Source: Anabaena sp. UHCC 0187 | GTDB taxonomy: Bacteria; Cyanobacteriota; Cyanobacteriia; Cyanobacteriales; Nostocaceae | DNA length: 42,832 nt | Direction of reading: 5' to 3' | Assembly (NCBI RefSeq): GCF_009712035.1 | Contig: NZ_VILB01000024.1 | Location: 1-42,832, forward strand | Part shown: piece after piece, positions 1-42,832 of the stretch | Layout: each line of letters opens with the position of its first letter | How positions within the stretch are numbered: position 1 is the first letter of the stretch | The notes under the pieces: generated by a model | Databases searched by the model: none | What the model was told of the DNA's origin: nothing | Seen by the model: only the letters and a program-made list of their open reading frames with translations | Translations under genes and position numbers: made by a program

Positions 1-32
1 TATTTGTGCAGAGATTTCAGAACATGAACTCA

Positions 33-632
33 TTATTTTATTCCCGCTAAAATTTTTCTAATAGCAGAAATGCCATTAAAAATACTTGCACAATCCAGGC
101 AACAATCTCCACAGTCTAAAGTGTTGGGGGGGCATCCTTGTATACACTCGACTGTATAAATGGCTGAATTATAAGTCCCTGAGAATAATAAATTACCAGT
201 GGCAGAATACACCGAAATTTTATATTTTAATGTGTACGCTGGAGCCTTATAACTTAGCCCTAAACTAGTGAATACCGGATTCTCAATAAAGCCTCCACTT
301 ACGGTAATAATTCGCTCCCATATTGCTGTTTGGCTGCAGGTCCACAAAGCTGCCCCGTGACTAAGGATTTCTACCGCGTAGCCAAATCCGGAGGAAGTAA
401 TCGGGCGAATAATTCGATATCCATAGTATTTAGTCCAATAAGTTCCCAGAGATTTTCTCTGCGTGCGGCTATCTCCTACGTGCGTATAAGTAAATTCAAA
501 ATTCCACCTTGCCTGGCAGGTAAGATCATCGCTTTCGATAGTGACGCTAATAGGAGTATCGGTAAAATCTTGAATACTTCCATCAGGGAAAGTTACGCGG
601 GCAATATCACCCGCTTGACAATGTACGGGCAT
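33..632 (-). CDS. Cys-rich structural-type protein of a mobile element (unknown function)
   Basis: I do not recognise an enzymatic family. The 199-residue protein has no signal peptide or membrane segment. It is rich in beta-prone residues and ends in a Cys-rich stretch (motifs CIQGCPPNTLDC and GDCCLDC, residues about 163-180). A CPPNT..DCG tail of this kind recurs, as far as I recall, in proteins of cyanobacterial prophage-like elements, so a particle or tail-associated role is possible; this is inference. The start codon overlaps the stop of the upstream gene (TAATG), which implies translational coupling and one minus-strand operon. The gene lies at the left edge of the accessory element, which continues beyond the window. 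Confidence 0.7.
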   Translation of the reverse strand: MPVHCQAGDIARVTFPDGSIQDFTDTPISVTIESDDLTCQARWNFEFTYTHVGDSRTQRKSLGTYWTKYYGYRIIRPITSSGFGYAVEILSHGAALWTCSQTAIWERIITVSGGFIENPVFTSLGLSYKAPAYTLKYKISVYSATGNLLFSGTYNSAIYTVECIQGCPPNTLDCGDCCLDCASIFNGISAIRKILAGIK

Positions 633-982
633 TAATATTTAGTAGGATCTAAAGTTGATTCTGAATCCACTTTTGCCAGATTAAAAATTATTTGATCAAT
701 CCTATATTGTGTAGTCCCTCTTGTAGTAAAGCTAGCGAATCCGTCCGAAAGGTACACGCTATTGTCATTATCTAAATCGTAAGCAGTCTGGCTAAGATTA
801 TCTTTTAGTAATTTCACTATTGCAACAATATGACCTTCAGCCGTTGCAGTAGTAGGAGTTGTCAGTCCCGCGCTAATAAGCAAGCTATCGGGAATAAAAA
901 GCCCTTCACTTGGCGCAGCCGCCCCACTAGCCAAGCGTGTTGCACCTGTACCTAAAATTTCTACTAATGATTTTTCTGCCAT
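632..982 (-). CDS. Small hypothetical protein, first gene of the leftward pair
   Basis: This is a 116-residue soluble protein of unknown function. Its N-terminal half is Ala/Gly/Thr-rich (LGTGATRLASGAAAPSEG). The C-terminal half contains DLDNDNSVYLSDGFASFTTR, resembling small phage structural or tail accessory proteins in composition only. The stop codon overlaps the start of the Cys-rich gene downstream, so the two are probably co-translated. No clear Shine-Dalgarno sequence is visible, which is common in cyanobacteria. The 221 bases upstream separate it from the divergent recombinase gene at 1204 and are AT-rich; they presumably hold both promoters, but I cannot place them. Confidence 0.65.
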   Translation of the reverse strand: MAEKSLVEILGTGATRLASGAAAPSEGLFIPDSLLISAGLTTPTTATAEGHIVAIVKLLKDNLSQTAYDLDNDNSVYLSDGFASFTTRGTTQYRIDQIIFNLAKVDSESTLDPTKY

Positions 983-1203
983 GATGAATTAATTATTGTT
1001 AATAATGAATAATCAATTATTAGTTCATCTGCAAAAGTCTGTAAATATTCCACTTTTACATAAAAACGGAATATCAAATAATATGCTGTAACTATTGCCA
1101 TATATGGAATACAGGTTATTATAGATAGTGGGTAATAAAGAAAGTATTCCAGATTTACCATCCTTCAAGGTAAAACCGGAATAGCTAAAGGTAAAACTTT
1201 TTT

Positions 1204-1782
1204 ATGAAAAATGATAGATGCGGAAAAGCCGCAACTTTAACTGAAAATGATTACTCAAAATTAAGAAGAAATATTAAAACGCTTAAATACAAATTACTAT
1301 TGGATCTAGCTTGGTACACGGGTGAAAGGTGGGGGGCTTTGGTGCAATTGCGGGTATCTGATGTGTACAATTTGGATAGCTCGCCACGGGACGTGATCAC
1401 TTTTCGCGCTGCCACCAGAAAAAAGCGACCCGATGGAAGTTGTGAAACTAGACAAGTACCAGTGCACCCGGTTTTGTTTGAAAATTTGCGGAGTTACCAG
1501 CCTGGTTCTAATCCCTGGATGTTTCCGAATAGGGAAGGGGATAAAAGTGTGACCTGGCGAAATGTCTACGCGATTTTCATGAAGGCTGTGGAAAATGCTG
1601 GTTTAACTGCCAAAGGTATCAGCACTCATTCCACGCGCCGAAGTTTTATCACTAAGTTACATAATAATGGTGTGGCGACTGCGACCATCAAGAAAATTAC
1701 CGGACACCGTGATTTTAAAGCTTTAGAAGGATATATAGACATTAGCGTTAACGAGATTAGAGGAGCAATCGCCACGTTATGA
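1204..1782 (+). CDS. Short tyrosine recombinase (phage-type integrase, catalytic domain only)
   Basis: The 192-residue protein consists almost only of the catalytic domain of tyrosine recombinases, which cut and rejoin DNA at attachment sites through a 3'-phosphotyrosine. The full catalytic set is visible: Arg42 in TGERWGAL, a Lys at 73/74, His142-x-x-Arg145 (HSTRR), His168 in GHRDF and the nucleophile Tyr177 (EGYID). The usual N-terminal core-binding domain, about 100-150 residues, is missing. The protein may therefore be a minimal integrase or work with a partner. The stop overlaps the start of a 55-residue gene (ATGA). It lies inside an accessory element, divergent from the structural-type pair at 33-982. 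Whether it moves the whole element cannot be told, because the far left junction is not in the window. Confidence 0.85.
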   Translation: MKNDRCGKAATLTENDYSKLRRNIKTLKYKLLLDLAWYTGERWGALVQLRVSDVYNLDSSPRDVITFRAATRKKRPDGSCETRQVPVHPVLFENLRSYQPGSNPWMFPNREGDKSVTWRNVYAIFMKAVENAGLTAKGISTHSTRRSFITKLHNNGVATATIKKITGHRDFKALEGYIDISVNEIRGAIATL

Positions 1783-1946
1783 ATATTCCCCAACCTATAA
1801 AAAGTAAACTTGCTCAACTGGCCACTTTTCCAGAAAAATACACACTGATAGAATTAGCTACTGAATTACAGACGCTATTGGTACTGACAAAAGAAGCGGA
1901 AATACTAGAAACAGAATTAACCCAATCTGCTTTAACAATTGAGTAG
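1779..1946 (+). CDS. 55-residue helical protein overlapping the integrase
   Basis: This small gene starts at an ATG that shares four bases (ATGA) with the integrase stop and ends in TAG. The product begins MNIPQPIKSKLAQLATFPEKY and continues with a Leu/Glu-rich helix (LIELATELQTLLVLTKEAEILETEL) that could form a coiled coil. It is followed about 45 bases later by a good intrinsic terminator, so integrase and small gene form one short transcription unit. The overlap and the missing N-terminal domain of the integrase suggest an accessory or directionality factor, but this is only inference. The opposite-strand frame through here reads through the terminator and is not credible. Confidence 0.5.
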   Translation: MNIPQPIKSKLAQLATFPEKYTLIELATELQTLLVLTKEAEILETELTQSALTIE

Positions 1947-1992
1947 TGTTGTGGTATATTTGTACTTGGTAGATGAAAGTTTTGTTCTCCCG

Positions 1993-2035
1993 AAACTTCC
2001 CCATCCATGCGCGTTGGACGGGGAAGTTTTTTATT
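1993..2035 (+). terminator. Intrinsic terminator after the integrase unit
   Basis: The arms AAACTTCCCC (1993-2002) and GGGGAAGTTT (2020-2029) pair perfectly and are followed by a T-rich run (TTTTTTATTTT). The T-run is on the plus-strand side, so it ends the integrase transcript. It lies between two converging units. Confidence 0.8.
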
Positions 2036-2040
2036 TTGGG

Positions 2041-2805
2041 TCACGCCGCTACTGGCTTAATTAGTAATTGAATTTCATTTGGCGACTTACCAAGTGCGAT
2101 CGCTCTTTCAACTCGCTCTTTAATCTCCAAACATTTATCAGAAGTAGTATTACCACCAGGTATGTGGATGTGTTTAATCTTAGATTGGTAATAACAGTAG
2201 CGGTAATACCAATATTTATTACCGCCACGGCTAACATAATAAGCTTCAATCCATTGGTTAATTTTAGACTTTTCCAGAACATCATTTGCTTGTTCTGGAA
2301 AGCTCAATATTGAAACCGATGACGATTCTATAGGGTTTACCCCTAAGGTGGACTGTACTGAAGATGGGAGTAACTGCGACAACTCTGACAAGCATACTTT
2401 CACCTTAATGATTTCATCAGCAAAATATCCCTGCGCCTTAGAAACTGTATTAAACAGTTTAGTGATTTTAAATTGAGAATTTCTGGAAGAATGCCAATAA
2501 ACTTTTCCCTCTTCAAAATGCCACCCTTGAACCGGTGACTCTTCCAGAACATCAATAACCGGACTCATCGCTGGTTTAAAATCTGGATGCAGTTTCTCCC
2601 AATCGGTCCAGGCAAGTTCAAAGTCGGTGATATTTTCAAAGTCGTCTGGGTCAGGCGGTTCGTCAGACGGATCATAAAAAAGTGTCGTTTGCCCATCAGA
2701 CTCAACTTTTCCAGAACAATCTAATATCACCTCATCCCAGTACGGGTCTTTTATTACTGGGCGTTGGACTTGTTCATATTCTGCAAGGTTAAATAATGTA
2801 CTCAT
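2041..2805 (-). CDS. Hypothetical element protein with C-terminal KHIHIPGGNT motif
   Basis: This is a protein of about 254 residues of unknown function. I place the start at the ATG at 2805 (MSTLFNLAEYEQ) because it overlaps the stop of the upstream small gene (ATGA) and a strong GGAGG lies just before it; a longer form from 2847 is possible. The N-terminal half is acidic. The C-terminal 70 residues contain a Tyr-rich, basic segment, KYWYYRYCYYQSKIKHIHIPGGN, recalled from proteins on cyanobacterial plasmids and prophages, followed by an amphipathic helix. The motif suggests nucleic-acid binding, unproven. It is the last gene of the leftward block. The DNA contains four copies of the nonamer TTCCAGAAC, two of them as an 11-bp inverted repeat. 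Confidence 0.75.
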   Translation of the reverse strand: MSTLFNLAEYEQVQRPVIKDPYWDEVILDCSGKVESDGQTTLFYDPSDEPPDPDDFENITDFELAWTDWEKLHPDFKPAMSPVIDVLEESPVQGWHFEEGKVYWHSSRNSQFKITKLFNTVSKAQGYFADEIIKVKVCLSELSQLLPSSVQSTLGVNPIESSSVSILSFPEQANDVLEKSKINQWIEAYYVSRGGNKYWYYRYCYYQSKIKHIHIPGGNTTSDKCLEIKERVERAIALGKSPNEIQLLIKPVAA

Positions 2806-2984
2806 GATTCCTCCACTGGTGCATGAGGAATCAGGTAGTAAGGACATGGTGAATAATTACCATGCGATAAATGCAGATAAAAAAAGCCTTTACAGTAAAC
2901 AGCAATAGGGTAGTGCAAGCTCTGTATATCCAATTTGGTAACAGAGCCGGCATCATCATATAAACGAATTTTCATGGTAAACAC
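2802..2984 (-). CDS. Small conserved-type element protein (60 aa)
   Basis: The 60-residue protein (MFTMKIRLYDDAGSVTKLD...) has no recognised domain. The start may be the second Met (MKIRLYDD, 2975). The middle is aromatic and hydrophobic (IAVYCKGFFYLHL) but too short and polar at the flanks for a certain membrane helix. Its stop overlaps the start of the next gene by the ATGA arrangement with GGAGG inside its own 3' end, so the downstream gene is translationally coupled. It belongs to the leftward block controlled from the repressor region. Confidence 0.6.
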   Translation of the reverse strand: MFTMKIRLYDDAGSVTKLDIQSLHYPIAVYCKGFFYLHLSHGNYSPCPYYLIPHAPVEES

Positions 2985-2998
2985 TTGGTATTAAACTA

Positions 2999-3199
2999 TT
3001 ATCTACCACTGGCACGGCGTGTGCTAGGACGACGGAATGGAACTATTTGATGAGTTACTGACTGAGATAATTCTCTGAGTGCATCACACCAAACTAGAGC
3101 TAAATCGGTGGGCATATTCTGAAAGTCAATTTCAGAAATAAACCGTCTCTTGATCCAATTCTTGAAAATTTCCTTCTGGCAGTTGTAGGGGTTATTCAT
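2999..3199 (-). CDS. Small basic element protein (66 aa)
   Basis: This is a 66-residue protein of unknown function with a strongly basic tail (PFRRPSTRRASGR) and a helical N-terminal part (EIFKNWIKRRFISEIDF). Its ATG lies inside the last codons of the upstream winged-helix gene, an 8-bp overlap, so translation is coupled. The basic tail would suit DNA or RNA contact, and the coupling to a replication-type protein suggests a helper role. Both are inference. Confidence 0.6.
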   Translation of the reverse strand: MNNPYNCQKEIFKNWIKRRFISEIDFQNMPTDLALVWCDALRELSQSVTHQIVPFRRPSTRRASGR

Positions 3200-3923
3200 T
3201 TAAAATTTGTGGGTCAAAACCAATAATTGCAAATTTCTCGGCTATCCACTCTCTAGCAATGGGTGACATATTCCATTCAGTTTGCCACCTTCTGAGGGTT
3301 AGTTCAGCATCTTGGTAGCGTATTTCAAATGCGCTGGCAAGTTTCCTCGCTACAGATGTCATCAAGTTTGATTTTTCTGCTTTCTCTTCTTCTGATTTTT
3401 CAAAAAGTTCTGGCTTTGGTGCTTCTTTCTTTGTCTTTAACTTTGGAGGAACTATATTGAACTCTATGTTATTGTTTGCGCTGTTTTGAGCATTGGAAGG
3501 CTCAATTTCTACAGTTGGATTTGGTGGTATCTCATCTTCCATTTGCTCATCCTGACAAATGAGTGAATTCAAGGCTTTCTGTACTTTATCCACCTCTAGT
3601 TTATATTGCCAAGTTCTGTCATACTTGATGTGTGGGTTGTGACGCTTGCTAATAAATCCCAACTCTTCCAGAACAGAAATACCTTTCCTAATGGCGTGAA
3701 CCCCATGTTCACCCATTAATTCATTCTGTAAACAGGACAAGGATTTATAAATCCATTCCCGGACTGTATTACTCATTCCATTTAGTTTGTTAGTCCAGAA
3801 TTCAAATATTGCCAATAACTTGGCAGCACAATGATTACCAGTGATTTCTAGATAGTCACTCCTGAGTAAAACTAAGGGAGTTTTATCAGGATGTTGAATA
3901 CAGCTTTTTGGCTTTGTTGTCAT
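3192..3923 (-). CDS. Winged-helix replication-type protein (DnaD/phage replisome-like)
   Basis: The 243-residue protein has an N-terminal region (about 15-115) resembling winged-helix domains of phage and plasmid replication proteins. It has a helix-rich start (LLRSDYLEITGNHCAAKLLAIFEFW), then SCLQNELMGEHGVHAIRKGISVLEELGFISKR, which reads like the wing-helix 'new rule, relapse' pattern of Rep/DnaD proteins. A Lys/Glu/Pro-rich linker follows (about 130-190), and a C-terminal basic helical block (RKLASAFEIRYQDAELTLRRWQTEW). The likely role is starting replication of the element, by position next to a repressor and by fold, not by a decisive motif. A near-perfect palindrome lies 24 bases upstream of the start and may be an operator. 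Confidence 0.55.
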   Translation of the reverse strand: MTTKPKSCIQHPDKTPLVLLRSDYLEITGNHCAAKLLAIFEFWTNKLNGMSNTVREWIYKSLSCLQNELMGEHGVHAIRKGISVLEELGFISKRHNPHIKYDRTWQYKLEVDKVQKALNSLICQDEQMEDEIPPNPTVEIEPSNAQNSANNNIEFNIVPPKLKTKKEAPKPELFEKSEEEKAEKSNLMTSVARKLASAFEIRYQDAELTLRRWQTEWNMSPIAREWIAEKFAIIGFDPQILNE

Positions 3924-3946
3924 AATTTTGAATGCAAGAATCTGTC

Positions 3947-3967
3947 ACCACCTAACAGTTAGGTGGT
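3947..3967. promoter_or_regulatory. 21-bp palindrome upstream of the replication-type gene
   Basis: The arms ACCACCTAAC and GTTAGGTGGT flank a single central A. With a one-base centre it is unlikely to be a hairpin terminator and there is no T-run, so a dimeric regulator site is the better reading. It lies between the XRE gene and the winged-helix gene. Confidence 0.5.
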
Positions 3968-3996
3968 CAGGATGTTGATGGGATTTAATAAGTTAT

Positions 3997-4257
3997 TTAG
4001 TCTTCTGTCTCTGTATGTACTGGGGGTCCGAAATTGTCGGGCAAGTCTGTTACCTTCTCAATCTTCAACTCTCTACATAAATTCTTGAGTTGAGAAATAG
4101 TGGGTCTAGCTTCAGCCCTCCCAGAAATCCACCGTAAATATGTGGTACGAGGTATGCCACATTTCATAGCGAATTCATCTTGAGTGAGCGTGGTGCGTTC
4201 AATCCGAAGGGTGTCCAATGGTGAATCACTCTCCTGTTTGTTTTTACTTTTTATCAT
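3997..4257 (-). CDS. XRE-family HTH repressor
   Basis: The 86-residue protein is little more than a Cro/CI-type helix-turn-helix: TLTQDEFAMKCGIPRTTYLRW (about 23-43) covers helices 2 and 3, followed by ISGRAEARPTISQLKNLCRELKI. The N-terminal tail is charged; there is no dimerisation or peptidase domain as in full CI repressors. It is divergent from the rightward gene run, and the 70 bases beside its start contain a repeat-rich operator overlapping a sigma-70 type promoter. It probably represses rightward transcription and possibly itself. A TTAGG sequence precedes the ATG at suitable spacing. Confidence 0.8.
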   Translation of the reverse strand: MIKSKNKQESDSPLDTLRIERTTLTQDEFAMKCGIPRTTYLRWISGRAEARPTISQLKNLCRELKIEKVTDLPDNFGPPVHTETED

Positions 4258-4270
4258 GATAACCTAAGAT

Positions 4271-4325
4271 GTACCAATTTGGCATACCTAATTGACATAT
4301 TTAATTTGGCGTGCCATTATGGTAC
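4271..4325. promoter_or_regulatory. Phage-like operator region for the XRE repressor
   Basis: The region is bounded by inverted half-sites: GTACCA-N3-TGGC at the left (4271) and GCCA-N3-TGGTAC at the right, ending at 4325. It also holds a direct repeat, TTTGGCATACC and TTTGGCGTGCC. It lies between the divergent XRE gene and the rightward genes and encloses a promoter, which is the layout of a repressor-operator switch. Confidence 0.6.
4292..4320 (+). promoter_or_regulatory. Rightward promoter of the early genes
   Basis: A perfect -35 TTGACA (4292-4297), a 17-bp spacer and a -10 CATTAT (4315-4320) point to the right. Both elements are inside the inverted-repeat operator, so bound repressor would block polymerase. 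Transcription would begin near 4327. Confidence 0.6.
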
Positions 4326-4626
4326 TTGTGAGACAACAACAAACCAGCCGAGTCATTAACTCGGTAAATAGTAAACACTTAGCTGGTTGCTCAAAGTCTC
4401 TCACCTTTACCGCATCGGTAAAACTGTGGACAGTTCACTTTTGAACACCCGCTCCCACCCCACACCGGGGATTACCACCAGGAGCAACAACCCACGCCTA
4501 GACCTTGCGTGGACAAACTGCAATCACCGGAGACTTAGTTGCTGATCACGAGTTGACAGCGCGGTGATATTTTCTCGTTTAATGTCCAGTCAACATAACA
4601 ACTAACAACAAACAACGAACAAAAAC
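4326..4626 (+). ncRNA. Highly structured 300-nt leader (candidate RNA element)
   Basis: There is no open frame between the promoter and the first gene at 4627. The stretch can form at least six hairpins: CCGAG/CTCGG (4348-4364) beside AACCAGC/GCTGGTT (4342-4388), TTTACCG-CAT-CGGTAAA (4406-4422), GTTCA/TGAAC (4433-4446), CCACGC/GCGTGG (4492-4512) and ATCACC/GGTGAT (4523-4568). No known riboswitch is recognised. It could be a regulatory leader, an antisense-controlled RNA or a replication origin. The pairing is seen in the sequence; the role is inferred. Confidence 0.45.
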
Positions 4627-4815
4627 ATGAGGATAACAACAGTTCAAGAACTAAGAGAAAAGCTTGACGGTTTTGATAATGACACGCCTATCTTTGTAGA
4701 CTATCAAGGTGTTCAATTCAACGCTGAACAAGTCAAAGAATGCGGTGATAGCCTAGTGATTGGCATTGGCTATAACAATGACCGAGAAGAGGATGATTTG
4801 GCTGGTGAAGAGTAA
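4627..4815 (+). CDS. Small acidic protein (62 aa), first early gene
   Basis: The 62-residue protein has a very acidic tail (NDREEDDLAGEE). The N-terminal pattern TVQELREKLDGFDNDTPIFVDY matches the general 'x-LxxL-DTPVxV' layout of small proteins found in phages and plasmids, function unknown. It is the first coding region after the structured leader and promoter. Strong negative charge in early element genes sometimes marks anti-restriction or DNA-mimic proteins; there is no direct evidence here. Confidence 0.6.
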   Translation: MRITTVQELREKLDGFDNDTPIFVDYQGVQFNAEQVKECGDSLVIGIGYNNDREEDDLAGEE

Positions 4816-4856
4816 TTAATACTCGCTTTTAGTGTGTTCCTGACCTGATGACTAAA

Positions 4857-4906
4857 TTGGTAATAGGGGAAATTCTCTATTACCAATTACCAATTACCAA
4901 TTACCA
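4857..4906 (+). repeat. Hairpin plus four ATTACCA heptamers (STRR-type)
   Basis: A perfect 10-bp hairpin (TTGGTAATAG 4857-4866, CTATTACCAA 4877-4886) merges into four tandem ATTACCA units (4879-4906). Short tandem heptamers are typical of heterocystous cyanobacteria. The array ends six bases before the next ATG. Confidence 0.75.
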
Positions 4907-4912
4907 ATTCTC

Positions 4913-5236
4913 ATGGATCTACCATGTTGGTTAACTAAAAAGCAGCTATATGTTGCACAACAATTAATCAATCAAGGCTTTCACTACTGCGGTAATGCTG
5001 ATGGTTATTGTGAGCCTAATTTCTCCATACCCATAATCGACGGCTGGGAATTATCTTTCCCACCTGGTGAGTGCTTCCTTGACGCAAGTTGCAACAAGGC
5101 ATTATTTACCAAGAATCTAGAGGGTAAAGAATTTAATTTTCAAGCAGAATTAAAAGCTACTAGAAGATTAATTCGTACCGCATCTAAAGAATGCGATTGT
5201 ACAGGTATAAACCATTATCAACTGGCTTTATTCTGA
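4913..5236 (+). CDS. Hypothetical element protein (107 aa)
   Basis: This is a 107-residue soluble protein of unknown function. It contains several Cys residues (LPCW, HYCGNADGYCEP, GECFLDASC, ECDCTG) in pairs that could bind metal, but no standard zinc-finger spacing. WLTKKQLYVAQQLINQGFHYC near the start looks like a helix-rich binding segment. The start ATG directly follows the heptamer array, with no Shine-Dalgarno visible. The next gene starts two bases after the stop, so they are one unit. Confidence 0.55.
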   Translation: MDLPCWLTKKQLYVAQQLINQGFHYCGNADGYCEPNFSIPIIDGWELSFPPGECFLDASCNKALFTKNLEGKEFNFQAELKATRRLIRTASKECDCTGINHYQLALF

Positions 5237-5238
5237 TT

Positions 5239-5412
5239 ATGAAAACATATCAAGATTTACTCAAACCTTGGGCTGTATTCTGCTTAAAGGAAGCATTTTG
5301 CCATGTCTGCGTTGCTAGGTTTCGCAGTAGAACTGATGCCGAACAATATCGGTCTTTGATGTCTCGCGCAAATTCTAAATTTTTCTATGAGGTAGTTTTT
5401 GATAATGATTAA
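5239..5412 (+). CDS. Small hypothetical protein (57 aa)
   Basis: The product begins MKTYQDLLKPWAVFC and has the aromatic/Arg-rich centre VCVARFRSRTDAEQYRSL, which resembles small 'SPOR-like' or DUF-type phage proteins of the form W-V-x-R-F-x-x-x-x-D-A-E. I chose the ATG at 5239 rather than an upstream start at 5191 because the latter runs inside the preceding gene. The end overlaps the start of the next gene, which fits a compact early operon. Confidence 0.5.
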   Translation: MKTYQDLLKPWAVFCLKEAFCHVCVARFRSRTDAEQYRSLMSRANSKFFYEVVFDND

Positions 5413-5686
5413 AACCATCACCTACAAACGAATTATAAACTTAGGTAATTATGAAAGTAAGCATTTAGAGATTGCTTACGAAGTCGAGGAACATGACGAC
5501 CCGATGGTTAAAATATCCGAGCTAATGGAATCAACGGAATGGAAGATTAGAGAAGACCAGACCGAACCAATTTTATCAGAAATTGCATCACTGCGTCACG
5601 AATTGCGTAGTTTGAAAACCGAACACCGAGAACTACTTGATAAAATCAATGGCAACAACTCAACTACTGATGGAGATATTTTTTAA
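5405..5686 (+). CDS. Small coiled-coil protein of the KRIINLGNYESKHLE type
   Basis: This 93-residue protein (95 from an alternative ATG at 5399) starts MIKTITYKRIINLGNYESKHLEIAYEVEEHDD. The sequence matches a family I recall from cyanobacterial plasmids and phages with the pattern 'KR-x-NLGNYES-x-x-LE', function unknown. The C-terminal half is a predicted coiled coil (LSEIASLRHELRSLKTEHRELLDKI), suggesting an oligomer. Its stop shares bases with the start of the next gene (TAATG). Confidence 0.6.
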   Translation: MIKTITYKRIINLGNYESKHLEIAYEVEEHDDPMVKISELMESTEWKIREDQTEPILSEIASLRHELRSLKTEHRELLDKINGNNSTTDGDIF

Positions 5687-5958
5687 TGGATGAAATAATC
5701 ATCGAGAAACCGTATTTAATCCCCTATGACGATGAGTACGTATTAGTTAGTAAACGTCGATTAATAGCTGGTAATAATTGCGTGGCAGCTATGGCTAATT
5801 TAATTTCTGGGCTAACCAATACGTCAATGACTTACATAATGACAAAATTCGCCAAGGAGTCTATCCGAATAGTTGAGAAATTGCCTCAATCAGAAATTGA
5901 TGAACAGATTGAAATTATTACCGCAACTTACAACGAACACCCAAAGAAAAGCGCATGA
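5686..5958 (+). CDS. Small element protein, first of two tandem paralogues
   Basis: The 90-residue protein has the pattern PYLIPYDDEYVLVSKRRLIAG near the start and IVEKLPQSEIDEQIEIITA near the end. The next gene has the same layout (VLLPYNDNYVLINKRSLLT ... FFQKLSQEEINNRVSSVIA), so the pair arose by tandem duplication. The function is unknown. The short length and helical C-terminus suggest a small DNA-binding or regulatory protein; this is not shown. It starts on the stop of the coiled-coil gene and overlaps its paralogue by four bases. Confidence 0.6.
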   Translation: MDEIIIEKPYLIPYDDEYVLVSKRRLIAGNNCVAAMANLISGLTNTSMTYIMTKFAKESIRIVEKLPQSEIDEQIEIITATYNEHPKKSA

Positions 5959-6257
5959 AACCTGATCAAAAAGTTCTTCTCCCTTACAACGATAACTACG
6001 TACTAATAAACAAACGATCACTTTTAACTAATGGTGCGGTGATGGACAGCTTGATAAGCTATATAGCCAAAGAAAGAGGCGTACCGGAAGATCAAGTAGC
6101 GATGGAATTCGGGCTTGATGCCGTTCTATTTTTCCAAAAATTATCACAAGAGGAAATTAATAATAGAGTGTCATCAGTTATTGCTAGTCACTGGAAAGCA
6201 AGTTCATCAAAATTATCTATTACCACAGTTTGCAACCCGCCTGACGAGGCTGTTTAA
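5955..6257 (+). CDS. Small element protein, second tandem paralogue
   Basis: The 100-residue protein is homologous to the preceding gene product over residues about 5-80 and has a short unique C-terminus (HWKASSSKLSITTVCNPPDEAV). It overlaps the upstream gene by ATGA and is the last gene of the rightward run. The next 271 bases are non-coding and lead into the DEDD recombinase. If that recombinase is a separate insertion sequence, this gene's 3' end could be close to its left end; the unusual tail leaves that open. Confidence 0.6.
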   Translation: MKPDQKVLLPYNDNYVLINKRSLLTNGAVMDSLISYIAKERGVPEDQVAMEFGLDAVLFFQKLSQEEINNRVSSVIASHWKASSSKLSITTVCNPPDEAV

Positions 6258-6267
6258 CCCAGCAGCC

Positions 6268-6500
6268 GAAACACTCCAATCCTGGAGTGTCGCGGATTGG
6301 GTCCAAACCAATCAGCAAAAAAAAGCACGATTAGCTTAGGGCTTTGAAAATGAATTAAGCTTTTGGCTTTCGGTTCTTCATAAGCTCGGTTAATTTGTGC
6401 TTTTAAAAATTGTGTTTTCCAGTGCTGCAAACATTGGAATTGCTTTGAGACTGAATCAGGCTGTTATGGCCTTTGGGTGATTCACAAGCGTTATTAACAC
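6268..6500 (+). ncRNA. Candidate bridge-type RNA upstream of the DEDD recombinase
   Basis: Five hairpins follow one another. They are ACACTCCA/TGGAGTGT (6271-6290) and GATTGG/CCAATC (6295-6313); a long one with AAAAGCAC/GTGCTTTT (6321-6404) enclosing AGCTTA/TAAGCT (6333-6386) and AAGC/GCTT (6357-6369); TTCCAGTG/CATTGGAA (6417-6439, one G-U); and TGAATC-AGGC/GCCT-GATTCA (6452-6484). The loop of the third holds GGTTCTTCA (6372-6380), identical to the end of the flanking DUF924 gene. Known: IS110-group elements encode a guide RNA 5' of their recombinase. Inferred: this is such an RNA with a target-binding loop. Confidence 0.5.
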
Positions 6501-6528
6501 AATCATTCCACCTACAGATAAAAACAGA

Positions 6529-7767
6529 ATGACTAGAATTGTGGGGTTAGATGTTTCTAAGTCCAGCGTTTCCTGCTGTCTACTGACTGAAAAACCAAGC
6601 AACCCAAGAGAATTTTACTATGAATGTCGGTTTTATAAATTCCAAACTGATCACGCTGGGTTAACTGGGTTGATGCTACTAAAACCAGAAATTGCAATTC
6701 TTGAACCTACGGGAATGAATTACTCAAAATTTTGGGTAGAGCATTTGAGCCGCGCTGGGGTTGAAATTAGATTTGTTGGTCACAAACAGTTAAGAAATTA
6801 CCGGGAAAATCACCTTGGCTTACCAGATAAAGATGATGATGCAGACTCTCTAGCTATTGCCTGCTATGGGTTTGACTATGGAAGTGATTTGAGTCGGTTT
6901 GTTCAAGTGCGCGATAGCGAAGCGCTGCTGCAAGCAGATCGCCTAATTTCCAGGATGAGAGAATTAGTTTTGCGACTTAACCACCTTTCCAGAATTCAAT
7001 CACCAATCATAAATCGGGCCCGCCAAGATTTGGCTTGGCAGTTCCCAGAAGTCGCTTTGGTTAAATCAGTTCGTGGTGATTCTGGAAAAGTTCCGCTGCT
7101 GTGGGGATGGTTAGCTGGCGAGAGAGAAAGCAAAAAGTATGACCGGCTCTATGCCCAAACAGCAGGAATAGGTTTAACAGACTCAGTTAAGTTTCACGCT
7201 CAGAGAATTTGTAGTTTACAACTAGAAGAGCAATTAATTGAGGATGAATTAGATACACTGCTTACTGATGAAAGGTTTAGCAGCTATCGTGAAGCCTTCC
7301 AGAAATTCAATTTTGGCGATAGCGAAGCGCTCCGTAGGAATCGCTTACAATCTATAATTTTGTCCCAAATTTACCCACTAGAAAACTACTTGGGCGAGGA
7401 TGGCAAACCAATTATCAAAATCAGGAAGGGGAGAAAATCTGGTAATCCTACCAAACGTCACCTGTCATTGAGAAAATTTCAGAAGGCTTTGGGAGTCGCG
7501 CCGTCCCAAGAATCAAGCGGTGATATATCCAAATCTAAGGTTTCTGGGGGTTCTGCCCTGTGCCGGCGGGCATTATGGCAGTGGGTATTCAGTGGTGTTG
7601 AACCTGTCAAGCGTCGGACTAATCCCATCCTGAATGATTTGGGCGTGTTTGTTGATGCTGAAAAGTTAGCAGGCAAACCAGTTAAATTAGTCAGGATGAG
7701 AGTAGCGGTCAAAGGTGTAAAACTCTTATTTAAGGAGCTTGTTTCGGCAACAAAAGTTCTAGACTGA
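6529..7767 (+). CDS. IS110-family DEDD recombinase/transposase
   Basis: The 412-residue protein has both IS110 domains. The RuvC-like N-terminal domain carries Asp8 (VGLDVSK), Glu59 (AILEPTG) and Asp103/Asp106 (DKDDDADS), matching the DEDD spacing of the family. A coiled-coil middle (about 125-150) leads to the C-terminal Transposase_20-like domain with Ser329-Ser330-Gly (SQESSGDISKSKVSG), where the family's second nucleophile lies. Known IS110 enzymes are guided by a bridge RNA. The gene is preceded by a folded non-coding stretch and ends 8 bases inside the DUF924 stop region, exactly at the element boundary. Two small dispersed repeats are inserted in frame. It is intact. It may be the integrase of the whole accessory element or a separate insertion sequence within it. 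Confidence 0.8.
   Translation: MTRIVGLDVSKSSVSCCLLTEKPSNPREFYYECRFYKFQTDHAGLTGLMLLKPEIAILEPTGMNYSKFWVEHLSRAGVEIRFVGHKQLRNYRENHLGLPDKDDDADSLAIACYGFDYGSDLSRFVQVRDSEALLQADRLISRMRELVLRLNHLSRIQSPIINRARQDLAWQFPEVALVKSVRGDSGKVPLLWGWLAGERESKKYDRLYAQTAGIGLTDSVKFHAQRICSLQLEEQLIEDELDTLLTDERFSSYREAFQKFNFGDSEALRRNRLQSIILSQIYPLENYLGEDGKPIIKIRKGRKSGNPTKRHLSLRKFQKALGVAPSQESSGDISKSKVSGGSALCRRALWQWVFSGVEPVKRRTNPILNDLGVFVDAEKLAGKPVKLVRMRVAVKGVKLLFKELVSATKVLD
6911..6942 (+). repeat. Small dispersed repeat inside the recombinase gene, copy 1
   Basis: It begins with the 16-mer GCGATAGCGAAGCGCT, shared exactly with the second copy, and ends in ATCGC, so the ends GCGAT/ATCGC are inverted. It is translated as RDSEALLQADR. 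It resembles the small mobile repeats described for Nostoc genomes. Confidence 0.6.
7316..7344 (+). repeat. Small dispersed repeat inside the recombinase gene, copy 2
   Basis: This is the same 16-mer as at 6911, in the same orientation and reading frame, then CCGTAGGAATCGC. It is translated as GDSEALRRNRL. It lies in the linker before the C-terminal domain, where an insertion may be tolerated. Confidence 0.6.
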
Positions 7768-7782
7768 AGAACCAGGTGCTTC
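7759..7782. other. Predicted right attachment junction at the DUF924 3' end
   Basis: The stop codon of DUF924 (7759-7761) lies inside the end of the recombinase gene. Read on the minus strand, the last codons give PGSSV; the family usually ends PGSSF, so the last codon and stop appear to come from the inserted element. GGTTCTTCA (minus strand, 7765-7773) repeats the candidate guide at 6372-6380. The partner junction is not in the window. Confidence 0.45.
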
Positions 7783-8334
7783 TAAAAATTCCTCTTCTTC
7801 TGGGGTAGAAATGCGTCCTAAAATGGCGTTACGATGGGGAAAGCGACCAAATCGGGAAATTATGTCTTTATGTCGAAAAGCTGATTCAATCGCTTTTGCA
7901 CTATTGGGATCATGACTAAGTTGTTGAAATAGCTTAATGCACTTGCGTTGATCAACTGGGTTTTCACTGTGTTCAAAGGGTAGGTATATAAACCAGCGTT
8001 GCACAGACAATAGTTGACGATCATAACCTTTGCTTGTAGCGTGTTGCGCTAATGAGATTGCTTCCCAGTCCGTGGCAAAGGCTTCTGGAGTATCACGAAA
8101 CATATTTCGGGGAAATTGATCTAGCAGCAGAATTAAAGCTAGACAAGTTTCGGGTGAATTCATCCAATCATGTAAATATCCGGCTACCGCTTTTTGGTAA
8201 TCTTCAAGAAAAAGGTCGCGGACTTTAGCATCAAAATCTGGCTGTTTTTCAAACCAAAATGGCTGAATTTTCCCATAATTTGGGTCATCTGGATAACCAA
8301 ACCAAAAATCCAAAATAGTTGTTGCCTGTGACAT
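7759..8334 (-). CDS. DUF924 family protein
   Basis: The 191-residue protein matches the DUF924 family along its length: ILDFWFG at the start, FWFEKQPDFDAKV, the LALILLLDQFPRNMFRDTPEAFATD core, and SRFGRFPHRNAILGRISTPEE near the end. The fold is TPR-like and all-helical; the biochemical role is unknown. It is the normal family length, so the element has not truncated it; only the last residue of the PGSS-F tail differs (Val). It starts five bases after the stop of the START-like gene, so the two form an operon. Confidence 0.9.
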   Translation of the reverse strand: MSQATTILDFWFGYPDDPNYGKIQPFWFEKQPDFDAKVRDLFLEDYQKAVAGYLHDWMNSPETCLALILLLDQFPRNMFRDTPEAFATDWEAISLAQHATSKGYDRQLLSVQRWFIYLPFEHSENPVDQRKCIKLFQQLSHDPNSAKAIESAFRHKDIISRFGRFPHRNAILGRISTPEEEEFLEAPGSSV

Positions 8335-8339
8335 TGCTG

Positions 8340-8906
8340 TTATTGATTATTACAAAGCACCTGTCGCATTTTACACAAGTTTGCTGGTAATTCCAAGTTC
8401 ATGGCTTGTTCAATAAAAATTGAGGGAATGGGGATATTTGGGGTGGCTTGTACCGTATAGGCTAACAAAGTGCCATTACCCATATCTTTAAGTTCTAAAC
8501 TGGCGTGAAAATCTGCAAATGAACCTGTTTCCATGCGAAACTGAACTTGCTGCCCTAGGATTTCCACCACATTCAGATAAATTTCTACTTGAGCCGTGAA
8601 AAACAAAAAGGCTTTTTGTGCGGCTTGATACAGACGTTTAACATCACCCTTAGAGATGATTTCGCTTTTAGTGATATCAGGAAAATACTGTACCCAGCGC
8701 GGATAATCTGTAATTTGTTGCCAGACATGGGATCTAATCAAGGGTACATACATCCAAGCGGTAACAGCACCACCCCAATGAGTATGTGATCTTGTTTGTA
8801 ACAATATTTCTCCTTGAATCAGTAATCTTTGCTTATCTTGATTCCAGGGTATATCTAATAGCGGTAGCGTGGCGGCAGCCATACTTTTAAAATTTGAGTT
8901 TGACAT
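8340..8906 (-). CDS. SRPBCC (START-like) cyclase/dehydrase-type protein
   Basis: The 188-residue protein has the helix-grip features of the SRPBCC superfamily: VWQQITDYPRWVQYFPDITKSEIISKGDVKRLYQ (about 65-100), then beta-rich strands and MGNGTLLAYTVQATPNIPIP, ending in a long helix (IFIEQAMNLELPANLCKMRQ). Members bind lipid-like or aromatic ligands, such as the Coq10-type proteins; the ligand here is unknown. It has no signal peptide, so it is cytoplasmic or membrane-associated. It is upstream of and nearly touching the DUF924 gene. The start MSNSNFKSM has an in-frame alternative at Met9. Confidence 0.8.
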   Translation of the reverse strand: MSNSNFKSMAAATLPLLDIPWNQDKQRLLIQGEILLQTRSHTHWGGAVTAWMYVPLIRSHVWQQITDYPRWVQYFPDITKSEIISKGDVKRLYQAAQKAFLFFTAQVEIYLNVVEILGQQVQFRMETGSFADFHASLELKDMGNGTLLAYTVQATPNIPIPSIFIEQAMNLELPANLCKMRQVLCNNQ

Positions 8907-9101
8907 ATATAATCCAGATATAGTGATTTTGGTGACTTTTTAACTGATTAACTTTGATAATCTCATCGAGTTTAACTTACCCAATTCTAATTTAAAGTCC
9001 AATTCATAGATTTTTTGCAGATAATTAGTCTAAAGTTCATTTTTCATCATAGGATCAACATTTCTACATCCAGCGTCAATTGCAGTTAACAGGAAAACAC
9101 T

Positions 9102-9296
9102 GTGAGTCAATCTTCTTTAAATGGCAAATTCATCCAGGGTTTTGGCATTCTTTTGGGTATGAGTGCATCCTTGTTTCTACTGAGAGGCTTTGGTATTATC
9201 ACCTTCCTTCCTGGTGGTGTAATTACTCTACTGTTCTTTGGAGCGATCGCACTGGCAATTTTCAGTTATGCTCAGAGGAAATGGTGGCGTTTTTAG
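9102..9296 (+). CDS. Small two-helix membrane protein
   Basis: This is a 64-residue protein starting at GTG with AGGA seven bases upstream (9091-9094). Two hydrophobic segments (FGILLGMSASLFLLRGFGI and ITLLFFGAIALAIFSYA) are linked by a short FLPGG turn, and the tail QRKWWRF is basic, so the C-terminus probably faces the cytoplasm. Function unknown. It lies 59 bases before the rubredoxin gene on the same strand and may be co-transcribed with it. A longer frame over the same bases in another phase has poor composition and is rejected. Confidence 0.7.
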   Translation: MSQSSLNGKFIQGFGILLGMSASLFLLRGFGIITFLPGGVITLLFFGAIALAIFSYAQRKWWRF

Positions 9297-9355
9297 TTTC
9301 ATAATTAATACTTACATCAAAAAACCTGACAATTAATTTATCAGCGGTAAAAAAG

Positions 9356-9520
9356 ATGCAAAAGTATATATGCAGCGTTTGTGGTTATATATATGACCCA
9401 GAAATAGGTGATCCAGATAGCGACATCGCACCAGGAACACCCTTTGAAGATATTCCAGATGATTGGGTTTGTCCCACTTGCGGGGCAGAAAAAGCTGACT
9501 TTGAGTTATACGCAGAGTAA
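9356..9520 (+). CDS. Rubredoxin (54 aa)
   Basis: This is a complete rubredoxin: a small electron carrier with one iron held by four Cys. Both pairs are present, [10 protein letters not shown] (Cys6, Cys9) and CPTCGAEK (Cys39, Cys42), as are the conserved [14 protein letters not shown] segment and the [14 protein letters not shown] loop. At 54 residues it is the classical soluble form. It lacks the membrane anchor of the other cyanobacterial rubredoxin (RubA), which helps photosystem assembly. The RBS is weak. It lies between the small membrane protein and a hairpin repeat that precedes the flavoprotein gene. Confidence 0.95.
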
Positions 9521-9530
9521 TATGGAGATA

Positions 9531-9561
9531 GATCCCCGACTTCTCAAAGAAGTCGGGGATC
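9531..9561. repeat. Dispersed 14-bp hairpin repeat, copy 1
   Basis: GATCCCCGACTTCT and AGAAGTCGGGGATC are perfect inverted arms with a CAA loop. A near copy lies at 38884. There is no T-run after it, so it is a dispersed intergenic repeat more than a terminator, though it could end or protect the rubredoxin transcript. Confidence 0.75.
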
Positions 9562-9579
9562 TGAAATATTAGGAAAATT

Positions 9580-10818
9580 TTGATTTTGTTACCCTTGCAA
9601 ATTGTAGTTATCGGTGGTGGTGCGGCGGGATTTTTTGGGGCGATTGCTTGCGCCCAAGCTAATCCTCAAGCCCAAGTGACTTTAATCGAAGCCAGTCGTC
9701 AACCCTTGGCGAAAGTTCTCATTTCCGGTGGGGGGCGTTGTAATGTCACTCATGCTTGTTTTGAACCAAAAAGTTTAGTCCAGAATTATCCCAGAGGTGG
9801 TAAAGCCTTGCTGGGTGCATTTACCCGGTTTCAACCTTTAGATACCATTGCTTGGTTTACGGATCATGGAGTCAACTTGAAAACTGAAGTTGATGGGCGG
9901 ATGTTCCCAATTACAGATCGGGCGGAAACTATTGCTGAATGTTTGATTAAGGCTACTTTTGCTGCGAAAATAGAAATCTGCATTGGTACACCTGTAACTG
10001 CTGTTACCCGAAAAGACGCAGGTTTTGAAATTCTCCTCAAATCGGGAGAAACCAAAAAATGCGACCGCTTACTTTTAGCTACAGGTAGCGGGTTAGCCGG
10101 TTATAAAATCGCTAAAGAATTAGGTCATCACATCCAACCCCCTGTACCTTCACTCTTTACTTTTAATATTCCTGATCCCCAACTGCGAGAATTAGCAGGA
10201 ATTAGCGTTAATTCTGTAAATTTACGGTTATCAGATTCAGGTAAAACCCCATTACAACAAACTGGTCCTTTATTAATTACCCATTGGGGTGTAAGTGGTC
10301 CAGCAGTTCTGAAACTTTCGGCTTGGGGGGCGAGAATTCTCCATGACAACCGCTATCAACATAAATTATTAATCAATTGGTTGCCAGATTTATCACAGGA
10401 AGAAGTTAGACAAAAGCTTTTAGTTGTTAAACAGGAATGGGGGAAAAAAGCGATCGCCTTACATCGTGGTGTGGACTTACCCCATCGTCTATGGCAATAC
10501 ATTATTACCCGTATCAGTATTACTGCGGAAGATCGGTGGGCAGACATATCTAACAAAACCTTAAATCAGTTAGCTCAAGAAATCTCTCAGGGAGAATACG
10601 CAATTACAGGTAAAGGCGTGTTTAAAGAAGAATTTGTTACCTGTGGTGGTGTCAACCTCAAGGAAGTTAACTTTAAAACAATGGAAAGTAAGTTAGTACC
10701 TGGTTTGTATTTTGCCGGTGAGATCCTAGATATTGATGGGATTACTGGCGGTTTTAACTTCCAAAGTGCTTGGACAACAGCCTATTTAGCTGGACAGGCT
10801 ATGGCTGAAAGTAATTAG
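9580..10818 (+). CDS. BaiN/HI0933-family flavoprotein (NAD(P)/FAD-dependent oxidoreductase)
   Basis: The 412-residue protein belongs to the HI0933/BaiN family. It has an N-terminal FAD-binding Rossmann motif (VVIGGGAAGFFGAIACAQANP), the diagnostic LISGGGRCNVTHA, a middle insert domain and a C-terminal FAD loop (GLYFAGEILDIDGITGGFNFQSAWTTAYLAG). Family members reduce diverse substrates, and many are functionally unassigned; I cannot name the substrate. I accept the TTG start at 9580 because AGGA lies five bases upstream and the dinucleotide-binding strand begins immediately (PLQIVVIGGG). Single gene; the hairpin repeat lies just upstream. Confidence 0.9.
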   Translation: MILLPLQIVVIGGGAAGFFGAIACAQANPQAQVTLIEASRQPLAKVLISGGGRCNVTHACFEPKSLVQNYPRGGKALLGAFTRFQPLDTIAWFTDHGVNLKTEVDGRMFPITDRAETIAECLIKATFAAKIEICIGTPVTAVTRKDAGFEILLKSGETKKCDRLLLATGSGLAGYKIAKELGHHIQPPVPSLFTFNIPDPQLRELAGISVNSVNLRLSDSGKTPLQQTGPLLITHWGVSGPAVLKLSAWGARILHDNRYQHKLLINWLPDLSQEEVRQKLLVVKQEWGKKAIALHRGVDLPHRLWQYIITRISITAEDRWADISNKTLNQLAQEISQGEYAITGKGVFKEEFVTCGGVNLKEVNFKTMESKLVPGLYFAGEILDIDGITGGFNFQSAWTTAYLAGQAMAESN

Positions 10819-11316
10819 TTGACACTTCTAAATCTATACATTAAGGTAAGTATGGATAGTTTACTTTAATCATTAATATACAAGTATTTTATATTTTTTT
10901 TTGCATTAATCCTACACAAGTAGGCTTGATTCATAAAAAAAATGTATGCAGCGAATATTGCAGTAATGACTGTATAATTAAGCAATCTTAGCCGAGAAAA
11001 ATACTTGTTTTTGTGAGAATTAATCAGAATTTGACCCATTTTGACCCATATTGTAGTGATTACGTAAATCTTTGTTAAAGATACTGACAAGAAGGTAAAA
11101 TCAAAATCCCAAGATGTTACTTTAGAGAGATAATACTTATGCTTGTAGTAATAAACTCTACCTCAGCATAGTTTTATCCTAGTGTTTGATAGACTCTAAC
11201 CTCTCACAAATTACGGAAAAATGGCGATTATTTCCTGCCTTTTGCAGAAAGATAGAGTCAGATAGTATACCTGAATTATTCATTCAAAACATCCTCTCCT
11301 CTACTACCTGAGAGAT
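10819..11316. promoter_or_regulatory. 498-bp intergenic region before the exopolysaccharide cluster
   Basis: There is no convincing gene. It is AT-rich and presumably carries the promoter of the cluster. A direct repeat, TTGACCCAT at 11031-11039 and 11041-11049, is spaced exactly 10 bp, one helical turn, which suits a regulator such as a response regulator. No sure -35/-10 pair could be assigned. Confidence 0.4.
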
Positions 11317-12804
11317 ATGCAATCAAAGCAGAAAGGTGTTTTGCCTAAAACCACTCATTCATCAGCAAAGTATGAAATCATGTTATCAGAAAACGTAGTT
11401 AATAACCAATTAAGTGAAGCCCCTCTAGATTTACGCGCTCCTGTTTTTTCTAAAGTTAGGAAAGGAGGATGGTGGCTGCGATTAATCACACTACTTTTAG
11501 TAGATTTTACTGTTTTAATTATTGCTTGGATATTAACTCAATATCAGGTTTTCTGGTATACAGAGAATCGTTATTTCGCAATGTTAGCCACTATTTTGAT
11601 CCAAATAGGTGCGTTAGCTGTCCAAGGAACCTATGAACCAGGGAATAAGCGTCATGACTATGGGAATATTATTAAAACCATGTTTTTTGCCCATGGTATC
11701 ATTCTCCTAGTTTGTGTTTTGTATCAACCAATTGAGGATGTTTCCCGGTCAACATTAATCGGGTTTTGGTTGACAAGTACATCTTTTATTTGCATTGGTA
11801 GATTGGCAGTTAATTTGTTACTTGAATATCTACGCAGCAAAAAAGTATTAGGAAAAAATGCTATTTTTATTATTTCTTCGGAAAATGAGAAAGAGCAAAT
11901 TATCGGCTTTATTCAAAAGGAAAACCGTTACAACATAGTCGGTAGTCGCAATTCTGATGCTTTAGATAAAATAAATAGGCTAGAAACTTTAGAAGCAATT
12001 AATAAATTGGGTGTAACCGAAGTTTTAGTTTCTTGGAATGTGATCAAAGATCAGATGTATTTATGTTGGCTATTTCAAGCATCGGGAATTATGGTACATA
12101 TTGTGCCAATGGAATTGAAACCAATTTATAGAGACACAGTATTTCATAACATTGGAGGGATGACTTGTTTAAGTTTTGTTTCTCCAGTTTTGACAGGTAG
12201 AGATTTCTGGTTGAAGCGGGTTTTTGATTTTTGCTTTGCGTCCGTATTTCTGCTGTTAACTTTTCCCATATACATAGCTATTGCTATAGCCATTAAAATA
12301 GATTCTCCCGGTCCAGTATTCTATAAACAAACTCGTATAGGGTTAAGTGGGAAAGGTTTTAAAGTCTGGAAATTTAGAACTATGAGACCTGATGCAGATA
12401 AACTACAAAAAGAATTAGAAGCCTTAAATGAAGTCAAAGACGGTATTATCTTCAAAATCAAAGATGATCCTCGCATTACTCGTATAGGTAAATTTCTCCG
12501 TCGTTATAGCTTAGACGAATTACCTCAACTATTTAATGTTGTCTTGGGAGAAATGAGTTTAGTTGGTCCTCGTCCTTTACCTACTAGAGACGTAGATAAA
12601 TTTTCCGAACGTCATTTTATTCGTCAAGAAGTATTACCAGGTGTAACTGGAATGTGGCAAGTTTCTGGACGTTCAGATATTATGGATTTTGATCAAGTCA
12701 TGAAACTTGACCTGAGATATATTGAAAATTGGTCTCTGTTGTTAGATTTTCAAATTCTGTTCAAAACAGTGCAGGTAGTTTTGAACAAAGAAGGTGCATA
12801 CTAA
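11317..12804 (+). CDS. Polyprenyl-phosphate sugar-1-phosphate transferase (WcaJ/WbaP type)
   Basis: This 495-residue membrane protein starts exopolysaccharide repeat synthesis by moving a sugar-1-phosphate onto undecaprenyl phosphate. Four to five N-terminal helices (about 50-160) are followed by a CoA-binding-like domain. The C-terminal Bac_transf catalytic domain begins at about 303 (KRVFDFCFASVFLLL) and holds the family motifs SPGPVFYKQTRIG, FKVWKFRTMRPDA, LRRYSLDELPQLFNV, LVGPRP and PGVTGMWQVSGRS. A later in-frame Met (MLSENVV) is an alternative start. First gene of the cluster, 18 bases before the Wzc-like gene. Homologous enzymes make heterocyst envelope or released polysaccharide in Nostocales. 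Confidence 0.9.
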   Translation: MQSKQKGVLPKTTHSSAKYEIMLSENVVNNQLSEAPLDLRAPVFSKVRKGGWWLRLITLLLVDFTVLIIAWILTQYQVFWYTENRYFAMLATILIQIGALAVQGTYEPGNKRHDYGNIIKTMFFAHGIILLVCVLYQPIEDVSRSTLIGFWLTSTSFICIGRLAVNLLLEYLRSKKVLGKNAIFIISSENEKEQIIGFIQKENRYNIVGSRNSDALDKINRLETLEAINKLGVTEVLVSWNVIKDQMYLCWLFQASGIMVHIVPMELKPIYRDTVFHNIGGMTCLSFVSPVLTGRDFWLKRVFDFCFASVFLLLTFPIYIAIAIAIKIDSPGPVFYKQTRIGLSGKGFKVWKFRTMRPDADKLQKELEALNEVKDGIIFKIKDDPRITRIGKFLRRYSLDELPQLFNVVLGEMSLVGPRPLPTRDVDKFSERHFIRQEVLPGVTGMWQVSGRSDIMDFDQVMKLDLRYIENWSLLLDFQILFKTVQVVLNKEGAY

Positions 12805-12822
12805 AACTACTTATTTAAAACA

Positions 12823-15081
12823 ATGGATTCTAACAATTACACAGAAGAAATAGACTTTGCTCATTACTGGCAGATTCTAAAGCGGCGTTTACCACCAGCT
12901 ATAGGCTTGTTTAGCCTAGTTGTTTTCTTGTTCACATTGATGGGTAACTTTCAAAAGTTAAGTTATGAAGTAGAAGGTAAGCTACTGTTCAAAGTAGACC
13001 GAACTTCTTCACTTATAGGAGTTGGTAAAGATGCACAAGACGTTCCCGTGCAGCTAGATAAAAAAGACCCTATAAGTACAGAAATAGAAGTAATTACTTC
13101 TAGCCCACTTTTGCAGAAGACTATTGATGCAATAAAAATCAAAGACAAAGCTGGAGTTTCTATTAAACCTGGAGTATTAAAAAAACAGCTAAAACTGAAA
13201 AATATTCCCGGAACAGATATACTAGCAATTTCTTACAAAAGCAGCAATCCCAAGGAAGCAGCCGCACTAGTGAACAATCTCATGAGCTTTTATATCAGAG
13301 AAAATATTCTGACAAATAGGGCAGAAGCAACTTTAGCTAGAGAGTTTATTGCTAAACAACTTCCCACGAGTGAAATTACTGTTCAGAAAGCAGAAATAGC
13401 TCTGCGCCATTTTAAAGAAAAGAACCGAATTATCTCTTTAGAAGAAGAAGGAAAAAAGGCAGTAGAGGTTCTGGCCGATTTAGATAAAAGAATCAGTATA
13501 GCTCAGTCTGAATTGGCAAGTGCAAATGCTAGATCAGTTGAACTTAGAAACAACTTAGACTTAGATCCTCAGCAAGCTATGAATTTGATAGCACTCGCCG
13601 AATCTCCTGGAGTACAACAAGTCCTCAAACAACTGCAACAATTAGAAGAACAGTTAGCTGTAGAGCAAAGCCGATATTTAGACTCAACTCCAGTAATTGT
13701 TAGCTTGAAAGCCAAAAAAACAGCAATCAATTCTATATTACAAGAGCGTATTAGCCAGGTTACTGGTAGTAACCTGCCAGTTGATATCAGTAATTTGCAA
13801 ATAGGAGAACTCAAACAAAAAATAACTTATGATTTTATGCTGGCACAAATAGAAAGCTTAGGTATAACTCAAGAATTAAATGCTTTATATAAATCAAGAG
13901 CTAGTTATAAAAAACAATTAGACAGTTTACCGAAATTAGAGCAAGATCAGCGAGAACTGGAACGAAGATTAAAAGCTGCTCAGTCTACTTATGCAGTTCT
14001 TTTAGAGAATTTACAAGAAGCACGAGTTGCAGAAAATAAAAATACCAGTAAGGCTCGTATTATAGAACCAGCAATAGTTCCTGATAGCCCTTCTAGTTCT
14101 AAAAAAATTGTCAATATAGCATTAGGAATTGTATTAGGATTTATCTGCGGTATCGCTTTAATGATTATTTTAGAAATCCAAGATCAGCTTATTAAAACCC
14201 CCAAAGAAATTCAAGCAATATTTAAATATACCTTACTGGCGAGTATTCCTGCTTTGACAAAAAAGAAAAATCCTGTTTTTGATAAAAATGTGGAATGGCC
14301 TATTCCAGAGTTACCAGTGTTAGATAAACAGCATCAGCAAGTAGCAGAGATATATCGTATCCTTCAGGCTAATCTCAAGTTTCTTAGTTCAGAGCCAGCC
14401 TTAAAAGTGATTGTAGTCACAAGTACCGTTCCCAAAGAAGGTAAATCTACAGTTTCGGCAAATTTAGCCGTAGCGATCGCACAGTTAGGTCGTAAAGTCT
14501 TGTTAGTAGATGCGAATATGCGTCATCCATTGCAACATCAGATATGGAACATCACTAATACAGTTGGTTTGAGTGATTTGATTGTCAATCAAATAGAATT
14601 TGAGGCGGCTGTGCAACAAGGAATGGATAATTTAGATGTACTGACTAGCGGAGATATCCCTTTTAATCCTTTATCTCTGCTTGATTCTAAACGAATGGTT
14701 TCCTTGATTGAAGATTTTTCTCAAAATTATGATTTTGTCATTATAGATGCTCCTCCACTAGTAGTAGGTGTGGAAGCTTTGACTTTAGGCAAAATGACAG
14801 ATGGGCTTTTGTTAGTAGCCAGACCAGGAATAATAGATATTACTAGTGCTACTACTGTTAAAGAATCTTTAGATAAATCAAAACCGAATATTTTAGGTCT
14901 TGTGATTAATGGGACGATTGTGAAACCTAAATCAGACAAATACTCCTACTATTTGACTCCGGCTGCCGTTGATATACAGTCTAAGGGTATTAATCAACAT
15001 TTACTAGATGAGCAAATAAATAGCAAGACTAGTCAAAACTTGAATTTTATAAATGAGATTTTCAGTAATTTAAAAAAATAG
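12823..15081 (+). CDS. Wzc-like polysaccharide co-polymerase with BY-kinase domain
   Basis: The 752-residue inner-membrane protein has a Wzz domain (about 8-100), long periplasmic coiled coils (about 170-420) and a second membrane helix near 425-447 (IVNIALGIVLGFICGIALMII). A cytoplasmic bacterial tyrosine kinase domain follows. Kinase motifs are present: Walker A (VPKEGKSTVSANLAVA), Walker A' (LLVDANMRHP) and Walker B (FVIIDAPPLVV). It controls chain length and couples polymerisation to export. The C-terminal tail has few tyrosines (KYSYYLTP), fewer than the cluster in E. coli Wzc, so autophosphorylation control may differ. The outer-membrane partner (Wza/OPX) is not in this window. Confidence 0.9.
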   Translation: MDSNNYTEEIDFAHYWQILKRRLPPAIGLFSLVVFLFTLMGNFQKLSYEVEGKLLFKVDRTSSLIGVGKDAQDVPVQLDKKDPISTEIEVITSSPLLQKTIDAIKIKDKAGVSIKPGVLKKQLKLKNIPGTDILAISYKSSNPKEAAALVNNLMSFYIRENILTNRAEATLAREFIAKQLPTSEITVQKAEIALRHFKEKNRIISLEEEGKKAVEVLADLDKRISIAQSELASANARSVELRNNLDLDPQQAMNLIALAESPGVQQVLKQLQQLEEQLAVEQSRYLDSTPVIVSLKAKKTAINSILQERISQVTGSNLPVDISNLQIGELKQKITYDFMLAQIESLGITQELNALYKSRASYKKQLDSLPKLEQDQRELERRLKAAQSTYAVLLENLQEARVAENKNTSKARIIEPAIVPDSPSSSKKIVNIALGIVLGFICGIALMIILEIQDQLIKTPKEIQAIFKYTLLASIPALTKKKNPVFDKNVEWPIPELPVLDKQHQQVAEIYRILQANLKFLSSEPALKVIVVTSTVPKEGKSTVSANLAVAIAQLGRKVLLVDANMRHPLQHQIWNITNTVGLSDLIVNQIEFEAAVQQGMDNLDVLTSGDIPFNPLSLLDSKRMVSLIEDFSQNYDFVIIDAPPLVVGVEALTLGKMTDGLLLVARPGIIDITSATTVKESLDKSKPNILGLVINGTIVKPKSDKYSYYLTPAAVDIQSKGINQHLLDEQINSKTSQNLNFINEIFSNLKK

Positions 15082-15087
15082 CAACTT

Positions 15088-15201
15088 ATGAATGGCATCA
15101 AAAAAAGCCTTGCTCAAATTAAATGTCTGAAAAAGAATAAAGTGGGCAAACTTGATTATTCTAAAAATGATATCGCTAAATTAAAAATTCACAATCACTA
15201 A
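15088..15201 (+). CDS. Possible 37-residue basic peptide
   Basis: A short frame fills most of the gap between the Wzc-like and flippase genes. The product (MNGIKKSLAQIKCLKKN...) is lysine-rich and has no recognised family. No good ribosome site is visible. Position on the coding strand is the only support; it may be chance in AT-rich DNA. Confidence 0.2.
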   Translation: MNGIKKSLAQIKCLKKNKVGKLDYSKNDIAKLKIHNH

Positions 15202-15212
15202 TTTTATTTACA

Positions 15213-16550
15213 ATGTTAAAAAAACTATCTAAAATTAAATCAAAATTCAGTCCTAACTTATATAAATTCGTTGGTAACACCGCTTGGTTATTGGCAGATA
15301 AAATGCTGCGAATGGGTGTAGGATTATTTGTAGGACTTTGGGTAGCTCGTTATTTAGGTCCTGAAAAATTTGGGATCTATAACTATGCGATCGCCTTTGT
15401 CTCAATGCTGACTCCACTGTCAACCCTGGGGCTGGAGCAAATTTCAATTCGCAATATTATCCGCGATCCCCAGGAGAAAAATCAAGTTCTTGGTACTGCA
15501 TTTGTTCTCAAATTTATTGGTGGTCTGGTTACTTTAACATTGACAATTTGTGGAATTGGTCTTCTCCGTCCGGGAGATATTTCGATTCGTTCATTAGTAG
15601 GACTTATAGCTATCGGCACGCTTTTTCAAGCATTTGATACTATTGATTTTTTCTTTCAATCTCAGCAGCAGTCAAAATATACAGTTTTCGCTAGAGGGAC
15701 AGCATTTGCCTTGAGTAGTATTGGTAAAATAGTGCTAATTCAAATCCAAGCTCCTCTGATTATGTTTGCTGGAATTTGGTCAATTGAACTTGGTTTTGGA
15801 GCAGTTGGACTGGTATTTGCATATCACTTACAGGGTCATATTATTAGAAATTGGCGCTATAACTTTAATTATGCCAAAAAATTACTTAAAGATAGCTGGA
15901 CACTAATTTTTTCTAGCATTGTCATCATGATCTATATGCGACTAGACCAGATTATGTTAGGACAGATGATTGGTGACCAAGAAGTAGGAATTTATTCCGC
16001 AGCCGTTAAAATATCAGAACTGTGGTATTTTATTCCTATTTCTATTGCTAATTCAGCATTTCCAGCTATCTTAGAAGGTAAAAAAATTAGTGAAAAAATT
16101 TATTATCAGCGCCTAGAAAAACTGCTAGGATTAATGTCATTATTATCCTATGCGGTGGCGTTACCACTCTGTTTCATCTCTAAAGATATAGTCGCTTTAT
16201 TATACGGACCAGGTTATGAAGAAGCAGGATTAATATTAACAACTCATATATGGACGGGTATATTTGTCTCATCAGGTTTAGTGAGAAGCTTGTGGACAAC
16301 CACCGAAGGCTTCATGAAATTTGCGTTAGCTTCAACTACAATCGGCGCTGTGATTAATGTTGTTTTGAATTATTTTTTCATTAAAACTTATCATGGTCTA
16401 GGAGCAGCAATAGCTACAGTAATTGCTCAATTCTTCGCTTCTTATGCTAGTAACTTATTCTTTAAACCAACTAGAAAAATTTTCATCTATCAAACGAAAT
16501 CACTACTCTTGATTCCTTTAATAAAATTAATCAAATTAAAATTTACTTAA
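15213..16550 (+). CDS. Wzx-type polysaccharide flippase
   Basis: The 445-residue integral membrane protein is of the MATE-like/PST family, about 12 hydrophobic segments. The typical start is NTAWLLADKMLRMGVGLFVGLWVARYLGPEKFGIYNYAIAF, where the ARYLGP-x-x-F/Y-G signature is diagnostic for Wzx proteins. It flips the lipid-linked repeat unit across the inner membrane. Length is normal, no break. The C-terminus is basic (LIKLIKLKFT). Together with the Wzy-like gene at 18847 it defines a Wzx/Wzy-dependent pathway. Confidence 0.9.
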   Translation: MLKKLSKIKSKFSPNLYKFVGNTAWLLADKMLRMGVGLFVGLWVARYLGPEKFGIYNYAIAFVSMLTPLSTLGLEQISIRNIIRDPQEKNQVLGTAFVLKFIGGLVTLTLTICGIGLLRPGDISIRSLVGLIAIGTLFQAFDTIDFFFQSQQQSKYTVFARGTAFALSSIGKIVLIQIQAPLIMFAGIWSIELGFGAVGLVFAYHLQGHIIRNWRYNFNYAKKLLKDSWTLIFSSIVIMIYMRLDQIMLGQMIGDQEVGIYSAAVKISELWYFIPISIANSAFPAILEGKKISEKIYYQRLEKLLGLMSLLSYAVALPLCFISKDIVALLYGPGYEEAGLILTTHIWTGIFVSSGLVRSLWTTTEGFMKFALASTTIGAVINVVLNYFFIKTYHGLGAAIATVIAQFFASYASNLFFKPTRKIFIYQTKSLLLIPLIKLIKLKFT

Positions 16551-16594
16551 TTTTCAATTGTTTCCATTATCATCATATTTATTGGTCAAAAAAT

Positions 16595-17518
16595 ATGCTA
16601 GATTTCAAATTTCAAACCCCTGTAATTTTCATTATATTTAATCGTCCAGATACCACAAAAAAAGTATTTGAAGCAATTCGTCAAGCGAAGCCACCCAAGC
16701 TATTAGTAATTTGTGATGGTTCGCGTCCAGACAGACCAGATGAAGCAGATAAAATCGCGAAAACACAGGCAATTATCGAGACTGTAGACTGGGAATGTGA
16801 AGTTTTAAAAAATTACTCAGAACAGAATTTAGGATGTAAAAATCGCGTCTTCACAGGTTTGGATTGGGCATTTGAGCAAGTAGGAGAAGCAATTATTTTA
16901 GAAGATGATTGTTTACCACATCCAATATTTTTTCAGTTTGCTCAGGAAATGCTAGATTACTATAGATATGATACGAGAATTGGGACTATCTGTGGAGATA
17001 ATACTCCAGTAGGTTATAGCCGCACTAACGATAGTTATTATTTTTCTCTATACAATCGCTGTTGGGGATGGGCGACTTGGAAAAGAGTATGGCTAAATTA
17101 CGATGTAGATATGAAAAAATGGCCTCTAGTCCGAGATAATAATTGGCTGCATGATATCTTAGAGGATGATTACGCAGTTAAAGTTTGGACAAACATTTTT
17201 AACGATACTTGTAATGGATTAAACGATAGTTGGGCTTATAGATTTACATTTTCACTGTGGATGGAAAGCCTACTGAACATTATACCCAATGTCAATATGA
17301 TTTCTAATATCGGCTTTGGTAAAGGTGGAACTAACACATTCAATAGGGAAGATCCCAGGGCTAATGTTCCTAATCAAGCCATGAATTTTCCTATCCAACA
17401 TCCACCATTTATAATTCGTGATACTCTGGCGGATGCGTTTACACAAAAATATGTCCACAATCCTGACAGTTTGCCAAAACGGATTAAAAATAAACTGAAA
17501 AAAATCTTGAAAGCCTAA
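16595..17518 (+). CDS. GT-A fold glycosyltransferase (HlpA-like)
   Basis: The 307-residue cytoplasmic protein has a GT2-like nucleotide-sugar domain. TPVIFIIFNRPDTTKKVFEAI opens the fold, LLVICDGSRPDRPDE forms the first binding loop, NLGCKNRVFTGLDWAFE follows, and the metal site is IILEDDCLPHP. NRCWGWATWKRVW in the middle is characteristic of the cyanobacterial proteins often labelled hemolytic protein HlpA-like, a label with no support here. Donor and acceptor are unknown. The basic C-terminus (KRIKNKLKKILK) may touch the membrane. It precedes the GT4 gene by 23 bases. Confidence 0.85.
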   Translation: MLDFKFQTPVIFIIFNRPDTTKKVFEAIRQAKPPKLLVICDGSRPDRPDEADKIAKTQAIIETVDWECEVLKNYSEQNLGCKNRVFTGLDWAFEQVGEAIILEDDCLPHPIFFQFAQEMLDYYRYDTRIGTICGDNTPVGYSRTNDSYYFSLYNRCWGWATWKRVWLNYDVDMKKWPLVRDNNWLHDILEDDYAVKVWTNIFNDTCNGLNDSWAYRFTFSLWMESLLNIIPNVNMISNIGFGKGGTNTFNREDPRANVPNQAMNFPIQHPPFIIRDTLADAFTQKYVHNPDSLPKRIKNKLKKILKA

Positions 17519-17541
17519 ATTTTTTATCACCATATCACTAC

Positions 17542-18828
17542 ATGGACATTCAACCTTTAATTTTAAGCTCTTCTGATATTGAAGGTGGTGCTGCTCGTGC
17601 CACCTATCGATTACATCAAGGGTTACAGACTATCGGCATAAAATCTCAAATGTTGGTACAAACAAAATTGACTGATGATCTGTCTGTTGCAGCATCCAAG
17701 ACTCATTTTGTTCGTAGTCTAGCTGGTACGAGAATTACCCTCGATGTTATGCCCCTAAAAAACTATCCTCGCCGCCAGAAGACTACATTTTCTCCACAGT
17801 GGCTACCAGATAGAATCACTCGTAAAGTTGCCGAAATAGCCCCTAATATTATTAATTTACATTGGATTAATGCTGGATATATACGTATAGAAACAATTAC
17901 CAAACTTCAGCCACCTTTAGTCTGGACTCTGCACGATATGTGGGCATTTACAGGTGGCTGTCATTACAGTCAAGAATGCGATCGCTACACAGAATCCTGC
18001 GGTGCTTGTCCACAACTAGGCAGCAGTAAAAATAGCGACCTATCTCGTTGGATATGGCAGCGCAAAGCTAAAGCTTGGGTAAATCAAAACCTGACGATTA
18101 TTTCTCCCTCCACTTGGTTAGCAGAATTGGCTAAATCTAGTTCTTTGTTCCAGCACTCAAGAATCGAAGTTATTCCTCACGGTATGGATACTCAAAAATT
18201 CAAACCTATAGATCGACAAATAGCCCGATCTATACTGAACTTACCTCAAGACAAAAAACTTGTCTTATTTGGGGCTATTAATCCGACAGAATCGCGCAAG
18301 GGACAGCATCTGCTACAACCAGCTTTACAGAGCCTCAGTCAATCTGGCTGGCAAGACAAGCTAGAATTAGCAATATTTGGGGCAAATAAACCAGAAAAGC
18401 CTATAGATACAGGTTTTAAAGCACATTATTTAGGCAGATTCCATGACGATATTTCCCTAGCACTTGTTTACTCTGCTGCTGATGTTATGGTAGTACCCTC
18501 AACTCAAGAAGCATTCGGACAAACTGCCTCTGAATCATTAGCCTGTGGTACACCAGTTGTTGCTTTTAACGTCACCGGGTTAAAAGATATTGTCGAACAT
18601 CAGCAAAACGGCTACTTAGCCCAACCTTATCAAGTTGAAGACTTGGCGCGAGGGATTGCTTGGATACTAGAAGATGAAGAACGCCGTCAAAAACTATCCT
18701 ATCAAGGTCGTCAAAAAGTAGAACGCGAATATACTCTAGAAATTCAAGCTCGTCGCTACGCATCTCTTTGGAATGAAATTTTGTCCACCAGCAACCAGCA
18801 ACCAATTCAGACCTTGATTAGTAAATAA
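17542..18828 (+). CDS. GT4 family glycosyltransferase
   Basis: The 428-residue GT-B fold enzyme is of family GT4. Its N-terminal domain opens with ILSSSDIEGGAARATYRLHQGL, a start typical of WcaC-like colanic acid transferases. TLHDMWAFTGGCHYSQECDRY and CGACPQLG follow, the latter shared by this subfamily. The C-terminal nucleotide-sugar domain has VPSTQEAFGQTASESLACGTPVVAF with the E-x7-E motif. It likely adds one sugar to the lipid-linked unit; sugar unknown. Start ATG at 17542. Confidence 0.9.
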   Translation: MDIQPLILSSSDIEGGAARATYRLHQGLQTIGIKSQMLVQTKLTDDLSVAASKTHFVRSLAGTRITLDVMPLKNYPRRQKTTFSPQWLPDRITRKVAEIAPNIINLHWINAGYIRIETITKLQPPLVWTLHDMWAFTGGCHYSQECDRYTESCGACPQLGSSKNSDLSRWIWQRKAKAWVNQNLTIISPSTWLAELAKSSSLFQHSRIEVIPHGMDTQKFKPIDRQIARSILNLPQDKKLVLFGAINPTESRKGQHLLQPALQSLSQSGWQDKLELAIFGANKPEKPIDTGFKAHYLGRFHDDISLALVYSAADVMVVPSTQEAFGQTASESLACGTPVVAFNVTGLKDIVEHQQNGYLAQPYQVEDLARGIAWILEDEERRQKLSYQGRQKVEREYTLEIQARRYASLWNEILSTSNQQPIQTLISK

Positions 18829-18846
18829 ATTAGGAGTCTTAATCAC

Positions 18847-20085
18847 TTGACGAATAAGTTCCTACAGAGTTTATTTAGAGGTTTAGAAACAAGTAGCGTT
18901 GTTTTATTACTTTTGTACGCTGATACTCTTAACATACCGAGTGCTGTAGAAAAAGCTCTAAATGCCCTCAGCTATCTAATTGTCCTAATTTTGGTTATTA
19001 GTCAAGGTAAACGGATTATTTATGTTTTGACTAGAGATGTATCCTTGCTGCTTCTAGTTATGCTTGCTTTATTATCAAATTTATGGTCTCAAGTAATTGA
19101 TATCACATCTCTCCACAGTAGATCCTTATTGCGTACCACATTGTTTGCTGTTTACTTAGCCAGCCGCTACACACCTGTAGAAATGATTCGCTTGCTGTCT
19201 TCAAGCATGGGTATATCAATAATTGCAAGCCTATCGCTGGGAATAACTATGCCGTCTATTGCTACTGAGGTTCTTCGTGGTGATGTTACTTGGAGGGGCA
19301 TTTATGCATTCAAACAATATCTAGGTCGGGTTATGGCAATATCATCAGTAGTTTTTCTGATTAAGAGTTTAGACAAAAAATATAATCAGTGGCTGGCATG
19401 GCTGGGACTTGGTTCTAGCTTACTGTTGATTTTATTATCTCAGAGCAAAACATCTTTGATACTATTTACAACGGCTCTCTTAATATTACCTGTTTACAAA
19501 ATCTTCACGCAGTCTGCCAAACTACGGACAATTCTTTTGATTTTTTTTGCTATACTATGTATTAGTATGGTAACAATAATTTTACCTAATCTGGAGTTCA
19601 TACTAGTAGATTTGCTAGGTAAAGATATGGAATTTAATGGGCGAACCCCAGTATGGACTTTAAGTCTAGAAAAAGGTTTAGAGCGCCCTTTGTTTGGATA
19701 TGGTTATGCTGGATTTTGGCAGTCTGATGATGCGCTTTATGTACTAAACAATACTTGGGGAGGGTTAATTTTTGCGAAAACAGGTGATTTTCATGCTCAC
19801 AATGGTCTTTTAGATCTATTCATGCAATTAGGTTTTGTAGGATTAGGACTTTTTATGATTAGTCTGATCAGCCTATGTTATAGAGTGATTAAAATCATCA
19901 TAATCACTAAAACCTTAGAAAGCTTTTGGATGCTACAAATTATTCTCATAAAAATTATTTTCAATCAAGTAGAAGTTATTACAATTCTCTCACCCAGTAA
20001 TATATTTTGGATTCTTTATGTCTATATAGCATTCTCATCTTCCATTTGGTATAGAAGGCTATGCAACAATCGGCAAATAACATAG
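18847..20085 (+). CDS. Wzy-like polymerase/O-antigen ligase family protein
   Basis: The 412-residue protein has about ten hydrophobic segments and the Wzy_C-type large periplasmic loop (about 265-325) containing LEKGLERPLFGYGYAGFW and the conserved HAHNGLLDLFMQLGFVGL. Members polymerise repeat units or ligate glycan to an acceptor; within a Wzx-containing cluster polymerase is the better reading. It starts at TTG 18847 (MTNKFLQSL), with GGAG 14 bases upstream, a poor spacing, so the start is uncertain. The only integral membrane polymerase candidate in the cluster. Confidence 0.85.
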   Translation: MTNKFLQSLFRGLETSSVVLLLLYADTLNIPSAVEKALNALSYLIVLILVISQGKRIIYVLTRDVSLLLLVMLALLSNLWSQVIDITSLHSRSLLRTTLFAVYLASRYTPVEMIRLLSSSMGISIIASLSLGITMPSIATEVLRGDVTWRGIYAFKQYLGRVMAISSVVFLIKSLDKKYNQWLAWLGLGSSLLLILLSQSKTSLILFTTALLILPVYKIFTQSAKLRTILLIFFAILCISMVTIILPNLEFILVDLLGKDMEFNGRTPVWTLSLEKGLERPLFGYGYAGFWQSDDALYVLNNTWGGLIFAKTGDFHAHNGLLDLFMQLGFVGLGLFMISLISLCYRVIKIIIITKTLESFWMLQIILIKIIFNQVEVITILSPSNIFWILYVYIAFSSSIWYRRLCNNRQIT

Positions 20086-20140
20086 ATATCTAAAATAAAT
20101 AAGCAAAAATTATTCAAATTCAAAGAAGGATATCAAGTAA

Positions 20141-21010
20141 ATGAACAACGCCAAGTTAGCAGCAATTATGACTTGCCATAACAGAAAAGAAACAACACTT
20201 GCTTGTCTGCGATTACTTTACCAACACAATGTAAAAATTGACGTTTATTTAGTAGATGATGGTAGTTCTGATGGCACATCAAATAGTGTCGAATCTGCAT
20301 ATCCTGAAGTTAATATCCTCTTAGGAAATGGCAACCTTTTTTGGGGAGGAGGAATGCGATTAGCATTTGGGGAGGCACTTAAACAGGATTACGAATACTA
20401 TGTCTGGTTGAATGACGATACAATGCTCGCTCCTGATGCCATCAATAAATTACTGCAAATTCACAATAACCTAGCACAGCAGGGTCATAAGGATACTATC
20501 ATTGTCGGCTCGACACAAGATCCAATGACAGGATCAGCAACCTATGGTGGTGCAGTGCGCTCAAAGCATTGGTATTCAAACAAATTCGAGTTTGTTCCCC
20601 CAGGTGAAGAACCACAGCAGTGCGACACAATGTATGGTAATTGTGTACTTATTCCCAATTCAGTCGCTCAAAAGGTCGGCAATTTAGATCCTGCCTTCAT
20701 TCATACTTTCGGTGATCTTGACTACGGACTCAGAGCGAAAAAGTTGGGCTGCACTGTCTGGACTTCTCCAGGATATATAGGTACTTGTTCCAAGAATTCA
20801 GTCCGCGATAGTTGGGCAGATACCAAACTTCCCATCCATAAACGCCTGCAAAAAGTAACTCAAATCAAAAGTTTTCCAGTGCGTGCATGGACTATATTTA
20901 CCCGCAGACATTCAGGTCCTTTCTGGTATCTTTATTGGTTTCTACCCTATATCAGAGCAATCATTGGCTACAAAAACTTACAAGCTTCTGCTACCTTTAG
21001 CGATGATTAA
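20141..21010 (+). CDS. GT2 family glycosyltransferase
   Basis: The 289-residue GT-A enzyme has AAIMTCHNRKETTLACLRLL at the start, VYLVDDGSSDGT in the nucleotide-binding site, NLFWGGGMRLAFGEAL and the metal-binding WLNDDTMLAPDA. GDLDYGLRAKKLGC is the acceptor-side ED-like motif. Similar proteins are rhamnosyl- or other hexosyltransferases; the sugar cannot be told. No membrane segment. AGGA lies about 15 bases upstream of the ATG. Its stop is 41 bases before the WecG-type gene. Confidence 0.85.
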   Translation: MNNAKLAAIMTCHNRKETTLACLRLLYQHNVKIDVYLVDDGSSDGTSNSVESAYPEVNILLGNGNLFWGGGMRLAFGEALKQDYEYYVWLNDDTMLAPDAINKLLQIHNNLAQQGHKDTIIVGSTQDPMTGSATYGGAVRSKHWYSNKFEFVPPGEEPQQCDTMYGNCVLIPNSVAQKVGNLDPAFIHTFGDLDYGLRAKKLGCTVWTSPGYIGTCSKNSVRDSWADTKLPIHKRLQKVTQIKSFPVRAWTIFTRRHSGPFWYLYWFLPYIRAIIGYKNLQASATFSDD

Positions 21011-21051
21011 TCTTGCCAATCTGCTGAGTTTTCCACTTACTAAGTCACCTT

Positions 21052-21822
21052 ATGAATCCATCTTTCTACAATTTTTTAGGTATTCACTTCCAGGCTTTGA
21101 CTATTACCAAACTTAATTTGCTCATCGGGGCAACTGTCGAACAGAAGCAAAAATGGATTATTGCCCATCATAATCTGCATAGTCTATATCTATATCATCA
21201 CCAGCCCAAAATGCAGGACTTTTATGCCAAAGCAGATTACATACATATAGATGGTATGGCATTGGTACTATTAGGGCAACGTCTTGGACTGCCTTTACAA
21301 CGTGAACACAGAATTACCTACGCAGACTGGATATGGCCTCTTATCACAGATGCCAGTCAACAAGGGTGGCGCATTTTTTATTTAGGCTCGAAACCAGGAG
21401 TAGCCGAAACAGGAGCTACAATCCTCCGAAATAAGTTTCCAGGGTTAGAAATAATGACCACTCATGGCTACATAGATCCTAGTCCAGATAGCCAAGAAAA
21501 CCAGGAAGTTTTGGCAAAAATCAAGGCTTACCAACCACACATATTGATGGTAGGTATGGGTATGCCCCGACAAGAAAACTGGATTCTAGATAACCTAGAA
21601 CAGATTTCTGCTAACGTGATTCTTCCTTGCGGTGCTTGCATAGACTATGTAGCGGGTGCAATACCTACTCCTCCCCGTTGGATGGGGCGGTTGGGAGTTG
21701 AATGGCTATACCGCTTATTGAGTGAACCGAGAAGGCTCTGGAAACGCTATCTACTTGAACCTTGGTTTATCCTCAAACTATTCTTACAAGAAATGTTGAT
21801 TAAGCAGTTTAAAACCAATTAA
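21052..21822 (+). CDS. WecG/TagA/CpsF family glycosyltransferase (GT26)
   Basis: The 256-residue enzyme of family GT26 adds N-acetyl-mannosamine(-uronic acid) or related sugars to a lipid-linked acceptor in known cases. Family markers: DYIHIDGMALVLLGQRLG with the catalytic Asp region, YADWIWPLI, FYLGSKPGVAETGATIL, HGYIDP, ILMVGMGMPRQENWI and CGACIDYVAGAIPTPPRWMGRLGVEWLYRL. The basic C-terminus (EPRRLWKRYLLEPW) is the known membrane-association tail of TagA-like proteins. Normal length. Start: ATG 21052. Confidence 0.9.
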   Translation: MNPSFYNFLGIHFQALTITKLNLLIGATVEQKQKWIIAHHNLHSLYLYHHQPKMQDFYAKADYIHIDGMALVLLGQRLGLPLQREHRITYADWIWPLITDASQQGWRIFYLGSKPGVAETGATILRNKFPGLEIMTTHGYIDPSPDSQENQEVLAKIKAYQPHILMVGMGMPRQENWILDNLEQISANVILPCGACIDYVAGAIPTPPRWMGRLGVEWLYRLLSEPRRLWKRYLLEPWFILKLFLQEMLIKQFKTN

Positions 21823-21870
21823 CTGCACACCGAACAAACAATTCACTGAACAAACAATTATTTATTGACT

Positions 21871-23013
21871 ATGCGGTTACTAATTGTCTCTACTCTTGAT
21901 TCTGACCAACCCTTCGGAGCATTCACTAGACCTTTTTATCTCGGACAGTATCTAGGTAAACACTTTGATTTATGTCAATTGGGATTAAATTGTGCCAGTG
22001 TTGATTACGCAAAATCTGCGTCTGTCGGTTCTAGAAGTTTGTTGGCCTATGTACGGGCAGTACAAAAATACATCACTGAATTTAGTCCAGATATTATCTA
22101 CGCTCAAGAGACATTACCAGGATTAGCAGCTTTAATTGCTGTCACCCTAAGCCGATACAAAAAATGTCATTTGGTGTTTGATTTTCATACCCTTTCTGCT
22201 TTTGAATACTGGACACGCCTTTCTACTGCTACTAATAAATTTCAGGAATTTAAGCAATTTATTAAAACCTATATTGCTCAAGGAACACTGTTATTTGCAA
22301 ATTGTTCTATCATTGCGGCTAGTGCTGGAACTGTGCAGATGATTCCAAAATGGTATCCCATTAAACCTAAGAAAATTTATAGTGTGGGAAATGGAGTTTC
22401 TGATGATTTATTGCAAGCTCCATTTGTTTCTACCCCAGATCCCTATCAGCATTTGCGTCCTGCAAAAATTGCCGTTGTAATTGCTCCAAAAACATATCAA
22501 TTTCCTAGTAATGATATGTCAGTTGATATGACAATAGAAGTCGCTAGACATCTGCAAAATGAGGTGGAAGATATTCATTTTGTTGTCATTGGCAGAAATG
22601 CAGAGGATTTAAAATCATCTTTACCTGCCAATATTACCTTTATTGGCTTTTTGCCAAGTCGCAGTGATTTTATTGCTCATTTAGCTCACGCTGATATTTG
22701 CTTATTGCCATTTCCTGAAACTGCGGTTGCTGGTGGTGCGCGGAATAAATCACTAGATTTTTTAGCCGTAAAAAAATTAGTTATCTCCACACCTGAAGGA
22801 CTTAGAGGTTTAGAGGAATTTCGCCACCAGGAACATCTTTTGGTTACGGGTTATGCTGTTGAAGAATTCGCTAACACAGTCAAAGAAGCCGTTGCAAACT
22901 TGCCAAAATATCAGCCTCTAGCAGATACAGCATATTCATTAATTCAAAATCAGTATTCTTGGCAGTCAATGGCTGATAAAGTGAATGATATATTCAACAA
23001 TCAGGTAAAATGA
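21871..23013 (+). CDS. GT4-like glycosyltransferase
   Basis: The 380-residue GT-B protein starts with MRLLIVSTLDSDQPFGAFTRPFYLGQYLG. A second domain holds VVIGRNAEDL, FIGFLPSRSDFIAHLAHADICLLPF and GGARNKSLDFLAVKKLVISTPEGL, equivalent to the E-x7-E region of GT4 but without a clear first Glu, so the catalytic residue assignment is uncertain. I use the ATG at 21871, not the TTG six bases earlier. Last glycosyltransferase of the cluster; donor unknown. Confidence 0.85.
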   Translation: MRLLIVSTLDSDQPFGAFTRPFYLGQYLGKHFDLCQLGLNCASVDYAKSASVGSRSLLAYVRAVQKYITEFSPDIIYAQETLPGLAALIAVTLSRYKKCHLVFDFHTLSAFEYWTRLSTATNKFQEFKQFIKTYIAQGTLLFANCSIIAASAGTVQMIPKWYPIKPKKIYSVGNGVSDDLLQAPFVSTPDPYQHLRPAKIAVVIAPKTYQFPSNDMSVDMTIEVARHLQNEVEDIHFVVIGRNAEDLKSSLPANITFIGFLPSRSDFIAHLAHADICLLPFPETAVAGGARNKSLDFLAVKKLVISTPEGLRGLEEFRHQEHLLVTGYAVEEFANTVKEAVANLPKYQPLADTAYSLIQNQYSWQSMADKVNDIFNNQVK

Positions 23014-23154
23014 GAATGGAAGTTTGCTGAATTGACTATTCCCACCCTATAGAGAAATAAGTTATTACAGCATTTTAAATCATACGACAAGTTGACACTC
23101 TCAGCACGCTTTGTGGCTGAAATTTTTTACCAATTGAACTGGAGAAGATTCAAT

Positions 23155-24333
23155 ATGACAAGAAAAATACTACTCAACCGACGACAAATTCTACAATTAG
23201 GGCTAGGGGGTTTAACTGGAATAGGAACTTTAGCATTAGGTCAAGCTAAATGTTTGAGTAAACAACTCGAAAAACTCGACAATCCAAATAGAAAGTTTAC
23301 AGTAATTGGTCAGGCTTCATTAAAACAACGTGCAGCAGCTAAAGGGTTATTTTATGGAGCAGCAGTGAGAATTAATCCTCTATTCCAGGATAAAAAGTTT
23401 AGAGCAAATTTTATTCAAGAATGCGGTGCATTAGTTCCAGAATGGGATCTGAAATGGACAAGTTTGCGTCCCGATATATCTAGTTTTAATTTTACCTATG
23501 CAGATCGTTTAGCTAAGTTTACCCAATCTAACGGTATGTTGTTGCGAGGGCATACTTTAGTTTGGCATGAATCCTTACCGACATGGTTTCAGAAAGAAGT
23601 AAATAGCGCCAATGTTGCAAAAATTTTGCAGCAACATATCAAAACAGTGGTTGGGCGTTATGCTAGGCAAGTACATTCCTGGGATGTTGTCAACGAAGCA
23701 ATTGATATCAAAAGTGGACGCGCTGACAATTTGCGTAACACGCCTTGGCTGCAACTTATGGGTCCAGATTACATCGAGTTTGCTTTTCGGACGGCAGCAC
23801 AGGCTGATCCTCACGCTTTGTTGGTCTACAACGAGTATGGTTTAGATTACGATTCAAGAGATGACGAAGCTAAGAGAGTTGCTGTTTTGAAACTACTAAA
23901 AGATTTAAAGTGGAGAGGTACGCCTATACACGCTCTAGGTATACAAGCTCACTTAAATGGAGCTTCTACCTTATTTAATTCCCAAAAATTCAGATCTTTT
24001 CTGGGCAATGTCGCATCACTTGGTCTGAAAATATTAATTACAGAACTAGATGTCTTAGATAAGAACTTACCTGAAGATACCACCAAGCGTGATCAGATCG
24101 TAGCGGCAGTTTATGAAGACTATCTCTCGGCTGTATTACAGGAAAAAGCGGTAATTGGTGTTTTGACTTGGGGACTAAGCGATCGCTATACTTGGTTAGC
24201 TGAAGACAACTCCTCTGGTAAACTTCTCCCGTTACCATTTTCATTAAGACCTCTGCCTTTAGATGTGAACGGCAACCGAAAATTAGCCTGGAATGCGATC
24301 GCACGAGCTTTTGATAGCGCTCCTAGACGTTAA
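23155..24333 (+). CDS. GH10 family endo-1,4-beta-xylanase-like glycosidase, exported
   Basis: The 392-residue GH10 enzyme hydrolyses beta-1,4 links in xylan-like chains in known members. The acid/base Glu181 is in WDVVNEAID and the nucleophile Glu297 in ITELDV; LRGHTLVWHESLPTWF and LGIQAHLNG are family motifs. The N-terminus NRRQILQLGLGGLTGIGTLALG has a twin-arginine-like pair and a hydrophobic stretch, suggesting Tat export. The ATG at 23155 is chosen because GGAGA lies about ten bases upstream; an extended start at 23092 would spoil the signal peptide. Placed directly after the glycosyltransferases, it probably trims or releases the cluster's own polysaccharide rather than degrading plant material. 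Confidence 0.85.
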   Translation: MTRKILLNRRQILQLGLGGLTGIGTLALGQAKCLSKQLEKLDNPNRKFTVIGQASLKQRAAAKGLFYGAAVRINPLFQDKKFRANFIQECGALVPEWDLKWTSLRPDISSFNFTYADRLAKFTQSNGMLLRGHTLVWHESLPTWFQKEVNSANVAKILQQHIKTVVGRYARQVHSWDVVNEAIDIKSGRADNLRNTPWLQLMGPDYIEFAFRTAAQADPHALLVYNEYGLDYDSRDDEAKRVAVLKLLKDLKWRGTPIHALGIQAHLNGASTLFNSQKFRSFLGNVASLGLKILITELDVLDKNLPEDTTKRDQIVAAVYEDYLSAVLQEKAVIGVLTWGLSDRYTWLAEDNSSGKLLPLPFSLRPLPLDVNGNRKLAWNAIARAFDSAPRR

Positions 24334-24665
24334 ACAGAGATTAAAGTGAAGATACGCTGTAAGTAGGTTGGCGTTAAAAATTATCGTTATCACCAGGCAA
24401 GAGGCAAAAGGTTGTGGGCAATTTTACTTTTCCTTACACATTTTGGTTATTTTCATTCCTCCTGGTGTACGCAGTTCATGATGGCGACTTAAGCTATTGT
24501 CATTAGGACTTGCTGATAGCGTGATGTAAGCCATATTTAGGAATCCTAAATGATTACTGAAGAAGCACAATTATCATCATGCAATTTGCAAGTGCGACAG
24601 CTTACAAAAGCCAAAATTCTGATACTTTGGACATAGCATTTTTGATAAATTCTGAAGATTAAATT
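24334..24665. other. 332-bp intergenic stretch before lpxD
   Basis: There is no gene I can support. The one clear feature is a 17-bp palindrome, ATTTAGGA-A-TCCTAAAT (24535-24551), possibly a regulator site about 115 bases upstream of lpxD. No terminator for the xylanase gene is recognised. Confidence 0.4.
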
Positions 24666-25712
24666 ATGCAATTCAGCGAAATTGTTAGTAAATTAAACGA
24701 CACTATTAAAGCTCATAGTCTGACTGCTAACCCAGAACAAAACCCAGAAATTACCGGAGTTGCAGCCGTAGATGAAGCTACCACAGGGAATCTCAGCTAT
24801 ATTGAAGGCTCTAAATTTGCTTCTTTAATTAAGTCTACCGGTGCTAGTGCTTTAATTTTACCCCAGGATGAAAAATTACAAATCCAAGCCACAGAAAAGG
24901 GTATTCCTTGGTTAGCAACCCCAGAACCACGCTTATTATTTGCCCAAGCGATCGCACTTTTTTACCAACCATACCGTCCTACTCCAGAAATTCACCCTAC
25001 CGCAGTTATTCACCCCACAGCTAAAATTGGTAGTGATGCTTATATTGGTCCTCATGTCGTCATTTCCTCTGGCGTGGAAATTGGCAATCATGCTATTATC
25101 CATCCCAATGTTGTCATTTATCCAGAAGTGAAAATAGGCGATCGCATCACCTTACACGCCAATTGTACCATTCACGAACGTAGCCAAATCGGTGCAGATT
25201 GCGTCATTCATAGCGGTGCTGTCATCGGTGCAGAAGGCTTTGGTTTTGTACCTACCCGCACGGCTTGGTTCAAAATGGAACAATCAGGCTACACAGTTTT
25301 AGAAGATGGGGTAGAAATTGGCTGCAACAGTGCTATTGATCGTCCCGCAGTCGGAGAAACTAGAATTGGCAAAAATACCAAAATTGACAATTTAGTACAG
25401 ATAGGACATGGCTGTAAAATTGGTACTGGTTGTGCCATAGCAGGTCAAGTAGGCATGGCTGGGGGTGTAACAGTGGGAAATCGGGTAATTTTAGCTGGAC
25501 AAGTGGGAATTGCTAATCAGGCAAAAGTGGGTGACGGGGCGATCGCCACAGCCCAAGCTGGTATTATCAGTAGTGTCGCACCTGGAGAGATTGTCTCAGG
25601 GACTCCAGCCGTAGGTCACAAACTATATCTTAAAGTATCGGCGATTTACAGCCGTTTGCCGGAAATATATCAATTCTTCAAACGATTGCAGCGTCAATTA
25701 GGTAGTAGCTAA
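24666..25712 (+). CDS. lpxD: UDP-3-O-acylglucosamine N-acyltransferase (LpxD)
   Basis: The 348-residue enzyme N-acylates UDP-3-O-acyl-glucosamine in lipid A synthesis. The N-terminal uridine-binding domain (about 1-100) includes GVAAVDEATTGNLSYIEG, followed by ten or so hexapeptide repeats of the left-handed beta helix (IHPTAVIHPTAKIGSDAYIG onward). GAVIGAEGFGFVP and VQIGHGCKIG hold the conserved catalytic His region, and the C-terminal helix (YLKVSAIYSRLPEIYQFFKRL) is typical. The length is normal. lpxA, lpxC and fabZ, often linked to it, are not in this window. It is convergent with the gene at 25777. Confidence 0.95.
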   Translation: MQFSEIVSKLNDTIKAHSLTANPEQNPEITGVAAVDEATTGNLSYIEGSKFASLIKSTGASALILPQDEKLQIQATEKGIPWLATPEPRLLFAQAIALFYQPYRPTPEIHPTAVIHPTAKIGSDAYIGPHVVISSGVEIGNHAIIHPNVVIYPEVKIGDRITLHANCTIHERSQIGADCVIHSGAVIGAEGFGFVPTRTAWFKMEQSGYTVLEDGVEIGCNSAIDRPAVGETRIGKNTKIDNLVQIGHGCKIGTGCAIAGQVGMAGGVTVGNRVILAGQVGIANQAKVGDGAIATAQAGIISSVAPGEIVSGTPAVGHKLYLKVSAIYSRLPEIYQFFKRLQRQLGSS

Positions 25713-25776
25713 GAGTTTTTTGTATTTGTAAACCGATGGTGTGACTGAAGTGCAAACAAATCGGCTAATTTCTGAT

Positions 25777-26439
25777 TCAATTCTTAATTTCCCGCATTGG
25801 TTGACTCTGATTTTGCAATAAAGGACGGACAATTAAATACCCAGCCGCAAAACCAGTTACCATAATTAACACAATAGTAATTACCAACCACCAACCATTT
25901 AATCCCTTTGTCTCAGATTGCGGATGAGGATAATAACGTACTTTCTCTTCTTCTTTAAATACTGCTTCTGATTTTGGCAAATTCACATCCATCCTCGGTG
26001 CAGTAGATTCCTGACGGTGTTTTTGAGGAGGTGTATTTTTGATTACTGCTTTTCGACGGGGGGCAGTAGTCGGTTGCTGTGGAGGTGCGGCGGTAACGGT
26101 GGGCTTATTTGGATATGTAACCTCGTTATTGTTACGGAGTTGAGATGGCGGATGCGGTTGATATTTTACTTCATTGTTAGCAGCAGGTGGCGCAGTTGAA
26201 CTAGGTAATGAAGTATCAACTAACTTTTGTAGTTCTAAGCAAGACTGAATAACCTTAGTAATTTCTTGACGCAGTTGTTGATTTTCTTGGGCTAATTTCT
26301 GATTATGACTTGTGACTACATCCAGCTTGGATTGTACTGCTTGTAACTCTGCTGTTAACTCTCGGTAAATACAAATAGGAACTGAGGGTGGGTAGCTGGT
26401 AGGTGGTTGGCTATAGTTAGATCCTGTAGATATTTTCAT
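25777..26439 (-). CDS. Coiled-coil protein with C-terminal membrane anchor
   Basis: This is a 220-residue protein of unknown function. A coiled coil (ELTAELQAVQSKLDVVTSHNQKLAQENQQL, about 27-70) is followed by a Pro/Thr/Ala-rich low-complexity linker (about 80-160) with basic patches. One transmembrane segment (WWLVITIVLIMVTGFAAGYLIV, about 184-206) and a short tail complete it. The layout suits a tail-anchored scaffold or a protein whose soluble part is cytoplasmic. No catalytic motif is visible. It converges with lpxD, and its promoter must lie in the 315-bp gap toward the tnpB element. Confidence 0.75.
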   Translation of the reverse strand: MKISTGSNYSQPPTSYPPSVPICIYRELTAELQAVQSKLDVVTSHNQKLAQENQQLRQEITKVIQSCLELQKLVDTSLPSSTAPPAANNEVKYQPHPPSQLRNNNEVTYPNKPTVTAAPPQQPTTAPRRKAVIKNTPPQKHRQESTAPRMDVNLPKSEAVFKEEEKVRYYPHPQSETKGLNGWWLVITIVLIMVTGFAAGYLIVRPLLQNQSQPMREIKN

Positions 26440-26754
26440 GGATATTTTAGTATCAAAATACAGTAATTAGAGTAGGAATAACAAGGAGCAGAATATAGTT
26501 ATTTATGAGATTATGCCCAAGAATAATGGAAAAATGTACAAAAGGCAAAGATTTGGAATTGTAGTAAAATTCAGCAGTCAGAAGTTAGGAGTAAAACCCT
26601 GTTTTAGTAAGAGTTTCATCAATAATCTTGATGTCTTCACCACCTGGGCAGTTGCTATAACTATTCCTAGGGTTAATTCATCAAGAATATCAGTATGTTA
26701 GCTAATTATATGTTATTAATGCAACTTATTCAAAAAGTGAGTCTATTTTGTTAT
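26440..26754. other. 315-bp intergenic stretch between the coiled-coil gene and the tnpB element
   Basis: I see no credible gene. A 62-codon frame here (26513-26701) has no ribosome site or family resemblance. A small palindrome, TATTTT/AAAATA, lies just upstream of the coiled-coil gene. The rest is AT-rich. Confidence 0.4.
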
Positions 26755-27000
26755 TGACACTCCCCGGTCTAAAGACGCGGGGATTCTACATTCACAGACT
26801 CGCCGTTAGACGACAGGTTTGCACCAATCGCCCAAGAGGGCAAATCTCCTGTAGCGTAGCTTCCGGTATGCCCTACCGTAGTTAATCCTAATTTTAGGAT
26901 ATTGATGCTGGCATTAACATCTCTATCTTCTACGAACCCACAATGATGACAATTATGGGTTCTGGTTGATAGGGATTTTTTCACTTTTTGGCCGCAATTA
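26755..27000 (-). ncRNA. Predicted omega (reRNA) region of the tnpB element
   Basis: By family knowledge, the guide RNA of TnpB covers the 3' end of tnpB and the right end, with the guide drawn from the DNA just beyond. The hairpin at 26760-26782 and the right-end sequence are visible; the RNA's limits are inferred. A sequence resembling a small dispersed repeat (26850-26880) lies inside. Confidence 0.35.
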
Positions 27001-27995
27001 GAACAATTTTGAGAAGTATTATGGGGAGGGACGGCAACCGTTATCTTCCCATATTTATGTCCAAAATATTCTAGCCATTGCCGAAAAGTTGCCCAGCCAG
27101 CATCAGAAATTGATTTGGCTAAATGTCGGTTTCTTACCATGCCTTTAATATTTAAGTCTTCATAAGCCACCAAATCGTTAGATTGGATCACGGAATATGC
27201 TAATCTCTTGCAGTATTCTTTTCGCTGCCTACTTACTCTTAAATGTTTACGGGCATACCTATTTTTAGCTTTTAAATAGTTCTTTGATTGTGGTTGTTTA
27301 GCTTTTTTCTTGTCTCTGTTGAACTTCTTGGATTTTTTACGATTAGCTCGACTTAACTGCTTCTCTGACTTTCTATAGAATTGTGGAGCAGGTTCTACAT
27401 TGCCTTTTGAGTCAGCAATGAAATACTTTAAACCTACATCTAATCCAACTATTTGATTTGTTGGTTGAGATTCAATTCTAATTTTGACATCAATTGCAAA
27501 TTGAGCATAATATCCATCAGCCCGGCGGACTAGACGAACTCGCTTAATTTGTTTAATGTCATAAAAATTAAGATCATAAGTACCTTTTAATTTTAGAGTA
27601 CCTATACCTTTCTTATCAGAGAAAATGATTGATTTTCTGGTTTTGGATAATTTCCAGCCGCTAACTTTGTATTCAACTGAGCGGCAATTCTTTTTGAATT
27701 TTGGAAATCCCTTTTTGCCTTTAATTTTCTTTTTGCAATTGTCGTAAAATCGAGCTATTGCACTCCAAGAACGTTCCGCAGCAGATTGTCTAGCCATTGA
27801 ATTAAGTTCATCCGCAAAAGAAAATTCAGATGCCAAAATAGCGCAATATTTATTGAGATCATATTTCGTTGCACCTTTATTATCCATCCAATATCTTAAA
27901 CATTTATTTTGAATGAATTGAGATGCACGAATAGCCTCATCTATTGCTCGATACTGCCTATCCTTTCCTTTGACTTTGAACTCGTAAATTATCAT
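26769..27995 (-). CDS. tnpB: TnpB RNA-guided nuclease
   Basis: The 408-residue protein has an intact RuvC active site: Asp186 (IVGLDVGLK), Glu279 (VAYEDLN) and Asp359 (EDRDVNAS). It has a four-Cys zinc finger (CSNCG 331-335, CHHCG 349-353) between the last two, and the basic N-terminal recognition region (QFIQNKCLRYWMD, ERSWSAIARFYDNCKKK). Known TnpB proteins cut DNA matching their omega RNA next to a TAM and help keep the element at its site. Full length, no frameshift, so probably active. The C-terminus (GHTGSYATGDLPSWAIGANL) is formed partly from the element's own right-end region. Confidence 0.9.
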   Translation of the reverse strand: MIIYEFKVKGKDRQYRAIDEAIRASQFIQNKCLRYWMDNKGATKYDLNKYCAILASEFSFADELNSMARQSAAERSWSAIARFYDNCKKKIKGKKGFPKFKKNCRSVEYKVSGWKLSKTRKSIIFSDKKGIGTLKLKGTYDLNFYDIKQIKRVRLVRRADGYYAQFAIDVKIRIESQPTNQIVGLDVGLKYFIADSKGNVEPAPQFYRKSEKQLSRANRKKSKKFNRDKKKAKQPQSKNYLKAKNRYARKHLRVSRQRKEYCKRLAYSVIQSNDLVAYEDLNIKGMVRNRHLAKSISDAGWATFRQWLEYFGHKYGKITVAVPPHNTSQNCSNCGQKVKKSLSTRTHNCHHCGFVEDRDVNASINILKLGLTTVGHTGSYATGDLPSWAIGANLSSNGESVNVESPRL

Positions 27996-28021
27996 GGTTT
28001 CGACCTAAACACCACAAAGCT

Positions 28022-28051
28022 ATGCTAGTTTACAAAGCATAATCTTGTCAA
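28022..28051 (-). promoter_or_regulatory. Promoter of tnpB
   Basis: On the minus strand TTGACA (28046-28051) and TAGCAT (28022-28027) are separated by 18 bases, 27 bases upstream of the tnpB ATG. A good sigma-70 match inside the element. Confidence 0.55.
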
Positions 28052-28272
28052 CAAAAAAACTTTCAGTGGAGGCTAAAGCCTCTGGCTGCCTTTCATCCCT
28101 TGCCTAAAGGACAGTTAAGTTTTGGAGCGTGGCGGAAAAACTTAACCTCAAGGGTTTTTAGCCTAGTCTTTTATAATGGAGTTTAATTTTCAAATTCCCC
28201 TTCGTCCTTATCTTTTTCAGAATAAGTTGTTGAACGCAAACTGCAAGTTCACAATTTTTGATCGCTGTTTTT

Positions 28273-29169
28273 TCAATTATTGTGAGAAATGTGGGCTAAC
28301 CAATCAATAATTTCATGATTCACAATATCTGGAACTTCATCATGGGGACAATGGCCAGCACGGGGAATAGGGACAACTTTAATATCTTGGCCATTTTCTC
28401 GCGCTGCTTCATAGATATTCGCTCCCGTGATTGGTGTCCAGGGATCTTCCGCACCCCAAATTACTAATAAAGGGAATTCTAACTTAGGTAATAATTCCTC
28501 TGGACTAGGGCCTGGCGGTGCAGTGAGAATAGAAGCAAAAACTTGTTGCGCTCCTGAATCACAAGATGGGTTATAAAGTAAATCAACAAGTTCATCGGTT
28601 ACAGCGTTGCGATCGCTATATACTTGATACAAGGTGCGGCGAATTTGCGATTTTTGGCGAATGCGGTTAAACACGAATTTACCTGTAATGGGGTTAGCAA
28701 CCAACTTGTTAAAAGTTGCCATTACAACTCGCAAAACTGGATTTAATTCATGGGGACGGTGACTCAAACCACCAGCAGAGTTAATTAACACACCTCCAGC
28801 CGCAATTTCTGGATATTCTGTTAAGACAATTAAACTTAAAAGTGCGCCAATAGAATTACCAATAAATATCGCTGGCGCTTGAATATGTGCATTGTGAAAA
28901 TCTTTTAATAATTCTGCCCACACTTCCATGCTATAATTTATGGCTGCTTTATCAGAACCACCAAACCCCAACAAATCTAAAGCAAATACCTGATAACCAG
29001 CAGCAGCTAAAACCGGGATATTTTTCCGCCAATGACCAATGGAAGCACCAAAGCCGTGAATTAGTACCAATGGTTGGCCTGTACCCATAACCGTATATTG
29101 GATTTTGTAATCTCGCCAGATCCAATCCTGTTTTTCTAATGGCTGTAAATCCTGGGTTGTAGTTGTCAT
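28273..29169 (-). CDS. Alpha/beta-fold hydrolase
   Basis: The 298-residue protein has the full triad: nucleophile Ser106 in IGNSIGAL, Asp242 in WGAEDPWTP and His273 in RAGHCPHDE. The oxyanion segment is LIHGFGASIGHWRKN and the nucleophile elbow is preceded by PAIFIGNS. A helical cap lies between about 135 and 215. It resembles the haloalkane dehalogenase/epoxide hydrolase branch and the chloroplast pheophytinase-like group; the substrate is not determined. No signal peptide, so cytoplasmic. It is transcribed alone, away from the SLH gene at 29370. Confidence 0.9.
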   Translation of the reverse strand: MTTTTQDLQPLEKQDWIWRDYKIQYTVMGTGQPLVLIHGFGASIGHWRKNIPVLAAAGYQVFALDLLGFGGSDKAAINYSMEVWAELLKDFHNAHIQAPAIFIGNSIGALLSLIVLTEYPEIAAGGVLINSAGGLSHRPHELNPVLRVVMATFNKLVANPITGKFVFNRIRQKSQIRRTLYQVYSDRNAVTDELVDLLYNPSCDSGAQQVFASILTAPPGPSPEELLPKLEFPLLVIWGAEDPWTPITGANIYEAARENGQDIKVVPIPRAGHCPHDEVPDIVNHEIIDWLAHISHNN

Positions 29170-29369
29170 TTGTGAAGATTCCTAAATTATCGTTTATTTA
29201 TATAAATATTCTAAATCAAGTGACGGGTAAACACCTATGGCCTGTCCCCTATTCCCTCTTTGACAAAAGTAATATAAAATGCCCTGTGTTACCAGTAAGT
29301 TTAACTATGATCAGAAATTTTTGATAATAGTAAACATTAGTACATTGGCTAAGTGTAAGATAAAATACA

Positions 29370-30857
29370 ATGAATCCGATTAACTCAACTTATTGGAGTA
29401 AACTAATTGTTGCAACTATCTCTGTTGTCGCATTATCGCCAATACCTTCTGCATTAGCAGAATCAAGACTATCTTCTCAAGTTGAATCAAAACTTAGTAA
29501 TACCCCACAAACGCAACTTTTTGCCCAGCAAATTGACGGTGAAGCCATTAAAATTCCCGTTATTAGTAATTTTTCACCAGAAAAAACCTCAGGATTCACC
29601 CTTTCTATATGGCAACCCGGTGGGACAATTTCAGCAGTTACCGCCCGTATTTCTATTAAGAGTAAATATGGGAATAAATATCGCCAAGAAAGGTTTTTAG
29701 GTGATTATAAATATCAGATTAAGCAAAAAGCTAAGTTTGTGAAAGGATTTAAATTAGGCGATCGCATTGTTGTGCGTTTATATGATACTACAAATCGTCT
29801 GATTGGTTACACTGAATTTGCTTGTTTACCTGATAATACTGCCGTAAATCTGATTTTATCAGCTAATCCCACAGAATCTCAAGTAGTTCGCACCTTTTAT
29901 GGTGTTGATGTCAACGAGGATAGCATTATTGATAATAATACTACTAATTACGATTACTTCACCCAACTCAATAACCAAAAAGTTACTTTCCTCAAAAGTT
30001 CTGAAAATATCAATATTACCCAATACCAAGCCGCAGGATTTTCCCAAGTTGCCACCACAGGTGCTTATCCTATTACCTTTAGTGAAGGTGATTTTGCTTT
30101 AGTTGGTAAATCTGTTAACGTCTCCAATTCTAATCTAGCAAAAGCCTTAACAGCCAATCCTGGTAGTTTGGTAAAATCAACTCAAATTAGCCAAAACTCC
30201 AGTTTTGAACTGGGCAAATTATTAAGTGAATATCGGACAATCGGCGTAGCCAAGGATATCCAAGTATCATTTTCTGATATCTCCAAAAACTATTGGGCTA
30301 GAGAATATATTTCTGAATTGGCAGCAATGGAAGTAATTGGCGGATTTCCCGATGGTTCTTTTCGTCCAAATGCACCGGTAACTCGTGCAGAATTGGCCGC
30401 CCTATTGCAAAAAGTCTTTATCAAAAGTAAAGTTCGAGAAGCGATCAATTTTAAAGATGTCCCTCGTAAATATTGGGCTTATGATGCTATTCGGGAAACT
30501 TATGAAATGGGCTTTTTCACCACCCTGGGCAGTAAAAACTTCAATCCTACCCAAAAGCTGAATCGTCTCGATGTTTTAATAACTTTAGCTAAAGGATTGA
30601 ACTATAAATTTACTGGTTCTGCAACAAAAATCCTCTCAGTTTACAACGATGCTGCTAGTATTAGAAGTGAACATCGTGATTTTATCGCTGCTCTCACAGA
30701 AAATGGTGTAATTGCTAATTATCCCAATATAAAATTGCTCAATACGAAAAAAGTTGCCACTAGAGCAGATGTATGTGCTTTATTGTATCGGGCAATGGTG
30801 AGTGCTGGGGAAGTACCAGATTTCCCCTCAAAATATACTGTGCAACCAATCAAATAA
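29370..30857 (+). CDS. Secreted SLH-domain protein with unknown N-terminal domain
   Basis: The 495-residue protein has a signal peptide (LIVATISVVALSPIPSALA). An unknown beta-rich region follows (about 50-290) with GFTLSIWQPGGTISAVTARISIKSKYG. Three S-layer homology domains occupy about 300-480, starting FSDISKNYWAREYISELAAMEVIGGFPDGSFRPN. SLH domains bind peptidoglycan-linked polymers, so the protein sits in the periplasm or at the wall/outer-membrane interface. The SLH module aligns along its length with that of the protein at 39976, including the odd third repeat (NYPN.K.LN), but the rest of the protein differs. Confidence 0.85.
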   Translation: MNPINSTYWSKLIVATISVVALSPIPSALAESRLSSQVESKLSNTPQTQLFAQQIDGEAIKIPVISNFSPEKTSGFTLSIWQPGGTISAVTARISIKSKYGNKYRQERFLGDYKYQIKQKAKFVKGFKLGDRIVVRLYDTTNRLIGYTEFACLPDNTAVNLILSANPTESQVVRTFYGVDVNEDSIIDNNTTNYDYFTQLNNQKVTFLKSSENINITQYQAAGFSQVATTGAYPITFSEGDFALVGKSVNVSNSNLAKALTANPGSLVKSTQISQNSSFELGKLLSEYRTIGVAKDIQVSFSDISKNYWAREYISELAAMEVIGGFPDGSFRPNAPVTRAELAALLQKVFIKSKVREAINFKDVPRKYWAYDAIRETYEMGFFTTLGSKNFNPTQKLNRLDVLITLAKGLNYKFTGSATKILSVYNDAASIRSEHRDFIAALTENGVIANYPNIKLLNTKKVATRADVCALLYRAMVSAGEVPDFPSKYTVQPIK

Positions 30858-30919
30858 CAAAATTAGGATCAGGTGGCATTGTCTACCCTACTTTAGCTTT
30901 AGAGTTGATTATGCGTAGG

Positions 30920-30958
30920 TTGGGTTGACCGAAGGAAACCCAACAAATGCCTTGGGTT
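30920..30958 (+). repeat. TTGGGTT-type dispersed intergenic repeat
   Basis: TTGGGTT (30920-30926) and AACCCAA (30937-30943) form a stem, and TTGGGTT recurs at 30952-30958. The same wording (GTAGGTTGGGTT..AACCCAAC) is common between genes in Nostocales. Confidence 0.6.
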
Positions 30959-31087
30959 ACGCTGTCGCTTAACTATTACCTGCTGTTTTAACTCAGCTAT
31001 CGTAGTGTAGATGTTGACTGTGATCAACTCAAGTTACTCTGAAAAGTGATTGACATAAATTGATCACAAAATCAACAAAAATAAAAC

Positions 31088-32812
31088 ATGGCAACAGAAC
31101 ATAGTTTAATTCTGGATTTAACAATCGTCTTAGTCGCTACAGCACTAGGAGGATTTTTGTCCCACCGTTTGCATCAACCTGTCATCCTTGGATATTTAGT
31201 TAGTGGCTTTGCTATTGGACCTTTTGGTTTCAAATTATTAGGCAACGTTGCTGAAATTAAGTCTTTAGCAGAAATTGGTGTTGCCTTTTTGCTATTTGCG
31301 CTAGGTGTAGAATTTTCCTTAGCAGAACTAAAACGAGTTAAGGACATTGCCATCAAAGGCAGTTTACTACAAATTGGATTAACAATTATCCTCGTAGCCT
31401 TAGTTACGGTCATTACTGGTTGGGCTTCGGGAATTACACAAGGCATATTCTTAGGAGCAGTTTTATCTCTTTCTTCCACAGCAATAGTATTAAAAACACT
31501 GACAGAGAAGGGTGAAACTAATACAGTGCATGGGCAAATTATGCTGGCAATATTAATTACTCAAGATTTAGCCTTGGGTGTGATGTTAGCAATACTTCCA
31601 GCTTTGCAACAACCAGAAAATATTGTTGTAGCACTAGGTTTTGCTTTAGCCAAAATTGCATTGTTTGTAGTAGTCGCAATTATATTAAGTTTGTGGATAG
31701 TTCCCAGGGTTTTAAGTAATATTGCAGCCACAGAAAGTAATGAGTTATTTCTATTAGCTGTAATTGCCTTATGTTTAGGAGTAGCATTAATAACTGCATA
31801 TTTGGGTCTTTCCATTGCTATGGGGGCATTTGTCGCAGGTTTAATGATATCTGAAATTGATTATTCTGACCAAGCATTAGCCAAAATTTTACCCTTGCGA
31901 GATACATTTGCAAGTCTGTTTTTTGCATCAATTGGAATGCTAATTGATCCAGCTATTCTGATCAACAATTTTGGCATAATTTTAGAACTTGTGGCTTTGG
32001 TTTTGTTGGGTAAAGCAGCAATTATTTTAGGCATTGTTTTAAAATTTGGCTATTCTCTCAAAAATGCTATTATAGTCAGTCTGGGAATTAACCAAATTGG
32101 TGAATTTTCTTTTGTATTAGCCTTAGCTGGTTTAAAATTAGAACTGCTATCTCAACAAACCTATTCTTTATTATTAGGAACAACAGCAATTACACTCATC
32201 CTCACACCTTTCTCACTCAAAATTGCACCTTTAATTGCCGATTATCTGAATCAAAATCCCTTCCTCACAAAGTTCTTACAACGCTTTTCTGCACCAAAAA
32301 CAATATCTATGCCAGAAATAATTACTGGTCATGTAGTGGTAGCAGGTTATGGTAGAGTTGGGCAAGTAATTGTCAAAATCTTACAAACGGAAGGATATCC
32401 AGTTTTAGTAATTGAAAATAGCGAAGCATCTGTACAAAGATTAAGAATGCGCCAAATTCCTTACATTTTCGGTGATGCAGATTCGGAATTAGTATTAGAA
32501 AAAGCACATTTAGAAACTGCCAAAGCTTTAGCTATTGCTCTTCCAGATCCTGCCAGTACCCGCTTACTTTTGAAAAATGCTTTGACTATTGCCCCTAATT
32601 TAGATGTAATTGCTCGTTCACATAGTAATAAAGAAATTGATCTTTTAACTCAAATGGGTGCTAAAGAAGTAGTACAACCTGAATTTGAAGCAGCATTAGA
32701 GTTAGGAAATCATTTACTAAAAACTTTGGGTGCAGCAGAAAGTTACATCCAAACTGTGATCAATACTATTCGCAAAGATAGATATTTAAGTGTGAGACCT
32801 GAGAAAGAATAA
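31088..32812 (+). CDS. CPA2-family cation/proton antiporter with TrkA-N domain (KefB-like)
   Basis: The 574-residue protein has about 12 transmembrane helices (1-385) of the CPA2 family, starting LILDLTIVLVATALGGFLSHRLHQPVILGYLVSGFAIGP, with ITQDLALGVML and SLGINQIGEFSFVLALAGL, the ion-path helices. A cytosolic TrkA-N (RCK) domain follows with the nucleotide motif GHVVVAGYGRVGQVIVKIL at about 417-435. It likely exchanges K+ or Na+ for protons, gated by a nucleotide. No TrkA-C extension is obvious. It is convergent with rtcB. Confidence 0.9.
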   Translation: MATEHSLILDLTIVLVATALGGFLSHRLHQPVILGYLVSGFAIGPFGFKLLGNVAEIKSLAEIGVAFLLFALGVEFSLAELKRVKDIAIKGSLLQIGLTIILVALVTVITGWASGITQGIFLGAVLSLSSTAIVLKTLTEKGETNTVHGQIMLAILITQDLALGVMLAILPALQQPENIVVALGFALAKIALFVVVAIILSLWIVPRVLSNIAATESNELFLLAVIALCLGVALITAYLGLSIAMGAFVAGLMISEIDYSDQALAKILPLRDTFASLFFASIGMLIDPAILINNFGIILELVALVLLGKAAIILGIVLKFGYSLKNAIIVSLGINQIGEFSFVLALAGLKLELLSQQTYSLLLGTTAITLILTPFSLKIAPLIADYLNQNPFLTKFLQRFSAPKTISMPEIITGHVVVAGYGRVGQVIVKILQTEGYPVLVIENSEASVQRLRMRQIPYIFGDADSELVLEKAHLETAKALAIALPDPASTRLLLKNALTIAPNLDVIARSHSNKEIDLLTQMGAKEVVQPEFEAALELGNHLLKTLGAAESYIQTVINTIRKDRYLSVRPEKE

Positions 32813-32855
32813 GGGGTAAGGAGTTAGAATTATTGTTCCTTATCTCCCCATTCCC

Positions 32856-34601
32856 TTAGCCTTTAACACACAGAACTTGTTTCAGAGTTGCGACTATTTC
32901 CACCAAATCAGATTGGTTTGCCATTACCTGTTCAATGGGTTTATAAGCCGCCGGAATTTCATCTAAAACTCCCGTATCTTTACGACATTCTACACCCTGG
33001 GTTTGCTCGATTAAATCATCAAGAGTATAAACATTTTTCGCCTTACTTCTTGACATTAAACGCCCTGCACCGTGGGAACAAGAACAAAAACTATGGGCAT
33101 TTCCTTTACCTTTCACAATGAAAGATTTTGCTCCCATTGAACCAGGAATAATCCCATAATCTTCGGTTTGAGCGCGAACTGCACCTTTTCGAGTCACATA
33201 CACATTTTCGCCAAAATGAACTTCTTTTTCGGCGTAATTGTGATGACAATTTACCTCTAATAAAGGTTTGGTAACTTTCCCTCCATTGAGATGTTTTTCG
33301 ACAATCTTTTTAAATCGTGACATCATCACATCACGGTTAAAAAGTGCATAATTTTGCGCCCATTGTAAGTCTTCCCAGTAAGCTTTAAATTCTGGTGTCC
33401 CCACGACAAAGTGAGCTAAATCTGGATCTGGTAATTTGTTATTGGCCATTTTCGCTAATTCTTTAGCAGTATTAATATGGCATTGGGCGAGTTTATTCCC
33501 AATATTTCGTGAACCAGAATGGAGCATTAACCAAACTTGATTTTCTGTGTCTAAACATATCTCAATAAAATGATTCCCTGATCCGAGAGAACCCATTTGT
33601 TTCATCGCTTTACCTTCTAAATCTTGCACACCACGATGCAAGTTAGAAAAATCGCGCCATTTTTGCCAGTTGGTTACTGCTTTTTCTACATCTTTATTTT
33701 CATTAAATCCTGTGGGAATTGCGGCTTCAATATCGAGGCGAATTTTCTTTAATTTGCCTTCTAATTGTTCACCTGTAAATTGCGTTTTGATGGCACTCAT
33801 ACCGCAGTTGTGAACAAATACCCCAGCTTTGAGAGCAAAGTTATGATACTCCGGTACTGTCAAGCAATACACATTTTCCGTGTAATTTAGGGGAATTACT
33901 GCGACAACTTTGTGATTATAATGAATGAGATGGTCTATCAATTCAATATTTTCTGGTCGGTTATCCAACTCATTAATTTCACCTAATAAACCAGAACGAG
34001 CAATCATCCAATGTGCCTTTTGCCATCTTCCAGAATATGGTTGAGATATGAGGGTATAACCATCTTTATCAACTTGGGAATAAAAAGGCATTAAGGAAGT
34101 ACCAGTTTGCAGTAATTGTGCTTCTTGATAATTGCCATCTCGAAGCATAAATTGATGATCTGGAGTACAGATAATCTCTTCATTGTTATCTAAAATTACT
34201 TTGACAAGAGACGCATTTTTTCTTGTTAATTTTGCAGTAGCTTTAGCAGCTACAATTTTTCCTGTTGGTGTACAGGCATAAACTATAAATTCTTCTTTTT
34301 TATCAGCTAATTCTTTTATTTGATAGGATTTTCCATCAACTAAAGGAATCAATGTTTCTCCGACAAAGCAACCAAGATCCACCCCGACAGCCGCAGGAAT
34401 AATGGCATCTTTAGTAGCAATAACTGAACCAACTAATGCACCTTTTCCTAAGTGAACATCGGGCATTAAAGCCACGTGCTTAAATACAAATGGCAATGAG
34501 GCTACATTCTTAGCCATTTTAGTTTCATCTGAGCCTAATGAATGATTTGCCCAAGATAAAACAGGGTGGGGTGTGGTAATTCCTAATTGTTCGTAGGGCA
34601 T
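32856..34601 (-). CDS. rtcB: RNA ligase RtcB, interrupted by an intein
   Basis: The 581-residue precursor joins RNA 2',3'-cyclic phosphate or 3'-phosphate ends to 5'-OH ends after intein removal, giving a 393-residue mature enzyme. The exteins contain MPDVHLGKGALVGSV, GVDLG|CGMSA (metal-binding Cys split by the intein), GSGNHFIEI, MLHSGSRNIGN, the GMP-attachment region FCSCSHGAGRLMSR and EVNCHHNYAEKE. The intein inserts exactly before the catalytic Cys, so activity depends on splicing. Archease and RtcA are not in the window. It converges with the antiporter; the upstream gap to 34840 holds its promoter. Confidence 0.9.
   Translation of the reverse strand: MPYEQLGITTPHPVLSWANHSLGSDETKMAKNVASLPFVFKHVALMPDVHLGKGALVGSVIATKDAIIPAAVGVDLGCFVGETLIPLVDGKSYQIKELADKKEEFIVYACTPTGKIVAAKATAKLTRKNASLVKVILDNNEEIICTPDHQFMLRDGNYQEAQLLQTGTSLMPFYSQVDKDGYTLISQPYSGRWQKAHWMIARSGLLGEINELDNRPENIELIDHLIHYNHKVVAVIPLNYTENVYCLTVPEYHNFALKAGVFVHNCGMSAIKTQFTGEQLEGKLKKIRLDIEAAIPTGFNENKDVEKAVTNWQKWRDFSNLHRGVQDLEGKAMKQMGSLGSGNHFIEICLDTENQVWLMLHSGSRNIGNKLAQCHINTAKELAKMANNKLPDPDLAHFVVGTPEFKAYWEDLQWAQNYALFNRDVMMSRFKKIVEKHLNGGKVTKPLLEVNCHHNYAEKEVHFGENVYVTRKGAVRAQTEDYGIIPGSMGAKSFIVKGKGNAHSFCSCSHGAGRLMSRSKAKNVYTLDDLIEQTQGVECRKDTGVLDEIPAAYKPIEQVMANQSDLVEIVATLKQVLCVKG
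33807..34370 (-). other. RtcB intein (188 aa) with decayed HNH region
   Basis: Residues 78-265 of the precursor. Block A is CFVGETLIPLVDG, block B is CTPDHQFMLRDGN, block F is NVYCLTVPEYHNFALKAG and block G is VFVHN followed by extein Cys266. All splice residues (Cys1, TxxH His, terminal HN, Cys+1) are present, so splicing should work. The middle contains AHWMIARSGLLGE and NELDNRPENIELID, like the second half of an HNH endonuclease, but the His-Asp segment before it is missing. It is therefore a nuclease-dead mini-intein derivative by inference. Confidence 0.85.
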
Positions 34602-34839
34602 AATTTTAATTGGGGATTTGAGATTTTAGTGGAAACACCACTCATGGGGAGTTTCTACACGAAATTTTTAGATACAATTCTTGTATACTACATTTATACT
34701 ACATAAATTATCACTTTGTCAACCGATATCTTCAAAAATGGGTTAATCTTAAATGTATTCCGGTAATTTACGCTGGTGATCTTTCCCCAGATACCGAAAT
34801 CAATAATAATAATCTGGAGGATTGTTTCCAGTTTGGACT

Positions 34840-35568
34840 ATGAGTTTAAAGGCAGTTTTATTTGATTTTAATGGTGTCATTATTAAAGATGGATCAATCC
34901 ATATCCAATTGATAGATGAGATTCTTGTACAGGAAAATCTTCAACCTCAACGGGTAAAAGAACGTGAAGACTTTTTAGGGATAAGTCATCGCGCTTATCT
35001 GCAAAACCTGCTGAAAAATCGTGGTAGGGTGGTGACGGAAGCTTATATGACTCAGTTACTCACCCGTAAAGCTCAAGCTTATGTGCTGGAATTGGAGAAC
35101 CTGGAAAAATTGCCGTTGTATTCGGGAATTGAAGATGTGATTTTTCAGATTCGTTCCCGTCATCTCAAAATGGCGTTAGTCAGTGATGCTTTATCTCCAG
35201 AAATAGAAATGGTATTGACATCTGCTAAGTTAGCTGAATACTTCTCTGTGATTGTGTCGGGGGATGATATCAGCAGCAATAAACCTAACCCGGAAGGTTA
35301 TTTGCTGGCGGTTGATCGCTTAAATCAGGTATATCCAGAATTGAATCTACAACCTCATGAGTGTTTAGTGATTGAAAATACTCCAGTAGGTATCCAAGCA
35401 GCCAAACGCGCTCAAATGCAGGTAGTGGGAGTAGCGAATACTTACCCTTTCCAGATAATACATCGTCAAGCTAACTGGACGATTGATTATCTAATTGATT
35501 TGGATTTGCAGCGAGTACAGGAAGTTTTTTTAGAAAAAGATGTGCAATCTGTTGTCCCTGAGTGTTAA
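34840..35568 (+). CDS. HAD-superfamily hydrolase-like protein with altered DxD motif
   Basis: The 242-residue protein (248 from the alternative TTG at 34822) has the HAD Rossmannoid core and cap. Motif I is LFDFNGVI, where the usual second Asp is Asn; motif II is MALVSDALSP; motif III is the Lys in SSNKPNPEGYLL; motif IV is CLVIENTPVGIQAAKRAQM. The nucleophile Asp stays but the acid/base Asp is replaced, so ordinary phosphatase or phosphoglucomutase chemistry may be weakened or changed. The start is unsure: GGAGG at 34816 is too near the TTG and too far from the ATG. Confidence 0.8.
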   Translation: MSLKAVLFDFNGVIIKDGSIHIQLIDEILVQENLQPQRVKEREDFLGISHRAYLQNLLKNRGRVVTEAYMTQLLTRKAQAYVLELENLEKLPLYSGIEDVIFQIRSRHLKMALVSDALSPEIEMVLTSAKLAEYFSVIVSGDDISSNKPNPEGYLLAVDRLNQVYPELNLQPHECLVIENTPVGIQAAKRAQMQVVGVANTYPFQIIHRQANWTIDYLIDLDLQRVQEVFLEKDVQSVVPEC

Positions 35569-35609
35569 GATATGGTGTGTGTTAAAGTTTTTTACTTAAG
35601 CACGAATAA

Positions 35610-35682
35610 GGGGAATTAGCTCAGTTGGTAGAGTGCTGCGATCGCACCGCAGAGGTCAGGGGTTCGAGTCTCCTATTCTCCA
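35610..35682 (+). tRNA. tRNA-Ala (anticodon CGC)
   Basis: The cloverleaf folds fully: acceptor GGGGAAT/ATTCTCC, D arm GCTC/GAGT, anticodon arm CTGCG/CGCAG with loop ATCGCAC, T arm AGGGG/CTCCT with TTCGAGT loop. The G3-U70 wobble pair, the alanine identity signal, is present. Loop positions 34-36 read CGC, for codon GCG. CCA is not encoded. A HIP1 octamer (GCGATCGC) spans the anticodon stem-loop. The sbcC stop lies four bases beyond on the other strand. Confidence 0.95.
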
Positions 35683-35686
35683 TTAA

Positions 35687-38600
35687 TTACATTAACAACT
35701 GTAACTGTGAACCTTGTTGATTTTTGCTAACTTCAATTCGGGCTTGAAAAGCTTCTTTAAGGTGGGGCATATGAGTGACAGTGAGGATACAGGCAAAATC
35801 AGAAGATATGGCATTAATTGCGGCAATTAAGCGATCGCATCCTTCCCCATCTTGAGTCCCAAAACCTTCATCTACTACTAATAATTGTAATGATGCTCCT
35901 GCCCTTTGGGCTAATAATTTCGCTAAAGCTAAACGAATAGCAAAGTTAATTCTAAAAGCTTCTCCTCCTGAATAAGTTTCATAGGAACGTGTTCCCCTAG
36001 CATCAGCAATTAAAATATCTAACGTATCTATTAATTTAGCATTTTTCTTACTGGATTTGCCGCTACGTCCTGCCTTTTGGGTGATAAATTGGACGTGAAA
36101 TTGATTCGCACTCAATCGAGAAAGTAATTGATTAGCTTCTGCTTCCAATTGAGGTAAAATATTTTCAATCATTAAAGCTTGAATCCCATTTTTCCCAAAA
36201 GCTTGGGCTAATTCTTGATAAACACGCTGTTGTTGTTTACAAGTTTGTAACTGTTGGATTTCTTGTTCATACTGATTTTGTAAGATTTCCAATTGCAGCG
36301 ACATTTGTTTTAATTGCCCCAACTGAGATATTTTATTATCTAGTTCCCGTCTGCGGTTTGCTAATTGCTGTTCTAAGGTATTAATTTGGGCTGTGGGGTT
36401 GGCACTATCAGCTAATTGTTTAACAATGTTATCAATTTGTTGAGTTAATATTTCTCTTTCTTTGCATATTGTTTGGAATGAATCTGCTAAATCTTGCCAT
36501 TTATTGTTTAATTGAGGATATTGTTCTTGTGCCGACAATAATTGTTGATGACGTAATTGCCAACCTTGCCCTTGTCGCACACCTTGACGCAGATAATTAT
36601 GCTGTTCTGAACTATAGGCAATTTCGGCAATTTGCTGTTCTAAATTAGCAATTTCTTTCGCACAATCAGATTCAGTTTGTCCCTGTTGTATTTGCAATTG
36701 CAATTGAGCAATATTAGCTGACAATTCTGGTTTTCTAGCTATTAATTGTCCTTGGCGTTTTAAGGCATCCTTAATTTGTCCTTGTTTAATTTCTGCCCAA
36801 CGTAATTTATCCACATCGCTACGGGCAAGAACGTGGTCTTGTTCACTATAATTAAGTTGTTGGAGATATTGATCTAATTGCTGAATTTCTATTTGTTTTT
36901 CTGGTGCATAATCACCAGTTTCTAAAGAACGTTCTAAATGTTCTTTCTCAGAAATAATTTGTAGTAACTGTTGTTGGACATCACTTGTAGCTTCTAACTG
37001 TGCTGCTAATTGTCCCCGTTTTTCTCGCAATAAATCATAACCTGATAACTTTTGGGATATTTCCCGATATTCCTGTCTAAGTACCTGAATTTCCCGATCT
37101 GAAACCGCCATTTGTTCGCGCACTACCCAAAATTGTCCTTGGGTATCTTCGTATTCTAATTGGGTTTTTTCGATAACTTTACTCCAATGATGTTCATCTA
37201 AAGGACGTTCACATAAAGGACAACTAGCATCGGGATTTTGTAACATTTGCAATTTTTGTTCTAGTTCTGCCAACAACCTTTCATAATCTCGTTGATGAGC
37301 TTGCAAACGTTCAATAAAATGTCGTCTTTCCTGTCCTTTTTCCTGGACTCTTTGCAGATAAACTTTCTTCTTTTCTAATTCTTCAATTTGCGTCCCTATC
37401 TCTATTACTGCTTGTTGTAATTGGGGTTGGCGATGATGTTGATTTTGCAGTTGTTTTTCTGTAGCTTGCATTTGCTCCAATCGCGCTACTAAACTAGCAT
37501 GAGCGCGATCTAATTGAGTTTGCAAACTTGCCCTTTGTTGTAATAATGGTGTTACCTGCATTTGCAATTGATCTAAATTAGCCAAATGCTGACGGGCGTT
37601 ATTTAATTGTAATAAAGCTGTTTCTATATCCCCAGATTTACTCAGAGTTTGGGCAATTTCTTGTTCTTGCTGTTCTAAAGCTGCTAATTGAGCTTCTGCT
37701 TGTTGGAATTGACGTTCTAAATCTTGAGTTTGTTTATATAACTGTTGTTGTTTTTGTTGTTTTAAATTAGTAGCGCGGGTATGTTGTTCAAATTTAGCGG
37801 CAAAGATTTCTTCTTGGGATTGCAGATTTTGATATTGAGCATAACCAGCTTGAATATCAGTTTGTTGATTGATAATCTTTTCTAAATCTGTTAATTGGGA
37901 TTTTACAGATAATTGTTCTTGTTGTAAGCGATCGCTATCTTGGCTAAGATTATCATATCGTTGCCGCACAAAATTTAATTGTTGTTCCCAACTTTGCCGT
38001 TGATGTTGGATAACTTGTAAACTTTGTAATTGAATATTCTCACAAGCTTGTACCTGTTGTAAATTATTCAGTTGTGCTTCTAACTCAGCGCGTTGGCTTT
38101 CCGTTGTTTCCCGTTGTTGAAGTTGAACTTTGATATTTTCCAAAGAACGTTCTAACTCTTCTCCTCGTCCTTTATAAAGTTTAGAATTATCCTTGGCTCG
38201 TTCTTCCAACTCATCATACTGATTTAGTTTTAATAACTCCGCTAAAATTTCCTTGCGTTCAGCGGGACGTTTGAGCATAAATTCATCGGCTTTCCCTTGA
38301 CGCAAGTAAGCCGAATTAATAAAAGTATCATAATCTAGCTTAATATGTTCTAGAATTACATCCTGAGTGGCTTTTAACCCCTTACCAGTCAAAGCTCGAA
38401 ACCCAGCCGGAGTTTCAATTTGAAATTCTAAAATGCTAGTTCCACCCCTGACCCGGTTGCGAATTACTCGATAAGTTTGCTGACCACTTTGGAAAGTGAA
38501 ATCAATTCGGACTTCTTTAGCTCCAGAATGAATGACATCATCTTCAACAGTTGCACGGCTTTCACCCCAAATTGCCCAAGTGATAGCTTCTAAAAGGGAA

Positions 38601-38713
38601 GATTTTCCCGCACCATTAGAACCACAAATACACGCCGTATGCAAGCCGCTAAAATCTAAAGCTGCATCACGGTAACTAAGAAAGTTTTTGATGATAAGTT
38701 GGACTGGAATCAT
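35687..38713 (-). CDS. sbcC: SbcC/Rad50-type DNA repair ATPase
   Basis: The 1008-residue SMC-like protein is the partner of the SbcD nuclease, cutting hairpins and protein-blocked DNA ends. Walker A is at about 31-39 (GSNGAGKSS). Two long Gln/Glu-rich coiled coils surround the zinc hook CPLC at about 497. Then come the ABC signature YSGGEAFRI near 909 and Walker B LLVVDEGFGTQDGEG near 943. Length is normal for the family. sbcD is not adjacent. Its end is only four bases from the convergent tRNA-Ala, so the two transcripts must end in or over each other. Confidence 0.9.
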   Translation of the reverse strand: MIPVQLIIKNFLSYRDAALDFSGLHTACICGSNGAGKSSLLEAITWAIWGESRATVEDDVIHSGAKEVRIDFTFQSGQQTYRVIRNRVRGGTSILEFQIETPAGFRALTGKGLKATQDVILEHIKLDYDTFINSAYLRQGKADEFMLKRPAERKEILAELLKLNQYDELEERAKDNSKLYKGRGEELERSLENIKVQLQQRETTESQRAELEAQLNNLQQVQACENIQLQSLQVIQHQRQSWEQQLNFVRQRYDNLSQDSDRLQQEQLSVKSQLTDLEKIINQQTDIQAGYAQYQNLQSQEEIFAAKFEQHTRATNLKQQKQQQLYKQTQDLERQFQQAEAQLAALEQQEQEIAQTLSKSGDIETALLQLNNARQHLANLDQLQMQVTPLLQQRASLQTQLDRAHASLVARLEQMQATEKQLQNQHHRQPQLQQAVIEIGTQIEELEKKKVYLQRVQEKGQERRHFIERLQAHQRDYERLLAELEQKLQMLQNPDASCPLCERPLDEHHWSKVIEKTQLEYEDTQGQFWVVREQMAVSDREIQVLRQEYREISQKLSGYDLLREKRGQLAAQLEATSDVQQQLLQIISEKEHLERSLETGDYAPEKQIEIQQLDQYLQQLNYSEQDHVLARSDVDKLRWAEIKQGQIKDALKRQGQLIARKPELSANIAQLQLQIQQGQTESDCAKEIANLEQQIAEIAYSSEQHNYLRQGVRQGQGWQLRHQQLLSAQEQYPQLNNKWQDLADSFQTICKEREILTQQIDNIVKQLADSANPTAQINTLEQQLANRRRELDNKISQLGQLKQMSLQLEILQNQYEQEIQQLQTCKQQQRVYQELAQAFGKNGIQALMIENILPQLEAEANQLLSRLSANQFHVQFITQKAGRSGKSSKKNAKLIDTLDILIADARGTRSYETYSGGEAFRINFAIRLALAKLLAQRAGASLQLLVVDEGFGTQDGEGCDRLIAAINAISSDFACILTVTHMPHLKEAFQARIEVSKNQQGSQLQLLM

Positions 38714-38883
38714 TCAGGCTATAGCGCCACATTTACAATTTTGAAAGTTAACAGTACAGATGCACTTAGTTTTTAGTTTAGCTATCTAATTAGCAAGTTT
38801 CTAGTCTTAAAGACATCAACTTTACAAAAATTTACAATACAAAGACGTTTTTTTCATATATCAGGGAACAAAAAGGAAGATTA

Positions 38884-38914
38884 GATCCCCGACTTCTTTA
38901 AGAAGTCAGGGATA
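38884..38914. repeat. Dispersed hairpin repeat, copy 2
   Basis: GATCCCCGACTTCT and AGAAGTCAGGGAT form a stem with one mismatch and a TTA loop, then TATTTTTG. It is a near copy of the repeat at 9531. It lies in the 289-bp gap between the sbcC start and the TrbI-like gene; no other feature is recognised in that gap. Confidence 0.7.
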
Positions 38915-39002
38915 TTTTTGTTGAGAAAATAGTCAACATTTCCCAAGAAACTATCCCAGTTAATCCACGTCATCTCACATATCACATATTATTGGCAATC
39001 CC

Positions 39003-39701
39003 ATGATGAGTCGTTCTATCCGTTGGCAATCTAGCACCGCTGCACTCATGGCCATAGCCATTACAACTGGTGCAGCTACCCCCTTACTATCCTTTAGTCC
39101 TGTTCTAGCCCAAGGCTACAATCTTAATCAATCTCGGACAATTAGTATTCCCGCTAATGTAACTTTACCTGTCACCTACGAAAAGGAGAAAGTTATTGTC
39201 AAACCTGGAGAAACATTACCCCTGACCCTGAGAATATCTGATAATATTACTGATAGCAACAGAAATATTTTGATTCCGGCTAACACTCAAGTTATCGGTG
39301 AATTACAACCGGTCAACCTCAATAACAGTTATTCCACCAACAGTAATACTCAAACTAATCAAGGTGTCCGTTTTGTAGCCAGAGAATTAGTATATCCTTC
39401 TGGACAACGACAACAGATTTATGCTAACTCCCAAACCATCACCCAAACAGAAACAATTACCAAGGGAGCAGGCACTGGACAAATATTAACTGATGCGGCG
39501 ATTGGTGCGGGTGCAGCTAGTGTGATTTCTTTGATCACAGGTAACAAGAAAATTGAAGTTTTAGAACCTGTGGGTGGTGCAGCAGCCGGGGCTTTAGCTA
39601 GTGTATTATTGCGGAAACAAAAATCAGATGTTTTTGTCCTTAGACCAGCACAGGATTTAGCTATTACCCTCACTTCAAATTTAGTTATAACTCGTCAATA
39701 A
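39003..39701 (+). CDS. Secreted TrbI/VirB10-like domain protein
   Basis: The 232-residue protein has a signal peptide (MAIAITTGAATPLLSFSPVLAQ). It then has the beta-barrel-like pattern IPANVTLPVTYEK, GETLPLTLRI, ILIPANTQVIGELQP, GVRFVARELVYPSGQ and QTITKGAGTGQ. A Gly/Ala-rich zipper (DAAIGAGAASVISLITGNKKIEV...GGAAAGALASVLL) may enter a membrane. The wording resembles the C-terminal domain of TrbI/VirB10 secretion proteins, often how such cyanobacterial proteins are labelled; no other transfer genes are near, so conjugation is doubtful. It is paralogous to the C-terminal half of the protein at 39976. Confidence 0.65.
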   Translation: MMSRSIRWQSSTAALMAIAITTGAATPLLSFSPVLAQGYNLNQSRTISIPANVTLPVTYEKEKVIVKPGETLPLTLRISDNITDSNRNILIPANTQVIGELQPVNLNNSYSTNSNTQTNQGVRFVARELVYPSGQRQQIYANSQTITQTETITKGAGTGQILTDAAIGAGAASVISLITGNKKIEVLEPVGGAAAGALASVLLRKQKSDVFVLRPAQDLAITLTSNLVITRQ

Positions 39702-39736
39702 ATTTAACTTAATGAAGTTGTGAATTTAATGATCTG

Positions 39737-39786
39737 AATAAAGCGATTGTTCCCGAAATTATGGTGAGCTATCGCTTTATTTTTAT
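39737..39786 (+). terminator. Intrinsic terminator
   Basis: AATAAAGCGAT (39737-39747) pairs with ATCGCTTTATT (39771-39781) perfectly, followed by TTTAT. It ends the TrbI-like transcript and separates it from the SLH fusion gene. Confidence 0.7.
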
Positions 39787-39975
39787 GTAATAACTATTCT
39801 CAATCTTTAGAGGTATATGCAATTAAACAGAAAATGCTAAGTTAGCTTATATAGCAATCCTATTTAAATTGTTAATTGATTTATTTATTGTGACATCGAA
39901 AATTATGGGAACTATCTATTTTTATCAATGTCTGTATTATTAACAACAAGAAATAAATTTAGAGGGATAAAATAA

Positions 39976-41217
39976 ATGTTTACCTTGAAGAATTGGCAGG
40001 CAAAAACAGCATTATTCATGGCTGTGAGTATCACATCTACTGCTGTTGCACCTTTAATTATCGCTAATCCAGCCTTTGCTCAAACCTCTTTTACTGATGT
40101 TCAATCTAACTATTGGGCATCACAATTTATTCAAGAATTATCAAAACGCAATATTATTGCTGGGTTTCCTGATGGTAGTTTCCGTCCCGAAGAAGCCGTA
40201 ACCCGCGCTCAATTTGCGGCTATGCTGAATAAAGCTTTCAGTAAATCAGCACAACGACAATCAATTAGGTTTAATGATGTAGCTACTAACTATTGGGCAT
40301 ATAATGCTATTCAACAATCTTATGTGACTGGTTTCTTATCTGGATATCCTGGGAATCGTTTTGAACCGAATCAAGCAATTCCCCGGCAACAAGTTTTAGT
40401 TTCCCTGGCTAATGGTTTAAACTATTCTCCTAGTGCAAATATCAGCACCACGCTCCAATATTTTAATGACGCTGCTAATATTGCTGACTATGCCCGTAGT
40501 CCCATAGCTGCTGCTGTCGAAAAACGCCTAGTTGTTAATTATCCTAATGTTAAATTTCTCAACCCCACAACTAACGCGACCAGAGCGCAAGTAGCGGCTT
40601 TTATTTATCAAGCATTAGTTAGTTCTAACCAAGCGACAGCAATTAATTCATCTTACATTGTTGGTTTGCAAACTACTCCTACACAATCAACATCTGCGAC
40701 CATACCTCAAGGAACTATAGTTCCTGTTAAGTATGAAAAAGCTGAGAAAATTCTGGTAACAAAAGATGAAATAGCTCCTTTAACATTAATTACATCACAA
40801 AGTATCATTACCCAAAATGGTACAGTTATCATTCCCGCTGGTACTCAAGTTGTGGGTCAACTCAAACCGGCTCAAGGTGGTTCTCAGTTTATAGCTCAAA
40901 AATTTGTTTTAACATCAGGTCAGGAATATCAAATAAGTGCTACCTCTAATGTGATTACCAAAACTGAAACCATTAAAAAAGGAATTAGCACAACTGCAAT
41001 TATCAAAGATACTGTTCTTGGTGCAGCAGCAGCAGCAGCTATAGCTGCGGTGACGGGAGATAAAGCTATTGCCACAGAAGAAGTTTTAGGAGGTGCAGGT
41101 ATTGGGGGTTTAATTGGTTTATTCTTGGGGAAAAAGAGCGTTGATTTAATCGTTATTGAACCTAATACCGATTTACAATTAACAATAAATCAAGATTTGC
41201 CAGTTCTTTTGAAGTAA
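39976..41217 (+). CDS. SLH-domain protein fused to a TrbI/VirB10-like domain
   Basis: The 413-residue secreted protein has a signal peptide cut near residue 36 (NPAFA-QT). Three SLH domains span about 38-215 (FTDVQSNYWASQFIQELSKRNIIAGFPDGSFRPEE first). A C-terminal domain (about 240-413) is homologous to the whole mature part of the neighbour at 39003 (IPQGTIVPVKYEK, VIIPAGTQVVGQLKP, KKGISTTAIIKDTVLGAAAAAAIAAVTGDKAI). GAGG lies about ten bases upstream of the ATG. The SLH part would anchor the barrel-like part to peptidoglycan. The stop codon lies inside the left arm of an inverted repeat. Confidence 0.8.
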   Translation: MFTLKNWQAKTALFMAVSITSTAVAPLIIANPAFAQTSFTDVQSNYWASQFIQELSKRNIIAGFPDGSFRPEEAVTRAQFAAMLNKAFSKSAQRQSIRFNDVATNYWAYNAIQQSYVTGFLSGYPGNRFEPNQAIPRQQVLVSLANGLNYSPSANISTTLQYFNDAANIADYARSPIAAAVEKRLVVNYPNVKFLNPTTNATRAQVAAFIYQALVSSNQATAINSSYIVGLQTTPTQSTSATIPQGTIVPVKYEKAEKILVTKDEIAPLTLITSQSIITQNGTVIIPAGTQVVGQLKPAQGGSQFIAQKFVLTSGQEYQISATSNVITKTETIKKGISTTAIIKDTVLGAAAAAAIAAVTGDKAIATEEVLGGAGIGGLIGLFLGKKSVDLIVIEPNTDLQLTINQDLPVLLK

Positions 41218-41367
41218 GCATTCAGCCGTCAGCTATCAGCTATCAGCAAGAATTGAATTGATAAGCATTCTGATTATTAATTTTAATTACTGATATCAGT
41301 CTCCCCACTTCAAAACCCCTAAAATCTTGTTTTAGCTGACTGCTGACCACTGATAGCTGAATGCTTA
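41215..41367. repeat. 153-bp MITE-like inverted repeat
   Basis: The terminal arms TAAGCATTCAG (41215-41225) and CTGAATGCTTA (41357-41367) are perfect inverted copies. Inside each end lie AGCTATCAG/CTGATAGCT motifs. No coding sequence inside. The left arm includes the stop codon of the preceding gene. Confidence 0.6.
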
Positions 41368-41402
41368 CCTTTTGAAATAATTTTGATTGCTGATAAATTC
41401 AC

Positions 41403-42758
41403 CTAATCAACAAGCGGCAACCAAATGATAAAAGTAGTTCCTGAAATATGCGGTAAGGTGATAATTGAGTGAATTGCCGGACTGAAAACCTCTATATTTC
41501 CTTGCATTTCTGCTATTAACTGTTTAGCAATAGTAATTCCTAAACCAGTTCCAGGAATTTCTGTTTTTGCCTGGACACCCCGATAATGTCTTTCTCCTAG
41601 ATGTTCTAAGTCTTCTGAGGGAATACCAGGACCTGTATCACTAATAGCAATACCTTGGAAATTTCCTTTTTGTTGCCCACATTGGACTAAAATTTTTCCA
41701 CCTGCGGGAGTATATTTCAAAGCATTATCTATAATATTACTCAACACTTCTCGCAATGCTTTTTCATTTACTCTAACTAAAGGTAAATTATGAGGAATTT
41801 CCGTGATTAATTGTAAATTTCTTTCTTGGGCAATTGCTTGAGCCGATATTAATAAAGGTGCTAATAAATCTGCTAGGGAACAATCAATTAACTGTTCTCC
41901 TATTCCCGGCAATAATAACGCAGGTTTAGCTGCTTTTTGCACATTTTGGTTAATAATTACCTTGGACTCTGGCAGGGGCAAAGGTTCTAAATCTGCTGTA
42001 TTTAAATCAATCACCTGATCAAATTGTTGTAATAATTCTTGTAAGCGATCGCTCTCCCGGACTATACTGGTTGCTACTTCACGATTAGGATCAACCGGCT
42101 GCATTCTCTTAAATAGTAGTTTCCCAAAAGTGCGGATAGCAGTTAAGGGGTTACGAAATTGATGCAAAAGATTATCTAATAAATCCCGTTGTCTCTCTTG
42201 CAAAATTTGTTCTTGCTGGAGTTGGTGTTGCAACCAAGCCTGGCGTTGGTCTAAAATGCAAGCGATCGCTAAAGTTTTGGCAATGCGTTCAATTTCCCTT
42301 TCCTCTCGTTCATTCCATTCTCTGTCTTCCCTTGCAGTTACCAATAACCCCATCATTACACCCTCATAAATTAGGGGTAAAACAATTTGGTTATGACTAA
42401 GTAAATATTCATCTTGTCCATTGTGTAAATTTTGTTTTCCTTTTGCTGCTGATTCCGCCGATTGATGAGAAGATACTGAAGTCGGTTTTAACAACCTCAT
42501 TTGTTGATTTGGTAACGTTAAAACATTAGCAAGCCTGACTGGATAGCTATCCTCTGGTTCACTATATTCATTGCCATCAGTTAATGCTGTTGTTTCTGGA
42601 TACACCATTACCGGAATCAGTCGCGCCTCACCTGTAGGTTTTTCCACCAATTCCTGTGTTAAATAAACCACCGTAAAACACGCTCCCATCCCTTGGGTTA
42701 GCAGGGCTATTTGCTCTCGACATAGAGCAAGAAAATCAGAACTGGCAGACATTAGCAT
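41403..42758 (-). CDS. Soluble GAF-type sensor histidine kinase
   Basis: The 451-residue two-component sensor has no membrane segment. The N-terminal GAF-like region (about 10-170) reads FTVVYLTQELVEKPTGEARLIPVMVYPE and NQIVLPLIYEGVMMGLLVTARED. A coiled linker follows, then HisKA with phospho-acceptor His199 (LLHQFRNPLTAIRTFGKLL). The HATPase_c domain has N-box REVLSNIIDNALKYTPAGG, G1 ISDTGPGIP and G2 GTGLGITIAKQL. The start may be the second ATG at 42752. The partner response regulator is not in the window. No Cys/His chromophore site of a phytochrome is obvious, so the signal is unknown. Confidence 0.9.
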   Translation of the reverse strand: MLMSASSDFLALCREQIALLTQGMGACFTVVYLTQELVEKPTGEARLIPVMVYPETTALTDGNEYSEPEDSYPVRLANVLTLPNQQMRLLKPTSVSSHQSAESAAKGKQNLHNGQDEYLLSHNQIVLPLIYEGVMMGLLVTAREDREWNEREEREIERIAKTLAIACILDQRQAWLQHQLQQEQILQERQRDLLDNLLHQFRNPLTAIRTFGKLLFKRMQPVDPNREVATSIVRESDRLQELLQQFDQVIDLNTADLEPLPLPESKVIINQNVQKAAKPALLLPGIGEQLIDCSLADLLAPLLISAQAIAQERNLQLITEIPHNLPLVRVNEKALREVLSNIIDNALKYTPAGGKILVQCGQQKGNFQGIAISDTGPGIPSEDLEHLGERHYRGVQAKTEIPGTGLGITIAKQLIAEMQGNIEVFSPAIHSIITLPHISGTTFIIWLPLVD

Positions 42759-42777
42759 TAGTTCAGGAATCTAGGGG

Positions 42778-42832
<55 letters not shown>

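Follow-up and report, generated by a model that had tools for sequence, protein, structure and literature searches.

What does the IS110-family DEDD recombinase encoded at positions 6529–7767 on the plus strand (412 amino acids) mobilise, and how is its insertion site chosen? These questions are raised by the window, a stretch of 42,832 nucleotides from Anabaena sp. UHCC 0187, for which an earlier note had proposed bridge-RNA-guided integration. Comparison with related sequences supports that proposal, and we regard it as very probable that the recombinase integrates a phage-like mobile element of large size, with guidance from a bridge RNA whose coding region lies immediately 5′ of the recombinase gene.

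The assignment of the protein is clear from its match to the NCBIfam model NF051857 (transpos_IS110_2; E 3.2e-158, 526.9 bits against a cut-off of 180). Pfam Transposase_20 also scores above its cut-off (23 versus 21.3), while DEDD_Tnp_IS110 lies just below (25.3 versus 29) and NF033542 below (57.9 versus 140). The acidic tetrad and serine predicted from the single sequence hold up across the family: all 25 aligned recombinases have D8, E59, D103, D106 and S330, and in a larger set of 35 E59 is kept in at least 90% and the other four residues are invariant. A profile of the family returned no match among PDB sequences at E 0.01. Recombinase matches occur in 56 of 150 relative genomes, from which 40 loci were taken with their flanks for comparison. 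Scanning GTDB species yielded 72 loci, cyanobacterial without exception by title, with some contigs shared with the 150-genome search. The 113 loci used below combine 41 (the window and the fetched relatives) with these 72, and the two sets overlap. The viral contigs and GenBank phages searched contained no relatives, and the plasmid search returned two.

The predicted bridge RNA occupies 6292–6528 on the plus strand, its 5′ end being placed by the putative ribozyme cleavage described below, and its 3′ end may run into the recombinase mRNA. The fold of this segment is more stable than that of shuffled sequences (z −3.2, with 0 of 200 as good). The structured non-coding region of about 230 bases described earlier is indeed present, but it extends leftwards to a hammerhead-like fold beginning at 6233, and instead of the five hairpins claimed the minimum-energy fold of the window itself has four hairpin loops in 6292–6528. 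An alignment of 22 of 38 upstream regions, from which duplicates and more divergent sequences were excluded, yields a consensus comprising a three-way junction like that of a ribozyme, one hairpin, and two stems interrupted by internal loops. Covariation, proposed earlier as a check on the RNA, was found: 26 of 45 pairs change on both sides among the 22 sequences, and the covariation score is 0.438, versus 0.179 (sd 0.012) for shuffled alignments and no more than 0.145 with partners slid out of register. Paired cells in the consensus amount to 93.0% versus 79.3%. The weaker one of five covariation measures, further pair types, gave 65 versus 59.4, a value reached in 16 of 500 shuffles.

The target-binding and donor-binding loops described for IS621 (PMC11208160) have their counterparts in these two internal-loop stems. 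In the first, the predicted left target guide AAAAT with the core GAA is found at 6347–6354, and the right target guide GGTTC with TTC at 6372–6379; in the second, the predicted left donor guide AGACT with GAA lies at 6448–6455 and the right donor guide GGTGA with TTC at 6476–6483 (all on the plus strand). The nine bases singled out in the earlier note as lying in a loop beside a TAAGCT strand fall in an open internal loop of the 22-sequence consensus, but all nine are paired in the minimum-energy fold of the window. Because the right guide is paired in that fold, the open state of the target loop rests on the consensus.

The nine-base match itself is real: GGTTCTTCA at 6372–6380 corresponds to TGAAGAACC at 7765–7773, the nine bases being read on the minus strand. 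The earlier estimate that such a match would arise by chance about once in twenty was also sound, as shuffled versions of 6292–6528 share a 9-mer with the junction in 3.8% of cases, and a single match therefore proves little. The decisive comparison is across homologues, where the check proposed in the earlier note succeeds: loop sequences covary with the insertion site. The target loop could be parsed in 80 of the 113 loci; 33 have no parsed loop, and 13 more have no right-end motif. Among 55 distinct pairs of right guide and right flank, 226 of 275 guide bases match, compared with a mean of 83.2 (sd 7.8, maximum 117) in 20,000 permutations. All five bases agree in 33 pairs, four in 10 and three or fewer in 12. 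A stricter parser was used for this test, since an earlier permutation test had included at least three loci (L041, L045 and L052) in which the donor loop was taken for the target loop. Among the 28 rows that have no right-end motif or match at fewer than four of five bases, nine (seven distinct loci) match exactly after a variant or more distant right-end-like motif, two match exactly with no such motif, and 17 show no exact match. Six of the unparsed loci (L163, L168, L172, L182, L196 and L208) match at four to five of five bases by eye and stand outside these counts.

For the window, the reverse complement of the right target guide and core is the right flank GAAGAACC, and the left target guide and core match the left flank on contig C56, in which TAAAAT is followed by GAATCCCC. 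Read from the sequences, the target rule is T-N5-GAA-N5, its left and right N5 matching the left and right target guides, respectively. Coincidence between guides and flanks, for which the chance of about 4% for a single match could be pleaded, has a negligible probability in our estimation, as none of 20,000 permutations reaches the observed value in each of three tests and the predictions made for left ends, given below, are borne out.

The right end of the element, AGACT with the core GAA (AGACTGAA), lies at 7761–7768 on the plus strand, where homology to the sister copy stops, and is identical to the left donor guide and core. The right half of the target site, core GAA with GAACC, overlaps it at 7766–7773 (plus strand) in the 3′ end of a DUF924 gene. 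Across loci with a junction fixed by an exact right-guide match, to which the donor test was limited, the donor guide equals the right end perfectly in 30 of 35 distinct cases; 158 of 175 bases match, against 140.0 (sd 2.65) when permuted, a total not reached in 20,000 trials. Most donor guides are AGAGT or AGACT, with single AAAGT, AGAAT and AGAAG pairs in which both sides have changed. Four cases match at one base of five, three of them being probable parsing slips. The right donor guide and core have the reverse complement GAATCACC, from which the left end of the element, GAATCCCC, departs at one of the five bases after the core. The donor loop, as read from sequence, thus matches the right end and, bar one mismatch, the left end, with GAA as the shared core, which is kept at both junctions. 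Left ends derived directly from donor guides, GAATCACC and GAATCTCC, had yielded nothing convincing; it was a mismatch-tolerant search that gave GAATCCCC. As a separate observation, it is the target-site core that supplies the final bases of the recombinase stop codon TGA (7765–7767 of the window).

A far left end, recognised by the left target guide and then GAATCCCC, is present in seven of the first eight loci for which deep upstream sequence was available, and left ends were then found exactly as predicted in two further loci (at −14474 in G043 and at −14198 for the second copy in G021). In nine of these ten loci the left end is 9–18 kb from the recombinase and all five guide bases match; the exception, G049, has none within 60 kb. 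GAATCCCC occurs 17 times in the ten sequences. One of the nine (G088a) is ambiguous, its left flank being the right end of another element. The base preceding the five left-target bases is T in 9/9 left ends. The left end of L167 lies at −6651, giving an element of about 8 kb, and seven measured elements span 10.1–19.0 kb from left end to stop codon. The estimate of more than 7 kb in the earlier note is accordingly exceeded, as the left end is 9–18 kb from the recombinase in nine of ten deep loci and 6.7 kb away in L167. Element size is approximately 8–19 kb in the main group and 4.6 kb in one divergent case, that of Picosynechococcus PCC 7117. In this relative the right guide, the donor guide and the right end all appear by eye to have GTA as their core in place of GAA, and the left end that such a core predicts, TTGTAGTATCCCC, is present exactly at −3182. 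Its element carries the full set of parts, from hammerhead-like motif and guides to both ends.

The genome of UHCC 0187 holds two full copies, with recombinases 92% identical and 89% DNA identity over 4336–7768. Both have the left guide AAAAT; the right guides are different (GAACC versus TACAA, written as target DNA). When left ends were sought in this genome with up to two mismatches, 61 places were returned, against 43 for a reversed control pattern. The left ends on contigs C33 and C56 are two of six places with one mismatch, and in both an intact GAATCCCC follows TAAAAT near a contig end. The element body in the window (1–6257) runs off the contig and its left arm is on C56; the interior is unassembled, and continuity between the two in this genome is presumed.

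Sister genomes supply the sites in their uninterrupted state, and for both copies the intact target predicted from the two guides was found in them. The C56 flank neighbours the DUF924 gene in seven of the 12 sister genomes that have that gene; the part of the flank nearest the junction gave no alignment beyond short repeats. Five of the 12 have the 13-base target AAAATGAAGAACC exact and uninterrupted where the DUF924 gene stops, at its stop codon, four more have it with one mismatch, and three differ more (by eye). The site of the second copy, AAAATGAATACAA, is uninterrupted, with both flanks adjoining, in eight fetched sister loci, four of them exact and four with one mismatch. The corresponding 14-base sites occur exactly once each in four and seven of 16 genomes of the genus, and reversed controls gave one and three hits. 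In the window the element has entered the DUF924 stop codon and altered the last residue of the protein, whose end goes from PGSSF to PGSSV. Elsewhere, a piece of a third such element is seen on contig C44 of G000 (143648–146897; L138 and L219–L221), with a homologue of the gene for an 838 amino acid coiled-coil protein and no recombinase match.

These observations bear on the possibility that the mobile unit is a simple IS110 insertion sequence of 1.5 kb within an unrelated phage-like island, and that the insertion sequence alone moves. The IS110 elements of the literature are of that kind, being small and carrying the bridge RNA in the left non-coding end (PMC11208160). Here, however, the guide (at least four of five bases) followed by GAATCCCC is absent within 2 kb upstream in all 51 distinct loci with sequence reaching that far and within 4 kb in all 37 that extend to this distance, and appears 9–18 kb away in nine of ten deep loci; sister genomes have the flanks of the far left end and of the right end as neighbours; and both empty sites lack the whole element. 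We judge this explanation extremely improbable. The guide and flank matches, the agreement of donor guide with right end, the far left ends and the uninterrupted targets together make the recombinase look like the integrase of the whole element.

The body of the element also encodes a 192 amino acid tyrosine-recombinase-like protein (1204–1782; Pfam Phage_integrase match), a helicase-loader-like protein (3192–3923), a repressor-like protein (3997–4257) and small ORFs without assignment. Common to eight elements compared are the IS110 recombinase, a tyrosine-recombinase-like protein of about 190 amino acids and one further family. The presence of the tyrosine recombinase in 8/8 elements, and its Pfam match, would suit a scheme in which it is the integrase and the IS110 gene a passenger. 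That scheme appears very improbable, as it is the loops of an RNA beside the IS110 gene that specify the two ends and the two flanks, and the PCC 7117 element, which follows the same rule, has no integrase family among the matches of the five longer further ORFs scanned. The tyrosine-recombinase-like protein is perhaps a multimer resolvase, an idea suggested by G044, where two recombinase copies lie head to tail 15,393 bp apart.

Among the first 25 families listed for 117 of 152 called element ORFs are integrase, collagen/tail-fibre, helicase loader, HTH, amidase, HU and DDE transposase families. Lysozyme is present too, the PCC 7117 element encoding a phage lysozyme. Capsid, portal and large-terminase families do not figure among the matches listed for the 117 ORFs (the first 25 of 115 and of 39 families) or for proteins scanned singly. 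Two collagen-like proteins match the PHROG category 'virion structural protein', with matches that are weak or repeat-driven, and an HTH protein of the window has a weak match to 'terminase small subunit' (E 0.018). The element is here termed phage-like; we do not name it a phage.

The guide RNA is directly preceded by a fold resembling a hammerhead ribozyme (6233–6295, plus strand), with the layout CUGANGA, stem, GAAA, stem and UH, closed by CCGC/GCGG (stem I); a type I core and three stems are present. In the window the core CUGACGA is at 6241–6247, stem II at 6248–6267, GAA at 6268–6270 and stem III at 6271–6290, and the predicted cut falls after C6291. Of 87 distinct loci that have 450 nt of upstream sequence, 58 gave the motif under a strict parser and 29 failed, and none of 4350 shuffles gave it; a second parser found it in 27 of 41 loci and in none of 8200 shuffles, and another in 35 of 41, two with doubtful parses of stem III. 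In some of the missed loci (e.g. L054) the core is visible by eye and the stems are offset; in others it is not. Stems II and III contribute nine counted pairs, each of which has both partners changed somewhere in the alignment, and 82–85% of cells are paired. The distance from motif to recombinase start, in loci with the motif, has a median of 244 nt (163–302). At gathering thresholds neither the window nor 14 loci gave a ribozyme match in Rfam: Hammerhead_3 scored 13.5 bits in the window, far below its threshold of 48.5, and RAGATH-1-hammerhead 22.1 bits in L069, far below 56.3. A search with E up to 10 of a 341-base stretch gave no hammerhead, and hammerhead models were returned for shorter stretches only.

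From the sequences we infer a role for the hammerhead in guide maturation. The motif might instead trim the mRNA of the upstream operon or set the 5′ end of the recombinase mRNA, with no part in maturing the guide. Its overlap with the end of the ORF at 5955–6257 is compatible with that, as is the proposal that hammerheads flanking genes in prophages cut long phage transcripts (PMC3088659). What argues against that is the position of the motif, which abuts the guide RNA in diverged relatives as well, and we consider this alternative unlikely.

The guides themselves are highly variable. In eight chosen pairs of related loci they differ at 52 of 80 positions, versus 232 of 1646 in the rest of the RNA, and column entropy is 1.3–1.9 bits in the guides and below 0.6 at most nearby positions. 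Sixty pairs of recombinases that are 85–99.5% identical share on average 1.9 of five left and 1.4 of five right guide bases, a level about as low as that in distant pairs. If guide bases change far faster than the rest of the RNA, this may point to an active process of guide replacement. On balance we lean slightly towards a combined reading, again from sequence comparison, in which a self-cleaving ribozyme matures the guide RNA of the integrase by cutting it from a long transcript, so that in an element of 8–19 kb the guide can lie a long way from the left end, and in which active replacement of the ten guide bases, far faster than of other RNA positions, retargets each lineage.

In the mechanism we propose, the guide RNA would derive from a long transcript, and the hammerhead would cut after C6291, freeing the guide 5′ end at 6292. 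The released RNA would then load onto the recombinase. By analogy with known IS110 elements, the element would circularise by joining its right end to its left end, and the joined ends would insert into the predicted target TAAAATGAAGAACC.

The system shares with IS621 and the bridge-RNA insertion sequences of the IS110 group a DEDD and serine recombinase with an RNA upstream of its gene, a pair of internal loops carrying one left and one right guide each, a core included in all four pairings, and a left guide pairing with the bottom strand and a right guide with the top (PMC11208160; a further paper on such elements is PMC11208158). It differs from them in its size of 8–19 kb with cargo, in the core (GAA, or GTA in one relative, not CT) and in the hammerhead-like motif upstream (PMC11208160). 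A further difference from IS110-group insertion sequences is that the guide RNA is near the right end and far from the left, and hence not in the left non-coding end. The seekRNA elements of the IS1111/IS110 families likewise have an RNA-guided DEDD recombinase, and a circular intermediate is reported for them; unlike the present element they are small insertion sequences, and the sole ribozyme in the accessible text is an HDV cloning part (PMC11187229). In filamentous phages (the Thermus phiOH16 group and Neisseria Nf), an IS110 transposase at one end of the provirus is likewise the proposed integrase; a search of the indexed text for 'bridge RNA' gave 0 hits (PMC11437467).

Bacterial hammerheads resemble the present motif in catalytic core, three stems and a neighbourhood of mobile elements (PMC3088659; Rfam RAGATH-1-hammerhead and Hammerhead_3). 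The present motif is unlike those described in directly preceding a guide-like RNA and in scoring under the Rfam thresholds (PMC3088659). A hammerhead motif directly 5′ of a guide RNA was not found in the literature searched, coverage of which largely excludes bioRxiv and most subscription journals. Hammerhead and IS110 or bridge RNA share text in PMC4524478, PMC4806596 and PMC12643982, which to judge by title deal with the genomes of mycobacteria, nematodes of fish and editing in plants, and no title among the matches listed joins the two subjects. RAGATH RNA families take their name from having first been found near ribozymes. RAGATH-18-derived RNAs guide the TnpBs of IS607 elements, and there too a ribozyme-associated RNA turned out to guide a transposon enzyme; that enzyme is a nuclease, not a DEDD recombinase, and no hammerhead processing of the guide is seen in the passages available (PMC11061315).

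Bridge and seek RNAs in small insertion sequences (PMC11208160, PMC11187229) and IS110 integrases in filamentous phages (PMC11437467) are already known. If the present reading is true, bridge-RNA recombination also serves the integration of large cargo-bearing elements, beyond small insertion sequences. It would also define a natural family of RNA-guided integrases with a 13-base target and dozens of diverse guide and target pairs, including that of Picosynechococcus PCC 7117, a complete cultured strain in which genetic work is easy. The functions of bacterial hammerheads were described as unclear in 2011 (PMC3088659), and making the 5′ end of a guide RNA would be a testable job for them. The variable guides make the acquisition of new targets directly testable.

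Further observations concern the flanks and remnants of these elements. By eye, L032 and L035 are two elements with different guides inserted one base apart, just upstream of an apparent triosephosphate-isomerase gene, and L213, whose right-flank letters are identical to those of L032, is perhaps a further case. The right flank of L031 contains (query 83–533) a dispersed repeat of about 450 bases inside an otherwise conserved flank, with many copies in several genomes of the genus. Finally, same-genus genomes (e.g. G005, G008 and G012) contain recurrent fragments of the last 33–45 codons of the recombinase where the full gene is absent, as if right ends outlast decay.
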